Source: Natronobacterium gregoryi SP2 (GTDB lineage Archaea > Halobacteriota > Halobacteria > Halobacteriales > Natrialbaceae). Taken from it: a stretch of DNA of 64,000 bases. The position numbers were made by a program, and so were the translations under genes. The DNA lies in contig NC_019792.1 in assembly GCF_000230715.2 (NCBI RefSeq), forward strand, positions 1,116,001 to 1,180,000. The letters run 5' to 3'. Below are positions 1-64,000 of this stretch, piece by piece; position 1 is the stretch's first letter, and each line of letters opens with the position of its first letter. Under the pieces are notes generated by a model, which saw only the letters and a list, made by a program, of their open reading frames with translations, was not told the origin of the DNA and did not search any database.

Positions 1-250
1 GCACCGCGAGGGTTGACCCGGCCGCCGAGGCGAGGTAACCGGCGGCGTACGAGCCGGCGATCAACGCGCCCGTGATCGCGAAACCGACGGCGACTGCGCC
101 GGGCGGGTAGAGTCCGTCGGTGCCGTAGCCGAACACGGACACGTAGCCCAGGGCTGTGACGGGGGCTGTGAGCGCGCCCGTAAGAGCAGCCCGTTCGGTT
201 CGATCGGCGGGAAGCGTGCGACCGAGTATACGCCCCATTCCGACGATCAT
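1..250 (-). CDS. Partial membrane protein, unidentified
   Basis: Reading leftwards from an ATG at 250 (a second in-frame ATG lies at 238), the frame stays open to the window edge, so about 83 N-terminal residues are seen and the rest is missing. After a short basic start (MGRILGRTLPADRTERA) the protein alternates Ala/Gly/Val-rich stretches with a Tyr/Gly/Pro turn, giving two likely membrane segments (about residues 22-37 and 51-75). The upstream side holds an AT-rich patch near 260-275 (ataaagataaactttt on the + strand) that could be its promoter. I do not recognise the family; small haloarchaeal DUF-type membrane proteins look like this. Confidence 0.55.
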   Translation of the reverse strand, partial: MIVGMGRILGRTLPADRTERAALTGALTAPVTALGYVSVFGYGTDGLYPPGAVAVGFAITGALIAGSYAAGYLASAAGSTLAV

Positions 251-317
251 TCCTCTCGCATAAAGATAAACTTTTGTCACGTTCGGCCGTCCCGAACGAC
301 CAGTTCGAGACCGACGA

Positions 318-1067
318 CTACGGCCGCAACTCGTCTAACTCGAGGTCGAGGTCGAAGTCGGGTGCCCGGTCGGAGGCTTCGTACTCGAGCGACGGCGTCG
401 CGTCGTCGGGCACTGCATTGTACCGCCGGAGGAACTCGACGATGCCGCGTTTGCCGCCGAAGTCTCCGCGGTACCGGCGGAAAAAGCGCGGAATCGACGC
501 GACGTCGGCGTCGGAGTCGTACTCGACGCTCTCTTCGAGAAACCATTCGATTGCGATGTCGAGTTCTGCATCGACGTCTGCCGGCGAGTAGATCGCGATC
601 GGCGGACTGTTCTCGGAGCCTCGACAGAGTGCGAAGTGAATCCGTGGATCACAGCCCTCGAGTCGAAACTCTCGTTCGAACGAGGAGGGAAACGGCCGCG
701 GCAGGTAGCCAAGGCCCCATGGATGCTTCGAACTCCGCAAGAGTCCGTGTTCGATGTCGTTGAGACTCAGCCAGCAGCCGGCGACCGGAATCCGGTCCTT
801 GCCGACGAACTTCCAGCGATCGAGAAGCCCACCCTCGAGTATCCCCGGCTCCTCTTCGAGGCGAAGTTGTGCGTAGGCGTTGTAACAGTTGAGCCAGAAC
901 GCCAGCTTCCGCTCCCGACTGGACAGTGCCCGGGCCAGGCGAGACCGCTCGAGCGTTGCGAGTCGCTCACGCAACCGAGCGGTGTCGCCCCCCGCTACCT
1001 CGGCTCCGGTCTTGACTGCATAGAGCAGATCACCGGACAGGGAGAGCGGGTCGATCTGGGTGGACAT
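318..1067 (-). CDS. DUF547 domain protein
   Basis: The 249-residue protein carries the hallmark AFWLNCYNAYAQ (about residues 56-67), matching the AFWxNxYNA signature of DUF547, followed by family-like blocks LSLNDIEHGLLR and DPRIHFALCRGS. No signal peptide or membrane segment is visible. The biochemical role of DUF547 is not established; the conserved Asn, His and Cys residues suggest an enzyme, but this is inference. It is read divergently from the permease at 1183. Confidence 0.85.
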   Translation of the reverse strand: MSTQIDPLSLSGDLLYAVKTGAEVAGGDTARLRERLATLERSRLARALSSRERKLAFWLNCYNAYAQLRLEEEPGILEGGLLDRWKFVGKDRIPVAGCWLSLNDIEHGLLRSSKHPWGLGYLPRPFPSSFEREFRLEGCDPRIHFALCRGSENSPPIAIYSPADVDAELDIAIEWFLEESVEYDSDADVASIPRFFRRYRGDFGGKRGIVEFLRRYNAVPDDATPSLEYEASDRAPDFDLDLELDELRP

Positions 1068-1182
1068 CCAGTTACAGATTGGCGAACCAGGATCTTGAAG
1101 CCGTGTGGCGACTCGTCACGACAGTCGCTCTCACTGACAGTCCTGGGCCGGTTTTATCGGGACAACCGTAGTGGACAGTCCC

Positions 1183-2205
1183 GTGAATCTCAGCAGGGGT
1201 TATCTCGTCGCGCTTTTCGTCGTCTTCGCGTACCTCTCGTGGCAACTCATCGATCCGTTCCTCCAGTACGTTCTCGCTGCAGTGCTGGTTGCGTTTTTGC
1301 TCTCTCCGATCCAGCGACGGCTCGAGCAGTCTCTCTCGAAGACGATCGTCGCGCTCGCGCTGGTCGCGCTCGCGCTCGTCGGCTTCATCGTCCCGTTCGC
1401 GCTCGTCGCCTTCGTCGTCGCGGACGACGCCGCGAACATCCTCCAAGAGGTCGAACCGGAAGCGCTCCGGCTGACCGAGATCGAGGACGCCATCGACGAG
1501 GAACTCGGAGTCACCGTCGACATCACGGAAGCGATCGTCGACTCCGCCGAACAGATCGGGACGATCATGCTCGAGCAGACGACGGCGTGGTTAGAAGTCC
1601 TCACCCACACCCTGATCGGCATCGGGCTAGCACTGTTCCTGCTGTTCTATCTGCTCAAAGACGGCGACGTGTTGCTGGACTGGGTACGACAGACGACGCC
1701 GCTGCCTGACGACGTCCAGGACGACCTCTACGACGAACTCGAGGAAGTTACCTGGGCAGTCCTCGCCGGTCACGTCCTGATCGCGGTCGTCGAGGGGGTG
1801 ATCGCGGGACTGGGGCTGTTCGCGACGGGGATTCCCAACGCCGCGTTTTGGACGTTCGTCATGGTCATCTTCTCGTTGATACCGCTGATCGGCGCGTTCA
1901 TCGTCTGGGGACCGGCTGTCGCCTATCTCTTCGCGACCGGTGAACCCGTCCTCGCGCTCGGTCTGGCCGTGTACAGCGCCATCGTCGTCGGGGTCGCGGA
2001 CGACTATCTGCGGCCGATCGTCGTCGACCGGTACGCAGAGATCAGTCCAGCCGTCATCATCCTCGGTGTTCTCGGCGGCATCTACGCGTTCGGGATTATG
2101 GGCCTGTTCTTCGGCCCCGTCGTCGTTGGTGCGCTGATCGCGACGCTTTCGGTCATCGACGACCACTACGAACGACTCGAGGGCGGGACCGGAACCGAGT
2201 ACTGA
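1183..2205 (+). CDS. AI-2E family transporter (UPF0118/PerM type)
   Basis: A 340-residue integral membrane protein. The sequence shows a hydrophobic pair at the N-terminus (GYLVALFVVFAYLSW, then LAAVLVAFLLSPIQRRL), a soluble Glu/Asp-rich segment around residues 95-130, and a C-terminal block of at least four membrane spans with the family-typical IPLIGAFIVWGPAVAYL and ILGVLGGIYAFGIMGLFFGP. A GTG at 1171 would add four residues, but the GTG at 1183 gives the usual short basic start (MNLSRGYL). Members export small molecules or act as ion antiporters; the substrate here cannot be read from sequence. Confidence 0.88.
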   Translation: MNLSRGYLVALFVVFAYLSWQLIDPFLQYVLAAVLVAFLLSPIQRRLEQSLSKTIVALALVALALVGFIVPFALVAFVVADDAANILQEVEPEALRLTEIEDAIDEELGVTVDITEAIVDSAEQIGTIMLEQTTAWLEVLTHTLIGIGLALFLLFYLLKDGDVLLDWVRQTTPLPDDVQDDLYDELEEVTWAVLAGHVLIAVVEGVIAGLGLFATGIPNAAFWTFVMVIFSLIPLIGAFIVWGPAVAYLFATGEPVLALGLAVYSAIVVGVADDYLRPIVVDRYAEISPAVIILGVLGGIYAFGIMGLFFGPVVVGALIATLSVIDDHYERLEGGTGTEY

Positions 2206-2216
2206 CGGCCCATGAG

Positions 2217-2233
2217 TGTGGTACACAACCACA
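2217..2233. terminator. Short hairpin after the AI-2E gene
   Basis: TGTGGT and ACCACA arms around a five-base loop lie 12 bases after the permease stop and are followed by the AT-rich gatttatgatgg. It may help end transcription, but haloarchaeal terminators are poorly defined and the stem is only six pairs. Confidence 0.3.
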
Positions 2234-2486
2234 TGATTTATGATGGCGGGGGTGAAAGTAACGACCGCCGTCGGACGATAGCAAGTTCGATGATCGGGAA
2301 AGGTATCGTGTGATTCGATCCACTGTAACGACGTTCCGGCGCAGTTGCGCCGTCACCGACGTACAGCAGGGCGTCCGAACGAGCACACCACGGCGATACG
2401 GGTCACGCATCCCCACCGATCGCGAGAGCGAAACGAGCCACCAACGTTCGTGACCCGTCGACACCCACGGCAGCGACACCCCATCC
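2234..2486. other. Intergenic stretch without a recognisable gene
   Basis: Between the permease hairpin and the hairpin cluster at 2487 I see no open frame with haloarchaeal coding character and no RNA gene. The short frames in it have Arg/Ser/Thr-rich, non-acidic translations typical of noncoding strands in this genome. Confidence 0.4.
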
Positions 2487-2640
2487 CCCCGGTTTTTTAC
2501 CTGGATCGAGGCGCTAATGCCCCTTCCTCAGCGAGCGCCGAAGGCGCGAGCAGGGAGGGGATACAGCGTCCCCAGAAATCTTTGATTTCTGGTGTGCGAA
2601 CGAGACGCTTCGCGTCTCGTCAACGCCGCACGAGTTTATT
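2487..2640 (-). mobile_element. Hairpin cluster, probable solo end of an IS200/IS605-type (TnpB) element
   Basis: Read on the minus strand this stretch has, in order, a perfect hairpin with arms ACGAGACG and CGTCTCGT, a seven-base gap, a second perfect hairpin with arms CCAGAAATC and GATTTCTGG, and then a long GC-rich imperfect hairpin whose arms are ATCCCCTCCCTGCTCGC and GCTCGCTGAGGAAGGGG around GCCTTCGGC. The same order (two roughly 20-nt hairpins, then a GC-rich end hairpin) is found at the 3' end of the tnpB copy at 41282-41460. No tnpB reading frame accompanies it. It follows the dehydrogenase gene in the same orientation and touches its stop codon. The mobile origin is an inference from layout, not from sequence identity. 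Confidence 0.4.
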
Positions 2641-3667
2641 GCTCCAGTTCACTGTCCGGCCGAACGACGACCTTGCCAAAACCCTCGCGGTTCTCGATGA
2701 TCTCGTGGGCGCGTGCAGTCTCGCTCATCGGGAGTTCCTCCCTGATCGCAGGTTCGAACGTGCCGTCCCAGACCAGTTCCATCACGTCGTCGACCTGGCC
2801 GGGTGTGGCCATCGTCGACCCGATGATCTGCAACTGATTCCAGAAGATTCGCGGGATATCAGTCTCTGGATTGCCGCCGGCGGTGCCACCGCAGGTGACC
2901 AGCCGACCACCCGTCGTCAGGCTCTTGATCGAATCCCGCCACGTCGGCGCACCGACGTGTTCGACGACGACGTCGACCCCGCGACCGTCCGTCTCCGCTC
3001 GCACCCACTCCGCGAAGTTCTCCTCCTCGTAGTTGCAGACGTCGTCCGCGCCGTGTTCTGTGGCGTACTCGAGTTTCTCCTCCGTACTGCCGGTGGCGTA
3101 CACCTCCGCACCCGCGTAGTCGGCAATCTGGACGGCAGCGTGGCCGACGCCACCGCTTGCACCCAACACGAGGACTGTCTCGCCTGCCTCGAGGTCGGCG
3201 CGGTCGATCAGCATCCGCCAGGCAGTCTGGAAGACCAGGCAACTCGAGCTGGCGACTGTCCAGTCGACGTCTTCGGGGACAGCGATCAGGTTGTCCTCGG
3301 GGATCGCGGCGTACTCGGCGTGGATGCCGGGAACGTGCTCGCCGATGACGTGGTAGTTCGGGTCGAGCGTCGGATCGTCCATCCGGAGGTCGCCGACGCC
3401 GGCCGACAGGGCGACGCGGTCGCCGTCCTCGAATCGCATGACGTCTTCGCCGACCCTCTCGACGATCCCCGCGCCGTCGCTGCCCGGAACGTGTGGCATC
3501 TCGAGGTCGAGCGTTGGCAGTCCGCGGCGCGTCCAGATGTCGAGGTGGTTGAGCGCGGCGGCTTTCACGTCGACCAGTACCTCGTCGCGATCGATCTCCG
3601 GGTCGGGGTACTCGCCGTACTCGATGACGTCTGGTCCTCCGTGAGCGGTGATTTTGACGGCCTGCAT
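2636..3667 (-). CDS. Zinc-type alcohol dehydrogenase / quinone oxidoreductase family protein
   Basis: A 343-residue medium-chain dehydrogenase/reductase. The N-terminal GroES-like half has MPHVPGSDGAGIVERVGE and GDRVALSAG, and the Rossmann half has VLVLGASGGVGHAAVQIA (the GxGxxG-type nucleotide site) and DVVVEHVGAPTWRDS. The block between about residues 85 and 110 lacks the four-Cys structural zinc loop. The start is ATG at 3667 (MQAVKITAHGGPDVIE), since the 36 codons further upstream are not homologous-looking. Substrate is unknown; NAD(P)H-dependent quinone or enoyl reduction is as likely as alcohol oxidation. Confidence 0.9.
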   Translation of the reverse strand: MQAVKITAHGGPDVIEYGEYPDPEIDRDEVLVDVKAAALNHLDIWTRRGLPTLDLEMPHVPGSDGAGIVERVGEDVMRFEDGDRVALSAGVGDLRMDDPTLDPNYHVIGEHVPGIHAEYAAIPEDNLIAVPEDVDWTVASSSCLVFQTAWRMLIDRADLEAGETVLVLGASGGVGHAAVQIADYAGAEVYATGSTEEKLEYATEHGADDVCNYEEENFAEWVRAETDGRGVDVVVEHVGAPTWRDSIKSLTTGGRLVTCGGTAGGNPETDIPRIFWNQLQIIGSTMATPGQVDDVMELVWDGTFEPAIREELPMSETARAHEIIENREGFGKVVVRPDSELEQ

Positions 3668-3862
3668 GTCCCTTCCAACGGTAACCGAACACAAAGTACT
3701 GGAGGATACAACCGGGCTCCGGGCGCACTCAGAGACGCGTTGCCGTCTGTGACGACTTTCTCCCGTGGTATCCATTGATAGTAATCCACCATACGACGGT
3801 ATCGAAGGAAAAAGTTATTCAATATGGGCCTGTGACGTGTGAGCTACTACAGGTGTCGCAAG

Positions 3863-4996
3863 ATGGTCGAAATGGAAACAACAGAACTGGAGACCGATCT
3901 CAGTCTGTTCAAATACGACAACCTCGAGCAGTTGCCGACCCACTACCGGGACCTCGAGGAAGCTGAACGGACCGAACGTATCGAGGCTGCACTCGCGGAA
4001 CTCGACGACGACGTCGTCGTCCTCGGACATAACTACCAGCGACGGGAAATCGTCGAACACGCCGATTTCATCGGCGACTCCTACCAACTCTCGAAGGAGG
4101 CGGCCGAGGCCGACGCCGAGTACGTCGTCTTCGGCGGTGTGACGTTCATGGCCGAGAGCGCGGACATTATCACCGACGACGACCAGACGGTGATCCTCCC
4201 GTCGATGGAGGCATCCTGTCCGATGGCTGGGATGGCCGAAGCGTTACAGGTCGACAGCGCGTGGGCCGAGATTACTGCGGCCGCACCCGACGCCGACATC
4301 GTCCCGATCACGTACATGAACTCCTACGCCGACCTGAAAGCCTTCTGTGCGAGCCACGGGGGACTCGTCTGTACGTCCTCGAACGCTCACCGCGCGTTCG
4401 AGTACGCCTTCGAACGTGGCGACAAGGTGCTTTTCCTGCCGGACAAACACCTCGGGGAGAACACGGCATACCGGTTGGGCATGGAAGACGAGATCGCCAA
4501 GTGGGACCCCTGGGACCCCGACGGCAAAGACGTCGAGGAGGTCGCTGAGAGCGACATCATCCTCTGGGACGGCTACTGTCAGGTGCACGAACGGTTCCGC
4601 GAAACACACATCGAGGAGATCCGGACAGACCACCCCGACGCGCAGGTCGTCGTCCACCCCGAATGTCGCCGCGAGGTCGTCGAGGCCGCAGACGTCGTCG
4701 GCTCGACGAGCACCATCTGTGAGACCGTCGCAAACGCTGACCCCGGCGAGACGTGGGCGATCGGCACCGAGATCCACCTCACGAACCACCTCCAGCGCTG
4801 GCATCCCGAGGTCGATGTCCTGGCGCTGTGTGGCGACGCCTGCATGGACTGTAACGCTATGCGACAGATCGATCCGAACTACCTCACGTGGGTACTCGAA
4901 GAGCTCGTCGAGGGCCGAGAACGCAACGTGATCGAAGTCGCGCCCGAAGAGAAAGAACTCGCGGAAGTCGCACTCGACCGCATGCTCGAGATCTAA
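3863..4996 (+). CDS. nadA: Quinolinate synthase
   Basis: Condenses iminoaspartate with dihydroxyacetone phosphate to quinolinate, the second step of de novo NAD synthesis. The 377-residue protein shows the three pseudo-repeat domains of NadA: GHNYQRREIVEHADFIGDS, the PSMEASCPMAGM and MNSYADLKAFC blocks, LPDKHLGENTAYRLGM, WDGYCQVHERF, HPECRREVVEAAD, and the C-terminal CGDACMDCNAMRQ. Conserved cysteines in the second, HPEC and C-terminal blocks suit the oxygen-sensitive 4Fe-4S cluster. The ATG at 3863 is preferred to the GTG at 3839; ATG 3872 is also possible. It heads a tight operon: nadB begins 8 nt after its stop. Confidence 0.97.
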   Translation: MVEMETTELETDLSLFKYDNLEQLPTHYRDLEEAERTERIEAALAELDDDVVVLGHNYQRREIVEHADFIGDSYQLSKEAAEADAEYVVFGGVTFMAESADIITDDDQTVILPSMEASCPMAGMAEALQVDSAWAEITAAAPDADIVPITYMNSYADLKAFCASHGGLVCTSSNAHRAFEYAFERGDKVLFLPDKHLGENTAYRLGMEDEIAKWDPWDPDGKDVEEVAESDIILWDGYCQVHERFRETHIEEIRTDHPDAQVVVHPECRREVVEAADVVGSTSTICETVANADPGETWAIGTEIHLTNHLQRWHPEVDVLALCGDACMDCNAMRQIDPNYLTWVLEELVEGRERNVIEVAPEEKELAEVALDRMLEI

Positions 4997-5004
4997 CTGT
5001 AACG

Positions 5005-6522
5005 ATGACTACGACTACCGAACACGACACGACGGACGTTCTCGTCGTCGGCAGCGGTATCGCCGGCTGTGCGGCCGCACTGGCCGCCGCGAGCGAGGGC
5101 AGCGAGGTACTACTCGTTACCAAAGCAACACGGCCGGACGGCGCGAGCACCGACTGGGCACAGGGCGGCATCTCGACGACCCGCGACGATCCGGAGAGCC
5201 TCGAGGAAGACATCCTCGAGGCCAGCGACGGCACCGCCGACCCCGAAGCCGTCGAGACACTCGTCGAACACGCCGACGACGCGGTCGAGGACGTCCTCGT
5301 CGAGACTCTCGAGATTCCCTTCGACGAAACCGACGGCGGCGAGTTCGACTACACTCGCGAGGCCGCCCACTCGAAGCGTCGCATTCTCCACGTCGACGCC
5401 GCGACGGGAACACACATCCTGCGGCCGTTCCTGCACTACGTCGACGACCACGAACGGATCGAGGTCCGCCAAGACACTGCCGCGCTCGAGTTGCTCACCG
5501 ACGAGGGTCGAGTCCGTGGCATCCTCACGGACGAAGAAACGACGGGCAAACCGATCTACGCCGGCGCGACCGTCCTCGCAACCGGCGGCATCGGGGCGCT
5601 CTACGAACGGTCGACCAACCCCGACGACGCGACCGGCGACGGGATCGCGATGGCCGCGCTGGCTGGTGCAGATGTCACAGACCTCGAGTACGTACAGTTC
5701 CATCCGACGGCCTACGCTGGGGACGACCCGTTCTTGCTCTCGGAAGCCCTGCGCGGCGAGGGCGCAGTCCTCCGGAACGCGAACGGCGACCGGTTCATGG
5801 ACGACTACCATCCCGACGCCGACCTCGCGCCACGGGACATCGTCGCCCGCGCGGTCGACGCCGAACGCGAGGAAACGGGAGAGGTCGTCCTGGACGTGAG
5901 TCCCCTCGAGGGCGAGTTCGAGGACGAGTTCCCCGGCATCGCCGAGAAGTGTCGCGACCGCGGGATCGACGGGGACGCGATTCCGGTCGCGCCCTGCGAA
6001 CACTTCCTCTGTGGCGGCGTCGACGTCGACGACCGCGGCCGCGCGAGCCTCGAAGGGCTGTACGCCGTCGGCGAGTGTGCTCGGACGGGCGTCCACGGCG
6101 CGAACCGGCTGGCGAGTACCAGCCTGCTCGAGGGGCTGGTCTGGGGCCTTCGAGCGGGCGAGGACGCCGCCAGTGACCACGAGCCGACCGTCGTCGAGGC
6201 CCCCGACCTCCGTAACAGCGATCCAGATCTTCCCGACCGGTTCGCCGCCGAGAAGTTCACCCGACTTCGGCAAACGATGGACGAGTACCTCGGCCTCGAG
6301 CGTACCCCCGACGAGATCGCCCGCGCAAGCGCCGTCCTCCGACGGCTCAAAGGCGAGGTCGACGCCTACGTTCGGACGCGAACTGCCCGGGACCTCTACG
6401 AACTGCGCAATGCGACCGTCGCGGCCCTGCTGATCGCTCGAGCGGCAAGCGAGAACGAGGAGTCGGTCGGCTGTCACTACGTCGAGGAGACGCAACCGAC
6501 GGGAGAAACCGCGGACGACTGA
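5005..6522 (+). CDS. nadB: L-aspartate oxidase
   Basis: Oxidises L-aspartate to iminoaspartate for NadA. The 505-residue flavoprotein starts with the FAD dinucleotide fold VLVVGSGIAGCAAALAAA, then has TDWAQGGISTT, the substrate-site region EYVQFHPTAY, ALRGEGAVLRN and the C-terminal FAD contact CGGVDVDDRGRASLEGLYAV followed by GECARTGVHGANRLASTSLL. These blocks separate it from succinate dehydrogenase flavoprotein, together with its place between nadA and nadC. The start ATG at 5005 follows the nadA stop by 8 nt; a longer frame upstream overlaps nadA and is rejected. Confidence 0.96.
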   Translation: MTTTTEHDTTDVLVVGSGIAGCAAALAAASEGSEVLLVTKATRPDGASTDWAQGGISTTRDDPESLEEDILEASDGTADPEAVETLVEHADDAVEDVLVETLEIPFDETDGGEFDYTREAAHSKRRILHVDAATGTHILRPFLHYVDDHERIEVRQDTAALELLTDEGRVRGILTDEETTGKPIYAGATVLATGGIGALYERSTNPDDATGDGIAMAALAGADVTDLEYVQFHPTAYAGDDPFLLSEALRGEGAVLRNANGDRFMDDYHPDADLAPRDIVARAVDAEREETGEVVLDVSPLEGEFEDEFPGIAEKCRDRGIDGDAIPVAPCEHFLCGGVDVDDRGRASLEGLYAVGECARTGVHGANRLASTSLLEGLVWGLRAGEDAASDHEPTVVEAPDLRNSDPDLPDRFAAEKFTRLRQTMDEYLGLERTPDEIARASAVLRRLKGEVDAYVRTRTARDLYELRNATVAALLIARAASENEESVGCHYVEETQPTGETADD

Positions 6523-6524
6523 CG

Positions 6525-7346
6525 ATGATCACCGATACACAGGTCGAACGCTGGCTCCGCGAAGACCTCGGCCACCACGACGTGACCAACGACGTTCCCG
6601 GCGAGACGACCGGCCGACTCGTCGCGAAAGAGGCGGGCGTCGTCGCCGGCCTCGAGGCCGCGACAGCCGTCTTCGACTATCTCGATGTCGACGTTACCGA
6701 ACGACTCGCGGACGGTACTGAAATCGACGCCGGTGACGAGGTCCTTCGCGTCGAGGGAGCCACACGCGAGGTGCTGCGGGGTGAGCGGGTCGCCGTGAAC
6801 CTGGCGGGTCACGCCTCGGGAATTGCGACGCGAACGCACGAGGCCGTACAGCGCGCACGAACCGAATCCGACGACGTGTACATTGCCGCGACCCGCAAGA
6901 CTACGCCCGGACTGCGCGGGCTCGAGAAGCGAGCCGTCGTCGCCGGCGGTGGCGACACCCACCGACTCGATCTCTCCCATATGGTGATGGTCAAGGACAA
7001 CCACGTCGCGGAGATGGGACTCGAGGGTGCGATCGAGCACTTCCAGGAGCGCACCTCCTTCGCGACGAAAATCGACGTGGAGGTCGAACACGTCGCCGAC
7101 ACACCGCGGGCTGCCGAGGCCGGCGCGGACGTCGTCTTGCTGGACAACATGACGCCTGCGGAGACGAGAAACGCCGTCGAAGCCCTCGCCGACTACGAGG
7201 ACGTGCTGGCGGAGGCAAGCGGCGGGATTACACTCGAGACCGTCGCCGACTACGCCGCGACGGGCGTCGACGTGATCTCGATGGGGGCGCTGACTCACTC
7301 CGCGCCGTCGCTGGATCTCTCCTTCCGAACGGGAGACGAGGGATAG
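6525..7346 (+). CDS. nadC: Nicotinate-nucleotide pyrophosphorylase (carboxylating)
   Basis: Transfers phosphoribose to quinolinate with loss of CO2, giving nicotinate mononucleotide; third gene of the NAD operon, starting 2 nt after the nadB stop. The 273-residue protein has the type II phosphoribosyltransferase blocks GERVAVNLAGHASGIATRT, ATRKTTPGLRGLEKRAV, GGGDTHRLDLSHMVMVKDNH, and the barrel strands IDVEVEHV, ADVVLLDNM and EASGGITLETVADYAATGVD. Length is typical. No sign of damage. Confidence 0.97.
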   Translation: MITDTQVERWLREDLGHHDVTNDVPGETTGRLVAKEAGVVAGLEAATAVFDYLDVDVTERLADGTEIDAGDEVLRVEGATREVLRGERVAVNLAGHASGIATRTHEAVQRARTESDDVYIAATRKTTPGLRGLEKRAVVAGGGDTHRLDLSHMVMVKDNHVAEMGLEGAIEHFQERTSFATKIDVEVEHVADTPRAAEAGADVVLLDNMTPAETRNAVEALADYEDVLAEASGGITLETVADYAATGVDVISMGALTHSAPSLDLSFRTGDEG

Positions 7347-7674
7347 CGGCGACGAGCCGAGCGGTCTTTGCCGTTCGAGCCCCACGCAACCGTGACCGCG
7401 CCGATCCGAACCTGCGAGGATCATGTAACGAGCACCCCAAAATTCTACCTCGGGAAAAGGGAGTAGCGGTTTATCCGATCCAGGTGGCTGCCGGTGGGCA
7501 TGGACGGAACACACGACACCGGACCGACAGCGTTCGAAGACGGACCGATAACCGTGCTCCTGCCGATGGAACGTCTCTGGAAGGAAGGGCCCGTGCGAGG
7601 GAGCAAACGCTGTCCGATCGGGAACGGAAACGGGAGCGGGAGAAGCGGGTGTCGGCTGGTGGTGACGACAGTCG
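7347..7674. other. Intergenic stretch after nadC, no supported gene
   Basis: There is one AT-rich patch (aaaattctacctc, then gcggtttatcc near 7467-7476) and one small open frame starting near 7500, but that frame runs through the L40e gene on the opposite strand and loses acidic composition halfway. I see no RNA gene. Confidence 0.4.
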
Positions 7675-7824
7675 TTACGCAGCGCGCGGTTCCTTGGCCT
7701 TGGGCCGAAGGTTCTTGTACCCGCACTTTCGGCAACTGTCGGCATCGGCCGGGTTGCGTGCGTTACAGCGCATGCAGATCATCTTCTCGAGAGATCGGTT
7801 CTCGGCGGCGTCGAAACTTGGCAT
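7675..7824 (-). CDS. rpl40e: Ribosomal protein L40e (eL40)
   Basis: A 49-residue gene. The translation begins [20 protein letters not shown] and ends [14 protein letters not shown]. It contains the two zinc-binding pairs CMRC and CRKC (about residues 17-20 and 32-35), and the basic tail is typical of archaeal eL40, a zinc-ribbon protein of the large ribosomal subunit. The ATG at 7824 and TAA at 7675 give exactly the family length. It is followed after a short gap by nothing on its strand; tsr3 lies upstream on the same strand, 49 bp away, so the two may share a transcript: both act on the ribosome. Confidence 0.95.
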
Positions 7825-7873
7825 AGGAGCCCGTTGGCTCGTAGTGCATTTAACCGCTGTGGTCCGAGCGCGC

Positions 7874-8386
7874 TCAGTCCGTCGGCTCGTCGTCCGCTAG
7901 GTAGTCGTCCTGGACGGCGACGACCTCGCTCGAGTCGGTGCACTCGCTGTACCGCTGCAGGGGTTCCTCGTTGAGCGTCAAGAACGTGTCACCCCAGCGG
8001 AACGGCTCGAGCAGCGCTTCGGCTCGCTCCCACTCGTCGAAGAGACAGAGCGCGCCGGCGAGTGCTTCGACGGTCGTTAGCTGGAATGGACGGCCGTAGT
8101 TAATCGGGTTCGCAGCTACCAGAAACGGGAGGGCGCGGTGGACGCCGTTCATTCGGAACGCGGCTTCTTCGGCTGACTCCCACGAACAGTCGAGGGCGAC
8201 GAGCGTCTCGAGTCCCTCCTCACGGTCGGCCGGCGAGAGTGCCTGCTCGGCGTGCGGGTTGAGGACGACCCCGTAGGGCACCTGGGCCATCTTCCGGTAG
8301 AGGATCGCCTCGTCGAACTTCTCGAGGCGACGTGCGGTACACTTCTCGGGGTCGTCGTCGCCCTCGTAGTAGACGTGACACTCCAC
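7874..8386 (-). CDS. tsr3: rRNA aminocarboxypropyltransferase Tsr3 (DUF367)
   Basis: Transfers the aminocarboxypropyl group of S-adenosylmethionine to an N1-methylpseudouridine of small-subunit rRNA. The 170-residue protein has the family blocks [50 protein letters not shown] and [20 protein letters not shown]. An upstream ATG at 8446 would add 20 residues with no family likeness. The GTG at 8386 is chosen because it opens right at the conserved block and lies about 24 nt from a clear TATA element, the spacing of a leaderless haloarchaeal gene. Confidence 0.93.
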
Positions 8387-8403
8387 GTTCTCCCCGTCGG
8401 ACT

Positions 8404-8417
8404 CTAATATAAAAACA
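8404..8417 (-). promoter_or_regulatory. TATA-like promoter element of tsr3
   Basis: On the minus strand GTGTTTTTATATTAG is centred about 24 nt before the chosen GTG start, which implies transcription starting at or very near the start codon. The surrounding sequence is GC-rich, so the AT run stands out. Confidence 0.6.
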
Positions 8418-8545
8418 CTTTGCTCAGAGTAAGTACTACACAGCACCCCCCAAACACAGTGATTAATTATTATTGATGGAGTGGATGGGGCACCACCCTA
8501 GACAAGTAATATAATATTATGTGTTATGTTCGCAAATCCCAGGGG

Positions 8546-8557
8546 ATTTATATACCA
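8546..8557 (+). promoter_or_regulatory. TATA-like promoter of the peptide transporter genes
   Basis: GATTTATATACC lies about 30 nt before the ATG at 8582. It sits at the edge of an unusually AT-rich stretch (8457-8525) that contains the palindrome ATAATATTAT at 8511-8520, a possible regulator site. The neighbouring tsr3 promoter points the other way, so this 190-bp region is a divergent control region. Confidence 0.55.
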
Positions 8558-8581
8558 TTAGTTGGAGTGACGTGTGTAGCA

Positions 8582-10240
8582 ATGCCAGAAGGTAACACGA
8601 CTCGAAGAACGGTGCTGAAGGGGGCGGGGATGGCTGGCGTGACCGGACTCACGGTCAGTCTCGCTGGATGTACCAGCGAAGAAAACGGGTCCGACGTCGA
8701 CGGTGCCGAGGAACTCGCGGGGGAAGTGCCGGAGATTCACCTCGTCGCACCGACCGCCGGGGCCAATCCCTTCCGGAACGAACTCGCGTCGGCCATCGAG
8801 GAGAACTGGGAGGAGATCGGGTTCGACGTCGACCTCGAGGAGTTACAGTTCAACGCACACGTCGACGAAGTCGTCGTCCAGCAGGACTACGACGCCTCGC
8901 TGCTGGGCTGGGGTGGGACGCCCGAACGGATCGACCCTCATACGTTCATCTACGACATGCACCACTCCGACAACACGCAGGAGGGGAACCGAAACACGCC
9001 GGGGTGGGAACACGACGAGTACGACGACCTGGCCGAACTACAGGTCACCCAGGTCGACGAGGACGAACGCCAGCAGACCGTCTACGAGGCCCAGGAGATC
9101 ATCGCCGAGAACCAGCCGCGAACGTACATCGCGAACGAAGGCGGCTACCACCCGTACGCAAGCGCTCGCGTCGAAAACGTCGATCCGACGCTTGGCGAGG
9201 GACTCAATTCGTTCTGGAACATGATCTCGGCGACGCCGACCGACGACGACACGGTCCGGTTCGGCTACCCCTCCGAAATCATCTCGCTGAACCCCATGCA
9301 AGACCTGGCGACTCCCGACCGCCAGTTCGTCCGCCTGCTCTACGACCAACTGTTCCGCATCGGCCCGGACGGCTTCCCCGAGCCGTGGCTCGCGACGGAC
9401 GATCCCGAGATCGAAGACGGCGGAATGACCTACACCGTCGAGCTCCGAGACGACCTCACCTTCCACGACGGCGAAGACCTCACCGTCAACGACGTCGAGT
9501 TCACCTACGAGCTGTACGCCGACTCGCCGACCTACGGCGACCTCGTCGAGATCATCGACGAGATCGACACCGCCGGCAACGAGATCACGTTCCACCTCGA
9601 GGAGCAGTACGCCCCGTTCACGGCGAACGTCCTCGGGCAGGTGTACATCTTCCCCGAACACATCTGGGGCGACGTCGCACCCGAGGAGCTCACGGACTTC
9701 GAGGACGAGAACTGGATCGGCAGCGGCCCGTTCCAGTTCCGCGACTGGGAGCGCCAGGCCGAACTCCAACTCGAGGCGTTCGACGATCACTTCGAGACGC
9801 CAAACGCCGACGAGTTCATCCGAATCCCGGGCGAGGACACGTCCCAGCTCGTCAACGACCTCGAGGCTGGCCAGATCGACATGGTCGGTGCCGTTCCGCA
9901 ACCGACCGCGGTCGATCGAGCCAGAGACGACGACGACCTCGATCTCGCCGAGTTCAACGCGATCGGCTACGCGATGATCGAGTACAACACGCGCCGCGAA
10001 CCGTTCGACGACGTGGCCGTTCGTCGGGCGCTGTCGTACGGCGTTCCCAAAGAAGAGTACGTCGAGTTCATCCGCGACGGCATGGGGACGGTGACCCACA
10101 CGACGATCTCGGAACACAACGAGTTCTGGCACAACCCCGACGTCGAGGCGTTCTCCGAGGACCTCGAGGCGGCTCGGGAAGAACTCGCCGACGCGGGCTA
10201 CGGCTGGGACGACGGCCGTCTCCACTACGGCGCGGAGTAG
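8582..10240 (+). CDS. Peptide-type ABC transporter solute-binding protein (SBP family 5), circularly permuted, Tat lipoprotein
   Basis: Cell-surface binding protein of the importer encoded downstream. Residues 1-30 are a twin-arginine lipoprotein signal: RRTVLKGAGMAG, then lipobox SLAGC. The mature part has all sections of SBP family 5 but in swapped order. Residues about 50-217 look like the usual C-terminal part (GFDVDLEELQFNAHVDEVV, YDASLLGWGG, IDPHTFIYDMHHS, EDERQQTVYEAQEIIAENQP). Residues about 220-552 look like the usual N-terminal and middle parts (VRFGYPSEIISLNP, YTVELRDDLTFHDGEDLTVN, WIGSGPFQFRDW, FDDVAVRRALSYGVPKEEYV) and stop at ADAGYGWDDGRLHYG, where a normal protein would continue into the other block. 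ATG 8582 is chosen because it directly precedes the signal peptide. Confidence 0.93.
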   Translation: MPEGNTTRRTVLKGAGMAGVTGLTVSLAGCTSEENGSDVDGAEELAGEVPEIHLVAPTAGANPFRNELASAIEENWEEIGFDVDLEELQFNAHVDEVVVQQDYDASLLGWGGTPERIDPHTFIYDMHHSDNTQEGNRNTPGWEHDEYDDLAELQVTQVDEDERQQTVYEAQEIIAENQPRTYIANEGGYHPYASARVENVDPTLGEGLNSFWNMISATPTDDDTVRFGYPSEIISLNPMQDLATPDRQFVRLLYDQLFRIGPDGFPEPWLATDDPEIEDGGMTYTVELRDDLTFHDGEDLTVNDVEFTYELYADSPTYGDLVEIIDEIDTAGNEITFHLEEQYAPFTANVLGQVYIFPEHIWGDVAPEELTDFEDENWIGSGPFQFRDWERQAELQLEAFDDHFETPNADEFIRIPGEDTSQLVNDLEAGQIDMVGAVPQPTAVDRARDDDDLDLAEFNAIGYAMIEYNTRREPFDDVAVRRALSYGVPKEEYVEFIRDGMGTVTHTTISEHNEFWHNPDVEAFSEDLEAAREELADAGYGWDDGRLHYGAE

Positions 10241-10347
10241 CGACTGGCCCGCGTCGTCGGTCCCAATCATGGCTTCGAGACACGAAATACGATACGAGTT
10301 TCCATGCAATATATGATAACGACTAGCAAACTAAGGTGGGGAGATCG

Positions 10348-11328
10348 ATGGGGCTGAGAGCGTACGTCGTTAGGCGTCTCCTCCAGCTCGTCGTGACCTT
10401 CTGGGCGTTCTTTACGCTCCTGTTCGTCCTCTTTCGAATGATGCCCGGCGATCCGACGTCGATGTTTATCATGGACGGGATGACGCCGGAGCAACGCGAA
10501 CAGCGGATCGCAGAGCTCGGGTTAGATCAGCCGTTGTACGTTCAGTACGTCGAGTACTTACAACAACTGCTAACTGGAGACTTCGGACAATCGTTCATCT
10601 ACAACGATCCCGTCATCGACATCATCACCGTACGGTTCATGAACACGATCGTCCTGATGGGGACGGCGCTGTTTTTCGCCTACGTCATCGGGATCACGTT
10701 CGGTGCACTGATGGGGTGGTGGCGCGACTCGCGGTTCGAACGCGGCGGCATCGTCGTGACGCTGATGGCCCGCTCCTCGCCCGAGTTCTGGGTCGGCATC
10801 GTCCTCTTGGTCGTGTTCGTCTTCTGGCTCGGCTGGTTCCCCTCGAGCGGGATGCGGACGACCGGAGGCGAACTCGGGGGCGGGTTCGTCGCGAGATACG
10901 GGTCGCTCGACTTTCTGCATCACCTGTTCCTTCCGGCGTTGACGGGTGCGATCGTCTACCTGGCGACGCCGACCCTGCTGATGCGCTCGACGATGCTCGA
11001 CGTGTTAAACGCCGACTTCATCGAGATCAAGAAAGCGGAGGGACTGCCCGAACGGACAGTACTGTACAAACACGCCGCGCGGAACTCGATTCTCCCCATC
11101 GTGACGGTCGCCGCGATCGCGACCGGCGCTGCGATGGGTGGTTCGGTCGTCATCGAGACAGTGTTCAACTGGCCCGGCATGGGCCGGGAGATGGTGAGTG
11201 CGGTCAACCAGAACGACTACCCGCTCGCTATGGCGGCGTTTTTCCTCATGGGATCAGTCGTGATAATAATGAATTTCGTCGCTGACCTGCTATACGTCTA
11301 CCTCGATCCGAGGGTGGAGTACGAATGA
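10348..11328 (+). CDS. ABC transporter permease, DppB type
   Basis: First membrane subunit of the peptide importer, 326 residues. It has the DppB-type N-terminus MGLRAYVVRRLLQLVVTFW, then FRMMPGDP, GDFGQSF, and the EAA loop region around IEIKKAEGLPERTVLYKHA and ILPIVTVAAIATGAAMGGS, with six membrane spans. A GTG at 10336 would add four residues; the ATG at 10348 fits the family. A gap of 107 bp after the binding-protein gene holds GCAATATATGAT (about 10302-10313), so these genes may also have their own promoter. Confidence 0.94.
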   Translation: MGLRAYVVRRLLQLVVTFWAFFTLLFVLFRMMPGDPTSMFIMDGMTPEQREQRIAELGLDQPLYVQYVEYLQQLLTGDFGQSFIYNDPVIDIITVRFMNTIVLMGTALFFAYVIGITFGALMGWWRDSRFERGGIVVTLMARSSPEFWVGIVLLVVFVFWLGWFPSSGMRTTGGELGGGFVARYGSLDFLHHLFLPALTGAIVYLATPTLLMRSTMLDVLNADFIEIKKAEGLPERTVLYKHAARNSILPIVTVAAIATGAAMGGSVVIETVFNWPGMGREMVSAVNQNDYPLAMAAFFLMGSVVIIMNFVADLLYVYLDPRVEYE

Positions 11329-12263
11329 GTACCGAACGAACCTCCCCGGTCGACGCCGCAACCGCCACCATCGGCGACGGCGTCAGCTACGTCCAGACGA
11401 AACTCGAGGTCTTCGAGGGAGACCGCCTCGGCCAGATCGGTCTGGTCATCCTGGCAGTCTTCCTCTTCGTCGGGATCTTCGCCCGGCCGTATACGCTCGA
11501 GTTGCTGGATCTCACGATCCCGGGGCTCGCACCGCACGACCCCACCGAACGGGCCGTTGGCGGGCGACTCGAAGGGCCGTCGGCCGACCATCCGTTCGGG
11601 ACGACCGACATGGGTCGGGACGTGCTCTCGCAGTTGATCGCGGGGACTCGCGTGACGCTGCTTGTCGGGAGCCTCGCGGCCTTCATGGCCGTGTTCATCG
11701 GGACGAACGTCGGCCTGATCAGCGCCTACTTCGGCGGCTGGGTCGACGACACGTTGATGCGAATCACCGACGTCGTCTACGGCGTCCCGTTCCTGCCCTT
11801 TGCGATCGTCCTGGTGGCGATCCTTGGCAGCAGTCTCTTCAACATCATCCTCGCGATCGTGTTGATCCTGTGGCGATCGACGGCGCGGGTGATCCGTTCG
11901 CAGGTGTTGAGTCACAAACAGCGGCCGTACGTCGAGAGCGCACAAGCGATTGGAGCCGGTCACGTACGGATCATGTACCGGCACATCCTCCCGAACGTCT
12001 TGCCGCTTACCTTCCTGTATGCGGCCTTCGCGGTCGCGTGGGCGGTCATCGCCGAGGCGAGCCTCTCGTTTCTCGGCTTTGGCGACCCCGACATGCTCTC
12101 GTGGGGTGAGATGATCTACAACGTCTACACCGCCAACGCGATCCGCGAGGCCTGGTGGTGGGTCTTCCCGCCGGGCATCGCGATCATGCTGTTCGTGATG
12201 GCAGTGTTCTTCATCGGTCGCACGCTCGAGAAAGAGGTCAATCCGGAGCTCCAACATCAATAA
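11325..12263 (+). CDS. ABC transporter permease, DppC type
   Basis: Second membrane subunit, 312 residues, overlapping the previous stop by ATGA, which points to coupled translation. Signature blocks are DHPFGTTDMGRDVLSQLIAG (about residues 87-106), TRVTLLVGSL, the EAA loop with YVESAQAIGAGHVRIMYRHI, and LSFLGFGDPDMLSWGEMI. The N-terminal 40 residues are a soluble extension before the first span. Confidence 0.94.
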   Translation: MSTERTSPVDAATATIGDGVSYVQTKLEVFEGDRLGQIGLVILAVFLFVGIFARPYTLELLDLTIPGLAPHDPTERAVGGRLEGPSADHPFGTTDMGRDVLSQLIAGTRVTLLVGSLAAFMAVFIGTNVGLISAYFGGWVDDTLMRITDVVYGVPFLPFAIVLVAILGSSLFNIILAIVLILWRSTARVIRSQVLSHKQRPYVESAQAIGAGHVRIMYRHILPNVLPLTFLYAAFAVAWAVIAEASLSFLGFGDPDMLSWGEMIYNVYTANAIREAWWWVFPPGIAIMLFVMAVFFIGRTLEKEVNPELQHQ

Positions 12264-13354
12264 TGACGCTACTCGATATCAACGGACTGAAGACGTACTA
12301 CCGGGCCGACGACGGCTGGGTTCGTGCGACGGACGACGCCTCGCTGTCGATCGAACGCGGAGAGACCGTCGGCCTGGTTGGCGAAAGTGGCAGCGGCAAG
12401 ACGACACTCGCAAAGTCGATCATCCGGTTACTACCGGACAACGCCGAGATCAGGGACGGATCGATCGAGTTCGAGGGGACCGAGGTGACCGACCTCTCTG
12501 ACCGGGAACTGCGAAAGCAGATCCGCTGGTCGGAGATTTCGATGATCCCACAGAACGCGATGAATGGATTCGATCCCGTCTACACCGTTGGCGAGCAGAT
12601 CGTCGAAGTCGTCACGTACCACGAGAACGATACCTCGAAAGCGGAGGCTCGCGAACGCGCTCGCGACCTGTTCGACGACCTCGGGATCGACCCGGATCGC
12701 GTCGACGACTATCCCCACCAGTTCTCGGGGGGGATGGCTCAGCGAGCGATGATCGCACTTGCACTCTCCCTTTCACCGTCGCTCGTGCTCGCGGACGAAC
12801 CGACGACGGCCCTCGACGTCGTGATTCAGGATCGAATCCTGGACACGATCAAGGAGATGCAAACGGAGATAAACAGCGCGATGATCATGGTCACCCACGA
12901 CATGTCGGTCGTCAGTGAAACCTGCGACCGCATCGCCGTGGTCTACGGTGGCCGCATCGTCGAGATCGCCGACGCCGAGACGATCATCACGAACCCCCGC
13001 CATCCGTACACGCTCGGACTGCGAAACGCGTTCCCGGACATCAGTGACGACGACCAGGAACTCATCTCCATCCCCGGCACGCCGCCGGACCTCGTCGATC
13101 CTGGCGAAGGCTGTCGATTCGCTCCACGCTGTCCGTTCGCTCGAGAGGAGTGCTGGAAAGCAACGCCAGAGACCGAATCGTACGGCAACGGGCACCGGGT
13201 CAAGTGCCACCGAGCCGACGAGATCGACTACCTCCAGGAAGAAGCCGGGAAGAAGTCGACCTGGCACGACCAGGAACTGGGTCGTCCAAGCGACGACACA
13301 GCGCCGATCGGCGGGGACCAGAAAGCGGAATCGGAGGTGGAACTCGATGACTGA
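12263..13354 (+). CDS. ABC transporter ATP-binding protein, DppD type
   Basis: ATPase subunit, 363 residues, starting at an ATG that overlaps the previous stop (TAATG). Walker [10 protein letters not shown] lies near residue 40, the Q-loop is in [13 protein letters not shown], signature [12 protein letters not shown], Walker [14 protein letters not shown], and switch His in MVTHDMSVV. The C-terminal oligopeptide domain has [16 protein letters not shown], the Cys-rich motif seen in DppD/DppF proteins, often linked to an iron-sulfur cluster. It ends with a charged tail. Confidence 0.95.
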
Positions 13355-14681
13355 ATCGCTCGAGACCGACCGTCCCGCCGACGCCGACGCGTCGTACAAG
13401 TTGCAAGTCGAGAACCTCGAGAAACACTTCCCCGTCAACACTGGGCTCGTCTCGCGGATTCTCCGAGGAGAGAGCAACGACGCGGTCAAGGCCGTCGACG
13501 GCGTCTCCCTGTCGATCCGGGAGGGCGAAGCGTTCGGCTTGGCCGGTGAATCCGGTTGTGGCAAGACGACGCTTGGCAAAAGCGCCATCAGGCTGCTCGA
13601 GCCGACCGGGGGCGAGATTTACTTCGACGGGAACGAGATCACCGACGTCGGCGGACAGGAACTCAACGAGTTCCGTCGTGAAGCCCAGATCATCCACCAG
13701 GACCCGTACAAGTCGCTCAACCCACGGTTTACCGTCTACGAGTGGGTCAAAGAACCGCTGGACGTCCACGACATCGGGACGAAAGAAGAACGCGACGCCC
13801 GCGTCTACGAGACGATCGAACAGGCCGGCCTCGAGCCCGCGGCGGCCTACGCTCACGAGTATCCGAGCGAACTCAGCGGCGGAGAGCGCCAGCGCGTCGG
13901 CATCGCAAGGGCGCTCGCACTCGAGCCGTCGTTCCTGCTTGCCGACGAACCCGCGAGCATGCTCGACGTCTCGATTCGTGCGAGCATCCTCGATCTGTTC
14001 AAGCGACTGCAGTCGGAGTTAGGATTGACCGCGGTCTACATCAGCCACGACCTCTCCCTGCTCAAACACATGTGTGACCGGATCGGGATCATGTACCTCG
14101 GCGAACTGGTCGAGGTCGGTCCGGCCGATCAGATTATCAACGACCCGAAACACCCCTACACGCAAGCGCTGGTCTCTTCGGTTCCCCGAATCGATCCGAG
14201 CGAGAACCGCGAGCGGATCGAACTCGTCGGCGAGGTGCCGGACCCGGTCGACGTCCCGAGTGGCTGTCGGTTCCACCCACGCTGTCCGAAGATTGTCCAG
14301 CCCGAAGGGTACGAGATGGAGCAAGATCACTGGCGAGCGGTCGTGAACCTCCGGCACGACCTGTTACAGGGTGAACTCACTCTACCGGAAACCGAAGACG
14401 AAGACGAAGAGACGCCGGAAGCGATCCGCGAAGCCTACGACATCCCCACAGTACTCTCCGATGCCGACGCCGAGCGGGTACTCTCGGAAGCGCTCGAGAC
14501 GACGGTAGCTGGCGACCGCGACGCTGCCCGCGAGCAACTCGCAACGGCGTTTGCGACGCCGTGTGAACGCGACGGACTCGAGACCCACCAGATCACGAGC
14601 GAGCAGACAGCAAAGTGCGTTCGGTACGACGACGACCCGCGATACGGTCCCGAGGGTGGCGGCAGCTACGACCCGAACTGA
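13347..14681 (+). CDS. ABC transporter ATP-binding protein, DppF type, with C-terminal extension
   Basis: Second ATPase, 444 residues, overlapping the DppD-type gene by 8 nt. It has Walker [11 protein letters not shown]-loop [13 protein letters not shown], signature [15 protein letters not shown], Walker [14 protein letters not shown], switch [14 protein letters not shown], and the oligopeptide-domain cysteines in [11 protein letters not shown]. Beyond the usual end (about residue 325) there is an extra acidic section of roughly 115 residues, beginning [20 protein letters not shown] and ending in [20 protein letters not shown], whose role is unknown. A longer upstream frame overlaps the DppD gene and is rejected. 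Confidence 0.93.
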
Positions 14682-14843
14682 GACGCGCTCCCGGGAGCCA
14701 CTCCCGATACAACCGCAGGGTGGGCCTCGGATGTGCTGCGTTCGGTCGACGCTCGCTGGAACTCCGCTCTTCGAGGTCGCTATCGAGTCGGTGATCGAGA
14801 GGCGAGTACCAGGCTTTTGCCACTCGAGTCGAAACGTTCCGCC

Positions 14844-15173
14844 ATGAACCCGGCCGCCCTCGTCCGCCAGTACTACGACGCACTCGACGAGAACGACTAT
14901 GCAGCGCTCGAGTCGGTGCTCGCGCCGGCGTTCGTCCAGCGACGGCCCGACAGAACGTTCGAGAACCGCGAGGCGTTCGTCCAGTTCATGCGCGAGAAAC
15001 GTCCGAATACCGACACGAACCACGACCTCGAGTCGATAGTCGTCGACGCCGACCGCGAACGGGTGGCCGTTCGCGGACGCGTCGTCGACGGCGATACGCT
15101 GCTGTTCGAGTTCGCCGACTTCTTCGAACTCGAGGACGGCCGACTCGTCCGACTCGAGACCTACTCTCGTTAA
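14844..15173 (+). CDS. SnoaL-like / NTF2-fold protein
   Basis: A 109-residue protein with the polyketide-cyclase-like cone fold signature: VRQYYDALDENDYAALESVL (about 6-25), FENREAFVQFMREKR, and the C-terminal strands DTLLFEFADFFELEDGRLV. Such proteins are small binding or isomerase domains; nothing here points to a substrate. The start ATG at 14844 follows gaaacgttccgcc; the longer upstream frame has no family likeness. Its last four bases overlap the end of the convergent MBL gene. Confidence 0.85.
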   Translation: MNPAALVRQYYDALDENDYAALESVLAPAFVQRRPDRTFENREAFVQFMREKRPNTDTNHDLESIVVDADRERVAVRGRVVDGDTLLFEFADFFELEDGRLVRLETYSR

Positions 15174-16318
15174 GCGGAACAGTTGTTCGGCCCCATCTCG
15201 AGTTCGACCCGTTCCTCGGGGACGATTTTGAGGTCACCGCGATTGCGGTCGATTATCTTCTCGTAGTTCGCGGGCTTCTCGCCGGCATCGGCCATGCGAT
15301 CGACGAAGTCCTCGCGCTCGAGCGAGAGCAGGTCGATCCCTGTTCTGGCCGCGCGTATCGTGGTCGTGATCGGTTCGCCGGGCGAGCCGTGGCTGAACTC
15401 GCCTTCTGCGGTGACCGTGACGTGGCCCGGCAGGACGACGACCGACTCGGGTTCGGTGAGGATCGTCCGGTGGATCGTCTCGTAGAGCATTTCTGCACCT
15501 TCTTGCCCCGCGTCTTCGCTGAACTCGAGTTCCGTTCGTCCCGTCGAGTCGGCGTGTAACGTGTCGGCCGTCAGTAGCGCCTGGTCGTCGACCAGCAGGT
15601 TGATCATGTCGCTCGTATGGCCCGGCGCGTACAGTGACTTGCACTCGCGTTCGCCGACCTCGAGTACCTCGTTTCGCTCGAGCGGCGTGAACTCGAGTTC
15701 CACGTCCCGGTCGGCTGCCAGTTCGCCGAGGTAGTAGGGAACCTCGAGGTCGTCGGCGAGTTCTCGGCCGCCGGAGACGTGATCGGCGTGGACGTGCGTG
15801 TCGACCACGCCGACGATCGAGAGGTCGGCTTCCTCCGCGGCGACGACGTACTCGTCGGTGTCCGCGGTCGGGTCGACGACGACGGCCTCTCCCGTCCGCT
15901 CACAGCCGACGACGTAGCCGAGACAGCCCTTCGCGCGACGCTGCACCTGGACGATTCGCACGTCGCCATCGACGTCGATCTGGGCGTGGTCGTAGACGCC
16001 GCTCCAGGCTTTCATTCCGCCGCCGACGGCCTGCACCGCGTACTCGTCGGTCGCCGACTCGAGTTGTGTCGCCAGGTTCCCCGAGGAGATTCCCTTCGCA
16101 CAGATGGTAATCACGTGGTCTGTGTCGCCGACGGCGTCGTCGAACGCCTCGAGTTGGCCGTCCGCCTCGAGGTCTTCCTCCGGCCCGAACGGGAAGTGTT
16201 TCGCTCCGGGTACGTGCCAGGACTCGTAGCTGTCCTCAGGCCGAGTATCGACGAGTGCGAAGTCGGCGTCCTCGTCGATCAGTTCCGCGAGTCGGCCAGC
16301 GGTGATCGTGGTGACCAT
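15170..16318 (-). CDS. Rhodanese / metallo-beta-lactamase fold fusion protein
   Basis: A 382-residue two-domain protein. Residues 1-110 are a rhodanese domain (LVDTRPEDSYESWHVPGA, then the active-site loop ICAKGISSG with its Cys). Residues 125-380 are an MBL hydrolase like persulfide dioxygenase: THVHADHVSGG supplies the HxHxDH metal motif, APGHTSD and LLTADTLHAD further ligands, and LPGHV the last His. Such fusions act on glutathione- or thiol-bound persulfides and sulfur. The start ATG at 16318 is preferred to an ATG 22 codons upstream. It is read divergently from the DoxX gene, which supports a sulfur or redox role. Confidence 0.9.
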   Translation of the reverse strand: MVTTITAGRLAELIDEDADFALVDTRPEDSYESWHVPGAKHFPFGPEEDLEADGQLEAFDDAVGDTDHVITICAKGISSGNLATQLESATDEYAVQAVGGGMKAWSGVYDHAQIDVDGDVRIVQVQRRAKGCLGYVVGCERTGEAVVVDPTADTDEYVVAAEEADLSIVGVVDTHVHADHVSGGRELADDLEVPYYLGELAADRDVELEFTPLERNEVLEVGERECKSLYAPGHTSDMINLLVDDQALLTADTLHADSTGRTELEFSEDAGQEGAEMLYETIHRTILTEPESVVVLPGHVTVTAEGEFSHGSPGEPITTTIRAARTGIDLLSLEREDFVDRMADAGEKPANYEKIIDRNRGDLKIVPEERVELEMGPNNCSA

Positions 16319-16496
16319 GATAGTTCGTACGGGCCCGACGGTCGTAAACGTCGTCGTGCAGTCGCCGGCGATACGAGCAAACACAACATGTTCGGTCTCT
16401 GTTCCTATTTTGTGGGAACTGTTTCTGTCGGACGGGAACTCCAGTTCGGTTCAAGTAATTGACCTTCGAACGCTCACCCGTAAGAGGTGACCGACA

Positions 16497-17063
16497 ATGG
16501 CAGCAACTTCGGAAAATCGTCTTGAAAGTCGTTTCGGTGGCGTAACGCTCGAAAGCAACCCACATGCAATCAGTGCGTGGTTCGTCGTCGCTCTCCGCTT
16601 CCTGATGGGCGGCATGATGCTGTTTGCAGGGCTGGGCAAGTTCGCGTTCGTTGGCGGTGAACCGTTCGACGCGAGTGGCTATCTCGTTCACGGCGTCGAT
16701 CCCGCAAGCCCCGTCAGTGGGCTCTACGCCGCGATGGGGAGCAACGCCGCGTTGCTCGAGATCATCAACGTCGTCGTCCCAGTGACGCAGGTGTTGATCG
16801 GCGTGGCACTGATACTCGGGGCCTTCGTCCGCCTCGCCGCGCTGGGTGGAGCCATGCAGATGATGATGTTCTACCTCGGCGGCTGGGAAGGCGACTGGCT
16901 CGCACTGTTCGACTCGGCGCTTATCTACGCCGTCCTGCTCCTGGCACTGGGCGCGTTCGCTGCGGGACGTATGGCCGGACTCGATCGCTACATCGAACAA
17001 CTCGAGGTCAGCGGTCAGCCGCTGGGCGAACGCTACCCGAAACTCCGCTACCTCCTGGGCTGA
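16497..17063 (+). CDS. DoxX family membrane protein
   Basis: A 188-residue protein with four membrane spans: ALRFLMGGMMLFAGLGKFAF, VVPVTQVLIGVALILGAFV, LAALGGAMQMMMFYLGG and ALIYAVLLLALGAFA. DoxX/DoxD relatives include the small subunit of thiosulfate:quinone oxidoreductase. Pairing with the divergent rhodanese-MBL gene suggests a membrane partner in sulfur or thiol oxidation; this is inference. AAGAGGTGA just before the ATG (16487-16495) is a plausible ribosome-binding site. Confidence 0.88.
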   Translation: MAATSENRLESRFGGVTLESNPHAISAWFVVALRFLMGGMMLFAGLGKFAFVGGEPFDASGYLVHGVDPASPVSGLYAAMGSNAALLEIINVVVPVTQVLIGVALILGAFVRLAALGGAMQMMMFYLGGWEGDWLALFDSALIYAVLLLALGAFAAGRMAGLDRYIEQLEVSGQPLGERYPKLRYLLG

Positions 17064-17158
17064 ATCCGGTCGCTAGTCTCGCTCTCCGACGCTCTTTTTC
17101 CTCGTTCGATCGGTCGTGAACCACAGCACAGTTTTGCCCCTGCAGCTAAACGAAAGCC

Positions 17159-18136
17159 ATGGAACGGATCTCGCTGTCTAACTCCGCGTTCGAGGGTGCC
17201 AACAACGCGTACCTCTTCGCCGGAGCGGAGACGACCCTGATCGACACGGGTGACTGGCTGTCCGAGACGCGCGAGCAACTCGAGGCCGGGCTGGCCAACC
17301 ACGGCGTCGGCTTTGCGGATGTCGACCGGATCTTCCTCACTCACTGGCACCACGACCACACGGGGCTCGCTGGCGAAATCCAGGCCGAAAGCGGTGCAGA
17401 CGTCTACGTCCACCGTGCCGACGCGCCGCTCGTCGAAGGAGATCGAGCGGCCTGGGAAGAGCTGTTCGAGCTCCAGGAGGAGTACTTCGAGCAGTGGGGG
17501 ATGCCGGAACCGGACCGCGAGACGCTGCGCGATCGAATCGTCGGCCCCGACGAGACCGCCAGCACGCCGACCGTGACCCCCATCGAGGACGGCGACACGT
17601 TCACCGTCGGCAGTACCGAACTCGAGGTCGTCCACGCGTCCGGCCACGCGGCCGGGCTCTGTTTGTTCGCGGTCGGCGACGAGGTCTGCTCCGGTGACGC
17701 TCTCTTGCCGGTCTACACGCCCAACGTCGGTGGGGCCGACGTCCGAGTCGACGACCCACTCGAGAAGTACCTCCGGGCACTCCGGACAGTCGCGGACGCC
17801 GACTACGATCGGGCCTGGCCGGGCCACCGCGACCCGATCGACGATCCGGCCGGTCGAGCAAAACACATCGTTCATCACCACGAAGAGCGAGCCTACCGCG
17901 TCCTCGACGCGCTCGACCGGATCGGACCGTGTGACACCTGGACCGTCAGCGCCGACCTCTTCGGCGACCTCGAGGACATTCACATCCTGCATGGGCCCGG
18001 CGAGTCCTACGCTCACCTCGATCATCTCGAACGGGCAGGAGCCGTCGTCAGCGAGGGGGGCGAGTACCGACTCGCGGCGGGAGTCGACGACGAACTCGAG
18101 ACGATCGACGACGGCCGCTGGCCGCTCGAGTCGTAA
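17159..18136 (+). CDS. MBL fold metallo-hydrolase
   Basis: A 325-residue enzyme with THWHHDHTGL (HxHxDH motif, about residues 61-70), SGHAAGLCLF, SGDALLP (metal Asp) and WPGHRDP (His). The C-terminal third, with HHEERAYRVLDAL and SYAHLDHLERAGAV, resembles the helical and winged part of LACTB2/glyoxalase II-like hydrolases. Substrate unknown. It starts 95 bp after the DoxX gene, so the two could be co-transcribed. Confidence 0.88.
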   Translation: MERISLSNSAFEGANNAYLFAGAETTLIDTGDWLSETREQLEAGLANHGVGFADVDRIFLTHWHHDHTGLAGEIQAESGADVYVHRADAPLVEGDRAAWEELFELQEEYFEQWGMPEPDRETLRDRIVGPDETASTPTVTPIEDGDTFTVGSTELEVVHASGHAAGLCLFAVGDEVCSGDALLPVYTPNVGGADVRVDDPLEKYLRALRTVADADYDRAWPGHRDPIDDPAGRAKHIVHHHEERAYRVLDALDRIGPCDTWTVSADLFGDLEDIHILHGPGESYAHLDHLERAGAVVSEGGEYRLAAGVDDELETIDDGRWPLES

Positions 18137-18228
18137 TCGGTGGACCGACGAAGGTTTTATGCACCACCACTAGCGTTCCAGTATGAACGTCCGAGTCCGC
18201 TCCCGAACGGTCGCTGGAGGCGATTGTG

Positions 18229-18687
18229 ATGCTCGATGAGGTCGAGGAACTGCTCGAGGATATCGGGTTCGATCCGGATTCGAGTGTCCTGACGTACCGG
18301 CAGGCACAGGTGCTCGCACTGCGAGAACGCGACATCTCGCAGGCGGCGATTGCCGACGAACTCGGAACTTCGCGTGCGAACGTCTCCTCGATCGAAGCGA
18401 GTGCCCGCGAAAATTTACAGAAGGCTCACGAAACGGTCGCGTTCGCGGAGGCCCTCCGGGCACCGGTTCGCGTCCGCGTTCCGGGGGGAACCGACCTCTA
18501 CGACGTGCCCGATCTCGTCTACGAGGCATGTGACGAAGCCGGCGTGAAAGTCGACTACACTGCACCCGACCTCATGAAAGCCGTCAACGATGCCGCAGGT
18601 GGGGCCGTTTCCGGCCGCGAAGTCTCGACACCGCTGATCGTCGGGGTCACCTCCGAAGGGATGGTTCGCGTCCGGCATCAGGACTGA
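18229..18687 (+). CDS. Tfx family DNA-binding protein
   Basis: A 152-residue transcription regulator. The N-terminal helix-turn-helix runs LTYRQAQVLALRERDISQAA, then IADELGTSRANVSSIEASA (about residues 22-60), as in Methanothermobacter Tfx; the C-terminal half (VRVPGGTDLYDVPDLVYEA, VSTPLIVGVTSEGMVRV) may bind an effector. The start ATG at 18229 has a GGAGG 10 nt upstream (18216-18220); a GTG one codon earlier is possible. Its TGA stop is also the left flank of a family-1 repeat. Confidence 0.88.
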   Translation: MLDEVEELLEDIGFDPDSSVLTYRQAQVLALRERDISQAAIADELGTSRANVSSIEASARENLQKAHETVAFAEALRAPVRVRVPGGTDLYDVPDLVYEACDEAGVKVDYTAPDLMKAVNDAAGGAVSGREVSTPLIVGVTSEGMVRVRHQD

Positions 18688-18767
18688 TACGGTTTACTGT
18701 AAGTCATTTCCGGCACAACCGCGACCCGGGCGGCGGTTGCGCCGGTAAATCGCTACAGTAATCCGTA
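18688..18767. repeat. Family-1 80-bp palindromic repeat, copy 1
   Basis: The core begins TACGGTTTACTGT and ends ACAGTAATCCGTA, with a GC-rich inner hairpin (CCGGCACAACCGC / GCGGTTGCGCCGG). It is bounded by TGA on both sides (18685-18687 and 18768-18770); the left TGA is the stop codon of the Tfx gene. Confidence 0.9.
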
Positions 18768-18774
18768 TGACTGA

Positions 18775-18854
18775 GACGGACTGCTGTCCCGCTGTCCCGG
18801 CGCGACCGCAGGCGGACTCGCGGTCGCGCCGGCACTGACTGACAGCAAACCGTC
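18775..18854. repeat. Family-1 80-bp palindromic repeat, copy 2 (opposite orientation)
   Basis: The core begins GACGGACTGCTGTCCCG and ends CTGACAGCAAACCGTC, flanked by TGA at 18772-18774 and 18855-18857. The inner arms are CCGGCGCGACCGC and GCGGTCGCGCCGG. It follows copy 1 after four bases beyond its right flank start, forming an inverted tandem pair. Confidence 0.9.
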
Positions 18855-18881
18855 TGATGGGGTCGCGACAACCGCCCCGTC

Positions 18882-19487
18882 TCACTCGAACCGCGACTCG
18901 AGCAGCCGTTCGACGTACTTCGCGAGCACGTCGACCTCGAGGTGGACCGGATCGCCGATCGACTTCTCGGACAGCGTCGTCAATTCGTACGTCGCCGGGA
19001 TGATCGCGACGGTGATCGTGCCGGCGTCCGGATCGAACTCCGCGACAGTCAGACTGATGCCGTCGAGCGTGATCGATCCCTTCTCGACGACGTACTGGCC
19101 ATACTTCTCGGGCAGTTCGAACTCGAAGAACCAGTCTTCGTCGACGGATTCGATGGCCGAAATCGTCGCGACCGTGTCGACGTGTCCCTGAACGACGTGG
19201 CCGTCGAATCGACCGTCCGCGGGCATCGCCCGCTCTAAGTTGACGCCGTCACCCTCCTCTAGACCACCGAGGTACGTCCGTTCGACCGTCTCGGTCGCGA
19301 GAAAGACCTCGAACCAGTCGTCTGCTTCGAAGCGTTCGACCGTGAGACAGGTGCCACTGACGCTGATGCTTTGTCCGTGCTCGAGCCCCGCCGCAACCTC
19401 GTCGGCACCGATCCGGAGCCGAAGGCCGTCGTCGGTCCGCTCTCGAGTGACGATCTCGCCGGTCTCCTCGACGATCCCCGTGAACAT
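18882..19487 (-). CDS. ribE: Riboflavin synthase, alpha-subunit type
   Basis: Dismutates two 6,7-dimethyl-8-ribityllumazine molecules to riboflavin. The 201-residue protein starts MFTGIVEETGEIV, the invariant N-terminus of the trimeric bacterial-type enzyme, and shows the internal duplication of two lumazine-binding barrels: SVSGTCLTVERF / NLERAM with HVVQGHVDTVATI, and SITLDGISLTVAEFD. Many methanogens use an unrelated archaeal riboflavin synthase (RibC), so this is the bacterial-type enzyme common in haloarchaea. ATG 19487 is chosen over one nine codons upstream. Confidence 0.95.
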   Translation of the reverse strand: MFTGIVEETGEIVTRERTDDGLRLRIGADEVAAGLEHGQSISVSGTCLTVERFEADDWFEVFLATETVERTYLGGLEEGDGVNLERAMPADGRFDGHVVQGHVDTVATISAIESVDEDWFFEFELPEKYGQYVVEKGSITLDGISLTVAEFDPDAGTITVAIIPATYELTTLSEKSIGDPVHLEVDVLAKYVERLLESRFE

Positions 19488-19582
19488 ACTCGCAAGTGAG
19501 TGATCTCGGGGCAAAGCCGTTCCGGATTGGAGCAGTTCTCGGAACGCAACACCTTTTGAAATACGGGAGAAAACCCCGACAG

Positions 19583-20920
19583 ATGGACGGCGACACCGAC
19601 GATCGGGTCTACTACGTCATCAGCGACCTCCACATCGGCGGTGACGAACAACTCGTGGAGATGGAGTTTCGCACGGAACTACTCGACTTTCTCGAGCGGC
19701 TAGAGCGGACGGACGAGAACGCCGAACTGATCATCAACGGCGACGCGTTCGGTCTCTGGGAGTTCACGAAGGTCGACGGAATCGAGAAGTTCGACGTGCT
19801 CGAGGAGACGTATCCGGAACTGTTCGACCAGTTCCGTGCGACTGGTGCGAACGTCCAGATTACGCTGTTGCCGGGGAATCACGACCACGAGCTCGCGGCC
19901 TACGACGGGTACATCGAGCGGTTCGCCGAGTACAACGTCGATCTCGTGCCGGAACGGTCGCTCTCGCGGTCGGTCGGCGAGCAGGTGATCCACTTCGAAC
20001 ACGGCCACCAGCGAGACCAGAACAATCGGATCGAAGACTGGGGGAATCCACACTCGACGCCGCTTGGCTACTACTACAACACCCTCGTCACGAGTCGGGC
20101 GGGACAGCTCTCCGATCGTGGCAGGTACAACTGGCTGAAAGACGTTCAGGCGGTCACGCCAACCGAGCGAATGCCGATCTGGCTGTTCTCGAAGTACTTC
20201 TATCGGGAGATGAACCCTGTGTTGCGTTATTCGTTGATCCCGTTCTTGCTTTTGTTCAACATCAGTGCACTCCTCGCGATACTCGCAGGCCTGGATCTTG
20301 TGGGAGTCTGGCCAATTCCGGTCGATCGGACGACCGAGTTTCTCGGGCAGTTCGGACGCGCTGGAACCGCAGCCTGGTTCCTACTGACCATCAACGTCGC
20401 TGTAGCGGGCTTGCTGTTGCTCGTCTGGATTCCGCTGCATCTCATCCGGCGAGACATCAAGAAGACGGTCGATCGGTTCGGTATCTTCGAGACTGATCTC
20501 ACCGTCGACCCAGAGGCACCGTACGAGGAGGCCGCTCGCGAGGTCTTCGACGAGCAACCCGAGAAGACGATTTTCTGTTATGGTCACACCCACCGACCGA
20601 CGCTTCGCGAAGTAGACGGTGGCATCATGGTCAACACTGGAACGTGGCTCAAACGACTCCACCGGCGGGACGGCATCATCGGCATCCTGCCACCGGTGTT
20701 TTACCCCTCCTACCAGTTGATCGCTGCTCGCATCGCACCCGAAGCCGACGGTGTCTCCGTCGAGTTCGAACAGTTCACGAAGCCGAGTCCGGCGACCGAA
20801 GAGCTCACACGGACCGAACGGTTCTTCACCGTCGGCCGTGAGCCCGAACTCGACCTTCCAGACCGGTACGTCGTCGAAGACGAGAACGCGAAGACGCGAA
20901 CACGACAGACCCACAACTAG
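19583..20920 (+). CDS. Membrane-bound metallophosphoesterase
   Basis: A 445-residue calcineurin-type phosphoesterase. Metal motifs occur in order: DLHIGG (about 15-20), NGDAFGLWE, LLPGNHDHE, FEHGHQ, and CYGHTHRPT (about 334-342). Two membrane spans (YSLIPFLLLFNISALLAIL and WFLLTINVAVAGLLLLVWI, about 215-290) interrupt the catalytic domain between the HGH and GHTH blocks, an unusual layout. The first half resembles LpxH-type hydrolases, but haloarchaea lack lipid A, so the substrate is open. The final TAG stop is part of the CTAG that bounds a family-2 repeat. Confidence 0.85.
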   Translation: MDGDTDDRVYYVISDLHIGGDEQLVEMEFRTELLDFLERLERTDENAELIINGDAFGLWEFTKVDGIEKFDVLEETYPELFDQFRATGANVQITLLPGNHDHELAAYDGYIERFAEYNVDLVPERSLSRSVGEQVIHFEHGHQRDQNNRIEDWGNPHSTPLGYYYNTLVTSRAGQLSDRGRYNWLKDVQAVTPTERMPIWLFSKYFYREMNPVLRYSLIPFLLLFNISALLAILAGLDLVGVWPIPVDRTTEFLGQFGRAGTAAWFLLTINVAVAGLLLLVWIPLHLIRRDIKKTVDRFGIFETDLTVDPEAPYEEAAREVFDEQPEKTIFCYGHTHRPTLREVDGGIMVNTGTWLKRLHRRDGIIGILPPVFYPSYQLIAARIAPEADGVSVEFEQFTKPSPATEELTRTERFFTVGREPELDLPDRYVVEDENAKTRTRQTHN

Positions 20921-21120
20921 TACCGTCCCAACCGTCGACTGACGGGTCGAATCGAGCCACACCGCCAGATTCGACCCATCAGTTCAGGCTTGGCCCGCCA
21001 CTAGTACTCCGCCAAGCGTCGACTGCTGAGTGAACCCAGACGACCGCATTCGGTTTCACTCATCCGTTCAGGCTTGCCAAAGCACTAGTACTCCGCCAAG
21101 CGTCGACTGCTGCGTCGAAC
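20917..21120. repeat. Family-2 repeat array (unit A, unit B, partial unit B)
   Basis: Three units in tandem share CTAG at each junction. Unit A spans CTAG 20917-20920 to CTAG 21001-21004, and unit B runs from there to CTAG 21085-21088; both cores are exactly 80 bp. A third begins as B (TACTCCGCCAAGCGTCGACTG) and fades near 21120. Unit A has inner arms GGGTCGAATC and GATTCGACCC. The first CTAG supplies the TAG stop of the phosphoesterase gene. Confidence 0.9.
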
Positions 21121-21227
21121 CGACCACAGACAGGGCCGTTCGAGACGGGCCCTGTCGATCGGTCCCGGCGAACCCGCCACCCGACTTGTACCAGGACAGC
21201 GACACAGCAGTCTGGGCCCGTGCTCGC

Positions 21228-22778
21228 TCAGTCTGTCAACTGTGAGATCGTCTGGCTGATATCCTGAACGTGCTCGGTCTGCTGTTCGTTCTCGGTCGCG
21301 ACCGCCGAAATCTCGTCGGCCACGCTGTCGGCCTGTTCGACGAGCTCGTCCATCATACTCGAGATTTCTTCCGTCGAGGATGCCTGGTCGTCCGTCGCGT
21401 CCGACAGTTCCTGTATCCCGTTCGACGCCTCTGCGACGGCGTCGACGATCTCCTGCAGTTTCTTCATAGACGATTCGACTTGGTCGATGCCGCGATCGAC
21501 TTCCCGGGTCGTCTCCTCTAACCGCTCGACCGTCCGTGCAGTGTCGTCTTTGACGTCGTCGACAATCGTCTCGATCTCGCTTGCGTGTCGCTGTGACTCT
21601 TCTGCCAGCGACTTGACCTCGTCTGCGACGACGGCGAACCCAGCGCCGGCCTCACCTGCCTGGGCCGCCTCGATCGAGGCATTCAGTGCAAGCAGGTTCG
21701 TCTGGTCGGCGATGTCGTCGATCACCTCGACGATGTCGTCGATCTCCTCGAGACGTCTCTCGAGTTGGGAGACGGCGTCGACGACGTTCTGGGACGCATC
21801 GTCGATCCGTCCCATCGCGTCGATCGCCTCGGCCGCCGACTCGTGGCCTTCTCTAGCCATCTCTTCGGCGTGCTTGCTGGTCTCGGCGACGTTCTCAGCA
21901 GTTGCCGCGATCTCCTCGATCGTAGCACTCACGTTTGCGACTTCCTTGCTGACCTCGACACTCGAGTCGGCCTGCTCGCGAGCGATGTCGCTGATCTCTT
22001 CCGTACTGCTGGCGATGTCTTCCGTTGAATTCTGCAGACTCTCGATCGGCTCTGCGACGTCGTCTTTGACGTCTTGCATGAGGCGGTCGCGTTCGTCGAT
22101 CGTCTCGGTGAGACGCTCACTGTAGGAGTGAATGTACGTGTCGGCGACAACCTGCATATCGAGGTTGATTATGCGTAAGACGGCGAGTACCTCCTCGAGT
22201 GTTCGGTCGAGTTCTTCGCTGACGCCGTCCTCGAGCCGGCGGGACGATGGCTGTGAGGCGATCGAAACGCCACCATCGGTGGTGGCCTCGTTTTCGGTAA
22301 GGCGATCGGTGAGTCTCTCCTCGAGCCGATCGAACAGTAACGGAAGGACGAGATCGTAATAGATCCCATACTGGCCGATATAATGTTTCATTGGCATGTC
22401 CAACAGGTCGTGGATCTTGCCGACTCGGGCACGCGTTTCGAAGTATTCGACCCCGTAATCGCCGGTCGCAAGCGTCGTGAGATACGCCGCCTGAGTCTGT
22501 TTTAACTGGTCGACTGTCTTCTCCGATCGATTGAAGATTTCCGCCGTTTGTTCGTGTGCAACGAGATTGTCGTAGAAGTCGTCTGCAACGTCGTCGCTTC
22601 GCTCCTGGAAGAGGTCGGCTAACTCCGAGAGACGCTGCTCGTCAGTTCGATCGAAGTTGACGAACTCTTTTCGCCACGCTATTTCCTCTTCGTCGAGCCC
22701 ACATTCTGTCATCAACTGGTCACTTTCGAACGTCGAACTTAATCCACCCCGCCCAAACAGCCTACCGTAGTTGACCAT
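21228..22778 (-). CDS. hemAT: Heme-based aerotaxis transducer, HemAT type
   Basis: A soluble globin-coupled chemoreceptor of 516 residues that senses oxygen and signals to CheA. Residues about 25-200 form the sensor globin; the proximal heme His is most likely His123 in [11 protein letters not shown], followed by [13 protein letters not shown]. Residues 230-516 are a methyl-accepting coiled coil with the hairpin tip [20 protein letters not shown] and [16 protein letters not shown], the CheA/CheW contact. No membrane span exists. ATG 22778 fits a TATA element about 28 nt upstream; an ATG at 22721 ([10 protein letters not shown]) would also keep the globin intact. Confidence 0.93.
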
Positions 22779-22799
22779 CTGACACAATGGCTAATCGCT

Positions 22800-22813
22800 A
22801 TATGTATAAACAT
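22800..22813 (-). promoter_or_regulatory. TATA-like promoter of the HemAT gene
   Basis: On the minus strand TATGTTTATACATA is centred about 28 nt before ATG 22778, implying an almost leaderless transcript. The element is itself nearly palindromic. Confidence 0.5.
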
Positions 22814-22958
22814 ACTGGTCGATTTGTGTGCTCTCAGGCTCTGAGCGGAAACAATCTCAAATACTTGTCTGGCTATCGTTACTAATATTTATCCCTCGAA
22901 CGAACATTATTCTGAGAGCTTTTAATCCTGGAAAGCGACCCGACCGAGCAGTGTCTGA

Positions 22959-23036
22959 TACGGTTTGCTGTCAGTCAGTTCCGACGTGACCGCAGGAGCG
23001 CGCGGTCGCGCCGGGACATCGGGACAGCAGTCCGTA
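22959..23036. repeat. Family-1 repeat, 78-bp copy
   Basis: It begins TACGGTTTGCTGTCAGTCAG and ends ACAGCAGTCCGTA, with TGA flanks at 22956-22958 and 23037-23039. Two bases are missing in the central loop compared with the 80-bp copies. It lies between the HemAT and TrmB genes. Confidence 0.85.
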
Positions 23037-23109
23037 TGAAGCAGCCGCGCTGTCACGACCCCATTCGAGGTGTGGTGAGCGATCGTCTTTCCGTCGTCGT
23101 GACTCTCGA

Positions 23110-23913
23110 TCAGAACGTCAGCGGTTCGGCCTCTTCCCACCGCGGCACGAACTCCTCTTGAACGTTCGCGGCGAATTCGGGGTCTTTCAGGTCGATCATT
23201 CCGAACGTGTCGCCCGACGCCAACGGGTTCGGGATCTGGATACAGACTTCGACGCCGTCGATGACGTTGAACGACCCCGTCACGTCGTCGTTCGTCCGGA
23301 CGTCGAAGTCTTCTCGACTCTGTAGCGAGTTGCGATATCGTTTACCGACGGTTTCCGACAGGGCATCAACCAGATCCCGGCTCATCAACACGTCGATGGA
23401 GACGCCACGATCCAGCGCGCTCTCGACTTCTTCGAGAATATCCTCGCCAGCTGTCTGCATGTCCCGCTGTGGAACCGGATTCGCTGCGATCATCACGATG
23501 TCGCGGTCGGCGGCCGCGAGTCGTTCCAACAGGAGGTCTTTGGTCTCTTCGGGACCGACCGCAGCAGTCCAGAACTGTTCTTCGACCGGCTCGGCAGCAT
23601 CGAGTTCGTCCGACAACTCGTCGACGATCGATTCGTACTGGTCGGCTTTCTCGTCGAGTTCGCGTTTCTTGTCCTCGAGTAGGCGATCGAGTGCTGTCGC
23701 GGGCTCGACGGCGACGTACTTCTTCGGCCGGCTCGCGGTCTGGCTCCGGACGAGGTTGTACTGCTCGATGCTGTTTAGGACGTCGTAGATCCGCCCCATC
23801 GGCACGTCACTCGCGCGCGACAACTCTTTGGCCGTTGTGGGGCCGGTATTTAGCAGCGATCGGTACGCCCGAGCCTCGTACTCCGAGAGCCCGAGATCCC
23901 TGAGACTGGCCAT
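23110..23913 (-). CDS. TrmB family transcriptional regulator
   Basis: A 267-residue regulator. The N-terminal winged helix has LGLSEYEARAYRSLLNTGPT and ASDVPMGRIYDVLNSIEQY (about residues 7-50). A short coiled coil follows (LLEDKKRELDEKADQYESIV), then the TrmB/PLD-like C-terminal sensor domain with GVSIDVLMSR and DGVEVCIQIPNP. The effector is unknown. It follows the YyaL-type gene on the same strand by 81 bp. An inverted repeat abuts its start codon (23914-23926). Confidence 0.9.
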   Translation of the reverse strand: MASLRDLGLSEYEARAYRSLLNTGPTTAKELSRASDVPMGRIYDVLNSIEQYNLVRSQTASRPKKYVAVEPATALDRLLEDKKRELDEKADQYESIVDELSDELDAAEPVEEQFWTAAVGPEETKDLLLERLAAADRDIVMIAANPVPQRDMQTAGEDILEEVESALDRGVSIDVLMSRDLVDALSETVGKRYRNSLQSREDFDVRTNDDVTGSFNVIDGVEVCIQIPNPLASGDTFGMIDLKDPEFAANVQEEFVPRWEEAEPLTF

Positions 23914-23926
23914 GTTCGAAACGAAC
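23914..23926. promoter_or_regulatory. Operator-like inverted repeat at the TrmB gene start
   Basis: GTTCG AAA CGAAC sits directly before the ATG at 23913, about where transcription would start given the TATA-like GTTTATGTTTC some 25-30 nt upstream (minus strand, about 23933-23945). A protein bound here would block initiation; autoregulation by TrmB is a reasonable inference. Confidence 0.4.
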
Positions 23927-23994
23927 CGTCCGAAGAAACATAAACACTGTGGTAGTTTGCTGGAGGAGCTATTCGACCGGTTCAGGCCGTATTT

Positions 23995-25638
23995 CTACTT
24001 CAGAACGGACTGGATACGATTGCCCAACTCTTCGGGAGTTTCGGCTGCCGTGGAGACTTCGTCGCCGCGTTCGACGCGTGCCGTCCCCGTCTCGAGGCCG
24101 TCGGTCACACCGGGGACGACGACCTTCTCGTGGTCTGCCATCCGGAGCGCCGCGCGGTGGAGATCCGACCCGGGCTCGGCCGCGACGCGAACGACGAGTG
24201 GTCCCTCGAGCAGCCGGGAGACTGCCGTCGCGTATCGTGCGATCTGGACGCTGAATCGATCGCTCGCGCCCGCGAAGGCCTCGAGCGTCTCGCGTGCGTA
24301 CTCCCGATACTCGTCGTCGCCGGTCAGCGCCGTGAGATCGACGAAGGCGTCTGCGAGGGCGACGTTCGCATCCAGCGGCCGGAGCGGTCGTTCGACGAGG
24401 CCGACACCCTCTTCGGGTCCGTCGAGGAACGAGTCCTCGTCGCGGAGTCGGTCGATCGTCGCGTCCGCGACCGCCGTCGCGTCCGCGAGAACGTCGGGGT
24501 CGAGCGTACTCGCAGCCGTCGTCAGCGCAGTCAGCGCGCGAGCCTGATTCGTTAACAGCGGCTCGAGCGCGTCACTCGAGTCCGTGGTCTCGTGGGCGTG
24601 TGTGACGACGCCGTCGGAGACGAGGTCCTCGCGTAGCGTCTCGAGTGCACGCTCGGCGTATCGGCGTGTGCGTTCGTCGTCCGTGTACGCGTAGTAGGTA
24701 AGTAGTCCGTCGATCGCCAGCGCGTTTGGCCCGGCAAAGACGCCGTCGTCGACCGGCGGATCGTCCGCGACCTCGCGGTCGGTCGCGTCGATGCCGTGAG
24801 CCGCTGCCTCGCCTGGCGCCTGGCTGTTGGCGAAAGCGTCGACATCGCCGTTCCACAGCGTCGTCGTCAGGAACTCGATCGTCCGTTCGGCCGGCTCGCG
24901 GTATTCGTCACTGCCGGTAAGCAGGTAGGCATTCGCGAACGCGCGTACGAGTGCGCCGTTCGAGTCCAGCAGCTTCTCGTACTGGAGTCCCGACCAGTCT
25001 CGATCCGTCGCGAACCGGTAGAAGCCGCCGTCGTACTCGTCGAGCAGGTTTGCACTCACCGCGTCGAACGACCGCAGCGCCATCTCCCGGTCGCGTTTGA
25101 GCGCGAACTCGAGGGCGTCGGGCAAGGGGAACTTCGGGCCGTCGCCCCAGCCACCGGCGACGTCGTCGTAGGTTTCGGTCAACTGGCCGAGCATGGCGGA
25201 CTCGACGTCGGTCGTGAGCTGGCCCGCTGGCGGGTTGTCCTCTCGAAGCGGTCGGGGGACGCGGGCGGCACCGCTCCCTTTCGTCTGCCACATGGTTCGG
25301 ACGCTGTCCAGCACCTGTCGCATCCCGTCGGGACCGAGGTAGCCCGCGCCCGTGAGCACCTTCCCGTCGGGGGCGAGGAAGACGGTCGACGGGAACCCGC
25401 CCATGTTGTACCGGTCGCGGACGCGGGGATAGCGGTCCACGTCGACCCGTACCGGGACGAAACTGTCGTTGACGTTCGCCGCGATGCGCGGTTCCGCGTA
25501 GGTCTCTTCGTCCATCTCGTGGCAGTGATCGCACCACGTCGCAGTCAGCGAGAGCAACACCGGGATATCGGCCGCCGACGCCTCGTCGAAAGCGTCCTGT
25601 CCCCACTCGCGCCACTCGACGCGCGTCGTGTCGTCCAT
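23995..25638 (-). CDS. Thioredoxin-domain protein of the YyaL/DUF255 family
   Basis: A 547-residue protein. Residues 1-125 form a thioredoxin-like domain with a CxxC active site in TATWCDHCHEMDEETYAEP and GGFPSTVFLAPDGKVLTGAG; the rest is an alpha/alpha-toroid like glycosyl hydrolases and N-acylglucosamine epimerases (GGGFYRFATD-like block, NGALVRAFANAYLLTGSDEY, NALAIDGLLTYY). It is shorter than bacterial YyaL and human SPATA20 (about 650-790). The molecular function is unknown. Confidence 0.88.
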   Translation of the reverse strand: MDDTTRVEWREWGQDAFDEASAADIPVLLSLTATWCDHCHEMDEETYAEPRIAANVNDSFVPVRVDVDRYPRVRDRYNMGGFPSTVFLAPDGKVLTGAGYLGPDGMRQVLDSVRTMWQTKGSGAARVPRPLREDNPPAGQLTTDVESAMLGQLTETYDDVAGGWGDGPKFPLPDALEFALKRDREMALRSFDAVSANLLDEYDGGFYRFATDRDWSGLQYEKLLDSNGALVRAFANAYLLTGSDEYREPAERTIEFLTTTLWNGDVDAFANSQAPGEAAAHGIDATDREVADDPPVDDGVFAGPNALAIDGLLTYYAYTDDERTRRYAERALETLREDLVSDGVVTHAHETTDSSDALEPLLTNQARALTALTTAASTLDPDVLADATAVADATIDRLRDEDSFLDGPEEGVGLVERPLRPLDANVALADAFVDLTALTGDDEYREYARETLEAFAGASDRFSVQIARYATAVSRLLEGPLVVRVAAEPGSDLHRAALRMADHEKVVVPGVTDGLETGTARVERGDEVSTAAETPEELGNRIQSVLK

Positions 25639-25823
25639 ACTCGATCCTGGTCCGTCGCGTGGGTAAGCTCTTCGTTCGCGTTCGGTTTCGGGTACTGGCA
25701 GCCTCGAGGGGGCTGGGTGCGACCGGCCGTCGGCCCGCTCGCGGGAAACGTCGCGGCGAGGTCGATACCGCTCGGAGGGGGCGAGAGTAAAGGGTTTTCA
25801 CTCTCGGTCGGCTACATCAGGGC

Positions 25824-26489
25824 ATGCTCCGGTGGATCTTCGCGTTGTTGCTCATCCCGTTTCTCGACGCCGTCTTGCTGGCGGTCGTCGTCAGCCAGAC
25901 CGGCGTCATCAGCTGGGTCGGGATGGTGCTTTTGGTCGTCCTGACCGGGCTCGTCGGGATGCTCCTCGTCCGTGCGGAAGGCCGGCGGACGATCCGCAAG
26001 ATGCAACGCTCGCTGGCCAAGGGCGACCCCCCGACGAACGAACTACTCGACGGCGGTCTGCTGATCGCTTCCGGTGCCTTTCTGCTCACCCCAGGGTTGG
26101 TGACCGACCTCATCGGCTTCCTACTGGTGATCCCGCTGACGCGGATTCCGCTCCGTGCGGGGCTCAAACGATACGTAATCGTTCCACAACTGGACGAGAA
26201 GACTGGCGGCTTCGCGAGCGGTACCGTCTGGACGTACGGCTTCCCGGACGACGAGGAAGGCGGGAGCGTCGGCTTCGGCGGTACCGGCGGTCCACAGGGC
26301 GGCGAGAGTCGATCGTCCGGTGCCACGTACGACCTCGGCACCGACGCGTACACGGTCGATACGGGCTCGAGTGCCAGCACGGACGCCGACCCCCAGTCGG
26401 GCACCGGTGGCACCGCGAACGGCACGTCGATCGACTTCGAGGACGACTCGAGTGAGTCCGAGGACCGGGACGATCCGCCCTCCCGGTAG
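25824..26489 (+). CDS. FxsA family membrane protein
   Basis: A 221-residue protein with the FxsA core in residues 1-125: LLIPFLDAVLLAVVVSQTGV, WVGMVLLVVLTGLVGMLLVRA, EGRRTIRKMQRSLAKGD, and LIASGAFLLTPGLVTDLIGF. Escherichia coli FxsA (suppressor of F exclusion) is the namesake; the cellular role is unclear. The last 90 residues are a Gly/Ser/Thr/Asp-rich, low-complexity tail typical of haloarchaeal homologues. Confidence 0.88.
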   Translation: MLRWIFALLLIPFLDAVLLAVVVSQTGVISWVGMVLLVVLTGLVGMLLVRAEGRRTIRKMQRSLAKGDPPTNELLDGGLLIASGAFLLTPGLVTDLIGFLLVIPLTRIPLRAGLKRYVIVPQLDEKTGGFASGTVWTYGFPDDEEGGSVGFGGTGGPQGGESRSSGATYDLGTDAYTVDTGSSASTDADPQSGTGGTANGTSIDFEDDSSESEDRDDPPSR

Positions 26490-26564
26490 CGATTCGCACG
26501 GCGTCTGCGGAAAGAAACGTTTAAACATACGACCCGGTAACTACAGACTGCAGCGAGACAGCGC

Positions 26565-26638
26565 GGGCCGGTAGCTCAATTAGGTTGAGCGCCACTCTGA
26601 TAAGGTGGAGGTTCTCGGTTCAAATCCGAGCCGGCCCA
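26565..26638 (+). tRNA. tRNA-Ile (anticodon GAT)
   Basis: A 74-nt cloverleaf: acceptor GGGCCGG pairs with CCGGCCC plus discriminator A, the D arm starts TAGCTCAATTAGG, anticodon stem CCACT/GGTGG encloses loop CTGATAA with anticodon GAT at 26599-26601, and the T arm is CTCGGTTCAAATCCGAG. No intron. An upstream CGTTTAAACATA (about 26518-26529) is a good TATA element. Fragments resembling its 3' end recur just downstream. Confidence 0.95.
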
Positions 26639-26865
26639 CTAATTTTCCGACGAACAACTCCGTGAGTCGGGAGCCCGTAACGTGGCCTGGATTTGAACCC
26701 CGGAAGTCACAGCCCGAACAGCGAAGCGAGCAGGGATGTCTTCCTTCGGTTCACATCCGAGCCGACCCATACTCCTGGGGCGAACAGTTCCGTGCCCCCG
26801 AACGTGGAGCGCGAGCCGGTCCACTACGCTTCCGACGAACGAATTCCTGAGTTGAGAAGACGAGC
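26639..26865 (+). repeat. Degenerate duplications of the tRNA-Ile 3' end and flank
   Basis: TTCGGTTCACATCCGAGCCG (26744-26763), continuing into ACCCA, matches the tRNA T arm and acceptor with two changes. It is followed, as the tRNA is, by a block like CGAACAACTCCGTGAGTCGG (copies near 26650, 26780 and 26835). An inverted T-arm-like GGATTTGAACCCCGG lies near 26690. This pattern suggests repeated integration or duplication at the tRNA. No gene is seen in the stretch. Confidence 0.5.
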
Positions 26866-26898
26866 CGACGCACCGTCTACGCGTGTCGAATGGTTTCA

Positions 26899-27070
26899 CT
26901 AGTACTCCGCCAAGCGTCGACTGCTGAGTGAAACCAGACGACTGCATTCGGTTTCACTCATCCGTTCAGGCTTGCCAAAGCACTAGTGGCGGGCCAAGCC
27001 TGAACTGATAGGTCGAATCTGGCGGTGTGGCTCGATTCGACCCGTCAGTCGACGGTTGGGACGGTACTAG
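26899..27070. repeat. Family-2 repeat pair (unit B, then unit A inverted)
   Basis: Unit B spans CTAG 26899-26902 to CTAG 26983-26986, and unit A, reversed relative to 20917, runs from there to CTAG 27067-27070. Both cores are exactly 80 bp. Each differs from its partner at 20917-21088 by only a few bases. Confidence 0.9.
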
Positions 27071-27098
27071 TACGAGTGGACTGTGTACGCCGAGCCGA

Positions 27099-30000
27099 TC
27101 ACTCCTCGAGTGCCTCGGCGGCGACTTCGATCGGCGTCGGTGGGTTCTCGCCTCCCGGCCGGTTCTCGAGTTGGGTGCGACAGGAGGCACCCGGGGCGAC
27201 GACGCGGTCGCCGTCGCTGTTTGCGACCTGGTCGTAGAGGATGCTCGCGATGGCGTCACTCATCGAGCCGTGCTCGGCCTCGTAGCCGAAGGAGCCGGCC
27301 ATGCCACAACAGCCCGAGTCGAGCGACTCGACCGCATAGCCCGCCCGCCGGAGGACGCCGACGGCGTGGTGGTCTTTCGCCGTCGCCTTCTGGTGGCAGT
27401 GACCGTGATAGGTCAGGTCCTCGTCGACCACGTCGAACGTGATCGACTCGTCCAACTGGAACGTGTCGACGTACTCGCAGGCCCCATACGTGCTGGCTGC
27501 GAGCGCCTCGACTGCGTCGTCGTCGAGCAGGTCGAGGTAGTCCGACTGGAGCATGACTGCGTCGGAGGGTTCGACGACGACCACGTCCCAGCCGTTCGTG
27601 ACTTGCGGCGCGAGGTGTTCGACGTTCCCGACCGCCGTCTCGCGGGCCTGCTCGAGAAACCCCTTCGAGAACGCCGGCCGGCCCGTATCGCCCAGTTCGT
27701 CGGGGACGGTGACGTGGACGCCTGCGGCTTCGAGTACCCGTACGGTGGCTTTGCCGGCATCTGGATTGCTGTAGTTGGTGTAGGTGTCGGGATAGACGAT
27801 TGCCTTCCGTTCGGCCGCAGTTTCGGGGACTGTCGCGCCACCGCGTTCGTCGAACCAATCGCGGAACGTCTCCCCGTAGAAGGTCGGCAACGGCCGGCTG
27901 GAATCGATTCCCAGCGTTGCCTCGAGCAGCCAGCGAGCGCCGGGCACTCGAGGCAAGACGTTCGACAGCGGTGCGAAGCGACTCCCGAGTCTCGAGAGCG
28001 CGTGGACGTTCGCGAACAATCGATCCCGGAGCGTCGTGCCGTTTCGCTCGACGTACTCGTGGGTCACCTCGGCTTTGAGCTTCGCCATGTCGACCTCGCT
28101 CGGACAGTCGATGGCACAGCCCTTACAGCCGATACAGAGCTCCATCACCTCTTCGACGAACTCGTCCGTGAACGCTTCTCCGGGCTCGAGGTCGCCACTC
28201 ATCGCCTGACGCAAGGCGTTGGCCCGGCCGCGGGTGGACGTACTCTCTTCTTTGCTGGCCCGGTAGGTCGGACACATCACGCCGCCGGTCGTCGACTGTT
28301 CGCCGCGACAGCCACCACAGCCGTGACAGAGTTCGACCATTCCCTGAAACCCGTTGTCGTTGTTCCACTCGAGTGTCGGCTCGAAGCCGGCGTCGAACTC
28401 GTACTCGGGGTCGAACCGGAGGTTCTCCCGTAGGTCTGTCGGGTTCTGTTCGCGGAAGACGATCTGGCCGGGGTTGAGAATCCAGTCGGGGTCGAACGCA
28501 GTCTTTACGTCCTGAAACGTCTCCCAGAGCTCCTCGCCGTACCGTTTGCGATTCCACTGGGTGCGGGCCCGGCCGTCGCCGTGTTCGCCCGAGACTGCCC
28601 CATCTAACTCGACCACGAGGTCGGTCACGTCGTCTGCGATGCCGTGCAGTTGCTCGAGTCCCGCCTCGGTTTTCGTGTTTATCAGGGGCCGGACGTGGAG
28701 GACGCCGGGACCCGCGTGGGCGTAGAAGCTGGCGTACGTGTCGTGATCGTCGAGTATCGCTTCGAATCGCTCGACGAACGTCGGGAGGTTCTCGGGTGGG
28801 ACGGCAGTGTCCTCGATGAACGAGACGTGTTTCTCGTCGGTCGTCCGCGAGAGCAAGATTGGCAGCCCCGACTTCCGCAGTTTCCACAGTTTCGCGCGTT
28901 CGGCGTCGTCGTACGCCTCGAGCCCGTCGATTGCACGCTCGCCTGCCTCGAGAACGGGCGCGTCGTCTGCTGGTTCGCCCGCTGCGGTTGCGTCCGGGCA
29001 CCGATCCGCAAGCAGGCCTGCGACCTGCTCGCGGCCGTGGTCTCCGTCTTCGGCGTAGAACTCGACGAGGAGGACGGCGTTCGTTCGGTCGGGGAGGCGC
29101 TCGGTGACGGAAGCGAACTCCGCAGTGTCGCAGGCGAGGTCGAGCAACACGCCGTCTAGGACCTCGACGGCCGCGGGATCGTGCTCGAGGATCGGCGCGA
29201 CGTCTTCCATCGCGTCGTGGAGGTCTCGGTAACACAGCAGGGAGACGGCTTTCGTTTCGGGCACCGGCGTGAGCGAGACGGTCACCTCGGTGACGACCGC
29301 GAGCGTTCCCTCGCTGCCCGCCAGCAGGCGCGCGAGGTTGACGGTCCCGGGGTCGCCGGTTTCTTCGCCACCTGGAAGAGCGTCCCCTCGAGCCTCGGCG
29401 ACGAGTCGATCCAGATTGTAGCCGGAGACGTTGCGCTTGCGGTCGGGATAGGTCTCGTCGACCAGGTCACCTTTTTCGTCGACGACGCGTCGCACCGCGG
29501 CGTAGATCCGTCCCTCGAGATCGCCGTCGGAGTCGGCGCGGTCGTCGACCTCTTCGAGTGTCACCTCACCGAACTCGGTGACGGTGCCGTCCGCAAGGAC
29601 GACCTCCGCGGATTCGACGTAGGCGTCGGTCTTGCCGTACTGCAGTGAGTGTGCGCCAGTCGAGTTGTTTCCGATCGCACCGCCGATGGCACTCTTGTCA
29701 CCCCAGGCGGGGTCGGGCGCAAACTTCAGGTCGTGGCTGGCAAGCGCCTCGTTAAGTGTCTCGATGACTGTCCCGGCCTGGACGGTCGCGGCCCCCTCGT
29801 CGGGATCGATCGCCAGAATCTCGTTCATCTGCCGGATAAAATCCAGTACAACGGCCCGGTTGACCGCCTGACCGGCCAGGCTGGTCCCGCCGCCACGGGG
29901 GAGGACGGGAATTCGCCGCTCGGAACAGTACTCGAGAACGGCGGCTACGTCGTCGGTCGACTCCGGGAAGACGACGGCGATCGGCGTCAACTCGTAGATG

Positions 30001-30167
30001 CTCGCGTCAGTCGCGTACAGCTGCCGGGAGTACGAGTCTGCACGGACGTCACAGTCGACGAGCGTCTCGAGGTCGGCGACCAGCGCCGGCCGGTCGATGT
30101 CGTCGCTCCGGTAGTCGTAGCTCGCACGCCGGTCCGTCGCCGGATCGGCGCTCGACTCGAGGGACAT
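27099..30167 (-). CDS. FAD-binding and Fe-S-binding dehydrogenase (D-lactate/glycolate type)
   Basis: A 1022-residue fusion of a GlcD-like flavoprotein and a GlpC-like iron-sulfur subunit. The FAD (PCMH) domain has PVLPRGGGTSLAGQAVNRAV and AIGGAIGNNSTGAHSLQYGK; the FAD-oxidase C domain follows to about residue 560. Two 4Fe-4S motifs follow: ELCHGCGGCRGE with CPTYRA, and ELCIGCKGCAIDCPSEVDM. Two CCG domains close the protein (YHGHCHQKA, DSGCCGMAGSFGYE). Such proteins oxidise D-lactate or another 2-hydroxy acid and pass electrons to a membrane acceptor. Substrate is inferred only from the family. Confidence 0.9.
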   Translation of the reverse strand: MSLESSADPATDRRASYDYRSDDIDRPALVADLETLVDCDVRADSYSRQLYATDASIYELTPIAVVFPESTDDVAAVLEYCSERRIPVLPRGGGTSLAGQAVNRAVVLDFIRQMNEILAIDPDEGAATVQAGTVIETLNEALASHDLKFAPDPAWGDKSAIGGAIGNNSTGAHSLQYGKTDAYVESAEVVLADGTVTEFGEVTLEEVDDRADSDGDLEGRIYAAVRRVVDEKGDLVDETYPDRKRNVSGYNLDRLVAEARGDALPGGEETGDPGTVNLARLLAGSEGTLAVVTEVTVSLTPVPETKAVSLLCYRDLHDAMEDVAPILEHDPAAVEVLDGVLLDLACDTAEFASVTERLPDRTNAVLLVEFYAEDGDHGREQVAGLLADRCPDATAAGEPADDAPVLEAGERAIDGLEAYDDAERAKLWKLRKSGLPILLSRTTDEKHVSFIEDTAVPPENLPTFVERFEAILDDHDTYASFYAHAGPGVLHVRPLINTKTEAGLEQLHGIADDVTDLVVELDGAVSGEHGDGRARTQWNRKRYGEELWETFQDVKTAFDPDWILNPGQIVFREQNPTDLRENLRFDPEYEFDAGFEPTLEWNNDNGFQGMVELCHGCGGCRGEQSTTGGVMCPTYRASKEESTSTRGRANALRQAMSGDLEPGEAFTDEFVEEVMELCIGCKGCAIDCPSEVDMAKLKAEVTHEYVERNGTTLRDRLFANVHALSRLGSRFAPLSNVLPRVPGARWLLEATLGIDSSRPLPTFYGETFRDWFDERGGATVPETAAERKAIVYPDTYTNYSNPDAGKATVRVLEAAGVHVTVPDELGDTGRPAFSKGFLEQARETAVGNVEHLAPQVTNGWDVVVVEPSDAVMLQSDYLDLLDDDAVEALAASTYGACEYVDTFQLDESITFDVVDEDLTYHGHCHQKATAKDHHAVGVLRRAGYAVESLDSGCCGMAGSFGYEAEHGSMSDAIASILYDQVANSDGDRVVAPGASCRTQLENRPGGENPPTPIEVAAEALEE

Positions 30168-30304
30168 ATCCGTCCCTTGCTGCTCGGTGACTTAAACCGT
30201 CGGCTTCGCGTCAGTTACCTGCCTCGAGTCTCTCGGTTGCCCGCTGGCAGTCATACGCCGTGTGTCACCCCAATAGCTATTGTGCTGTTGCCGTACGTTC
30301 AGGT

Positions 30305-31468
30305 ATGCTGGATTTCGTGCAACTCGAGGCGGATCTCGACCAGGAAGAGCGGCTGATCCGTGATACCACTCGAGAGTTCGTCGACGAACACGTCAGACCT
30401 GCGATCGGCGATCACTTCGAAGCGGGAACCTTCCCGACAGAGCTCGTTCCGAAGATGGGTGACCTCGGCTTCTACGCGCCGAACCTCGAGGGATACGGCT
30501 CGCCGAACGTCTCCGAGACGGCCTACGGACTCCTGATGCAAGAACTCGAAGCTGGCGATTCGGGGCTGCGGTCGATGGCGTCGGTCCAGGGTGCGCTAGT
30601 AATGTACCCGATTCACGCCTACGGCAGTGAGGAACAGAAAACGGAGTGGTTGCCGAAACTCGGTGAGGGTGAAGCGGTCGGCTGTTTTGGCCTGACAGAA
30701 CCCGAGCACGGCTCGAATCCCTCTGGGATGGAGACGTACGCCACGGAGCACGACGACGGCTACGTGCTCACCGGCTCGAAGACCTGGATCACGAACTCAC
30801 CGATCGCTGACGTCGCCGTCGTCTGGGCCCGCGACCGCTCGACGGAGGGGGAGCCAGTGCGCGGATTCCTGGTCGAGACCGACCGTGACGGGGTCACGAC
30901 CAACAAGATCACCGAGAAGCTCTCGCTGCGTGCCTCGATCACGGGCGAGATTGGACTGAACGACGTTTACGTCCCCGAAGAGAACGTCTTACCGGGCGTC
31001 TCTGGGATGAAGGGGCCACTGTCCTGTCTCACGCAGGCCCGCTACGGCATCGCGTGGGGTGCCGTCGGTGCGGCCCGGGATGCTTTCGAGGAGGCACGCC
31101 AGTACGCCCAGGATCGCGAGCAGTTCGGCGGCCCGATCGGTCGCTTCCAGCTCCAACAGGAGAAACTCGCCGAGATGGCGACCCAGATCACGCTCGCCCA
31201 GTTGCTCGCGTACCGACTGGCGGAACTCAAAGAACGCGACGACATGCAGCCACAGCACGTTTCGATGGCCAAACGCAACAACGTCCGGATGGCCCGTGAG
31301 CAGACGAAAGTCGCTCGAGAAATGCTCGGCGGCAACGGAATCACGACCGATTACTCGCCGATGCGTCACATGGCTAACATGGAGACGGTCTACACTTACG
31401 AAGGGACTCACGACATCCACACGCTTGTCCTCGGCGAGGAACTGACCGGTATCCCGGCCTACCACTGA
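30305..31468 (+). CDS. Acyl-CoA dehydrogenase, glutaryl-CoA dehydrogenase-like
   Basis: A 387-residue flavoprotein with the acyl-CoA dehydrogenase blocks FGLTEPEHGSNPSGMET and GSKTWITNSPIADVAVVWAR, then RYGIAWGAVGAARDAFEEAR, REMLGGNGITTDY, and the end block TYEGTHDIHTLVLGEELTGI. The Glu in YEGTHDIH aligns with the catalytic base of glutaryl-CoA dehydrogenases, which this resembles more than medium-chain enzymes. The role is probably in lysine, tryptophan or dicarboxylate breakdown; decarboxylation cannot be confirmed from sequence. Start ATG 30305 fits the family. Confidence 0.9.
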   Translation: MLDFVQLEADLDQEERLIRDTTREFVDEHVRPAIGDHFEAGTFPTELVPKMGDLGFYAPNLEGYGSPNVSETAYGLLMQELEAGDSGLRSMASVQGALVMYPIHAYGSEEQKTEWLPKLGEGEAVGCFGLTEPEHGSNPSGMETYATEHDDGYVLTGSKTWITNSPIADVAVVWARDRSTEGEPVRGFLVETDRDGVTTNKITEKLSLRASITGEIGLNDVYVPEENVLPGVSGMKGPLSCLTQARYGIAWGAVGAARDAFEEARQYAQDREQFGGPIGRFQLQQEKLAEMATQITLAQLLAYRLAELKERDDMQPQHVSMAKRNNVRMAREQTKVAREMLGGNGITTDYSPMRHMANMETVYTYEGTHDIHTLVLGEELTGIPAYH

Positions 31469-31556
31469 CCGCCTCCTGCACCCAGTGGCGAGCCACCCTG
31501 CACTGCTTGCCGAACCCGGTCGTGTCGGCCGGGTCGTCACAGCAGTCGACACCTGA

Positions 31557-31636
31557 TACGGATTGCTGTAAGTCATTGACGGTGCAACCGAGCTCTGTCT
31601 TGCGGTTGCACCGGTAAACCGTGACAGCAAACCGCC
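31557..31636. repeat. Family-1 80-bp repeat
   Basis: It begins TACGGATTGCTGTAAGTCAT and ends TGACAGCAAACCGCC, with TGA flanks at 31554-31556 and 31637-31639. The inner arms are CGGTGCAACCG and CGGTTGCACCG, a variant of the inner hairpin with paired changes that keep the stem. Confidence 0.88.
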
Positions 31637-31646
31637 TGAAACAGGA

Positions 31647-33623
31647 CTAGATCTCCGTAATACGATCGTGACGGTCGTCGATCGCCTCGGCGTCTTCCGG
31701 AAGCAAGGCGACGACGAGGAAGTCGGTGTACTCCTCGAAGTACTCGACGATCGCGGCGATGCGGTTCGAGTCGAGCGCCTCGAGCGAATCCAGCAGCATG
31801 AACGGCACCTCATCGTAGACTTCGTGGACGAGGTAGCCTGCGAGCGCGAATATCAGCCCGGTGACCTCGCGTTCGCTCTCGCTCAGGTGGTCGATAGTGT
31901 CCTCGTAGGTCCGGCCGTCCTCGGTGCTGCGGACGATGTGGAGGTCGAACGTCGTCTGTTCGACCGTGCGCCGTCCCTCGCGAACCGTCTCGCTGACGCG
32001 TTCGATCCAGATTCGATCGATGTTGTCGTACTCGAGGACCTCGAGAACGGCGTCCATGTGTTCGTTGAACGACTCGACGGCCTCTCGCTCGATCCGCTCG
32101 ATGCGAGTGCGTAACTCTTCGAGTTGCTCACGGATCTCGTCGCGTCGCGTCTCGAGTCGTTCTCGCTCCTCGAGTTCGGACTCGATCTCGTCGATTTCCT
32201 CGATCGTCGTCTCCAGATCGCGCTCGAGTCGTCCCAGCGAAAACTCGAGTTCGTTCGCGCGTCGATTGAGGTCTAGGAGGCTCTCGTCTTCCCCGTCGTC
32301 CTCGTCGTCGGATTCACTTTCGTCTTCGAGTTCGGCGGCTTCGTCTTCGAGTCGTTCGATCTCGGCACCGAGTTCGTCTCGGCGTTCGGTCAGTTCCTCG
32401 AGACGCGTCTCGCGGCGGTCTATTTCGCTGGTGATGTCGGCAAGACGGCGCTGAATCCGTTCGCGTTTCTGGCGAGTCTGCTCGAGTTCACGGCGATCGG
32501 ACCGAAGCGATCGAATCTCTTCTTCCAGTTCGTCGCGCTCGGAGAGCTTTCGTTCCTGAAACGACCGCAACCGATCGAGAGTCTGCTCGATGTCGGCTCG
32601 CTGGACCTCGGTCCCACAGGTCCAGCACCTGACCGTCTCCTCCGTCGCGAGAAGCTGGTCGGTTACCGTGCCTCCGCTCGCTTCGTCGGCGAGTACCTCG
32701 CGGATCTCGGGATGTGACCCCTCGAGCATCTCCTCGTTGAACTGGACGATGCTCCGGAGTTGGCTGACGACGCTGTCGACTTCCTGTGACTGTTGCTGGA
32801 GCTCGTCGATCCGCCCGTCGACTGCCTCCCGATCGAGTGACTCCACGTCCGGAATCTCCTCGCGTTCGGCCTCGAGTTCCTCGCGTTCGTTCCGAAGTGC
32901 AGCCAGACTCTCGCGTTCGGTCTCGAGGTCAAACCGGACGTCTTCGAGTTCCGATCGCCGCTCCCGAAGTTCCGAGAGTTTTTCCTCGAGTTCGCTCCGG
33001 TCGTCTCGCTGGCGTTCGACGTTGGTCTCTGCGTCCTCTATCGCTGCCTTCGCCGCCTCGAGTTCGTCACGTTTCGCTTCGATTCGTTCCTCGAGATCGC
33101 TGCGTTTGTGCTCTAGCTGTGGAAGCTCGCCCTGTAGCGACTCGAGTCGGCCGAGTTTCTCGTTTATCTGGTCTTTCTCGGCGGTGAGGCGTGTGATATC
33201 GGCCTCGATCTCGTCGGTGTCGACCGGCCGAAGCATGATCTCACGAAGTTCGCCGCCGGTCGTAACCGCGCGACGAGCGGGGTTGGCCTCGAGCAGAAAG
33301 GCAAAGAGATCGGCGAGTTCGGCGGCCTCCAAGTAGGGTTCACCGCCCATGACGGTTCGCCCGCCGCTGCGACGGAGCGTCCGACGGTAGGTTTCGTCGT
33401 CGAGTTCGAGTTCGACGGACCCCTCTTCGGCGTCGGCTTTTAGTGACGCGTACTCGCCGCCGAGAGCAGCCATAAACGCCTGCAACAGCGACGTACGGTT
33501 CGTCGCGTTTCGGCCGGCAAGAACGGTGACGCCCGACTCGAGCTCGACGGTCGTCTCGTCGATCCCGCCGACGTTACGGGCGTGTAACCGTGCCTCCCGA
33601 GTAACAGACTCCGGTGTTGACAT
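31647..33623 (-). CDS. Archaea-specific SMC-related ATPase (Sph-like)
   Basis: A 658-residue ABC/Rad50-type protein. The N-terminal half site has GVTVLAGRNATNRTSLLQAF as an atypical P-loop (GRNATNRTS in place of GxxGxGKS/T), as in haloarchaeal Sph/ASMC proteins. Long Glu/Arg-rich coiled coils flank a zinc hook CWTC (about residue 334), and the C-terminal half has LSESEREVTGLIFALAGYL (signature) and VPFMLLDSLEALDS (Walker B with D-S in place of D-E). The variant P-loop and Walker B suggest weak or altered ATP hydrolysis. A role in chromosome organisation or repair is inferred from the family. Confidence 0.88.
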   Translation of the reverse strand: MSTPESVTREARLHARNVGGIDETTVELESGVTVLAGRNATNRTSLLQAFMAALGGEYASLKADAEEGSVELELDDETYRRTLRRSGGRTVMGGEPYLEAAELADLFAFLLEANPARRAVTTGGELREIMLRPVDTDEIEADITRLTAEKDQINEKLGRLESLQGELPQLEHKRSDLEERIEAKRDELEAAKAAIEDAETNVERQRDDRSELEEKLSELRERRSELEDVRFDLETERESLAALRNEREELEAEREEIPDVESLDREAVDGRIDELQQQSQEVDSVVSQLRSIVQFNEEMLEGSHPEIREVLADEASGGTVTDQLLATEETVRCWTCGTEVQRADIEQTLDRLRSFQERKLSERDELEEEIRSLRSDRRELEQTRQKRERIQRRLADITSEIDRRETRLEELTERRDELGAEIERLEDEAAELEDESESDDEDDGEDESLLDLNRRANELEFSLGRLERDLETTIEEIDEIESELEERERLETRRDEIREQLEELRTRIERIEREAVESFNEHMDAVLEVLEYDNIDRIWIERVSETVREGRRTVEQTTFDLHIVRSTEDGRTYEDTIDHLSESEREVTGLIFALAGYLVHEVYDEVPFMLLDSLEALDSNRIAAIVEYFEEYTDFLVVALLPEDAEAIDDRHDRITEI

Positions 33624-33701
33624 TGCTAGAATAACTCCCTAGGGACGTGGTAAACCTTTGGTGTCCTGTCACGGTAATACGAGGGTTACGGCAGTAGTGC
33701 G

Positions 33702-33736
33702 GCGAAAGTCCACCCATTCACAGGGTGGCGTTTCGC
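33702..33736. other. Strong isolated hairpin in an intergenic region
   Basis: GCGAAAGTCCACCC and GGGTGGCGTTTCGC pair over 14 positions with one two-base mismatch around the loop ATTCACA. It lies between two divergent genes and could be an RNA structure, a protein site or the end of a lost IS200/IS605-type element. Confidence 0.5.
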
Positions 33737-33825
33737 GCTCGAGTGAATCGCGGTTCGTCGATCGGACGAGACTCACGCTCGCGCTCGCTCTCAGGTTTAA
33801 CTGTGATCCCGCGGCCAACCGGGGT

Positions 33826-34209
33826 ATGGCGTCTTACAGTCGAACGTCACGACGAACCGTACTTCGGGGTATCACAGCCTTCGTCGGCGGATTCGGAGCG
33901 ACGGGTACCGCGACGTCTCGCTCGACCCTACCCGCCGACGAACCGATCCGGATGGGTGACTGCCCGCCGGACGCCCAGAAATACGTCGCGACAGTCGACC
34001 GAATCGTCGACGGACAACACGTCGTGATGCTGCTGGAAGAGGACGGACAGGTAGTCGACCAGCTCGTCGTTGCGGCCGACGAGGTCGACGTCGAGGAGGG
34101 CGACATCCTGGTCGTCGTCGTGCACGACGACGAGTTGCTCGACTATCAGGTCGTTCCGGAACGCCCGGACGACGAGACCATCTGGCGGTCGACGCTTCAT
34201 ACGGTTTAA
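33826..34209 (+). CDS. DUF3006-containing protein with Tat-type signal; 3' end altered by an insertion
   Basis: A 127-residue protein. Residues 1-35 are a twin-arginine-type leader (SRRTVLRGITAFVGGFGATG); residues 47-110 match DUF3006 (ATVDRIVDGQHVVMLLEEDG, VVDQLVVAADEVDVEEGDIL), a small barrel often found with MBL hydrolases. The stop TAA uses its last A from the IS inserted at 34209. Without the IS and the two family-1 repeats, the frame would end a few residues further on (TCA then GTCTGCATG, reaching TAG after about nine codons), so the present C-terminus is secondary. Confidence 0.8.
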   Translation: MASYSRTSRRTVLRGITAFVGGFGATGTATSRSTLPADEPIRMGDCPPDAQKYVATVDRIVDGQHVVMLLEEDGQVVDQLVVAADEVDVEEGDILVVVVHDDELLDYQVVPERPDDETIWRSTLHTV

Positions 34210-35276
34210 AGGGTGTCATAGAAGAGTTCTCACACCGTGATCACGGTGCTTCCCGGATTGTCTCCACGTTCGTAGTTGGTAATTGCGATGACGAGACGAA
34301 GGCACAGAGCGAGGAACACCTGCGATCGTGCGTGAACGCGGCCTCGGGCGTGCGTTCGCCCGAGGCCGCAGTCCTTCACTGATTCGTTGGTTCGTTCGAC
34401 TCCAGTACGGCGGTTGTACGTCTCATCCAACGTGGACTGCTTCAACTGAACGTCCTCGCTGTGTTGTTCGATACGGTCTTCGACCCTATACTCGATATCT
34501 TTCGGGTCGTCGGTGTTTCGCGCGTTGTACGGGGCGACTGGCACGACCCCTGCAGCCAGCAGGTGGTCGTGCCAGTCCAGCGTGTCGTAGGCACTGTCAC
34601 CGACCATCCAAATCGGCTTGGCGACGGCGAGCGCGTCACGGGTGACGCGCATCGCCGTCTCCTCTGTCGCTTGTTTACTCTCTGTGAACTCCGCCGCAAT
34701 CGGGATCTTTTGCCCGGTCGAGACGATTGTACAGCCGTAGCCGTGGTAGTACTCGTCGTTGGTTGGATCGTAGCACTTCGACGCGTCTTGATCGGCAGGC
34801 ATCGCCCTCACGTCAGTTGAATCAATGGAGTAGGTCAAGTCGAGCAGGCCCCGCAAGGCGGCCTGCTCGACGAGGTGGTCGAAAACCTCGTCAACGACGT
34901 GTTCGAGATCGGTGAGGAAGCGATCGACCGCGTCTCTCGACGGCGGTCGATCGAACCCACAGCTCAGCCAGACAACTGTATTCCGTAGCTCTCGTTCAAC
35001 GGGGCGAATGCCGTAGATGTCCTTGTAGTAGCAGTGGAGAAAGCCACGCATCAGCTCTGGAGGTTCGTGGTCTCGTGTTCGCCCCGTCTCCGCCGGGGCG
35101 AACACGTCGAACTCTTCGAGAAACTCGAAGGAAAGGTGCTCGAACAGCGCTAGCGTCTCGGTCTCCACGACATTGAAAAACGAGTCTACCGAAGGGTCAT
35201 CTTGCAGGGTCGCTGAACTCATCCACCTCAGCGTTCACCCTGCTCTTTAGTGTGCTACTCGTTCTATGACACCCTC
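34209..35276. mobile_element. IS5-like insertion sequence with 8-bp target duplication
   Basis: The ends are inverted repeats (left GGGTGTCATAGAA, right TTCTATGACACCC) about 1068 bp apart, with one transposase gene filling the space. ACGGTTTA occurs at 34201-34208 and again at 35277-35284, an 8-bp duplication like that of the ISH1 group of IS5. The target lies inside a family-1 repeat: joining the two halves restores an 80-bp core. Confidence 0.92.
34230..35222 (-). CDS. Transposase, IS5-like DDE type
   Basis: A 330-residue, full-length transposase. The catalytic Asp are in SIDSTDVRAMPADQD and VGDSAYDTLDWHDHL; the Glu is in YNRRTGVERTNESVKDCGLG, the Y-(2)-R-(3)-E-(6)-K signature of IS4/IS5 enzymes. 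The N-terminal domain includes LMRGFLHCYYKDIYGIRPVE. No frameshift or stop is visible, so it may be active; the clean target duplication agrees. Confidence 0.92.
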   Translation of the reverse strand: MSSATLQDDPSVDSFFNVVETETLALFEHLSFEFLEEFDVFAPAETGRTRDHEPPELMRGFLHCYYKDIYGIRPVERELRNTVVWLSCGFDRPPSRDAVDRFLTDLEHVVDEVFDHLVEQAALRGLLDLTYSIDSTDVRAMPADQDASKCYDPTNDEYYHGYGCTIVSTGQKIPIAAEFTESKQATEETAMRVTRDALAVAKPIWMVGDSAYDTLDWHDHLLAAGVVPVAPYNARNTDDPKDIEYRVEDRIEQHSEDVQLKQSTLDETYNRRTGVERTNESVKDCGLGRTHARGRVHARSQVFLALCLRLVIAITNYERGDNPGSTVITV

Positions 35277-35284
35277 ACGGTTTA

Positions 35285-35438
35285 CTGTAAGTCATTTTCG
35301 GCACAACCGCGACCCGGGCGGCGGTTGCGCCGGTAAATCGTTACAGTAGTCCGTATCATACGGTTTGCTGTGAATCAGTTCCGGCGCGACCGCAGGCGGG
35401 CTCGCGGTCGCGCTGGTAAATCAGTACAGCAGTCCGTA
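35285..35438. repeat. Two family-1 repeats in tandem (the first split by the IS)
   Basis: The first copy is 34200-34208 plus 35285-35355 (9 + 71 = 80 bp), flanked by TCA at 34197-34199 and 35356-35358. The second is 35359-35438 (80 bp), sharing that TCA and ending at TCA 35439-35441. Both have the TACGGTTT..CTGT start and CAGT.GTCCGTA end. Confidence 0.9.
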
Positions 35439-35579
35439 TCAGTCTGCATGTGACGTTGGCAGCTAGCAACCGCCAAACAAACACCATTGTTTTGGAATAC
35501 ACGGATAGACAATAACAAATTTATAGCAACCGCCGGTTTGGTGAACGTATTTATGTACGTCCCGACCGACACTTCTGGC

Positions 35580-36341
35580 ATGCGACTCGAGAACGAGACA
35601 GTTGTTGTCACGGGTGCGGCATCGGGAATCGGAAGGGAAACTGCCGAGTTGTGCGCCGAAGAAGGTGCTCGCGTCGTCGTCACGGATATCGACAGCGACG
35701 GTGGGCGAGACGTTGCGGACGACATTAACGAAGATGGCAGCGAGGCGGTCTTTTACGACCTCGACGTCACCGACAGCGACCAGTTCCACGCGGTCGTCGA
35801 CGAAGTCGCCGACAGCTACGGGCTAGACGTACTGATCAACAACGCCGGCACCGGTCATCCCAGTGCCAGCCTCGAGGAACTCGACGACTCGCTTCGCGAT
35901 TTCGTCATCGACGTAAACGTCAAGGGCGTCTGGAACGGCTGTCACGCCGCCTTGCCTCACATGAAAGAACAGGGCCACGGCTCGATCGTCAACGTCGGCT
36001 CGCTGGCGAGCGTTCTCGGACTCCCCAAGCAGGCGGCGTACTCGATGGCCAAGGGTGGGGTGTTGAACCTGACTCGAGCGATCGCCGCCGAAGCGGGCCC
36101 GTACGGCGTTCGGGCGAACACGGTCTGTCCGGGCTTTACCGACACACAGTTGCTCGAGCAGTATCTCGCCCAGCGAGACGACCCAGAACGTGCTCGCGAG
36201 GAGATGGCCGCCGAGTATCCGCTGCAACGACTCGCAGAACCGGCAGAAATCGCAACCGCCATCCTGTTTCTGGCGAGTGACGAGGCGTCGTTCGTCAGCG
36301 GCCACGGCCTGATCGTCGACGGTGGGTTCTCGACCTGCTAA
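35580..36341 (+). CDS. SDR family oxidoreductase
   Basis: A 253-residue short-chain dehydrogenase/reductase: VVVTGAASGIGRETAELCAE (TGxxxGIG), VTDID (Asp suggests NAD preference), LDVLINNAGTG, SIVNVGSLAS with active Ser, YSMAKGGV (YxxxK), and the C-terminal FLASDEASFVSGHGLIVDGG. The catalytic triad is complete. ATG 35580 is chosen from the family start MRLENETVVVTG. Its stop abuts the end of the convergent hydrolase gene. Substrate unknown. Confidence 0.92.
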   Translation: MRLENETVVVTGAASGIGRETAELCAEEGARVVVTDIDSDGGRDVADDINEDGSEAVFYDLDVTDSDQFHAVVDEVADSYGLDVLINNAGTGHPSASLEELDDSLRDFVIDVNVKGVWNGCHAALPHMKEQGHGSIVNVGSLASVLGLPKQAAYSMAKGGVLNLTRAIAAEAGPYGVRANTVCPGFTDTQLLEQYLAQRDDPERAREEMAAEYPLQRLAEPAEIATAILFLASDEASFVSGHGLIVDGGFSTC

Positions 36342-37313
36342 TCACTCTTCGACGAGCAGTCCGACGTTCGCCAGTTTGTCGCCCGCGATCACGGTCGCTT
36401 CTCGGGTGAGCGCGTACAGAGTTCCATCGCGACCGGCAGTGACTGCCTGAAGCGACTCGTACGTCGCCGGGTCGTAGACCGTGCCGAGTCGCTGCCCGGC
36501 CTCGACGCGGCTCCCGACCTCGATCGATGGATTCGGTCGGAAGAGTCCGGAGTCGTCCGCGGTGACTCGACCGAGGTGGTTTTGCGCGACTGGCGGCGTC
36601 TCCGCTGGCGGTTCGCCCGGTAGCATATCGAGGTGTCGCAGGACGTTCAACAGCCCCTCGACGCCCAGTTCGACAGCCCCCTCGAGGATCTGTTTGTTGT
36701 GTGCGAGTTCGGGCGTGATCGACGGAATACCGTTTTCGGCGGCTACGACACGGAGTTTGCCGGCGAACCCGCGTCGGTGCCACTCCTCGGAGGCGTCGTC
36801 GGCTGCCTGCTCGGCGATCAGGAGGTCGGTGCCGTACGCTTCCGCGAGTTCGCGCGAGTGGGCGTCGTCCTCGCGGAAGACGACGTGTGGGAGCATATCC
36901 GGGCTGCCGGTGTGAAGGTCGACGATAGCGTCGCCCGTGCTCGCGTACTCCCAGAGCGTCTCGGCCATCCGTTGATGGAGCGTCCCGTCGGCGTCGCCCG
37001 GCCAGACTCGATTCATGTTCGCGTTGACGCTGTCGAGCACTTCGGGAGTCGTGTAGGAGACGCGGTCGAAAGTTAGCGGGTTCGCCACCGGAACCGCGAC
37101 GACAGTTCCCGAAAGCGACTCGAGTGGCAGGCGGTCGTGAAACCGCCGCAGCACTTCGGTGCCGTTTATTTCGCGGCCGTGCTGGGCAGCTTGCACGTAG
37201 AGAATCGGCTGGCCGTCGTCGCTCCCGCAGTAGGTGTGTACGGTCGTCGTCACGTCGACGCCCGAAGGGAGGCGTGCGAGCGTTACTGGTTCGGCCGTGT
37301 GGGTTCCGTCCAT
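36342..37313 (-). CDS. Succinylglutamate desuccinylase/aspartoacylase family protein
   Basis: A 323-residue M14-like zinc hydrolase. The metal ligands appear in QAAQHGREINGTEV (HxxE) and IVDLHTGSP (His), and the general base is likely Glu in SITPELAHNKQ. The C-terminal beta domain is ADDSGLFRPNPSIEVGSRVE with GQRLGTVYDPATYESL. Members remove acyl groups from N-acyl amino acids or act in ectoine-like pathways; no nearby gene settles the substrate. It is convergent with the SDR gene. Confidence 0.88.
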   Translation of the reverse strand: MDGTHTAEPVTLARLPSGVDVTTTVHTYCGSDDGQPILYVQAAQHGREINGTEVLRRFHDRLPLESLSGTVVAVPVANPLTFDRVSYTTPEVLDSVNANMNRVWPGDADGTLHQRMAETLWEYASTGDAIVDLHTGSPDMLPHVVFREDDAHSRELAEAYGTDLLIAEQAADDASEEWHRRGFAGKLRVVAAENGIPSITPELAHNKQILEGAVELGVEGLLNVLRHLDMLPGEPPAETPPVAQNHLGRVTADDSGLFRPNPSIEVGSRVEAGQRLGTVYDPATYESLQAVTAGRDGTLYALTREATVIAGDKLANVGLLVEE

Positions 37314-37420
37314 GCCGGTGGGTTTTCGTCCCGACCGTTTGTACCTGCGGTCGCGGTCGCTGGTATCGTCTCGATGGCGAGACCACCACGGTTTTCACCC
37401 CTGCTGTCGTCAGCGACGGT

Positions 37421-37936
37421 ATGGGAGACCTTACTGCGACCCTGCACACGAGCGAGGGTGACATCGACGTCGAACTCTACGACGAACGCGCACCACGGAC
37501 CGTCGAGAACTTCGTCGGTCTCGCGACTGGCGAACGGACCTGGACCGACCCCGAGACGGATGAGAAGGTCGAGGGTGAACCGCTGTACGACGACGTCCTC
37601 TTCCACCGAATCATCGCGGACTTCATGATCCAGACCGGCGACCCAACTGGCACGGGCCGTGGCGGTCCCGGCTACCAGTTCGACGACGAGTTCCACGACG
37701 ACTTGTGCCACGACGACGAGGGCATCCTCTCGATGGCCAACTCGGGGCCCGACACCAACGGCTCGCAGTTTTTCATCACGCTCGACGCCCAGCCACACCT
37801 CGACGGCCGCCACGCCGTCTTCGGCAAAGTGACCGACGGGATGGACGTCGTCCGCGAGATCGGCTCCGCAAAAACCGACGGCAACGACAGACCGGCCCAA
37901 GATATCCTCCTCGAGTCGGTCACAATCCACGACTGA
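37421..37936 (+). CDS. Peptidyl-prolyl cis-trans isomerase, cyclophilin type (cytoplasmic)
   Basis: Foldase of 171 residues without a leader. Cyclophilin blocks: TSEGDIDVELYDERAPRTVE, VLFHRIIADFMIQTGDPTGT (catalytic Arg in FHRII), GILSMANSGPDTNGSQFFIT and LDGRHAVFGKVTDGMDVV. The start ATG 37421 gives the ordinary cyclophilin length. A lipoprotein paralogue lies immediately downstream (38211). Its stop TGA is the left flank of a family-1 repeat. Confidence 0.95.
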   Translation: MGDLTATLHTSEGDIDVELYDERAPRTVENFVGLATGERTWTDPETDEKVEGEPLYDDVLFHRIIADFMIQTGDPTGTGRGGPGYQFDDEFHDDLCHDDEGILSMANSGPDTNGSQFFITLDAQPHLDGRHAVFGKVTDGMDVVREIGSAKTDGNDRPAQDILLESVTIHD

Positions 37937-38097
37937 GACGGACTGCTGTCCCGATCTACCGGCGCGACCGCGAGCACGCCTACGGTCGCGCCGGCACTGA
38001 CTGACAGCAAACCGTACGAGACGGCTCGCTGTCCCGATCTCTGGGTGTGTCCGTTTCGAATCGCGGATTCGACAGCAGTGACAGACAGTAGACCGCC
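37937..38097. repeat. Family-1 repeat pair (one good copy, one divergent copy)
   Basis: The first, 37937-38016 (80 bp), begins GACGGACTGCTGTCCCG and ends CTGACAGCAAACCGTA; the left TGA is the cyclophilin stop codon and the right triplet has become CGA. The second, 38020-38097 (78 bp), keeps the ends (GACGG, ACAGTAGACCGCC) but its centre belongs to a divergent subtype (TTTCGAATCGCGGATTCGA). Confidence 0.85.
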
Positions 38098-38210
38098 TGC
38101 GACGGTCCTGTCGCTGTTTTCCGGCGCAGTCGAGCGTCGTTCTCGAAGCACCCGCTAACGGAACCGAATCGAAACGGTCTCGAGTGACGGCCGATTCGGT
38201 TCGACCGACA

Positions 38211-38891
38211 ATGTCTCCGGAACCGGCACTTTCGCCTCGACGAACGATCCTCACACTCGCTGCGGCGGGATTTAGTACTGTTCTCGCTGGTTGCTCGACC
38301 GACGGCGAGAGCGGTTCTGACGACGCGACCGACGAGGATTCCCCATCCGGGCCGACCGACGAGAAACCGCGGGTCGACTCGCTCGCTGCGACGCTACACA
38401 CGAGCGAGGGTGACATCGACGTCGAACTCTACGACGAACACGCACCACGGACCGTCGAGAACTTCGTCGGTCTTGCAACCGGCGAGAAGACCTGGACCGA
38501 TCCCGAGACGAGCGACGAGATCGAGGGTGAACCGCTGTACGACGACGTCCTCTTCCACCGAATCATTGCAGACTTTATGCTCCAGACTGGCGACCCAACT
38601 GGCACGGGCCGTGGCGGTCCTGGCTACCAGTTCGACGACGAGTTCCACGACGACCTGCGCCACGACGACGAGGGCATCCTCTCGATGGCCAACTCGGGGC
38701 CCGACACCAACGGCTCGCAGTTTTTCATCACGCTCGACGCCCAGCCACACCTCGACGGCCGCCACACCGTCTTCGGCAAAGTGACCGACGGGATGGACGT
38801 CGTTCACGCGATCGGTGCCGTCGAGACCGACGAGAACGACCGGCCGATCGAAGACGTCTTGCTCGAGTCCGTGAGCGTCCACGCCGAGTAG
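38211..38891 (+). CDS. Peptidyl-prolyl cis-trans isomerase, cyclophilin type, Tat lipoprotein
   Basis: A 226-residue exported paralogue of the preceding gene. Residues 1-30 hold a twin-arginine leader (SPRRTILTLAAAGFSTVLAG) with lipobox LAGC, then an acidic linker of about 30 residues, then a cyclophilin domain nearly identical to the cytoplasmic one (VLFHRIIADFMLQTGDPTGT, GRHTVFGKVTDGMDVVHAIG). ATG 38211 is preferred over a GTG at 38184 because it is closer to the leader. It probably folds Tat-exported or surface proteins. Duplication followed by fusion to a lipoprotein leader is the simplest origin. Confidence 0.93.
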   Translation: MSPEPALSPRRTILTLAAAGFSTVLAGCSTDGESGSDDATDEDSPSGPTDEKPRVDSLAATLHTSEGDIDVELYDEHAPRTVENFVGLATGEKTWTDPETSDEIEGEPLYDDVLFHRIIADFMLQTGDPTGTGRGGPGYQFDDEFHDDLRHDDEGILSMANSGPDTNGSQFFITLDAQPHLDGRHTVFGKVTDGMDVVHAIGAVETDENDRPIEDVLLESVSVHAE

Positions 38892-38934
38892 GGTTTGGCG
38901 TGCAACGTTTACTGACGGAGCCTATACGATAGCT

Positions 38935-39921
38935 ATGGGCTGGACAGCCGACGACGTCCCCGAACTGGCAGGCCACACGGTCGTCGTCACCGGCGCAAAC
39001 AGCGGCATCGGCCTCGAGACGACCCGGGAGCTCGCACGCGAGGACGCGACGGTCGTCATGGCCTGTCGAGATCGAGAGCGTGGCAAGGCGGCTGCTCGCG
39101 ACGTTCGCGGGGACGTTCCCGACGCAGACCTTCGAATCGAGGAGTGTGACCTCGCCAGTCTCGAGTCGATCCGGGCGTTTGCCGACCGACTCCTCGAAAC
39201 AGGACTTGCGATCGACGCCCTCGTCAACAACGCCGGAACGATGGCGATCCCACGCCGGACGACCGAAGACGGGTTCGAGACCCAGTTCGGCGTCAACCAC
39301 CTCGGTCACTTCGCACTCACCGGCCTGCTCCTCGAGCGACTGGCAACCGACGGCGAGGAGCCAGCGCGAGTCGTCACGGTCTCGAGTGCGTTGCACGAAC
39401 GCGGCGAGATCGACTTCGACGACCTCCACGGCGAGGCGTCCTACGACAGGTGGGACGCCTACAGCCGGTCGAAACTCGCCAACGTGTTGTTTGCCTACGA
39501 ACTCGAGCGGCGGTTCCGGACGGGCGACGAGAACGCCCTGAGCGTCGCTGTCCATCCGGGGTATGCCGACACCAGCCTCCAGTTTCGCGGTATCGAGGGG
39601 CGAGGGTCGTGGCTTCGGACTGCAACGCGACGGCTCGCCAACGCCGCCGTCGCCCAGTCACCCGAAGACGGCGCACTGCCGACGCTGTACGCTGTGACTG
39701 CACCGGACGTCGAAGGCGGCGCGTACTACGGCCCCGGCGGTCTCATGGCTCTGCGTGGCCCACCCGAACGCCAGTCCTCCTCGACGGCATCCTACGACGG
39801 TGAGACTGCTCGTCGACTCTGGGAACGCTCCGTCGAACTGACCGGCGTCAGCTACGGTCTGCCACGCCCGCCAGAGTCCGACCACGACGACGAAACGTCG
39901 ACGCTCGAGCCGATCGACTGA
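38935..39921 (+). CDS. SDR family oxidoreductase, retinol dehydrogenase-like
   Basis: A 328-residue SDR: VVVTGANSGIGLETTRELAR (TGxxxGIG), VVMACRDRERG (Arg after the second strand, NADP type), IDALVNNAGTMAIP, FGVNHLGHFALTGLLL, VVTVSSALHERGEI and YSRSKLANVLFA (YxxxK). The motifs and length match the retinol dehydrogenase/WWOX-like group, which in haloarchaea has no fixed substrate. A separate gene from the shorter SDR at 35580. Confidence 0.9.
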   Translation: MGWTADDVPELAGHTVVVTGANSGIGLETTRELAREDATVVMACRDRERGKAAARDVRGDVPDADLRIEECDLASLESIRAFADRLLETGLAIDALVNNAGTMAIPRRTTEDGFETQFGVNHLGHFALTGLLLERLATDGEEPARVVTVSSALHERGEIDFDDLHGEASYDRWDAYSRSKLANVLFAYELERRFRTGDENALSVAVHPGYADTSLQFRGIEGRGSWLRTATRRLANAAVAQSPEDGALPTLYAVTAPDVEGGAYYGPGGLMALRGPPERQSSSTASYDGETARRLWERSVELTGVSYGLPRPPESDHDDETSTLEPID

Positions 39922-40099
39922 TAAGCCCCTGTCTCGACGTGCTGGCGTAGCCGCGACCTATCTTTGAACAGCGAGAGAATCCCACCGTTTACGATGGGCG
40001 TGAATCGCGTCGCTGAACGACACAATCCACTGTCGGTGGCTGGCTGGATATTCCACGATCATCCACACCATTAAGTCGGATTATCTACATAGGCGATAT

Positions 40100-41407
40100 A
40101 TGGCGATCGAGGTCACTCGTACCTACGTTGGCTCTCTCCAGAACCAACAACAAGTCCGCGATGGCCTCGACTCGCTCGGAGACTCCGCCTCGAAAATCTG
40201 AAACGTCGCACGCTGGACAGCCGACCGTATCTGGAACGCAACAGGCGAAATCCCGGACGAAAGGACGCTGAAAGCGTACATGAAGAACCAGTCGTGCTGG
40301 AAAGACCTGAATGCACAATCCAGTCAGAAAGTCATCGAAGAACTTTCTGACGCGTTCCAGTCGTGGTTCGATCTGCGACAGACAGACGACAAGGCGAATC
40401 CGCCCGGCTACCGCAAACACGGCGACACCCGGCCCAAGAGCACAGTCACGTTCAAAGCAGACGGGTTCAAACACGACCCAAAGAACAACCGCGTTCGTCT
40501 CTCGAAAGGCTCGAACCTCAAAGAACACTGGTCGGACTTCATCCTCTGTGAGTACCAGACTCGTCCCAACATTGATCTCTCGGAAGTCAACAAGGTACAG
40601 AACGTTCGCGCTGTCTGGAACGGTGACGAGTGGGAACTGCACTTCGTCTGTAAAGTCGAACTCGAAACCAACGACGCCGCAGGCGGCGTTGCTGGAATCG
40701 ATCTTGGCATCACGAACATCGCCACGGTCGCATTCCCCGACGAATACGTCCTCTACCCCGGGAACTCGCTCAAAGAAGCCAAACACTACTTCACCCGAGC
40801 AGCGTACGAGACTGAGGGTGAGAACGGCCCATCAGAGACGTCGATGTGGGCACGCAAGAAACTCGCAGAGCGTGAAACCCACTTCTACCACGTTCTCACG
40901 GACACCATCATCACCGAGTGTGTCGAACGTGGTGTTGGCACGCTCGCGGTGAGCTGGCCTGAAGACGTGCGGAACTCAGACTGGGGCAAAACGGGGAACA
41001 AGAAGTTGCACTCGTGGGCGTTTGACCGTCTCTACCAGTACCTCGAATACAAAGGGAAGGTTCGTGGCGTCGAGGTGCTGAAAGAGAACGAGTGGAACAC
41101 CTCGAAGACGTGTTCACGGTGTGGTGACGATACGACGTCGAACCGTGTCGAACGTGGCCTGTACGTCTGCTCGTCGTGTGAGTTGGTAGCCAACGCAGAT
41201 TGTAACGGGGCGGAGAATATGCGCCAGAAGATAACTCCGAGTCCTCACGGCGAGGATAGGAGTAACGGCTGTGTGGTGGTTCGAGAGATCTTAAGGTCTC
41301 TCGTCATCACGAAAGGCGCGAGCGCCTTTCGAACGACACAGCCATCGGTACACCTGTTCGACCGCGAGAGCGGGACGTTCACCACGAGAGAACAGGTCGT
41401 ATCGTAG
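40100..41407 (+). pseudogene. tnpB: RNA-guided nuclease TnpB, interrupted by a nonsense codon
   Basis: Read from ATG 40100, codon 34 is TGA (40199-40201) in the block SASKI*NVARWTADRIW. Homologues of this haloarchaeal group read ..ASKLWNVAR.. here, so a Trp codon TGG has become TGA. Downstream the 436-codon frame is open and keeps the RuvC-type catalytic region (GIDLGITNIATVAF), the zinc finger CSRCGDDTTSNR..CSSC, and the last acidic motif NADCNGAEN. An internal ATG at 40280 could give a 375-residue product lacking the first 60 residues. tnpB acts as an RNA-guided DNA endonuclease; this copy is probably dead or N-terminally truncated. Confidence 0.85.
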
Positions 41408-41470
41408 ACCAGCAAATATCCCACCCTGCGGTACGGGAAGCCGCGTCCTTCAGGGCGCGGAGGATGTCAC
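41230..41470 (+). ncRNA. Candidate omega RNA region of the TnpB element
   Basis: The 3' end of tnpB and its flank hold two hairpins (around 41282-41301, GAGAGATCTTAAGGTCTCTC, and 41311-41330, GAAAGGCGCGAGCGCCTTTC), then the right-end hairpin at 41441-41460. TnpB guide RNAs derive from exactly this part of such elements, with the guide starting beyond the right end. Assignment is by position only. Confidence 0.4.
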
Positions 41471-41576
41471 CCTGTGGCTGTGCCGCCATCGACTCCCCTA
41501 ACCCGGTCGGGGACGACAGCGAGCCGACACCGAAACGCACATGCCGACCGGGGAGCAACTGACGAGTGCTTTCTGT

Positions 41577-41660
41577 GCGAGGGTAGCCAAGCAGGCCAAC
41601 GGCGGTGGGCTTAAGACCCGCTCCCGTAGGGGTCCCTGGGTTCAAATCCCAGCCCTCGCA
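41577..41660 (+). tRNA. tRNA-Leu (anticodon TAA)
   Basis: An 84-nt class II tRNA: acceptor GCGAGGG pairs with CCCTCGC plus A; D arm TAGCCAAGCAGGCCAACGGC; anticodon loop CTTAAGA with TAA at 41612-41614; long variable arm CTCCCGTAGGGGTC; T arm CTGGGTTCAAATCCCAG. No intron. It lies between the TnpB element and a divergent family-1 repeat. Confidence 0.95.
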
Positions 41661-41676
41661 TGTCGACTCGAACTCG

Positions 41677-41775
41677 TACGGATTGCTGTCCCGATCTGCC
41701 GGTGTGCTCGCTTCGGGTCGCGGGTGCGCAGGAACTGACGGACAGGAGACCGGATCAGTGAGACGGCCCGCTGTT
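41677..41775. repeat. Divergent family-1 repeat and a fragment
   Basis: 41677-41754 (78 bp) starts TACGGATTGCTGTCCCGATC, has the divergent centre TCGCTTCGGGTCGCGGGTGCG and ends in TCA at 41755-41757. A second copy begins after TGA 41759-41761 (GACGGCCCGCTGT) and is lost within about 15 bases, just before the end of the PsiE gene. Confidence 0.7.
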
Positions 41776-41787
41776 ACGCCGAGCCAG

Positions 41788-42243
41788 TCACACTGGTTTC
41801 CTGTCGTCGCTCTCCCAATCGCAGACCCACAACAGCGCGACGAGTGAGAATATCGCGAGCACGTAGGCCCCTGCAGCGAACAACGCGTCTTCCGGTGTCG
41901 CGTACTCTTCGGTCCGGAACGTAATGATCTTCCGAACCATCGCGATGATGCCAACGTAGATGACGAGTTGTACGATTCGTCTGGTTTCGGTTTCTTCGAT
42001 GTACGCGAGAACTGTCTGATAGACTTCGACGATGATCAAAAGCAACAGTCCAACGTCGATAAACTCGATTACGACTTCCGGATCGGTTATCTCACCTGTT
42101 CGAATAGACTGCAAAATCAGCAGAATCAAGTCCGCGACGCCGATTGCAAAGAGGACAGCAAAGACTCCTGCTGCGATGAGTTCGATCCAGTGAACGAACC
42201 CTCTGGTTTGCTCGAGCACCGACTCTAATCGCTTTCCGCCCAT
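41788..42243 (-). CDS. PsiE family membrane protein
   Basis: A 151-residue protein with four membrane spans: WIELIAAGVFAVLFAIGVAD, FIDVGLLLLIIVEVYQTVLA, IVQLVIYVGIIAMVRKIITF and AAGAYVLAIFSLVALLWVC. The block VALMVRKI-like (GIIAMVRKII) and overall layout match the phosphate-starvation-inducible PsiE family. Function is unknown; regulation by phosphate cannot be seen here. Confidence 0.85.
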   Translation of the reverse strand: MGGKRLESVLEQTRGFVHWIELIAAGVFAVLFAIGVADLILLILQSIRTGEITDPEVVIEFIDVGLLLLIIVEVYQTVLAYIEETETRRIVQLVIYVGIIAMVRKIITFRTEEYATPEDALFAAGAYVLAIFSLVALLWVCDWESDDRKPV

Positions 42244-42554
42244 GAATTGACGACCCCCTTTGCCACTCGCCTATCTCAAAGCGTACCCGGTAGATGAAAC
42301 GCTTTGTGGGCGGCCAACAGTCTGTACGACGGTCTCTTATCCAAAGGGCGGGAGAAAACCCACGGCTTTACAGTGGTTGCTGATTCGATCAGGAAAGATA
42401 CGACTGTTGATGTTTTGTTCTCAACTCCGGCTTCGTGAAACCGTTCTCAGTGCTGTCCAGAGAGCGTAACAGCTGTCGAATCGTTTCCTCAGCCGTTGTT
42501 CTTCCAGTCTTACCAGTACTGAGGGGCGTACTGACTCGGGCTGCTCAGCTCGAG
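42244..42554. other. Intergenic stretch, includes the presumed left end of the next transposase element
   Basis: No gene is supported. TTCTCAGTGCTGTCCAGAGA near 42440-42460 resembles, weakly and inverted, CTGTTCAGCGGTGGG near 43727-43741 on the other side of the transposase gene, and may mark element ends. A palindrome CTCGGGCTGCTCAGCTCGAG lies just after the gene end (about 42536-42555). Confidence 0.35.
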
Positions 42555-43673
42555 TCAGTCGTCGAGATAACCGCTACCCGTACGGTATTTGCCCGAGAAA
42601 CGCGCGAAACAGGGCGGTCGGGACGTCACGAGCAGGTTCGTCAACACCCACAGATTGTACAGCGCGACGGCGAACAGGAAGTAAAAGAGCCGTACTGAGA
42701 ACGTCGGTGACGACGTTCTCGGGAGAAACTCCGTAATCTTGCGATAGGACGTTTCGATTCCCCGCCGACGGCGATCTGCTTCAGCCAGTGGCCGAGCGAT
42801 TTCGACGTCAGTGCCGACGTCGAGATCGTGGTTGGTAACCAGACAGAAGTGGTGGTCATTTCGTGTTCGATACGGAACGACGATGAGCCGGACTGTCGTC
42901 CGGCCCGTCGGCGGATTCGACCGAGCCATCTTGTACTCTGCGATGGACGTGTCGCTGTCGTGGTCATCGATAAATTGCTGTCCCTTTCGTGTTTGTGGCG
43001 CACGCATGAGGAACTCAGCGTCGAGCTCTTCGAGCGCTAGGGCGAGGTGAACACGATAGAAGCCACGATCGAGATAAAGGCGGTTGATTTCGACATACTC
43101 GCGGATGTCTGAGACGAGTTGGCGGAGTGCATCCGCCAACTCGTCGGTATCGCTGCCTTCCAGGGCTACCGATCCGAGCGTGAATCGGATGCTCGGATCG
43201 ACAATACAGACGGTAGCGAACTTGTACGCGCGATCGGTGCCCTGCGCGGGATTCGTTGTACAGACGTGAGGAGTCTCTTCGTCCCCGTAATAAAGCCAGT
43301 CGTGAACGTCGATTGCGACATCTACTGGCCTGGTAAACACGCGGTTGCGAGTGGCTTCGTCGAGGATTGCGTCGCGGACGCGGTCGAACTGATCGTCGAC
43401 CGCGTCCGCGTCGAGTCCACGTAGATGGTAGAGCAGCGCTCGTGCGAGTGGATTTCGAGCAGTTGCATCACTGGCGATATCGTCGCCACGGGCGAGCTGA
43501 TAGGCTTTCGCACCAGTATTGGCGAATTCATTGTCGAATGCGATCCGAGCGAGAACTTGCTGGAAGTCCTCGCTCGGATAGGTGCCGTTCGCAGCGATCC
43601 CGAACTCAAGTTCTGGAAACCGCATCGACGACGCTGCACGAGTCACCTGCGTTGCCTCAGTTGTCTCGACCAT
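42555..43673 (-). CDS. Transposase, ISH3-like/IS4-superfamily DDE type
   Basis: A 372-residue protein with a DDE layout: DVAIDVHDWLYYGDE (first Asp), NRLYLDRGFYRVHLA (second Asp; YLDRGFY is shared with ISH3-group transposases), and RRRGIETSYRKITEFLPRT (Glu). The frame is open throughout. Clear terminal repeats and target duplication could not be established, so it may be an old or partly eroded insertion. No accessory gene is seen. Confidence 0.82.
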   Translation of the reverse strand: MVETTEATQVTRAASSMRFPELEFGIAANGTYPSEDFQQVLARIAFDNEFANTGAKAYQLARGDDIASDATARNPLARALLYHLRGLDADAVDDQFDRVRDAILDEATRNRVFTRPVDVAIDVHDWLYYGDEETPHVCTTNPAQGTDRAYKFATVCIVDPSIRFTLGSVALEGSDTDELADALRQLVSDIREYVEINRLYLDRGFYRVHLALALEELDAEFLMRAPQTRKGQQFIDDHDSDTSIAEYKMARSNPPTGRTTVRLIVVPYRTRNDHHFCLVTNHDLDVGTDVEIARPLAEADRRRRGIETSYRKITEFLPRTSSPTFSVRLFYFLFAVALYNLWVLTNLLVTSRPPCFARFSGKYRTGSGYLDD

Positions 43674-43779
43674 ATCGAGACAACGACCGCAACGACAATC
43701 GTCGCTTGGCTACTTCAGCAACTACTGTTCAGCGGTGGGTAGCTCAATTGCTGGGAGTGGAGACGGATCGTACCACTGC

Positions 43780-43859
43780 TACGGACTGCTGTCCCGAGTT
43801 ACCGGCGCGACCGCAGGCGGGCTCGCGGTTGCACCGGAAATAACTGACAGCAAACTGTA
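43780..43859. repeat. Family-1 80-bp repeat
   Basis: It begins TACGGACTGCTGTCCCG and ends CTGACAGCAAACTGTA, with right flank TGA (43860-43862) and left TGC (43777-43779). Inner arms CCGGCGCGACCGC / GCGGTTGCACCGG. It ends 31 bp before the transporter start at 43891, and so lies in that gene's promoter region. Confidence 0.88.
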
Positions 43860-43890
43860 TGACTGGTGGGAGAGAACGAGCAAGATCGGC

Positions 43891-44862
43891 GTGCTGGAAC
43901 GGGTTGGAAACGTGACGAGCAAGTACGTCGTCGTCTGGGTTGTGATCGTCGCCGCGGTCGCACTTCACACGCCGGAGACGTTCATACCGATCGGCGACTA
44001 CATTTCCGTGCTTCTCGGCGTCGTCATGCTCGGAATGGGAGTGACGCTTACGCCCGACGACTTCCGCCGGATTGCGGAACGGCCACGAGACGTTCTCGTT
44101 GGCGCGCTCGCTCAGTGGGTGGTCATGCCGGTACTCGCGTACGTCCTCGTCGTCACGCTCGGTCTCCCCTGGGAGATCGGCGTCGGACTGGTTCTCGTCG
44201 GCGCAGCACCCGGTGGAACTGCCTCGAACGTGATGACCTATCTCGGTCGCGGTGACATCGCGCTCTCGGTGACGATCACGTCCGTGACGACGATCGCTGC
44301 GCCGCTCGTGATGCCAGTCTGGATCGTCTTGCTGGCCGGTGAACAAATCACCGTCACGTTCGCCAAGATGACCCAGGAGATCGTTTTGATCGTCCTGATA
44401 CCCGTCGTCGCCGGACTGGGACTGCGACTGCTGTTAGACGAGTACGCACCGACTGCGGCAAAAGTGGGCCTGTCGATCTTCCCCGCGATCAGCGTGATCG
44501 CCATCGTCGCCATCGTCGCCGCAGTCGTCGGCCTCGACGTCGAAGAGATCCTCACCGCGAGCGCCGTCGTCTTCCTCGCGGTCGTCTTGCACAACGGCCT
44601 CGGACTCGGTGCCGGCTATGGTGTCAGCTACCTGACCGGCATGGCAAAAGACCGTGCCCGAGCCTGTGCGTTCGAGGTCGGACTCCAGAACAGCGGTCTC
44701 GGCGTCGCGCTCGCCGTCGCGTTTTTCGATCCGATCGCTGCCTTGATTCCCGCGCTCTTTAGCGTCTGGCACAACGTGACCGGCCCGGAACTCGCGACAG
44801 CGTTCACCTGGAACGACGAGGACCCGATCGACGACTACGAACCGGCCATTCACTCTGACTAG
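43891..44862 (+). CDS. Bile acid:sodium symporter (BASS) family protein
   Basis: A 323-residue membrane protein with about ten spans. Family blocks: YISVLLGVVMLGMGVTLTPD, WVVMPVLAYVLVVTLGLPWE, LVLVGAAPGGTASNVMTYLG (the crossover motif), SVTITSVTTIAAPLVMPVW, and FEVGLQNSGLGVALAVAFFD near the C-terminus. It probably imports an organic anion with Na+. The frame is open further upstream through the repeat, but GTG 43891 (MLERVGNVTSKYVV) is the first start that gives a family-like N-terminus. Confidence 0.9.
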   Translation: MLERVGNVTSKYVVVWVVIVAAVALHTPETFIPIGDYISVLLGVVMLGMGVTLTPDDFRRIAERPRDVLVGALAQWVVMPVLAYVLVVTLGLPWEIGVGLVLVGAAPGGTASNVMTYLGRGDIALSVTITSVTTIAAPLVMPVWIVLLAGEQITVTFAKMTQEIVLIVLIPVVAGLGLRLLLDEYAPTAAKVGLSIFPAISVIAIVAIVAAVVGLDVEEILTASAVVFLAVVLHNGLGLGAGYGVSYLTGMAKDRARACAFEVGLQNSGLGVALAVAFFDPIAALIPALFSVWHNVTGPELATAFTWNDEDPIDDYEPAIHSD

Positions 44863-44986
44863 TCCCTCCTAACCGCCGACCGCCGAGCCGAACCGGACCA
44901 CAGACCCGATAGAGCAGTTCGACCCCACAGTCGTCGATCCGAGCAGTAGTAGCTGTTCCATCGCTCTCGAGGCCGCAAATAAACTC

Positions 44987-44998
44987 CCTCTATATATG
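44987..44998 (+). promoter_or_regulatory. TATA-like promoter of the small zinc-ribbon gene
   Basis: CCTCTATATATG is followed about 55 nt later by ATG 45053, which has its own Shine-Dalgarno-like GGAGG. The layout fits a transcript with a leader of roughly 30 nt. Confidence 0.45.
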
Positions 44999-45052
44999 GC
45001 CACTCTCGCCTTGTCGACGCGGGTGGCCGATGTAGACGGAGGTCGGAACACG

Positions 45053-45184
45053 ATGCCCACTCACGAATTTGTCTGCCCAGACTGCGGACGGACGATCCCC
45101 GTGACCGACGCGATGCGTGAGGCCACGGAGCACCACGGCTGTCCACTCTGTGGGGCGACAGTCAGCCAGACGCAGTTCGCCTGA
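45053..45184 (+). CDS. Small zinc-ribbon protein
   Basis: A 43-residue protein with two Cys pairs, CPDCGRTIP and CPLCGATVSQ, enough for one zinc site. The ATG at 45053 is preferred to the in-frame ATG at 44996 because GGAGG stands 10-15 nt before it and the extra 19 residues have no pattern. Haloarchaea carry many such one-domain proteins, usually of unknown function, with regulatory or protein-binding roles suspected. Confidence 0.75.
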   Translation: MPTHEFVCPDCGRTIPVTDAMREATEHHGCPLCGATVSQTQFA

Positions 45185-45188
45185 CCGA

Positions 45189-46625
45189 CTACTTCGAGAG
45201 CGCGCGTTCGACGGCTGTGGCGACGCTCCGTGCTTTCTCTGCCAGCGGCTCGGAAACCAGCCCCGCCTCAACCTTCGTCTCGAGTTCCTCGTCGTCGACG
45301 ATTTCGACAGTGCCATCGGGCGTCCGGATCACGTCGACGTAGAGGTCGACGTACCGAACCGCGTCGGGGAACAGTTCGACGGGCGTACAGACGTTGACGT
45401 AGGTTCCTTTCGTCTCGCCGTCGGCCGACTTGTACGTCGTCGGATACCACCACCGGCCCTCGCGGAACTTCGTGACGGCCACGTCCCCTTCCTCCTTGGG
45501 GACGCCCAGCGCGTCGTAGCTACCGCCGCCGCGCATCGACCGCTCGAGGGTGATCGAGCCGTCGACGTCCCACTCGGTGACGTCGCCGTCGCCCAACGAG
45601 ATGCGTCGGCCGTCGGGTTTCCCGTGACCGATCTCGAGTCGATCGCCCGTCGTCGGGCCGAACTGGTGGGAGACGGCGTCGAAGGGGAACTCGGTGTTTT
45701 CGCCCGCCGATCCACAGACAGCCTCTGTAAAGTCGACGGCCGCACTCGCGGCACGATCGGCGGCCTTGATCCGGTGGTGGCCCGCCATCGTCGACTCGAC
45801 CTCGCGTCGGTGATCGTCCAGCGCGAACCGCGACTCGCGGCCGAACCAGCACCAGGCCGTCCGCCGCGGCGCGGTCAGCCGACCCGGTTCGCCCGGCTCT
45901 GCAGGGGCGTCGTCGATCGTCGCCTCGAGGTCCTCGACGCGCTCGGTCGCGCGTTCGAGGGCGGCCGCCATCGCCTCGAGGTCGGCGTCGGTCGCGGGTC
46001 GCTTCCAGCGCAGCCCCCACCCCTCTGGACGCGAGGGCGAGAGCAGGTCCGTCATGCCGACCAGTTCCGTCGCCTTCTCGCCGTTCGTGCTCGCCGAGAC
46101 GCCCGTCCGATCCTGTGAGAGCGTGCAGAGCCCGCCGTTCACCGCGAGCGTCGGACTCACTCGCGGCTCGTCGTCGTCGTCCCACGGCGGTGTCGGCTCG
46201 CGGACCTGCAGGCGGTAACGATCGCCGTCGTCGACGTAGCCGTCGACGTCGTCGTACTTCAGGTAGCCTCGCCGACCGTCTCCGAGGTCGACGACCGCGC
46301 CGCTGCCGCCAGCCGCGTCGATCACTTCCCCGTCGAAGACCGCACCGCGAGGCGTCTCGTCTTCCCAGCGGAAGGTGTCGATCCCGACGTCCTCGAGTGT
46401 CTCGAGGACGGCCGCCACCGCGTCGGGAGCGCCCGTGACCTCGACACCCTGTCTGTCGCGAGTCGTCTCGATCAGGATGTCCGCGGGGGCAGCGTCGAAC
46501 TCGTCGTCGAACCGCTCCTGAATCGGTTCGGAAGCCTGGACGACCTCGAACCCGTCGCCCTCGAGCAGTCGCGTAATCGCCGTCGTGTAGATGCCACGGA
46601 CGCGGGCGGTGGTGTTCGTCGTCAT
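45189..46625 (-). CDS. FAU-1-type RNA-binding protein (RNase E/G-like N-terminus, DUF402 C-terminus)
   Basis: A 478-residue protein. The N-terminal half contains an S1-like barrel (GAVFDGEVIDAAGGSGAVVD, GRRGYLKYDD) and a segment like RNase E/G proteins (EPTPPWDDDDEPRVSPTLAV, LCTLSQDRTGVSAS). The C-terminal DUF402 domain has GKPDGRRISLGDGDVTEWDV, KFREGRWWYPTTYKSADGE and VDLYVDVIRTPDG. The Pyrococcus protein FAU-1 binds AU-rich RNA and has been reported to act on rRNA precursors. The full-length two-domain structure is kept here. Confidence 0.88.
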   Translation of the reverse strand: MTTNTTARVRGIYTTAITRLLEGDGFEVVQASEPIQERFDDEFDAAPADILIETTRDRQGVEVTGAPDAVAAVLETLEDVGIDTFRWEDETPRGAVFDGEVIDAAGGSGAVVDLGDGRRGYLKYDDVDGYVDDGDRYRLQVREPTPPWDDDDEPRVSPTLAVNGGLCTLSQDRTGVSASTNGEKATELVGMTDLLSPSRPEGWGLRWKRPATDADLEAMAAALERATERVEDLEATIDDAPAEPGEPGRLTAPRRTAWCWFGRESRFALDDHRREVESTMAGHHRIKAADRAASAAVDFTEAVCGSAGENTEFPFDAVSHQFGPTTGDRLEIGHGKPDGRRISLGDGDVTEWDVDGSITLERSMRGGGSYDALGVPKEEGDVAVTKFREGRWWYPTTYKSADGETKGTYVNVCTPVELFPDAVRYVDLYVDVIRTPDGTVEIVDDEELETKVEAGLVSEPLAEKARSVATAVERALSK

Positions 46626-46805
46626 CGGGAACTCACCACTCCTCGCGCTCGCACCGCGTCGGTCGTCGGTCGGCAGTGCCGTTCGCGTTCATATCCACGG
46701 GTTCGGCGACGGGGCCTTTGTGGATTCCGAGTCTCGCTCGACGGTCCCGATCACCAGCGGTGTCCGGCCCGGAGATGTAAACGGTTGACGGTGTAATCAG
46801 CAGGT

Positions 46806-47825
46806 ATGCAACGGAAGCGAGACCCGGTCGAACGGGCCGACGACGGCTCGACCGATCTCTACGACGTCGCGACGTGGGAGCCACGGTCGCCGATCGACCT
46901 GGTCGCCTGCGTCGTTTACAACGGGATCAGCTACGCGCTCCAGTCGATCGTGATCGCAGTCGCGCTCGCGATCACGGTCGTGTTGCTCGCACAACCCGCG
47001 TTTCTCGTCTTCGACGAGCCGTTCCTCGGTGTCTTCTTCGGCCTTTCAGTCGTCCCGGCAGCCCTGCTCGCGGCGTTTATCTGGTACACGGACATCACGA
47101 CCAACGAACCCCTGGGCCTGCTCGTCGCGACGTTCGTACTGGCAGTGCTGTTTGCGACGCTCGCAGCGGTCGTCAACTCCTTCCTGTCGCCGTGGTTCGA
47201 TCTGCTCCCGTTGATCGGCGGAGTGCTTTTCTTTTACGTCGTCGTCGGGCCGGTCGAAGAGGCCGTCAAACTGCTCGCGGTCCGCTTTTTCGCCTACCGG
47301 AGCGACAGTTTCGACGCAGTCATCGACGGCGCGGTCTACGGCGCGGTCGCCGGACTGGGCTTTGCCGCGATCGAGAACGCACTCTACATCTCTATGGAGG
47401 TCGTTCAGGCCGAAGCCGGCCTCTTCGCGGCCGCGACCGGAATCACCACCGTTCGCGCGCTCGTCGGCCCAGGCCACGTCATCTACTCGGCGATCGCAGG
47501 CTACTACCTCGGACTCGCGAAGTTCAATCCACAGTACGCCGGACCGCTCGTCGTCAAGGGACTGCTCGTAGCCGCGTTCGTCCACGCGACGTACAACGCC
47601 ACGGTCACCCTCGGACGGGACGTCATCGCCGCCACAACGGCCCTTCCCGAGGGTCTCGCATTGGTCGTCTACGTGATCGGCTTCAACCTCGTCGTCGGCT
47701 ACTACCTCTACCGCAAGATCGCCCGCTACCGCCGCCGGTACCGCGCCGCCGAAGTAGACGGACGCGACTCTCCCTCGCCGGAACTCACCGAGTTCGATCC
47801 GCCGAAACAACGCCAGCAGCGATGA
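46806..47825 (+). CDS. PrsW family intramembrane metalloprotease
   Basis: A 339-residue membrane protein with about eight spans. The active-site motifs are VVGPVEEAVKLLAVRFF (EExxK), AGLGFAAIENALYIS, VGPGHVIYSAIAGYYLG (His) and FVHATYNATV (His). Bacterial PrsW cleaves the anti-sigma factor RsiW; archaea have no RsiW, so the target is unknown. Divergent from the FAU-1 gene. Confidence 0.9.
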   Translation: MQRKRDPVERADDGSTDLYDVATWEPRSPIDLVACVVYNGISYALQSIVIAVALAITVVLLAQPAFLVFDEPFLGVFFGLSVVPAALLAAFIWYTDITTNEPLGLLVATFVLAVLFATLAAVVNSFLSPWFDLLPLIGGVLFFYVVVGPVEEAVKLLAVRFFAYRSDSFDAVIDGAVYGAVAGLGFAAIENALYISMEVVQAEAGLFAAATGITTVRALVGPGHVIYSAIAGYYLGLAKFNPQYAGPLVVKGLLVAAFVHATYNATVTLGRDVIAATTALPEGLALVVYVIGFNLVVGYYLYRKIARYRRRYRAAEVDGRDSPSPELTEFDPPKQRQQR

Positions 47826-47877
47826 TCCCCGATTTGCCGACGCTCGAAACAAACAACTCTTCGAGAACCTCACCCAG

Positions 47878-47888
47878 AAATATATAAT
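47878..47888 (+). promoter_or_regulatory. TATA-like promoter of the small membrane protein gene
   Basis: AAATATATAAT lies about 29 nt before ATG 47912, the spacing of a leaderless gene, and shows the gene is transcribed apart from the PrsW gene. Confidence 0.6.
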
Positions 47889-47911
47889 CGCGCCGCTCGA
47901 AACGACGGCAC

Positions 47912-48259
47912 ATGGTCGCTCTCATCGGCTCGCTCGTTGCGTTCGTCGTCGCGTTACTGGTCGGCGGACTGGCGATTTACGTCGGTGCCGGCGTCGTCGT
48001 CGGCGAAGACGACTACACCCATGCGGTCTGGACGGCACTGTTCGGCGCGGTCGCGTGGGCACTGACATCCTGGGTCCCACTCCTCGGGCCGCTCGTCGCG
48101 TTGCTCGCGTGGATCTGGGTAATCAACTGGCGCTATCCCGGCGGCTGGACCGACGCTGCTGTCATCGGCTTCGTCGCCTGGATCGCGGCGCTCGTGCTCC
48201 TGTTTGTCCTCCACTCGGTCGGCGTCGGAATCGGTGCGTTCGGCGTCCCCGGCCTCTGA
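47912..48259 (+). CDS. Small membrane protein, unidentified
   Basis: A 115-residue protein with four spans: residues 3-29 (LIGSLVAFVVALLVGGLAIY onwards), 38-52, 55-73 (WVPLLGPLVALLAWIWVINW) and 82-108 (AAVIGFVAWIAALVLLFVLH). No charged motif suggests an enzyme. The final TGA is at once stop codon and left flank of a family-1 repeat. Function unknown. Confidence 0.8.
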   Translation: MVALIGSLVAFVVALLVGGLAIYVGAGVVVGEDDYTHAVWTALFGAVAWALTSWVPLLGPLVALLAWIWVINWRYPGGWTDAAVIGFVAWIAALVLLFVLHSVGVGIGAFGVPGL

Positions 48260-48497
48260 GACGGACTGCTGTCCCGCTGTCCCGGCGCGACCGCAGGCGG
48301 GCTCGCGGTCGCGCCGGCACTGACTGACAGCAAACCGTATGAGACGGGTTACTGTAGTCACTTACCGGCGATCCGTCCACGGAGTCGGCGTTCGGCGGTG
48401 ACTAGTTACAGCACTCCGTCTGGAACGGTTCGGGGTCCCGAACTCCCGGTGTCGCCGCTTCGGGTCGCGGGTGTGCCAGAACGGACAGTGGCCAGTC
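48260..48497. repeat. Array of three family-1 repeats of decreasing conservation
   Basis: Copy one, 48260-48339 (80 bp), is a near-consensus unit between TGA 48257-48259 and TGA 48340-48342. Copy two, 48343-48420 (78 bp), shares that TGA and keeps only the ends (GACGGGTTACTGTAGTCA, TTACAGCACTCCGTC) around a changed centre. Copy three, 48424-48497, is a divergent subtype (CTTCGGGTCGCGGGTGTGC) and reaches the stop codon of the convergent ubaA gene. Confidence 0.85.
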
Positions 48498-49334
48498 TTA
48501 GTCCGCGGCCAGCGAACAGGTCCCGTCGTAGGCGACGTCTTCAACTGATTCGATCTCGGGGTCGTCACCACAGACTGGACAATCGGGGTTCGAAAGTACG
48601 TCGACGGTTTCGAAACTCATGTCCATCGCGTCGTACAGCAGGAGTCGTCCCTCGAGCGACTCGCCTTTGCCGATAAGGTACTTGACGACTTCGGTCGCCT
48701 GAACGCAGCCGACGGTTCCGGGGAGGACGCCGAGGACGCCAGTGGTCGCACAGTCGGGGACAGTGCCGGGTTCGGGTGCTTCAGGAAATATACACCGGTA
48801 ACACGGCGGATCGCTCGAGCCGGTCCGTTCGTTCGTAAACGTCGTTACTTGTCCTTCGAATCGATAGATCGCTCCGTGTGAAAGCGCCGTCCCGGTGAGC
48901 ACGCAGTGGTCGTTGAGCAGATACCGCGTCGCGAAGTTGTCGCTGGCGTCGAGAACGACGTCGTAGTCGGCAACGAGATCGGCGACGTTGTCCGGAGTGA
49001 GTCGCGTCTCGTGTGTTTCGACGCTGACGTCGGGGTTCAGTGCGTCCACGTAGTCGGCGGCACTCTCGACTTTCGGCCGGTCGACGTCGGCGTCGCCGTG
49101 GACGATTTGTCGCTGCAGGTTCGATCGTTCGACGACGTCGTCGTCGACGATCCCTAGTCTGCCGACGCCGGCCGCCGCCAGATACTGGATCGCCGGCGAT
49201 CCAAGCCCGCCAGCACCGACGACGAGGACTGACCCTTCGAGCAGCCGTTTCTGTCCGTCGGGGCCGACTTCGTCCATGATTACGTGTCTCGAGTAGCGAT
49301 CGAGTTGGGTCGCGTCGAGGCGCAGGTCGCTCAT
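48498..49334 (-). CDS. ubaA: SAMP-activating E1-like enzyme UbaA (MoeB/ThiF family)
   Basis: Adenylates the C-terminus of small archaeal modifier proteins for protein conjugation and for sulfur transfer in tRNA thiolation and molybdopterin synthesis. The 278-residue protein starts with YSRHVIMDEVGPDGQKRLL, has the nucleotide fold VLVVGAGGLGSPAIQYLAAA, the Arg/Asp active-site region DDDVVERSNLQRQI, the likely catalytic Cys in DCATTGVLGVLPGTVG, and two zinc Cys pairs (CYRC and CPVC). No rhodanese domain follows, as usual in archaea. ATG 49334 gives the family start. Confidence 0.92.
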   Translation of the reverse strand: MSDLRLDATQLDRYSRHVIMDEVGPDGQKRLLEGSVLVVGAGGLGSPAIQYLAAAGVGRLGIVDDDVVERSNLQRQIVHGDADVDRPKVESAADYVDALNPDVSVETHETRLTPDNVADLVADYDVVLDASDNFATRYLLNDHCVLTGTALSHGAIYRFEGQVTTFTNERTGSSDPPCYRCIFPEAPEPGTVPDCATTGVLGVLPGTVGCVQATEVVKYLIGKGESLEGRLLLYDAMDMSFETVDVLSNPDCPVCGDDPEIESVEDVAYDGTCSLAAD

Positions 49335-49478
49335 GCTCTTCTCTTGTGGCGAGACAGAGAAAAACTCGAGGGTGCGCCCCATCGGGCCCCACCGGACAGG
49401 TTGCCGGCCATCCGACGGTTCCGGCTATCTCTTCCCCGACCACATGATTTTAGTGGTTTGGTTTCTATTGACACACGT

Positions 49479-49664
49479 ATGGCAACCTCACCCAATGGTG
49501 CCGGTGACGACGTCTTCGATCAATTCCTCACTGACCGCGGTCACTCGGTAGAACAGGTAGGGTGGGAACGAGAGTATAACAAAAAGCAGTGTCCGGAGTG
49601 TGGTGGACTCCACGAAACGTCCGCCAGTTCCTGTACCGTCTGCGGGTGGAACCCGCCAGCGTGA
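49479..49664 (+). CDS. Small zinc-finger protein, HVO_0416-like
   Basis: A 61-residue protein. Its pattern is MATSPNGAGDDVFDQFLTDR, then YNKKQCPECGGLHETSASSC and CGWNPPA, with two CxxC knuckles. The YNKKQCPECGGLH..CSVCGW pattern is one I associate with the haloarchaeal HVO_0416-type zinc-finger family. The start ATG 49479 is marked by this conserved N-terminus. An IS630 element begins 4 bp after its stop codon. Confidence 0.8.
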   Translation: MATSPNGAGDDVFDQFLTDRGHSVEQVGWEREYNKKQCPECGGLHETSASSCTVCGWNPPA

Positions 49665-49668
49665 AGTA

Positions 49669-50845
49669 CCTCGGGGTCTAATGATCAAGATAACTTTTGC
49701 AAATATGGACTGAGGAACTGGTCGATCCAAGACTTGGCGAATCCAAGTCGATCGGTGAGGGTGTTGAAGAGGCGGCGAGCGAGAGTGCGGAACGCGCTCT
49801 CGCTCGCCACGACGATTGGTGAAGCATTCCGTTTGAGCACTTTCCAGACCTGCTCGATTGGATTGAGATGCGGTGAACCGACCGGAAGAAAGACGAGATC
49901 GATACCGAGTTGATGTGCGCGCTTGCGCGTGTGCTCACAGATGTGAGACGAGAAGTTGTCCAAGACGAGCAGAATCCGCGTTCCCGGATTCTGCTCGCGG
50001 ACCTCCTCCAATAGGGCACAGATGTTCTCTTTCGATTGATCTTCAGGAAAGGTCAGGACACTTTCGCCGTTGAGCGTATAGCACCCGACCGCTGGTTCGT
50101 CAAGCTTCACCAGCGGTCGTTCGAGTGTCGGATCATCGACGTACCACAGTCGATGCGAATTGTCGTATGGTTGCGGATGAGAAGCGTCACAAAAACCGAC
50201 GATAGTTCCTCCATCTGTACAGATATCGTCGTCGAGAACCCAGCCTTCGTCCTCATCCTCGGGACGCTTGTTATGTGCTGTCTCTGTTTCCTCGTCGAAC
50301 GCGTCTGCGACGCGTTCTTCGAGGATTTCATCTGCATTTTCTGGCCGTGAGGGACGTTTTGGACGTGGTTTAGCGTAAGACAGTCCGAGATTCCGGAGGA
50401 ATCGACCGAGATAATCCGGATGGTACTCAACATCGAACTCTTCGTCCAAGAGCTGGTGAACTTCCTGTGCTTTCCAGGGCTGTCCCTCCCGGAGAAGTTC
50501 TAGAAGACACTCTTGTTCCTCGTCACCGAGCTTCGGGGGCCTTCCGCCCCCGAAGTTCGGTGTCAACTGACCCAGCCCGCCATCGTTCCATCGACGTGCC
50601 CAGCGACTTCCAGTCGACGCAGATTTCCCAACGTCGTCGGCTGCTTCTTCGTACGTTGCACCCTTGTAGAGACGTTTGACAAAGGTGAGCCGCTTGACGA
50701 CCTTTGGATCGTCTGCTTCGTCCAGCAGACGATCCAACTCCTCCTCGCTCAGATGACGAACGAGCTCGCCCCGCCGGTCTCCTCCCATTACCCCGTTCGT
50801 CTTAGCCCACGCCCAAAACTTCTGTCACTCATTAGAGCCCCGAGG
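49669..50845. mobile_element. IS630 family insertion sequence
   Basis: The inverted ends are CCTCGGGG-TCTAATGA at the left and the complement TCATTAGAGCCCCGAGG at the right, 1177 bp apart, with TA on each outer side (49667-49668 and 50846-50847), the TA duplication of IS630/Tc1-type elements. One intact transposase gene fills it. Confidence 0.9.
49685..50788 (-). CDS. IS630 family transposase
   Basis: A 367-residue transposase fused from the usual two parts: an N-terminal helix-turn-helix section (ATYEEAADDVGKSASTGSRW, then VEYHPDYLGRFLRNLGLSYA) and a DDE domain with TIVGFCDASHPQ (Asp), ILLVLDNFSSHICEHT (Asp) and VGSPHLNPIEQVWKVLKRN (Glu). All three catalytic residues are present in a single frame without frameshift, so it could be active. 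Confidence 0.93.
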   Translation of the reverse strand: MGGDRRGELVRHLSEEELDRLLDEADDPKVVKRLTFVKRLYKGATYEEAADDVGKSASTGSRWARRWNDGGLGQLTPNFGGGRPPKLGDEEQECLLELLREGQPWKAQEVHQLLDEEFDVEYHPDYLGRFLRNLGLSYAKPRPKRPSRPENADEILEERVADAFDEETETAHNKRPEDEDEGWVLDDDICTDGGTIVGFCDASHPQPYDNSHRLWYVDDPTLERPLVKLDEPAVGCYTLNGESVLTFPEDQSKENICALLEEVREQNPGTRILLVLDNFSSHICEHTRKRAHQLGIDLVFLPVGSPHLNPIEQVWKVLKRNASPIVVASESAFRTLARRLFNTLTDRLGFAKSWIDQFLSPYLQKLS

Positions 50846-50987
50846 TACTCTCGCTGTCTCTCTGTAGACGCGCGACATCGTTTTCCGGTTCGGCCGTCCC
50901 GAAACGCTGGCCCTAGTCAGACTATTTTCAACTCCGAAATCCAAAATAACTATAATGTCCTGTGGAAAAATGTTACACGAAGGATAT

Positions 50988-51146
50988 ATGCCGGAATGCC
51001 AGAACTGTGGCGCGTTCGTAACTGACGCCTACGCCCGCGTCTTTACGCCCCGTGGGGTCGACGACCCCCGCGTCTGCCCCGACTGTCAAGACAAGATACG
51101 TGACGGTGCCGAAGTCCGAACCGCTCGTTCCTCACGAAACCCATAA
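50988..51146 (+). CDS. Small zinc-ribbon protein
   Basis: A 52-residue protein: MPECQNCGAFVTDAYARVFT, then CPDCQDKIRDG, with CxxC pairs at residues 4-7 and about 28-31. The ATG at 50988 is preferred because AAGGA stands seven bases before it; ATGs at 50955 and 50970 would add an N-terminus containing another Cys. The family is common in haloarchaea and lacks an assigned function. Confidence 0.78.
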   Translation: MPECQNCGAFVTDAYARVFTPRGVDDPRVCPDCQDKIRDGAEVRTARSSRNP

Positions 51147-51210
51147 CTGCCCGCAGTGGGCGTCTCCCCCCATCGAAAACCCACGTCACTTATGAGTGTC
51201 GCGCTCCTGT

Positions 51211-53094
51211 ATGGCTACAATGACTACTACGGAGACGAAGGTTACCCGGCTGTTCGGTGGTCCGGGAAGCGGAAAAACGACCGCTCTTCTCGACCACGTC
51301 GAAGAAATTCTCGAGCAGGACGACGTCACGTTCCGGGACATCCTCGTCGTCTCGTACACGCGAGCAGCAGCACAGGAAGTTCGCGAACGGCTTGCCGACC
51401 GACTCGACGAGAGTCCGCGCGCACTCCAGGGCAACGTCTGTACGATGCACGCCAAAGCGTACGATCTGCTGGATCTCTCCCGAAGCGACGTCATCGGCGA
51501 GTCCGAGAAAGAAGAGTTCTGCGAACAGTACGGCCTCGAGTTCGAAGACGAGTATTCGGGTGCCGGCCGCCGAACGGCCCGCTCGACTACGATCGGAAAC
51601 AAGATCATCGCGACCAGCCAGTGGCTCCAGCGGACCAGTCGTGACGTCGCCGACTGGTACGATGTCCCTTTCCAGTGGGACGAAGAGGAGGTCCGACTGC
51701 CGCCGGAGATCGACCCCAACGCCCAGGAGGGGAACAAGTACACCCCCACGTGGCCCGCCGACGACGACCGAATCGACGTCCCCGAGGCGATCCGTGCCTG
51801 GCGCTCCTACAAGGGCGAAGCAGGCAAGATCGGCTTTGCGGACATGTTAGAGCGAGTGAAACAGCGTTCGCTGATCCCGAACGTCGACTACCTGGTGATC
51901 GACGAGTTCCAGGACATCACGACGCTGCAGTACGACGTCTACGACGAGTGGAAACCTCACGTCGATCAGGTTCTGATCGCCGGCGACGACGACCAAGTCG
52001 TCTACTCCTGGCAGGGTGCCGACCCTGCACTCCTGCTCGAGGAAGACGTCGACGATGACGTTATTCTCCCAAATTCCTACCGGCTCCCCTCGAACGTCCT
52101 CAACGCAGTCAACAAGGAGATCCGTCACATCGAGACACGCCAGGACAAGGATCTCAAACCCCGCAAGGAAGGCGGTGCCGTCGAGGCTCGTCGGAACGCC
52201 TCGATGTTAGACGTCGTTCGACTGGTACGTCGGACGCTCGTCGAAGACCCCGACGCGACGATCATGGTGCTGTTCCGGGCGCGCTACCAGATGTTCCAGT
52301 TCATCGACGAGTTCATCACCGAAGGGATTCCGTTTACGTCGTTGACCGATCAGCGGCTGTGGACGGACCGACTCACACAGTACGTCCGCGCGATCGAGGC
52401 AATCGGCGCGGGCGAGGACGTCACCGGACTCCAGGCACGGCGACTGGCCGACATGCTCCAGGAGTCAGCCTTCGGTACCGAGGAACGCGACGACCTCTTC
52501 GATACGATCGACGAGCGCCAGGAGGAAGCCGGCATCGACGACCTCCAGCAACTACTGATTCCCGCCACGGTCGTCGAGGACCACGTCCCGTTCATGCCCG
52601 GCCCGGCCTCTGCAGCCGACATGGTCCGGAAAGTAACGAACTTCCAGAAGAAAAGCGTCCGATCGTACTTCGGAGTCGGAGAGTATCAGGGGATGGACAC
52701 CGACCGCGTCCGCGTCGGGACGATCCACTCCGCGAAGGGTCGTGAAGCCGACCACGTCGTCGTCGGTACCGACCTCACCGAGAAGGTCGTCGAACAGATG
52801 GTCGCAACCGTCGACGACCCCGAGAACGTCTCCGGCGTCGAGAAATTCACCAAGACCACCTCTCCCGTGCCCGTGCTCACGGACAACGAACGCCGCGTCT
52901 TCTACGTCGGGATGTCCCGTGCCCGCGAACGGCTGATCCTTCTCGAGAACCTCGTCGACGGCGCACCGACGCTGCCGATCGACGTTCTCCTGAAAGGCCA
53001 CCTCACCGAGACGCCACTCGAGGACCTGATCGCAACAGCACAGGAGCCCCCCTCTGATGCAGACACCGACGAGGTCGAAGCCGAAGCGCCGTAA
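51211..53094 (+). CDS. UvrD/Rep-family ATP-dependent DNA helicase
   Basis: A 627-residue superfamily 1A helicase. Motifs: I FGGPGSGKTTALLDHVEEI, Ia VVSYTRAAAQEVRERL, II DYLVIDEFQDIT, III IAGDDDQVVYSWQGADP, IV VLFRARYQMFQFIDEFI, V RVGTIHSAKGREADHVVVGT and VI RRVFYVGMSRARERLILL. It is shorter than bacterial UvrD because the 2B domain is reduced. Start choice among GTG 51196, ATG 51211 and ATG 51220 is open. A role in repair or replication restart is inferred. The M24-like gene follows after 2 bp. Confidence 0.92.
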   Translation: MATMTTTETKVTRLFGGPGSGKTTALLDHVEEILEQDDVTFRDILVVSYTRAAAQEVRERLADRLDESPRALQGNVCTMHAKAYDLLDLSRSDVIGESEKEEFCEQYGLEFEDEYSGAGRRTARSTTIGNKIIATSQWLQRTSRDVADWYDVPFQWDEEEVRLPPEIDPNAQEGNKYTPTWPADDDRIDVPEAIRAWRSYKGEAGKIGFADMLERVKQRSLIPNVDYLVIDEFQDITTLQYDVYDEWKPHVDQVLIAGDDDQVVYSWQGADPALLLEEDVDDDVILPNSYRLPSNVLNAVNKEIRHIETRQDKDLKPRKEGGAVEARRNASMLDVVRLVRRTLVEDPDATIMVLFRARYQMFQFIDEFITEGIPFTSLTDQRLWTDRLTQYVRAIEAIGAGEDVTGLQARRLADMLQESAFGTEERDDLFDTIDERQEEAGIDDLQQLLIPATVVEDHVPFMPGPASAADMVRKVTNFQKKSVRSYFGVGEYQGMDTDRVRVGTIHSAKGREADHVVVGTDLTEKVVEQMVATVDDPENVSGVEKFTKTTSPVPVLTDNERRVFYVGMSRARERLILLENLVDGAPTLPIDVLLKGHLTETPLEDLIATAQEPPSDADTDEVEAEAP

Positions 53095-53096
53095 CC

Positions 53097-54176
53097 GTGA
53101 CTGCAAGCGACGGAACGAGAGCCGACACAACCGAGGCGTCCCCTCGAGTCGCCACTCACCCAGAACTCGAAGCAACCCTCTCCGACGCTCTCGAGTCGGC
53201 CGCCGCGACGGCGTTCGTCCACGTCGGCACTGTCCGCGACCCGGGGGTCCGATACCTCCTCCCTGACGCCGACGAGAGACCGATCGCGCTCGCTTACGAC
53301 GGCGACGAGTGGCTCGTCCGGAAGGGCGGCGAGTCGCCCCATCCGGCAGACCGACTCGCCGACGCAGTAGACGACACTGGGACGGTGCTGACTCCCGCCC
53401 GACTCCCTCACGACGCCGCGCTCTACCTCGAGAAAAACGGGTTCGACCTCGTCTCGACGGACGCCCTCGAGCGCGCTCGAGCGACGAAGACAGAAGACGA
53501 ACGCGAGCGGATCGAAACCGCCCAGGAGACAGCACGCGCAGGCATCGAACGCGGAGCCGAACTGCTCGCGGACGCGACGGCCGAGGGCGAGACGGTCGTT
53601 ACGGGTGGAGAACCGTTGACCGCTGAGTGTCTCCGGATCGAGATCGACGAGGCGATCGTCGCGGCAGGCGGGTTCCCCGCACGAAACACGACGATCGAAC
53701 CCGCAAGCGGCGAGCGACTTCGACCGGGCACACCGATCGCCGTCGCCGTCGCTCCTCGTGAACCCGGCGGCTACCACGGCAGCCTCGCCCGGACGTTCGT
53801 CGTCGACGGCGACGGCGGTCGGGAACGGCGCACCCACGTCGGGATGACCCAGGCGTTTCGGTCCACACAGGCGATGCTCACCGCGGACACGGAGAGCGTG
53901 ACTGCCATCGAGGCCGACCTCGAGGCCGAACTTCGGGCGTTCGGCGAGGACGGCCCGCTCGAGGTCGACGTCGGCGGCGTCGGCATCGAACTCGCAGAAC
54001 GGCCGACCGTCGGCAGCGACGGGATCGAGCCGGGAGCTGTGGTCCGGGTCGACGTGACAGTCCCGATCAACGACGCCACCCTTCGAATCGCCGATCTACT
54101 CGCGAAAGACGACGACGGCGTCGAGTGGCTCGCCGCGCCGTCGCGGTCGCTTTCACCTGCTACAACACTCGAGTGA
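53097..54176 (+). CDS. M24 (creatinase/aminopeptidase P)-fold protein lacking metal ligands
   Basis: A 359-residue protein with an N-terminal creatinase-like domain (PGVRYLLPDADERPIALAYD, VLTPARLPHDAALYLEKNGF) and a pita-bread C-terminal domain that begins ATKTEDERERIETAQETARA. Ligand positions of M24 enzymes are lost: AVAPREPGGYHGSLARTFVV has neither Asp of the usual DxG..GYxxDxTRT, and the His block has become DVGGVGIELAERP. It starts at GTG 53097, 2 bp after the helicase stop, so it is co-translated with it. Most likely a binding protein rather than a peptidase. Confidence 0.8.
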   Translation: MTASDGTRADTTEASPRVATHPELEATLSDALESAAATAFVHVGTVRDPGVRYLLPDADERPIALAYDGDEWLVRKGGESPHPADRLADAVDDTGTVLTPARLPHDAALYLEKNGFDLVSTDALERARATKTEDERERIETAQETARAGIERGAELLADATAEGETVVTGGEPLTAECLRIEIDEAIVAAGGFPARNTTIEPASGERLRPGTPIAVAVAPREPGGYHGSLARTFVVDGDGGRERRTHVGMTQAFRSTQAMLTADTESVTAIEADLEAELRAFGEDGPLEVDVGGVGIELAERPTVGSDGIEPGAVVRVDVTVPINDATLRIADLLAKDDDGVEWLAAPSRSLSPATTLE

Positions 54177-54193
54177 AGTCGGTGCAGTCGTCT

Positions 54194-54227
54194 GGGTTCG
54201 ACAGGTCGACGGTTGGGACGGTACTAG
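54194..54227. repeat. Fragment of a family-2 repeat (unit A end)
   Basis: GGTCGACGGTTGGGACGGTA followed by CTAG (54224-54227) equals the terminal 20 bases of unit A with its flank; the remainder of the unit is missing. The M24-like gene ended 18 bases earlier. Confidence 0.75.
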
Positions 54228-54341
54228 TCTGTGTCGCTCTCGCGTTTCCCAGATGGGGTACGATGACTCTCGGGAACGCGATAGCCGCATCTCGAAGGGT
54301 AGTACACAGAGACTGCAGGTGACGACTCCTCGTCGTATCTC

Positions 54342-54367
54342 CACCTTGTGACCAGAGGCACTTAAAG
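54342..54367 (+). repeat. Left copy of a 26-bp direct repeat flanking the nucleotidyltransferase gene
   Basis: CACCTTGTGACCAGAGGCAC then TTAAAG; it matches 55348-55373 at 23 of 26 positions in the same orientation. The stop codon of the gene between the copies (54362-54364) lies within this copy. Confidence 0.85.
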
Positions 54368-55330
54368 CCGGACCCGATCGGCGGCGTCGATAATCTCGTC
54401 GACGAACTCGTCCAGTCGGGTCGGGTCGGGGCCGTCTCGTGCGTGTACTGTCGGATCGATCTCGCGTTCCGGGTGGGCGAACTCGTGGCCGACCACGTCG
54501 CCGATCTCTTCGCTGCCGTCGCCGGCGCGTTTCCGCTCGAGCAGGTCGCAAGCGAGTTCGATCCGTTCGTCCTCGAGGACGGTGGGGGCTTGCTCGGACA
54601 GAAACGCCTCGAACGAGATCGCCGGCAGGTCGTGGTCGCCGGACTCACCGGTTTCCCGGAGGTAGCGGGCGGCCATCGCTGCGCGGCAGATCGTGAGGTT
54701 TCGCTTGACGGTGGGTTTTGTTTGCGTCTCGGCGTACCGTTCGTCGTCGGCCGAAACCGTCCGTGTCCCGTCCTCGGCGCGGACGACGTACTCGCGGCCA
54801 TCGTCGCCGTCGTGGACGTCCAGAATCGGATACACGTCGCCGTCGCACACCAGGTGTTCGGAGAGGTAGGTCCGGTAGTTCGTGGCTGCGATCGCTCGCC
54901 AGTCGTGATAGAGGTCCATCGGATCGTAGGTCCGTTCCACGTACGTCCGCAAGTCACAGGGGTCGTACTCGGTGCGGTACTGGACCGGACTCCGCAGCAG
55001 GTCGATCGCACTCTCGTTCGAGTCCGAGAGTAGTTCGGCGAACCGGCGGACGTCTATCCCCTGGAGCTCGAGGTCGTCGCGGTCGTCGGTGATCGTCTCT
55101 ACGGGCTTCTCGAGGTGGGCGTACTGCCGTAGATCCGCGGGGACGAAAACGAACGCGACATCGTAGTCACTGTCCGGACTAGCTCCACACCAGGCGTAGC
55201 TGCCGTGGGCGACGGCCAGTGGAATCGCGACGTCGTGGTGCTGCTCGAGGTCAGAGAGTGCCTCGTCGGCAGTCTCGAAGACGTGCTGGGGGACAGTACT
55301 CACGGCTGTGGGATCGGCGGAGATACGCAA
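54362..55330 (-). CDS. RlaP-type nucleotidyltransferase (polymerase beta superfamily)
   Basis: A 322-residue protein with the minimal nucleotidyltransferase motif HGSYAWCGASPDSDYDVAFV (Gly-Ser, then the two Asp of DSDYD, about residues 42-60). The body continues with ELQGIDVRRFAELLSDSNES, IDLLRSPVQYRTEYD and YHDWRAIAATNYRTYL, the arrangement of the RlaP/YcgL family linked by gene neighbourhood to RNA repair. No RNA ligase is nearby here. The gene lies between two 26-bp direct repeats, which suggests acquisition as a cassette. Confidence 0.82.
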   Translation of the reverse strand: MRISADPTAVSTVPQHVFETADEALSDLEQHHDVAIPLAVAHGSYAWCGASPDSDYDVAFVFVPADLRQYAHLEKPVETITDDRDDLELQGIDVRRFAELLSDSNESAIDLLRSPVQYRTEYDPCDLRTYVERTYDPMDLYHDWRAIAATNYRTYLSEHLVCDGDVYPILDVHDGDDGREYVVRAEDGTRTVSADDERYAETQTKPTVKRNLTICRAAMAARYLRETGESGDHDLPAISFEAFLSEQAPTVLEDERIELACDLLERKRAGDGSEEIGDVVGHEFAHPEREIDPTVHARDGPDPTRLDEFVDEIIDAADRVRL

Positions 55331-55347
55331 AAAGCCCTTCGTAGCTT

Positions 55348-55373
55348 CACCTTGTAATCAGAGACACTTAAAG
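55348..55373 (+). repeat. Right copy of the 26-bp direct repeat
   Basis: CACCTTGTAATCAGAGACAC then TTAAAG. Read on the minus strand, CTTTAAGTG is 20-30 nt before the nucleotidyltransferase start, so this copy may also carry that gene's promoter. Confidence 0.85.
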
Positions 55374-55502
55374 GATGTCGACAGTTGCCCGCGCCAGTAC
55401 CGGTAGCTGTCACTCGAGCGTCATAGTTAACGGCCGGTCGACTCGTGGGGATCAGGTACGTCTTCCGAAAGGTCTAATCGCATCGTCACCTGAGTACGGG
55501 CA

Positions 55503-56435
55503 ATGAGTCACCAGTTGCCGGACGTACAGGCAACGTCCCCCGACGTCACCGTCGGGTTGAGTCAGGTCGGCGTCACTGGCGTCGAGAAACTCGTCAAAAT
55601 CGGCCGCGAAGACAAGCGACCGCTCGTGTTCACTGCCGAGTTCGAGGTCTTCGTCGACTTGCCCGCCTGGCGCAAGGGCGCAGACATGAGTCGCAACATG
55701 GAGGTCATCGACGAGATTCTGGAAGATGCGACCCGCGAGGAGGCTTACCGCGTCGAAGAGGTCTGTGGCGAGGTTGCCGAGCGGCTTCTCGGGAAACACG
55801 ACTACACGTCCCGTGCTGAAGTGTCGATGGAGGCGGAGTTCATGCGCCGAGAGCAGACACCTGCAAGCGACCGTGAGACCCAACACACCGTCGACATCAC
55901 CGCCTCGGCAACCGCGACCGACGAGGGGACACGCGAGGAAATCGGCGCGACAGTCACTGGAATGACCGTCTGTCCCTGCTCGCAGGGGATGTCGGCTGCA
56001 CGAGCGAAACAGACGCTCGAGGAGTTGGGGGTCGACGAGGGGACGATCACACAGTTCCTGAACGAGGTGCCACAGCCGGGCCACTCCCAGCGGGGGCACG
56101 CGACGCTGACCGTCGAAGCCAGTGGCGACCCGGACGTGGATCTCAACGCGCTCATCGACGTCGCTCGTGACTCGATGAGTGCGCGTATCTACAATCTTGC
56201 GAAGCGTCCCGACGAGGATCACATGACCTACGAGGCCCACTCGGACGCGAAGTTCGTCGAAGACTGCGTGCGATCGATGGCCGAAGGCGTCGTCGACGAG
56301 TTCGACCACTTGCCGGACGACGCGGTGATCACGATGAAACAGTCCAACGACGAGTCGATCCACCAGCACAACGCCCACGCCGAGCGCGTCGTCGAGATGC
56401 AACAACTTCGGAACGAAGTCGACGGCGAGGACTGA
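55503..56435 (+). CDS. mptA: GTP cyclohydrolase MptA (FolE2 family)
   Basis: Converts GTP to 7,8-dihydroneopterin 2',3'-cyclic phosphate, the first pterin step for methanopterin- and folate-type cofactors and archaeosine. The 310-residue protein starts [20 protein letters not shown] and shows [20 protein letters not shown], the Fe(II)-site residues in [17 protein letters not shown] and [17 protein letters not shown], the Glu in [12 protein letters not shown], and the family end block [19 protein letters not shown]. The stop TGA flanks a truncated family-1 repeat. Confidence 0.95.
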
Positions 56436-56462
56436 GACGGATTGCTGTCCCGATTTCCCGAG
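56436..56462. repeat. Truncated family-1 repeat
   Basis: GACGGATTGCTGTCCCGATT directly follows the mptA stop TGA (56433-56435), then similarity ends. Only about a third of the unit remains. Confidence 0.75.
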
Positions 56463-56630
56463 GTAATCACACCCCAAAGCGGTTGCACTTTTCGGGCTGC
56501 CACGTCGGTCGTGGCTGATGCGAGCCGAATGGCCGTTTCTCGAACTCGGTAGTTACACTACTGGTCGCTGCTTCCGACACTGCGTCGGGTACGAGCCTTT
56601 TTCAGTCTCCCTCTCTCACCGACACACGAG

Positions 56631-57377
56631 ATGAGAGACGACGGTGTCGACCACCCTCCAGGACGCGACCGGGCGGGAGCCGTCGCCGTCAATCCCGATA
56701 GCGACGGCCGATCCGAACGCAACCTCGAGACGCGCCCTGGCTCCGGTTCCCTCTCGCGGGCGGACGTACAGCGGGACTCGACCGTCCGACAGTGGGGCGT
56801 CGTGACGCCGAGCGCGACCGTCATCGGTCGTGCACCATCGTCCGATGCGGATCTCTCGGAGAGCGTCCGTCGCCTCCACGACGAACAGCACGCGGCAACG
56901 CCGGGATACAGTGCGCGCGCCCACCGGCTCGACCGTCTGCGAACGACTCAGGCGCTTTGCAACGCGCTCGAAGTGACACCTTGGCAACGCGACCTCGCGC
57001 TCGGGGTCATGGACGAAATCGACCTCACCGAATTCGGCAGCCAGCGGGCGATCGAGAAAGTCGCACTGGTGGTCATTCGCCACGTCGTCGACATCGACCG
57101 CCGCTCGTACTTCGGATTGGACGACGTCGACGCTCAGACACTGTCGGCCGACCGACTGGAAGAGTTATTCGGTCAATACCGCGCCCACGACATCACCGAC
57201 GAGGAGGCATTCGAGCGGTTGGCTGCCAAACACGGCCTCGACACGACGAGCCTGAACCGGCTCCGGCGCGTTCTGAAAGCGCAACTCGAGGACGAACTTC
57301 CTGCCTACGGACGAAATCCGTATCGGGACCCCAACTTGCCCGAGTCGACTGGGACCGAAAGCAAGTCCGTCGAGTAA
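56631..57377 (+). CDS. Haloarchaeal RNA polymerase subunit epsilon-type protein
   Basis: A 248-residue acidic protein. The N-terminal 50 residues are low complexity; the conserved part begins VRQWGVVTPSATVIGRAPSS and continues VRRLHDEQHAATPG, LDRLRTTQALCNALEVTPWQ, VMDEIDLTEFGSQRAIEKVA and LVVIRHVVDIDRRSYFGLDD. This family is annotated in haloarchaea as RNA polymerase subunit epsilon; the TFB-like helices around TPWQRDLALGVMDEIDL hint at a cyclin-like fold. Direct evidence for polymerase binding is not visible here. It reads convergently with NAD kinase. Confidence 0.65.
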   Translation: MRDDGVDHPPGRDRAGAVAVNPDSDGRSERNLETRPGSGSLSRADVQRDSTVRQWGVVTPSATVIGRAPSSDADLSESVRRLHDEQHAATPGYSARAHRLDRLRTTQALCNALEVTPWQRDLALGVMDEIDLTEFGSQRAIEKVALVVIRHVVDIDRRSYFGLDDVDAQTLSADRLEELFGQYRAHDITDEEAFERLAAKHGLDTTSLNRLRRVLKAQLEDELPAYGRNPYRDPNLPESTGTESKSVE

Positions 57378-57429
57378 ACTGTCCGACAGCTTGATGTCCG
57401 TACCACGCGCTGTTGAGCCGTAGGCCCCT

Positions 57430-57465
57430 CGTAGTGGAAACTTCGACTCGTGTCGAGCCACTACG
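57430..57465. terminator. Hairpin between convergent genes
   Basis: CGTAGTGG and CCACTACG enclose a second stem CGAC/GTCG. It stands midway between the ends of the epsilon-type gene and the NAD kinase gene and could serve both, or be a spent repeat. Confidence 0.4.
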
Positions 57466-57551
57466 CGAGCGACTAGCTCCTCTCTGTGAGACTCCGATTC
57501 GTATGCTCTTCGTCGCGACGGCGAGAGTATGGTATCTCCGACCGTGAATCG

Positions 57552-58397
57552 TCACCCGAGCTTCTCGAGTCCCGCGAAGAAGTTTGGCTCCGGGCCGACC
57601 AGCCACACCGGTTCGTCGGCCGGCGCGACCGAGACCGTCGCGGGCAACTCGAGACGCCGTCGGTTGCGGCCGTCGCTGATCACGTAGCCGTGGTTCGGGC
57701 CCGACAGAGAGAGCGTCACCTCGGTGTCGGTATCGACCACGAGCGGTGGCAGTGGGTCGGTGGCGGCCATCTGGGTGATGACGAGTGCGTCGGCCGCTGG
57801 GCGGACCAGCGGGCCGCCCTCGCTCAGGTTGTACGCGGACGAGCCCGTCGGCGTCGAGACGAGGACGCCGTCAGCGTGGCTCGCTGTATAGCGCTCGCCG
57901 TCGACGCGAATTTCGGCCGTCACGCCGCTGCCGGGCCCCCGTCGTGGGCCGTGGACGAGAATCTCGTTGAGCGCAGGTTCGAGCGTCCAGTCGGCGGCCT
58001 CGCCGGACGCTTGCAGCCGGCGGAGGTCTCGGTGTGTGAGTGACTCTCCTGCTGTGAGCGTCTCGACGAGGTCGGTGACGACCGCGCGGGCGTCGTCCGG
58101 GTGAACGGCGTTGAGGAAGCCGACTTCGCCGAGATTGACGCCGACCAGCGGCGTCGAACCGATCTCTCGGGCGACGAAAAGAAGTGTCCCGTCACCGCCA
58201 ATACTCGCGACGAGGTCACGGCCTTCCATCTCGGCGACCGGAATTGCGTCCACGTCGATCGCTTCGCCGGTCAGTTCGTCGACTGCGACGGCGACGGCAA
58301 ACTGGCGTTCGAGGGCGTCGACGAGGGTCGCGGCGAGACGGTGTGCGCGCTCGTTGTCGCGCTGGGCGACGATACCGACGGTAACGTCTTCGGCCAT
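57552..58397 (-). CDS. nadK: NAD kinase
   Basis: Phosphorylates NAD to NADP. The 281-residue protein has VASIGGDGTLLFVAREIGS (the GGDGT motif, about residues 64-82), VGVNLGEVGFLNAV, NEILVHGPRRGPGSGVTAEI and HADGVLVSTPTGSSAYNLSE, the conserved NAD-binding block. Length and order are standard. With nadABC at 3.9-7.3 kb the window encodes both ends of NADP synthesis. Confidence 0.95.
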   Translation of the reverse strand: MAEDVTVGIVAQRDNERAHRLAATLVDALERQFAVAVAVDELTGEAIDVDAIPVAEMEGRDLVASIGGDGTLLFVAREIGSTPLVGVNLGEVGFLNAVHPDDARAVVTDLVETLTAGESLTHRDLRRLQASGEAADWTLEPALNEILVHGPRRGPGSGVTAEIRVDGERYTASHADGVLVSTPTGSSAYNLSEGGPLVRPAADALVITQMAATDPLPPLVVDTDTEVTLSLSGPNHGYVISDGRNRRRLELPATVSVAPADEPVWLVGPEPNFFAGLEKLG

Positions 58398-58457
58398 CGG
58401 TTACAGGTTGCTGTCCCGTGATCAAAAAGCCACCTGTCGATTCTGTGACGACGGGCT

Positions 58458-58651
58458 CTAGTACCGTCCCAACCGTGGATCGACTAGTTGAGAGTTGGTC
58501 AAAACCGATCACGATTCTCGATCAGAAGTACAGCGCACTAGCCAGAGTAGAGTTGGGACGCTACTAGTGGCGGGCCAAGCCTGAACTGATGGGTCGAATC
58601 TGGCGGTGTCGCTCGATTCGACCCGTCAGTCGACGGTTGGGACGGTACTAG
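58458..58651. repeat. Family-2 repeat pair (longer variant C, then unit A)
   Basis: Variant C runs from CTAG 58458-58461 to CTAG 58564-58567; its ends (TACCGTCCCAAC and GTTGGGACGCTA) are family-2 but the centre is longer and different, and it holds further CTAG sites. Unit A follows to CTAG 58648-58651 with an exact 80-bp core in the same orientation as at 26983. Confidence 0.85.
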
Positions 58652-58811
58652 TCGACACGGTGGCGACGTAAGTGGTTATTGAAGCGCCGTACGGACGGTA
58701 AACCGAGGGTGGGCTGTCAGACAGCGTGACCGCGAGAGTGTTCGGACGGAACGGCGAATTTTCCTCTGCTACTCTCCTGTTCGACGGTACTAGAGACGCG
58801 TTCGCCATCCA

Positions 58812-58820
58812 TACTTTTAG
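58812..58820 (+). promoter_or_regulatory. TATA-like promoter of the amphi-Trp gene
   Basis: TACTTTTAG is centred about 28 nt before ATG 58844, the spacing expected if translation begins at the transcript end. Confidence 0.5.
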
Positions 58821-58843
58821 ACGGCGGGTCATGAATCGAATGC

Positions 58844-59098
58844 ATGGCAGATCGGACGACGGCCAACGAGACCCTCACGCGCGACGAGCTGGCGGCGTAT
58901 TTCGAACATCTCGGAGAGGAGTTCCGCGAGGACGACCTCGAGGGCGGCGACGTACGTGTCGCGGTTGGGAACAAAACGGTCGCGCTCAATCCGCCCGAAG
59001 CTGTCGATCTGAGCGTCGACGTGGTCGAGCGCTCTCCGATGTTCCGCGGGACTCGCGAGACGATCCAGCTAGAAGTAACCTGGAAGCCCCAGTCGTAA
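58844..59098 (+). CDS. Amphi-Trp domain protein
   Basis: An 84-residue protein with LTRDELAAYFEHLGEEFRED (about 11-30) and the strand pair VRVAVGNKTVALNPPEAVDL, ending RETIQLEVTWKP. The closing Trp in an amphipathic strand is the feature the domain is named after. Function unknown. Confidence 0.82.
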   Translation: MADRTTANETLTRDELAAYFEHLGEEFREDDLEGGDVRVAVGNKTVALNPPEAVDLSVDVVERSPMFRGTRETIQLEVTWKPQS

Positions 59099-59141
59099 CG
59101 GATCGACCGACGACGCGGTGAGTCGATCCCGCTGTAATTGA

Positions 59142-59221
59142 GACCGGTTGCTGGCAGTCAATTCTGGCGCGACCGCGAGCCCGCCGACGGTCGCGCCGGT
59201 AAACCGTTACAGCGTTCCGTA
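59142..59221. repeat. Family-1 80-bp repeat
   Basis: It begins GACCGGTTGCTGGCAGTCAA and ends TTACAGCGTTCCGTA, with TGA at 59139-59141 and 59222-59224. Inner arms GGCGCGACCG / CGGTCGCGCC. It lies in the promoter region of the universal stress gene. Confidence 0.88.
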
Positions 59222-59261
59222 TGAGAAGGTCTTTTTCCTCCCGGGGCAGTGGTTCGACTAG

Positions 59262-59690
59262 ATGTACGAGACGATCCTCTTTCCCACCGACGGGAGTGAC
59301 CACGCCGCGGCTGTGGCCGACCACGCTTTCGACGTCGCGACGACGCGGGACGCGACGGTACACGTCCTCTCTGTCGTCGACGACCGGGCGTTTCTCGTCC
59401 TCGACGAGAGCCGCGTCGAGCAGGTCCGCCAGGACCTGGAAGAGACCGCACGCGAGGCAACCGACGCGGCGGCGACTCGAGCAACCGATCGTGGCGTCGA
59501 CGTCGAAACTGCCGTCGACGCTGGCCATCCCGCCGAGCGCATCGTCGACTACGCCGACGAACACGACGTCGATCTGGTCGTGATGGGTACCAGCGGTGAC
59601 GACTACGAGAACAACGTCGTCGGCAGCGTCTCTCAGCGGGTCGTCCGCGAGTCTCCCGTTCCCGTGTTGACCGTCGGTCCGGGCGTCTGA
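59262..59690 (+). CDS. Universal stress protein (UspA family)
   Basis: A 142-residue single-domain protein: YETILFPTDGSDHAAAVADH at the start, and the ATP-binding end block VVMGTSGDDYENNVVGSVSQ (GxxG-9x-G-S type) followed by VVRESPVPVLTV. ATP binding is therefore likely. The start ATG 59262 follows ggttcgactag. Confidence 0.92.
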   Translation: MYETILFPTDGSDHAAAVADHAFDVATTRDATVHVLSVVDDRAFLVLDESRVEQVRQDLEETAREATDAAATRATDRGVDVETAVDAGHPAERIVDYADEHDVDLVVMGTSGDDYENNVVGSVSQRVVRESPVPVLTVGPGV

Positions 59691-59771
59691 CTCGGGCTCA
59701 CGGCGGAGGTGGTCCTGTCCGCTCCTCGTCTATCAGTATCTCTATGTAGGGTCGGTCGGTAGTCGTTCGAA

Positions 59772-61169
59772 ATGCGACGGTCGATCGCAGTTGGAGGCGC
59801 TATCCTCGCGGTCGCGTTCCTCTTCGTTGGTGGTCCCTCGCTGCTCTTCTCGCCGTCGGCGGACCAGGTTTCCCCCGACACAACGGATCGAGCGGAACCG
59901 GAGATCGTCACGCTCGAGGACAGCGACAGTGGGTTCTGGCCGTATCTCAACCAGCGACAGCAACACGAGAAACGGAGTCCACTGAACGTCGTCGTACGCG
60001 GTGACGCCGAGGAGACGTTCCGGCTCCTGGCTGAACACGGCGACGGCGAGTGGGAGGAGGCCGACCACGATCACTTCGAAGCCGAGGAGCTGGTCGGACT
60101 CGCCGATGGGGAAGACGAGACGCCCGGGAACGAGACCGGAGACGCCAACGTGACCGGAGACGTCGGCACGGACTCCGACGATCCGCTCCGCCCAGTCTCA
60201 CCGACCGACATTCCGTGGTCGCAGGCCGACGGCGCGACTCGCTACGCGTACCTCGACCCCGGCCCGGACGAGGAAGCCGACTGGACGACCGAGACCGTCC
60301 AGTTCGAAGACGGGGAGTACTACGGCTACCGGTACCACATCCGGGCGTACGAGAGTCCGAACCCCGACGACCAGTGGGTTGTCATGCAGACCCACTCCGA
60401 ACACTTCGACTGGTTCACACTTCGCCACCGCGTCGACGGGGTCGAACGAGCTCAGTTGCGACTCGAGACCGACCTGATGGCGATCCCTGGTGTCGACGTC
60501 CAGGACGACGTCCGACGAGTCTACCTCGACAATAGTGGCCCCTCGGACGCCGACGGCTGGGCGACGAAAGTCGACCTGACGGCGATGGCGACGGCGTCGG
60601 TCGGCCTCGCTCTCGCTTCCGGACGGAGTCGAAAACGGGACGATGGCGTCCTCGAGCGAGCCGGCGACCGGGCCGGCGATCGGTTGACCGACGCGGATCG
60701 GGCCCGACTCGAGGCTGCGGCCGATCGCGTCGAGGCAGAACACCTGATTCTCGCGGGGACGATCCTCGCGGTGGTCCTGGGCGTCCGGATCGGTGGGATC
60801 GCCCTGGACCGAACGGTCGGGGTCCTTACGCCCCACATGATCGCGGCGTTGCTCTACCCGTTCGTCGCCGTCGGGCTCCCGGTAGCGACCTACGCCATCG
60901 CAAGCGGCCTCGAGCGACGCCTCGACGCGGGGGTCACGGCTGCCGCGTCGCTTGCGATCGCGATCTGGCTCGACTACGGGCTCGTGGGGGTCGACGTACT
61001 GCCGCTCGATGTCGTGGGTCAGCGGTTGCTCGTGGTCCTCGCGCTCGGACTGATCGCCGCGGGTGCAGCTAGGCGAGCAGTTCGGGGGGCACGGTTCAAC
61101 GACCTGTTGTTTGTCGGCGTGGGCCTGTGGGTGGTCGTGCTCGTCGGGACGCTGCTTGGCTACCTCTAA
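59772..61169 (+). CDS. Membrane protein with extracytoplasmic domain, unidentified
   Basis: A 465-residue protein. An N-terminal span (AVGGAILAVAFLFVGGPSLL) precedes a large outside domain of about 260 residues that includes FRLLAEHGDGEWEEADHDHF, ARYAYLDPGPDEE-like and YYGYRYHIRAYESPN blocks and a Thr/Asn/Asp-rich insert. The C-terminal 150 residues form four or more spans (LILAGTILAVVLGVRIGGIA, HMIAALLYPFVAVGLPVATY). The outside domain resembles in general style LssY-C-type proteins, but I cannot name it. Confidence 0.75.
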   Translation: MRRSIAVGGAILAVAFLFVGGPSLLFSPSADQVSPDTTDRAEPEIVTLEDSDSGFWPYLNQRQQHEKRSPLNVVVRGDAEETFRLLAEHGDGEWEEADHDHFEAEELVGLADGEDETPGNETGDANVTGDVGTDSDDPLRPVSPTDIPWSQADGATRYAYLDPGPDEEADWTTETVQFEDGEYYGYRYHIRAYESPNPDDQWVVMQTHSEHFDWFTLRHRVDGVERAQLRLETDLMAIPGVDVQDDVRRVYLDNSGPSDADGWATKVDLTAMATASVGLALASGRSRKRDDGVLERAGDRAGDRLTDADRARLEAAADRVEAEHLILAGTILAVVLGVRIGGIALDRTVGVLTPHMIAALLYPFVAVGLPVATYAIASGLERRLDAGVTAAASLAIAIWLDYGLVGVDVLPLDVVGQRLLVVLALGLIAAGAARRAVRGARFNDLLFVGVGLWVVVLVGTLLGYL

Positions 61170-61525
61170 CGTCTCGATCGACGGGACACGACGCTCTGTC
61201 AGTGACGGCTCCTCACAGCGCCGGGTCGTGTGGGAGCGTCGTTCGAACGCTCTCGGTGCCGGTAATCGGTCTCGCCGGTCGCTGCCTACGACGCGCACAG
61301 TCGCTATGTACAGCGTGGCTGACAGTCACTCTCACACCCCAAGGAATTTAACCAACAACTGGCTATTGACACGTGTGATCGCCCGCTCCGGTCAGGGTCG
61401 CCCGGTCGGTTAGCCGCGCTTTTCGTACGATTTAGTAACCGTTAAATGGTTCCCGCCGTTACCTGGCTGTAGTATCTCGTGACAGCCGCTTCTCTCCCGA
61501 TAGCCCACACGCACATCACATCAAC
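61170..61525 (+). promoter_or_regulatory. Control region upstream of the RNA polymerase operon
   Basis: No gene is visible in this 356-bp stretch. AT-rich patches GGAATTTAACCAACAA (about 61341-61356) and ACGATTTAGTAACCGTTAAA (61428-61447) are TATA-like; the second contains the small inverted repeat AACCGTTAAATGGTT (61437-61451). A leader of 80 nt or more before rpoH is likely. Confidence 0.5.
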
Positions 61526-61753
61526 ATGGTAGACGTAAGCCAACACGAACTCGTGCCGGAGCACACCATCCTCGAGGAGGAGACACTCGAGGAGGTGCTC
61601 GCCGAGTACGACATCGATCGCACAGACCTGCCGAAAATAAAGCGCAACGACTCCGCTCTCCCCGACGAGGCGGAGGCCGGCGACGTTATCAAGATCGTTC
61701 GGGATTCACGGACAACCGACCAGGCAGTTGTATACCGACTCGTGGTGGAATAA
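61526..61753 (+). CDS. rpoH: DNA-directed RNA polymerase subunit H
   Basis: The 75-residue archaeal Rpb5-type subunit: [20 protein letters not shown], then [20 protein letters not shown] and [20 protein letters not shown]. First gene of the archaeal polymerase operon; its stop directly abuts the rpoB2 start (TAAATG). Confidence 0.97.
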
Positions 61754-63331
61754 ATGGCAATGGAACTCGACCGAGAAAAACGACGAGACATTTCACGCGA
61801 ATACTTCTCGAGGGAACGGCTCGCAGAACACCACTATCGCTCTTTCAACGCTTTCCTCAACCGGGGGATGCAGGAGGTCGTCGACGAGAAAGAGACGATC
61901 GATACCGACATCGGCGACAAGGAAGGCGAGGAGCCAGTACACGTCGAACTCGGCGACGTCCGCGTCGTCACGCCCCGGGTTCGGGAGGCAGACGGCTCCG
62001 AAGAACTGCTGTATCCACAGGAAGCGCGACTTCGAAACATCACCTACTCCGCGCCGGTCTTCATGGAGATGTCGATCGTCAAAGGCGAAGAAGGCGACCA
62101 GCGGGTCGTCGACTCGACGGAGACGAAGATCGGTCGAATGCCGATCATGGTCGGCTCCGACAAGTGTAACATCGCCGGTTTCTCCGACGAGGAACTGATC
62201 GAGATCGGTGAAGACCCTGCAGACCCTGGCGGCTACTTCATCGTCAACGGCTCCGAGCGCGTGTTGATGACCAGCGAGGACCTCGCGCCGAACAAGATTC
62301 TCGCGGAGTACGATACCAAGTACGGCGACGAGATTCAGGTCGCAAAGACCTTCTCGCAGCGCCGTGGCTACCGCGCGCTCGTACTCTGTGAGCGGACCCG
62401 CGACGGTCTGCTCGAGGTGTCGTTCCCGTCGGTCTCCGGTTCGATCAACTTCGTCACCCTCGTGCGTGCGCTGGGTCTCGAAAGCGACGAAGAGATCGTT
62501 CACAAGGTCTCGAACGACCCCGAGGTCGTCAAGTACATGCTCGAGAACCTGGAGGAAGCGGACGTCCAGACCGAACAGGAGGCGATCGAGGAGCTGGGCA
62601 AGCGTGTCGCCTCCGGCCAGGGGAAAAACTACCAGCTCAAGCGAGCGAACTACGTCATCGATCGGTACCTTCTGCCACACCTCCACGAGGACGGGGTCGA
62701 CGAGGAAGACGTCCGGATCAACAAGGCCCACTACCTCTGTCGGATGGCCGAGGCCTGTTTCGAACTTGCCCTCGGCCGACGCGAGGCCGACGACAAGGAC
62801 CACTACGCCAACAAGCGTCTGAAGGTCAGCGGCGATCTGATGAAAGACCTGTTCCGGACCGCACTGAACAAGCTGGCCCGGGACGTCAAGTACCAACTCG
62901 AGCGAGCCAACATGCGAAACCGCACCCTCTCGGTGTCGACAGTCGTCCGGTCTGACGTTCTGACCGAGCGACTCGAGCACCCGATCGCGACGGGTAACTG
63001 GGTCGGTGGCCGTTCCGGCGTGAGCCAGCTGGTCGACCGCACCGACTTCATGGGCGTCCTCTCGCACCTGCGACGGCTGCGGAGCCCGCTGTCGCGCAGC
63101 CAGCCGCACTTCGAGGCACGGGACCTGCATGCGACCCAGTGGGGTCGTATCTGTCCCTCCGAGACCCCGGAGGGGCCAAACTGTGGCCTGGTGAAGAACT
63201 TCGCACAGGCGATGGAGCTGTCCCAGAACATCGAAGACGAACAGGCGCTCAAGCGAGAACTCGCCTCGATGGGTGTCGAGGGCATTCCGGGTATCGAAGG
63301 GATCGAACGATCGACGCCGGCAGACGACTAA
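61754..63331 (+). CDS. rpoB2: DNA-directed RNA polymerase subunit B'' (Rpo2 N-terminal part)
   Basis: A 525-residue protein matching the N-terminal half of bacterial beta. Blocks: SREYFSRERLAEHHYRSFNA, EARLRNITYSAPVFMEMSIV, MPIMVGSDKCNIAGFSDEEL, FIVNGSERVLMTSEDLAPNK, LSRSQPHFEARDLHATQWGR and ICPSETPEGPNCGLVKNFAQ. Haloarchaea and several methanogens have beta split here into B'' and B'. The end and the following gene are 3 nt apart. Confidence 0.97.
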   Translation: MAMELDREKRRDISREYFSRERLAEHHYRSFNAFLNRGMQEVVDEKETIDTDIGDKEGEEPVHVELGDVRVVTPRVREADGSEELLYPQEARLRNITYSAPVFMEMSIVKGEEGDQRVVDSTETKIGRMPIMVGSDKCNIAGFSDEELIEIGEDPADPGGYFIVNGSERVLMTSEDLAPNKILAEYDTKYGDEIQVAKTFSQRRGYRALVLCERTRDGLLEVSFPSVSGSINFVTLVRALGLESDEEIVHKVSNDPEVVKYMLENLEEADVQTEQEAIEELGKRVASGQGKNYQLKRANYVIDRYLLPHLHEDGVDEEDVRINKAHYLCRMAEACFELALGRREADDKDHYANKRLKVSGDLMKDLFRTALNKLARDVKYQLERANMRNRTLSVSTVVRSDVLTERLEHPIATGNWVGGRSGVSQLVDRTDFMGVLSHLRRLRSPLSRSQPHFEARDLHATQWGRICPSETPEGPNCGLVKNFAQAMELSQNIEDEQALKRELASMGVEGIPGIEGIERSTPADD

Positions 63332-63334
63332 ACA

Positions 63335-64000
63335 ATGAGCAGTCAACAACGCGAAGCCAAAGTCTACGTGAACGGGTCGCTGGTGGGAACACACCCCGAT
63401 CCGCACGAGCTAGCCGAACAGATCCGCGAAGCGCGACGTATCGGTGACGTCAGCGAGATGGTCAACGTCTCCGTCAAAGAGCGGACCCGCGAGGTAATCA
63501 TCAACGCCGACGCCGGCCGTGCACGACGACCGCTGCTGGTCGTCGAGGACGGCGAACCGCGCATCTCCGACGAGGAGATCGAAGCGCTCCGAGACGGTAG
63601 CCTCGAGTTCGAGGACCTCGTCGAGCACGGCTACGTGGAGTTCATCGACGCCGAGGAGGAAGAAGACATTCTCGTCGCCGTCGACGAGGACGACATCACG
63701 GAGAGCCACACTCACCTCGAGATCGACCCGCAGCTGATCTTCGGGATCGGTGCAGGGATGATCCCCTACCCCGAGCACAACGCCAGCCCGCGCATTACGA
63801 TGGGGGCAGGGATGATCAAGCAGTCGCTCGGCCTGCCGAGTGCGAACTACCGCATCCGTCCGGACACGCGCCAGCACCTGCTGCATTACCCGCAGCTGTC
63901 GATGGTCAAGACCCAGACGACCGAACAGATCGGCTTCGACGACCGGCCTGCGGCCCAGAACTTCGTCGTCGCCGTGATGAGCTACGAGGGATTCAACATC
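63335..64000 (+). CDS. rpoB1: DNA-directed RNA polymerase subunit B' (partial, N-terminal 222 residues)
   Basis: The start MSSQQREAKVYVNGSLVGTH continues with VNVSVKERTREVIINADAGR, FGIGAGMIPYPEHNASPRIT and GAGMIKQSLGLPSANYRIRP, which are the C-terminal-half blocks of bacterial beta that line the active centre. The frame is open at the window edge. ATG 63335 lies 3 nt after the rpoB2 stop. Confidence 0.97.
   Translation, partial: MSSQQREAKVYVNGSLVGTHPDPHELAEQIREARRIGDVSEMVNVSVKERTREVIINADAGRARRPLLVVEDGEPRISDEEIEALRDGSLEFEDLVEHGYVEFIDAEEEEDILVAVDEDDITESHTHLEIDPQLIFGIGAGMIPYPEHNASPRITMGAGMIKQSLGLPSANYRIRPDTRQHLLHYPQLSMVKTQTTEQIGFDDRPAAQNFVVAVMSYEGFNI

Follow-up and report, generated by a model that had tools for sequence, protein, structure and literature searches.

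An open reading frame on the plus strand at positions 8582-10240 of the window (the whole stretch analysed here, 64,000 nucleotides of Natronobacterium gregoryi SP2) encodes a protein of 552 amino acids with a Tat lipoprotein leader, carrying RR at residues 8-9 and the lipobox cysteine at residue 30. The locus raises the question of whether a family-5 solute-binding protein (SBP) can carry the segments of its fold in rotated order and still serve an ABC importer. Based on our results, the protein is very probably a complete cluster-C fold, circularly permuted, that serves the neighbouring DppBCDF-type importer as its substrate-binding lipoprotein (Table 1). The Tat lipobox, the export signal of an SBP_bac_5 protein, is present directly in the sequence, and RR8-9, G29 and C30 are invariant in 24 relatives.

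Table 1. Parts of the permuted SBP gene and the importer genes that follow it (positions in the window)
Feature	Position	Strand	Basis
Tat lipoprotein leader, residues 1-30, TRRTVLKGAGMAGVTGLTVSLAGC, lipobox Cys30	8582..8671	+	sequence
Acidic linker past the lipid-bearing cysteine, residues 31-46	8672..8719	+	sequence; pLDDT <50 for residues 1-38
Moved segment, residues 47-216, counterpart of the C-terminal region in ordinary family-5 SBPs (DppA precursor ~370-535)	8720..9229	+	
Joint TPTDDD, residues 217-222, from old C-terminus to old N-terminus	9230..9247	+	
Residues 223-550, counterpart of the N-terminal and middle regions in ordinary family-5 SBPs	9248..10231	+	PF00496 positions 2-284; VIA-align/Foldseek, 219-552 onto N-terminal two-thirds of AppA, NikZ, DppA
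New C-terminus (AE) and stop codon	10232..10240	+	sequence
Permease DppB, BPD_transp_1 with N-terminal domain	10336..11328	+	Pfam; conserved order
Permease DppC	11325..12263	+	Pfam; conserved order
ATPase DppD, ABC_tran and oligo_HPY	12263..13354	+	Pfam; conserved order
ATPase DppF, start codon inferred	13347..14681	+	ORF; conserved order

Segment order and predicted fold

The earlier note on this DNA had read the protein as a family-5 fold in swapped order, and the Pfam and PDB-chain matches bear this out: the usual C-terminal part lies at residues ~47-216 and is followed by the N-terminal and middle parts at residues ~223-550. SBP_bac_5 (PF00496) is the sole Pfam-A family on the protein, at 226.9 bits against a membership cut-off of 32.4, and NCBIfam gave weak matches, far under the cut-offs. 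In native order the PF00496 alignment is not collinear; it is split into two inverted stretches, the best of which places residues 266-546 on profile positions 2-284. When residues 223-552 were put ahead of the front segment, as the note had proposed, a single stretch covered profile positions 2-366 of 368 and the score rose to 237.6 bits. Each segment is present once and in a single frame, so that we are dealing with a permutation and not, as the note had rightly set aside, a truncation. As the C part lies ahead of the N part, and not in the canonical N-to-C order of SBP_bac_5, the protein is a topological variant of this family and not an ordinary member. It has the features that define a circular permutant: the segments occur once each, their order is rotated, the old ends are joined and the new ends lie in a loop, the chain being cut right after AGYGWDDGRLHYG, at the end of residues 223-550.

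Comparison with individual proteins gave the same picture. With phmmer, residues ~224-543 matched the N-terminal two-thirds of the PDB chains of AppA, CcNikZ-II and DppA, and residues ~40-194 their C-terminal third, i.e., in inverted order; among the PDB chains listed in the profile search, there was no end-to-end match in a single piece. We also scored every rotation of the mature protein against conventional SBPs. A conventional haloarchaeal SBP, the most informative relative, gave a rise from 366 to 520 when the cut was placed at residues 211-219, and E. coli DppA gave one from 276 to 339; against E. coli GsiB no rotation brought any gain. As a control, DppA itself was rotated; of nine conventional proteins, eight showed no gain and one a gain of a single point. 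Chance is excluded, since the same order is conserved in dozens of full-length relatives at 27-92% identity.

From a 24-row alignment of permuted relatives, AlphaFold2 predicted a single protein with confidence, and not a pair of separate incomplete domains (mean pLDDT 89.3, pTM 0.85, confident from residue ~45 to the end). The front segment mostly exceeds pLDDT 90 inside this model; folded alone with the same relatives, it reached pLDDT 70.2 and pTM 0.44, a poor model, so that this segment depends on the rest of the protein to fold. Foldseek and VIA-align, both of which follow chain order and returned rows for residues ~219-552 only, matched the N-terminal two-thirds of AppA, NikZ and DppA. 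The top Z (25.5) was that of residues 219-552 against AppA, in a sequential alignment with the front half outside it.

Mapped on DppA, the break falls at about precursor residue 370, which we take to be in the C-lobe, a lobe assignment that draws partly on general knowledge of the DppA structure. Of the note's further proposal, that the swap shifts the lipid anchor relative to the membrane partners, what stands is that the anchor sits on another part of the protein. A short linker would join the old ends, the new ends would lie in a loop of the C-lobe past the conserved ...aAGY helix, and the lipid anchor would now be attached to the C-lobe. The lipid at Cys30 would pull on this lobe, and not on the one in which the chain of an ordinary member begins and ends. 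The joint varies in length across the permuted family (median 4, up to ~86 residues), and three haloarchaeal permuted SBPs (L175, L177 and L179) have long low-complexity linkers at this site, with GNDT-like repeats and a length of up to ~95 residues. In divergent members such as L175 and L179 the joint thus tolerates these inserts, as would fit a surface linker between the old ends.

Distribution and origins of the swapped order

A survey of haloarchaeal homologues, also suggested by the note, found the same swapped order in relatives of the protein. For this classification, the family alignment was split into a C-part and an N-part profile, and the profile that comes first decides. The haloarchaeal relatives and six alphaproteobacterial relatives were permuted by this measure; E. 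coli DppA, OppA, NikA and GsiB and the proteins from Cytobacillus and Fusobacterium were conventional. N. gregoryi itself has two further permuted paralogs (L002 and L008) and three conventional SBPs (L004, L005 and L007); in L003 and L006, of the same genome, the half-profile did not detect the C part. The two permuted paralogs lie side by side (G000:C1:618498-622999, minus strand), and several further haloarchaea, among them G016, G088 and G092, have such adjacent pairs as well.

The family was found in at least 253 of the 391 haloarchaeal genomes sampled and in 70 of 86 genera (match at E <= 1e-80), and the haloarchaeal matches listed cover both halves. Seven odd-looking matches, mostly partial or low-scoring, were fetched and all seven were permuted. 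Relatives that are collinear with the protein over their full length, and hence permuted, occur in many genera and in haloarchaea such as Natronorubrum, Natrialba, Halorubrum, Natronococcus and Natronomonas. The bacterial distribution was drawn from plasmid records only, with permuted relatives on alphaproteobacterial plasmids of Nitratireductor, Ketogulonicigenium, Roseomonas, Microvirga, Neorhizobium and Maritalea; by eye, these have ordinary signal peptides and no lipobox. The database records name the permuted proteins merely "ABC transporter substrate-binding protein", and thus the swapped order has apparently been overlooked. That the protein is an ordinary collinear SBP, its swap a misreading or an artefact of assembly or annotation, is scarcely conceivable given the recurrence of the same order in this many haloarchaeal genomes and in alphaproteobacteria, and the split, inverted PF00496 match already refutes it.

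The permutation at this loop appears to have three or more separate origins, one of them inside the genus Archaeoglobus. In a tree from alignments in canonical order (a quick version without bootstraps, its groups named after inspection of the tree), the permuted proteins of haloarchaea and of alphaproteobacteria group together (SH-aLRT 96), the A. fulgidus pair is nested among conventional Archaeoglobus proteins (98, 99), and the permuted protein of another genome, G573, stands elsewhere. AU tests rejected a single clade of all permuted proteins (p 1.7e-38), a single clade of the permuted Archaeoglobaceae proteins (p 5.7e-66), and a clade of the large group with G573 (p 1.3e-4). All three occurrences fall at the same loop: the large group and the A. 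fulgidus type are cut where the ...aAGY helix ends, and G573 is cut at the end of this same helix and continues into a tail. The G573 ORF (L107 / L126) ends with a PGF-CTERM motif (PF18204, 19.6 bits), and its product seems to be anchored at the new C-terminus and not by an N-terminal lipid. The alphaproteobacterial permuted SBPs fall at two places inside the haloarchaeal clade, one of them weakly supported in the tree, a placement that suggests at least two transfers between domains.

Most relatives in Archaeoglobaceae are conventional, with permuted genes in four genomes, and these account for two of the independent permutations. In the A. fulgidus-type permuted gene (G514), block C (4709-5184) precedes block N (5213-6168), and in a conventional Archaeoglobus gene (G490), block N (6096-7051) precedes block C (7062-7537); both DNA blocks are ~79-80% identical between the two genes, with their order swapped. 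Furthermore, the G514 joint SEEQKD-TITIGV resembles the linker VEEK-AITIGV that stands ahead of the N part in the G490 protein, a likeness predicted by a model in which tandem copies fuse and shed their outer parts. The N. gregoryi gene most likely arose when an ordinary gene was duplicated in tandem, after which the first copy lost its N-terminal part and the second its C-terminal part. For the large haloarchaeal clade, whose ancestral order is unrooted in these data, this route is proposed by analogy with Archaeoglobus only. A permutation does require a duplication or fusion step, and one could therefore imagine a chimera, in which the front segment and the remainder come from two SBP genes through the fusion of two incomplete SBPs. 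We find this very unlikely, as both Archaeoglobus blocks match one conventional gene at ~80% DNA identity, and in the haloarchaeal protein each half is complete and present once, within what AlphaFold2 shows as one interdependent protein. A further and rather doubtful idea would be that this one C-lobe loop of family 5 is a natural permutation hotspot, and that the swapped order spread among haloarchaea and onward to alphaproteobacteria through a functional benefit and not by mere tolerance. Candidate benefits would be an anchor and free ends placed off the usual lobe, an altered folding order, or altered cleft dynamics.

Operon context and ligand site

The gene lies in the context that marks SBP_bac_5 proteins, with Opp/Dpp permease and ATPase genes adjacent. 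The order SBP-DppB-C-D-F is kept in all 12 haloarchaeal loci with flanks and in five of the six alphaproteobacterial loci; in the sixth, of Maritalea, an ATPase gene comes directly behind the SBP gene, ahead of the permeases. The 552-residue protein probably works as an ordinary receptor of the adjacent importer, in which the ligand would be bound in the usual Venus-flytrap cleft and handed to DppBC. A departure from the importer for a sensor or scavenger role, with the operon context as a relic, would fit the orphan SBPs without permeases that occur in the protein family (the conventional G490 gene is an example) and the missing equivalent of DppA R383. However, the SBP gene has kept its permease neighbours in haloarchaea and alphaproteobacteria alike, across identities of 27-92% for the SBP and 41-97% for DppB, and we consider such a change of role very unlikely next to that of an importer receptor.

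The divergent neighbour at 7874-8446 (minus strand) encodes a Tsr3-like protein of ribosome biogenesis with Ribo_biogen_C and Fer4_RLI domains, and this gene is conserved upstream of the SBP gene in seven of the compared loci. Further upstream, ORFs at 3839-7346 (plus strand) read by eye as NadA, NadB and NadC of NAD biosynthesis. No nadABC genes were found next to the SBP operons of relatives in the flanks compared, and these neighbours were for this reason dropped as a clue to the substrate.

In DppA, the dipeptide is held at its amino group by D436 and at its carboxyl group by R383 (precursor numbering; PMC12136057). In the permuted protein, the acidic residue is kept, as E115 of the moved segment stands at the D436 position, and the carboxylate-binding R383 is lost, its place being taken by A59. 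The protein thus lacks half of the pair of a DppA-type dipeptide receptor, and the change from R383 to A59 makes a DppA-like dipeptide mode unlikely. The substrate may be peptide-like or another amino compound. The Ketogulonicigenium and Roseomonas plasmid operons with a permuted SBP (L101 and L102) have M20/M28 peptidase and hydantoinase/oxoprolinase genes nearby, and three haloarchaeal paralogs (L031, L034 and L037) adjoin ORFs that look by eye like M20 amidohydrolases. The peptidase and hydantoinase neighbours hint at N-acyl or cyclic amino compounds as possible substrates. In a comparison of the DppB scoop loop, residues E41/R42 of the E. coli protein proved uninformative, as they are absent from conventional systems as well.

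Comparison with known permuted binding proteins

Natural circular permutation is usually met in comparisons of distant proteins, at a time when the event is long past. In the present case, one family holds permutations of several ages, from an ancient and diversified clade, with several paralogs per haloarchaeal genome, to the swap within Archaeoglobus, where the permuted/ordinary pair at ~80% DNA identity makes the cost or benefit of a permutation directly measurable. With the known family-5/cluster C SBPs (DppA, OppA, AppA, NikA), the protein shares the same segments once each, the DppBCDF operon and the acidic residue at the D436 position. It differs from them in its swapped order and in the site of its ends, as both the lipid-anchored N-terminus and the C-terminus are placed in the C-lobe loop, at about residue 370 of the DppA precursor. 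In the literature searched, with subscription journals mostly outside its reach, no prior report of a permuted family-5 SBP could be identified. Binding-protein permutation is known in other clusters; the family-5 case stands out mainly in how widespread it is and in having arisen repeatedly, in part recently.

Among the permuted relations between binding-protein folds is the circular-permutation family found with CPSARST, which relates glycine-betaine-binding proteins to molybdate-binding proteins and CysB (PMC2395249). The relation there is one of structure, between distant families with <24% identity, whereas here the permutation occurs in one sequence family, down to a swap within a genus. 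A closer parallel is TpMglB-2 (Tp0684), a circularly permuted glucose-binding lipoprotein for which the name "Type Ic / Cluster Bc" was proposed (PMC4990184). It is likewise a naturally permuted binding lipoprotein of an ABC importer, conserved in its clade and still ligand-binding; it differs in having a cluster B fold, another break point, by which three strands of the N-lobe have been shifted to the C-terminus, a sugar ligand and one described clade. We ruled out membership in Cluster Bc for the N. gregoryi protein, whose only Pfam match is to family 5 and whose break lies elsewhere. Membrane tethering was proposed as the reason for permuted binding proteins in the TpMglB-2 study (PMC4990184), a proposal for which the permuted family-5 proteins can serve as a test. 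Tethering alone is no explanation here, since the alphaproteobacterial members are without a lipobox and the haloarchaeal paralogs of conventional order also appear to be lipoproteins. Unlike TpMglB-2, the family-5 case combines at least three apparently independent events at one loop with bacterial members that are untethered.
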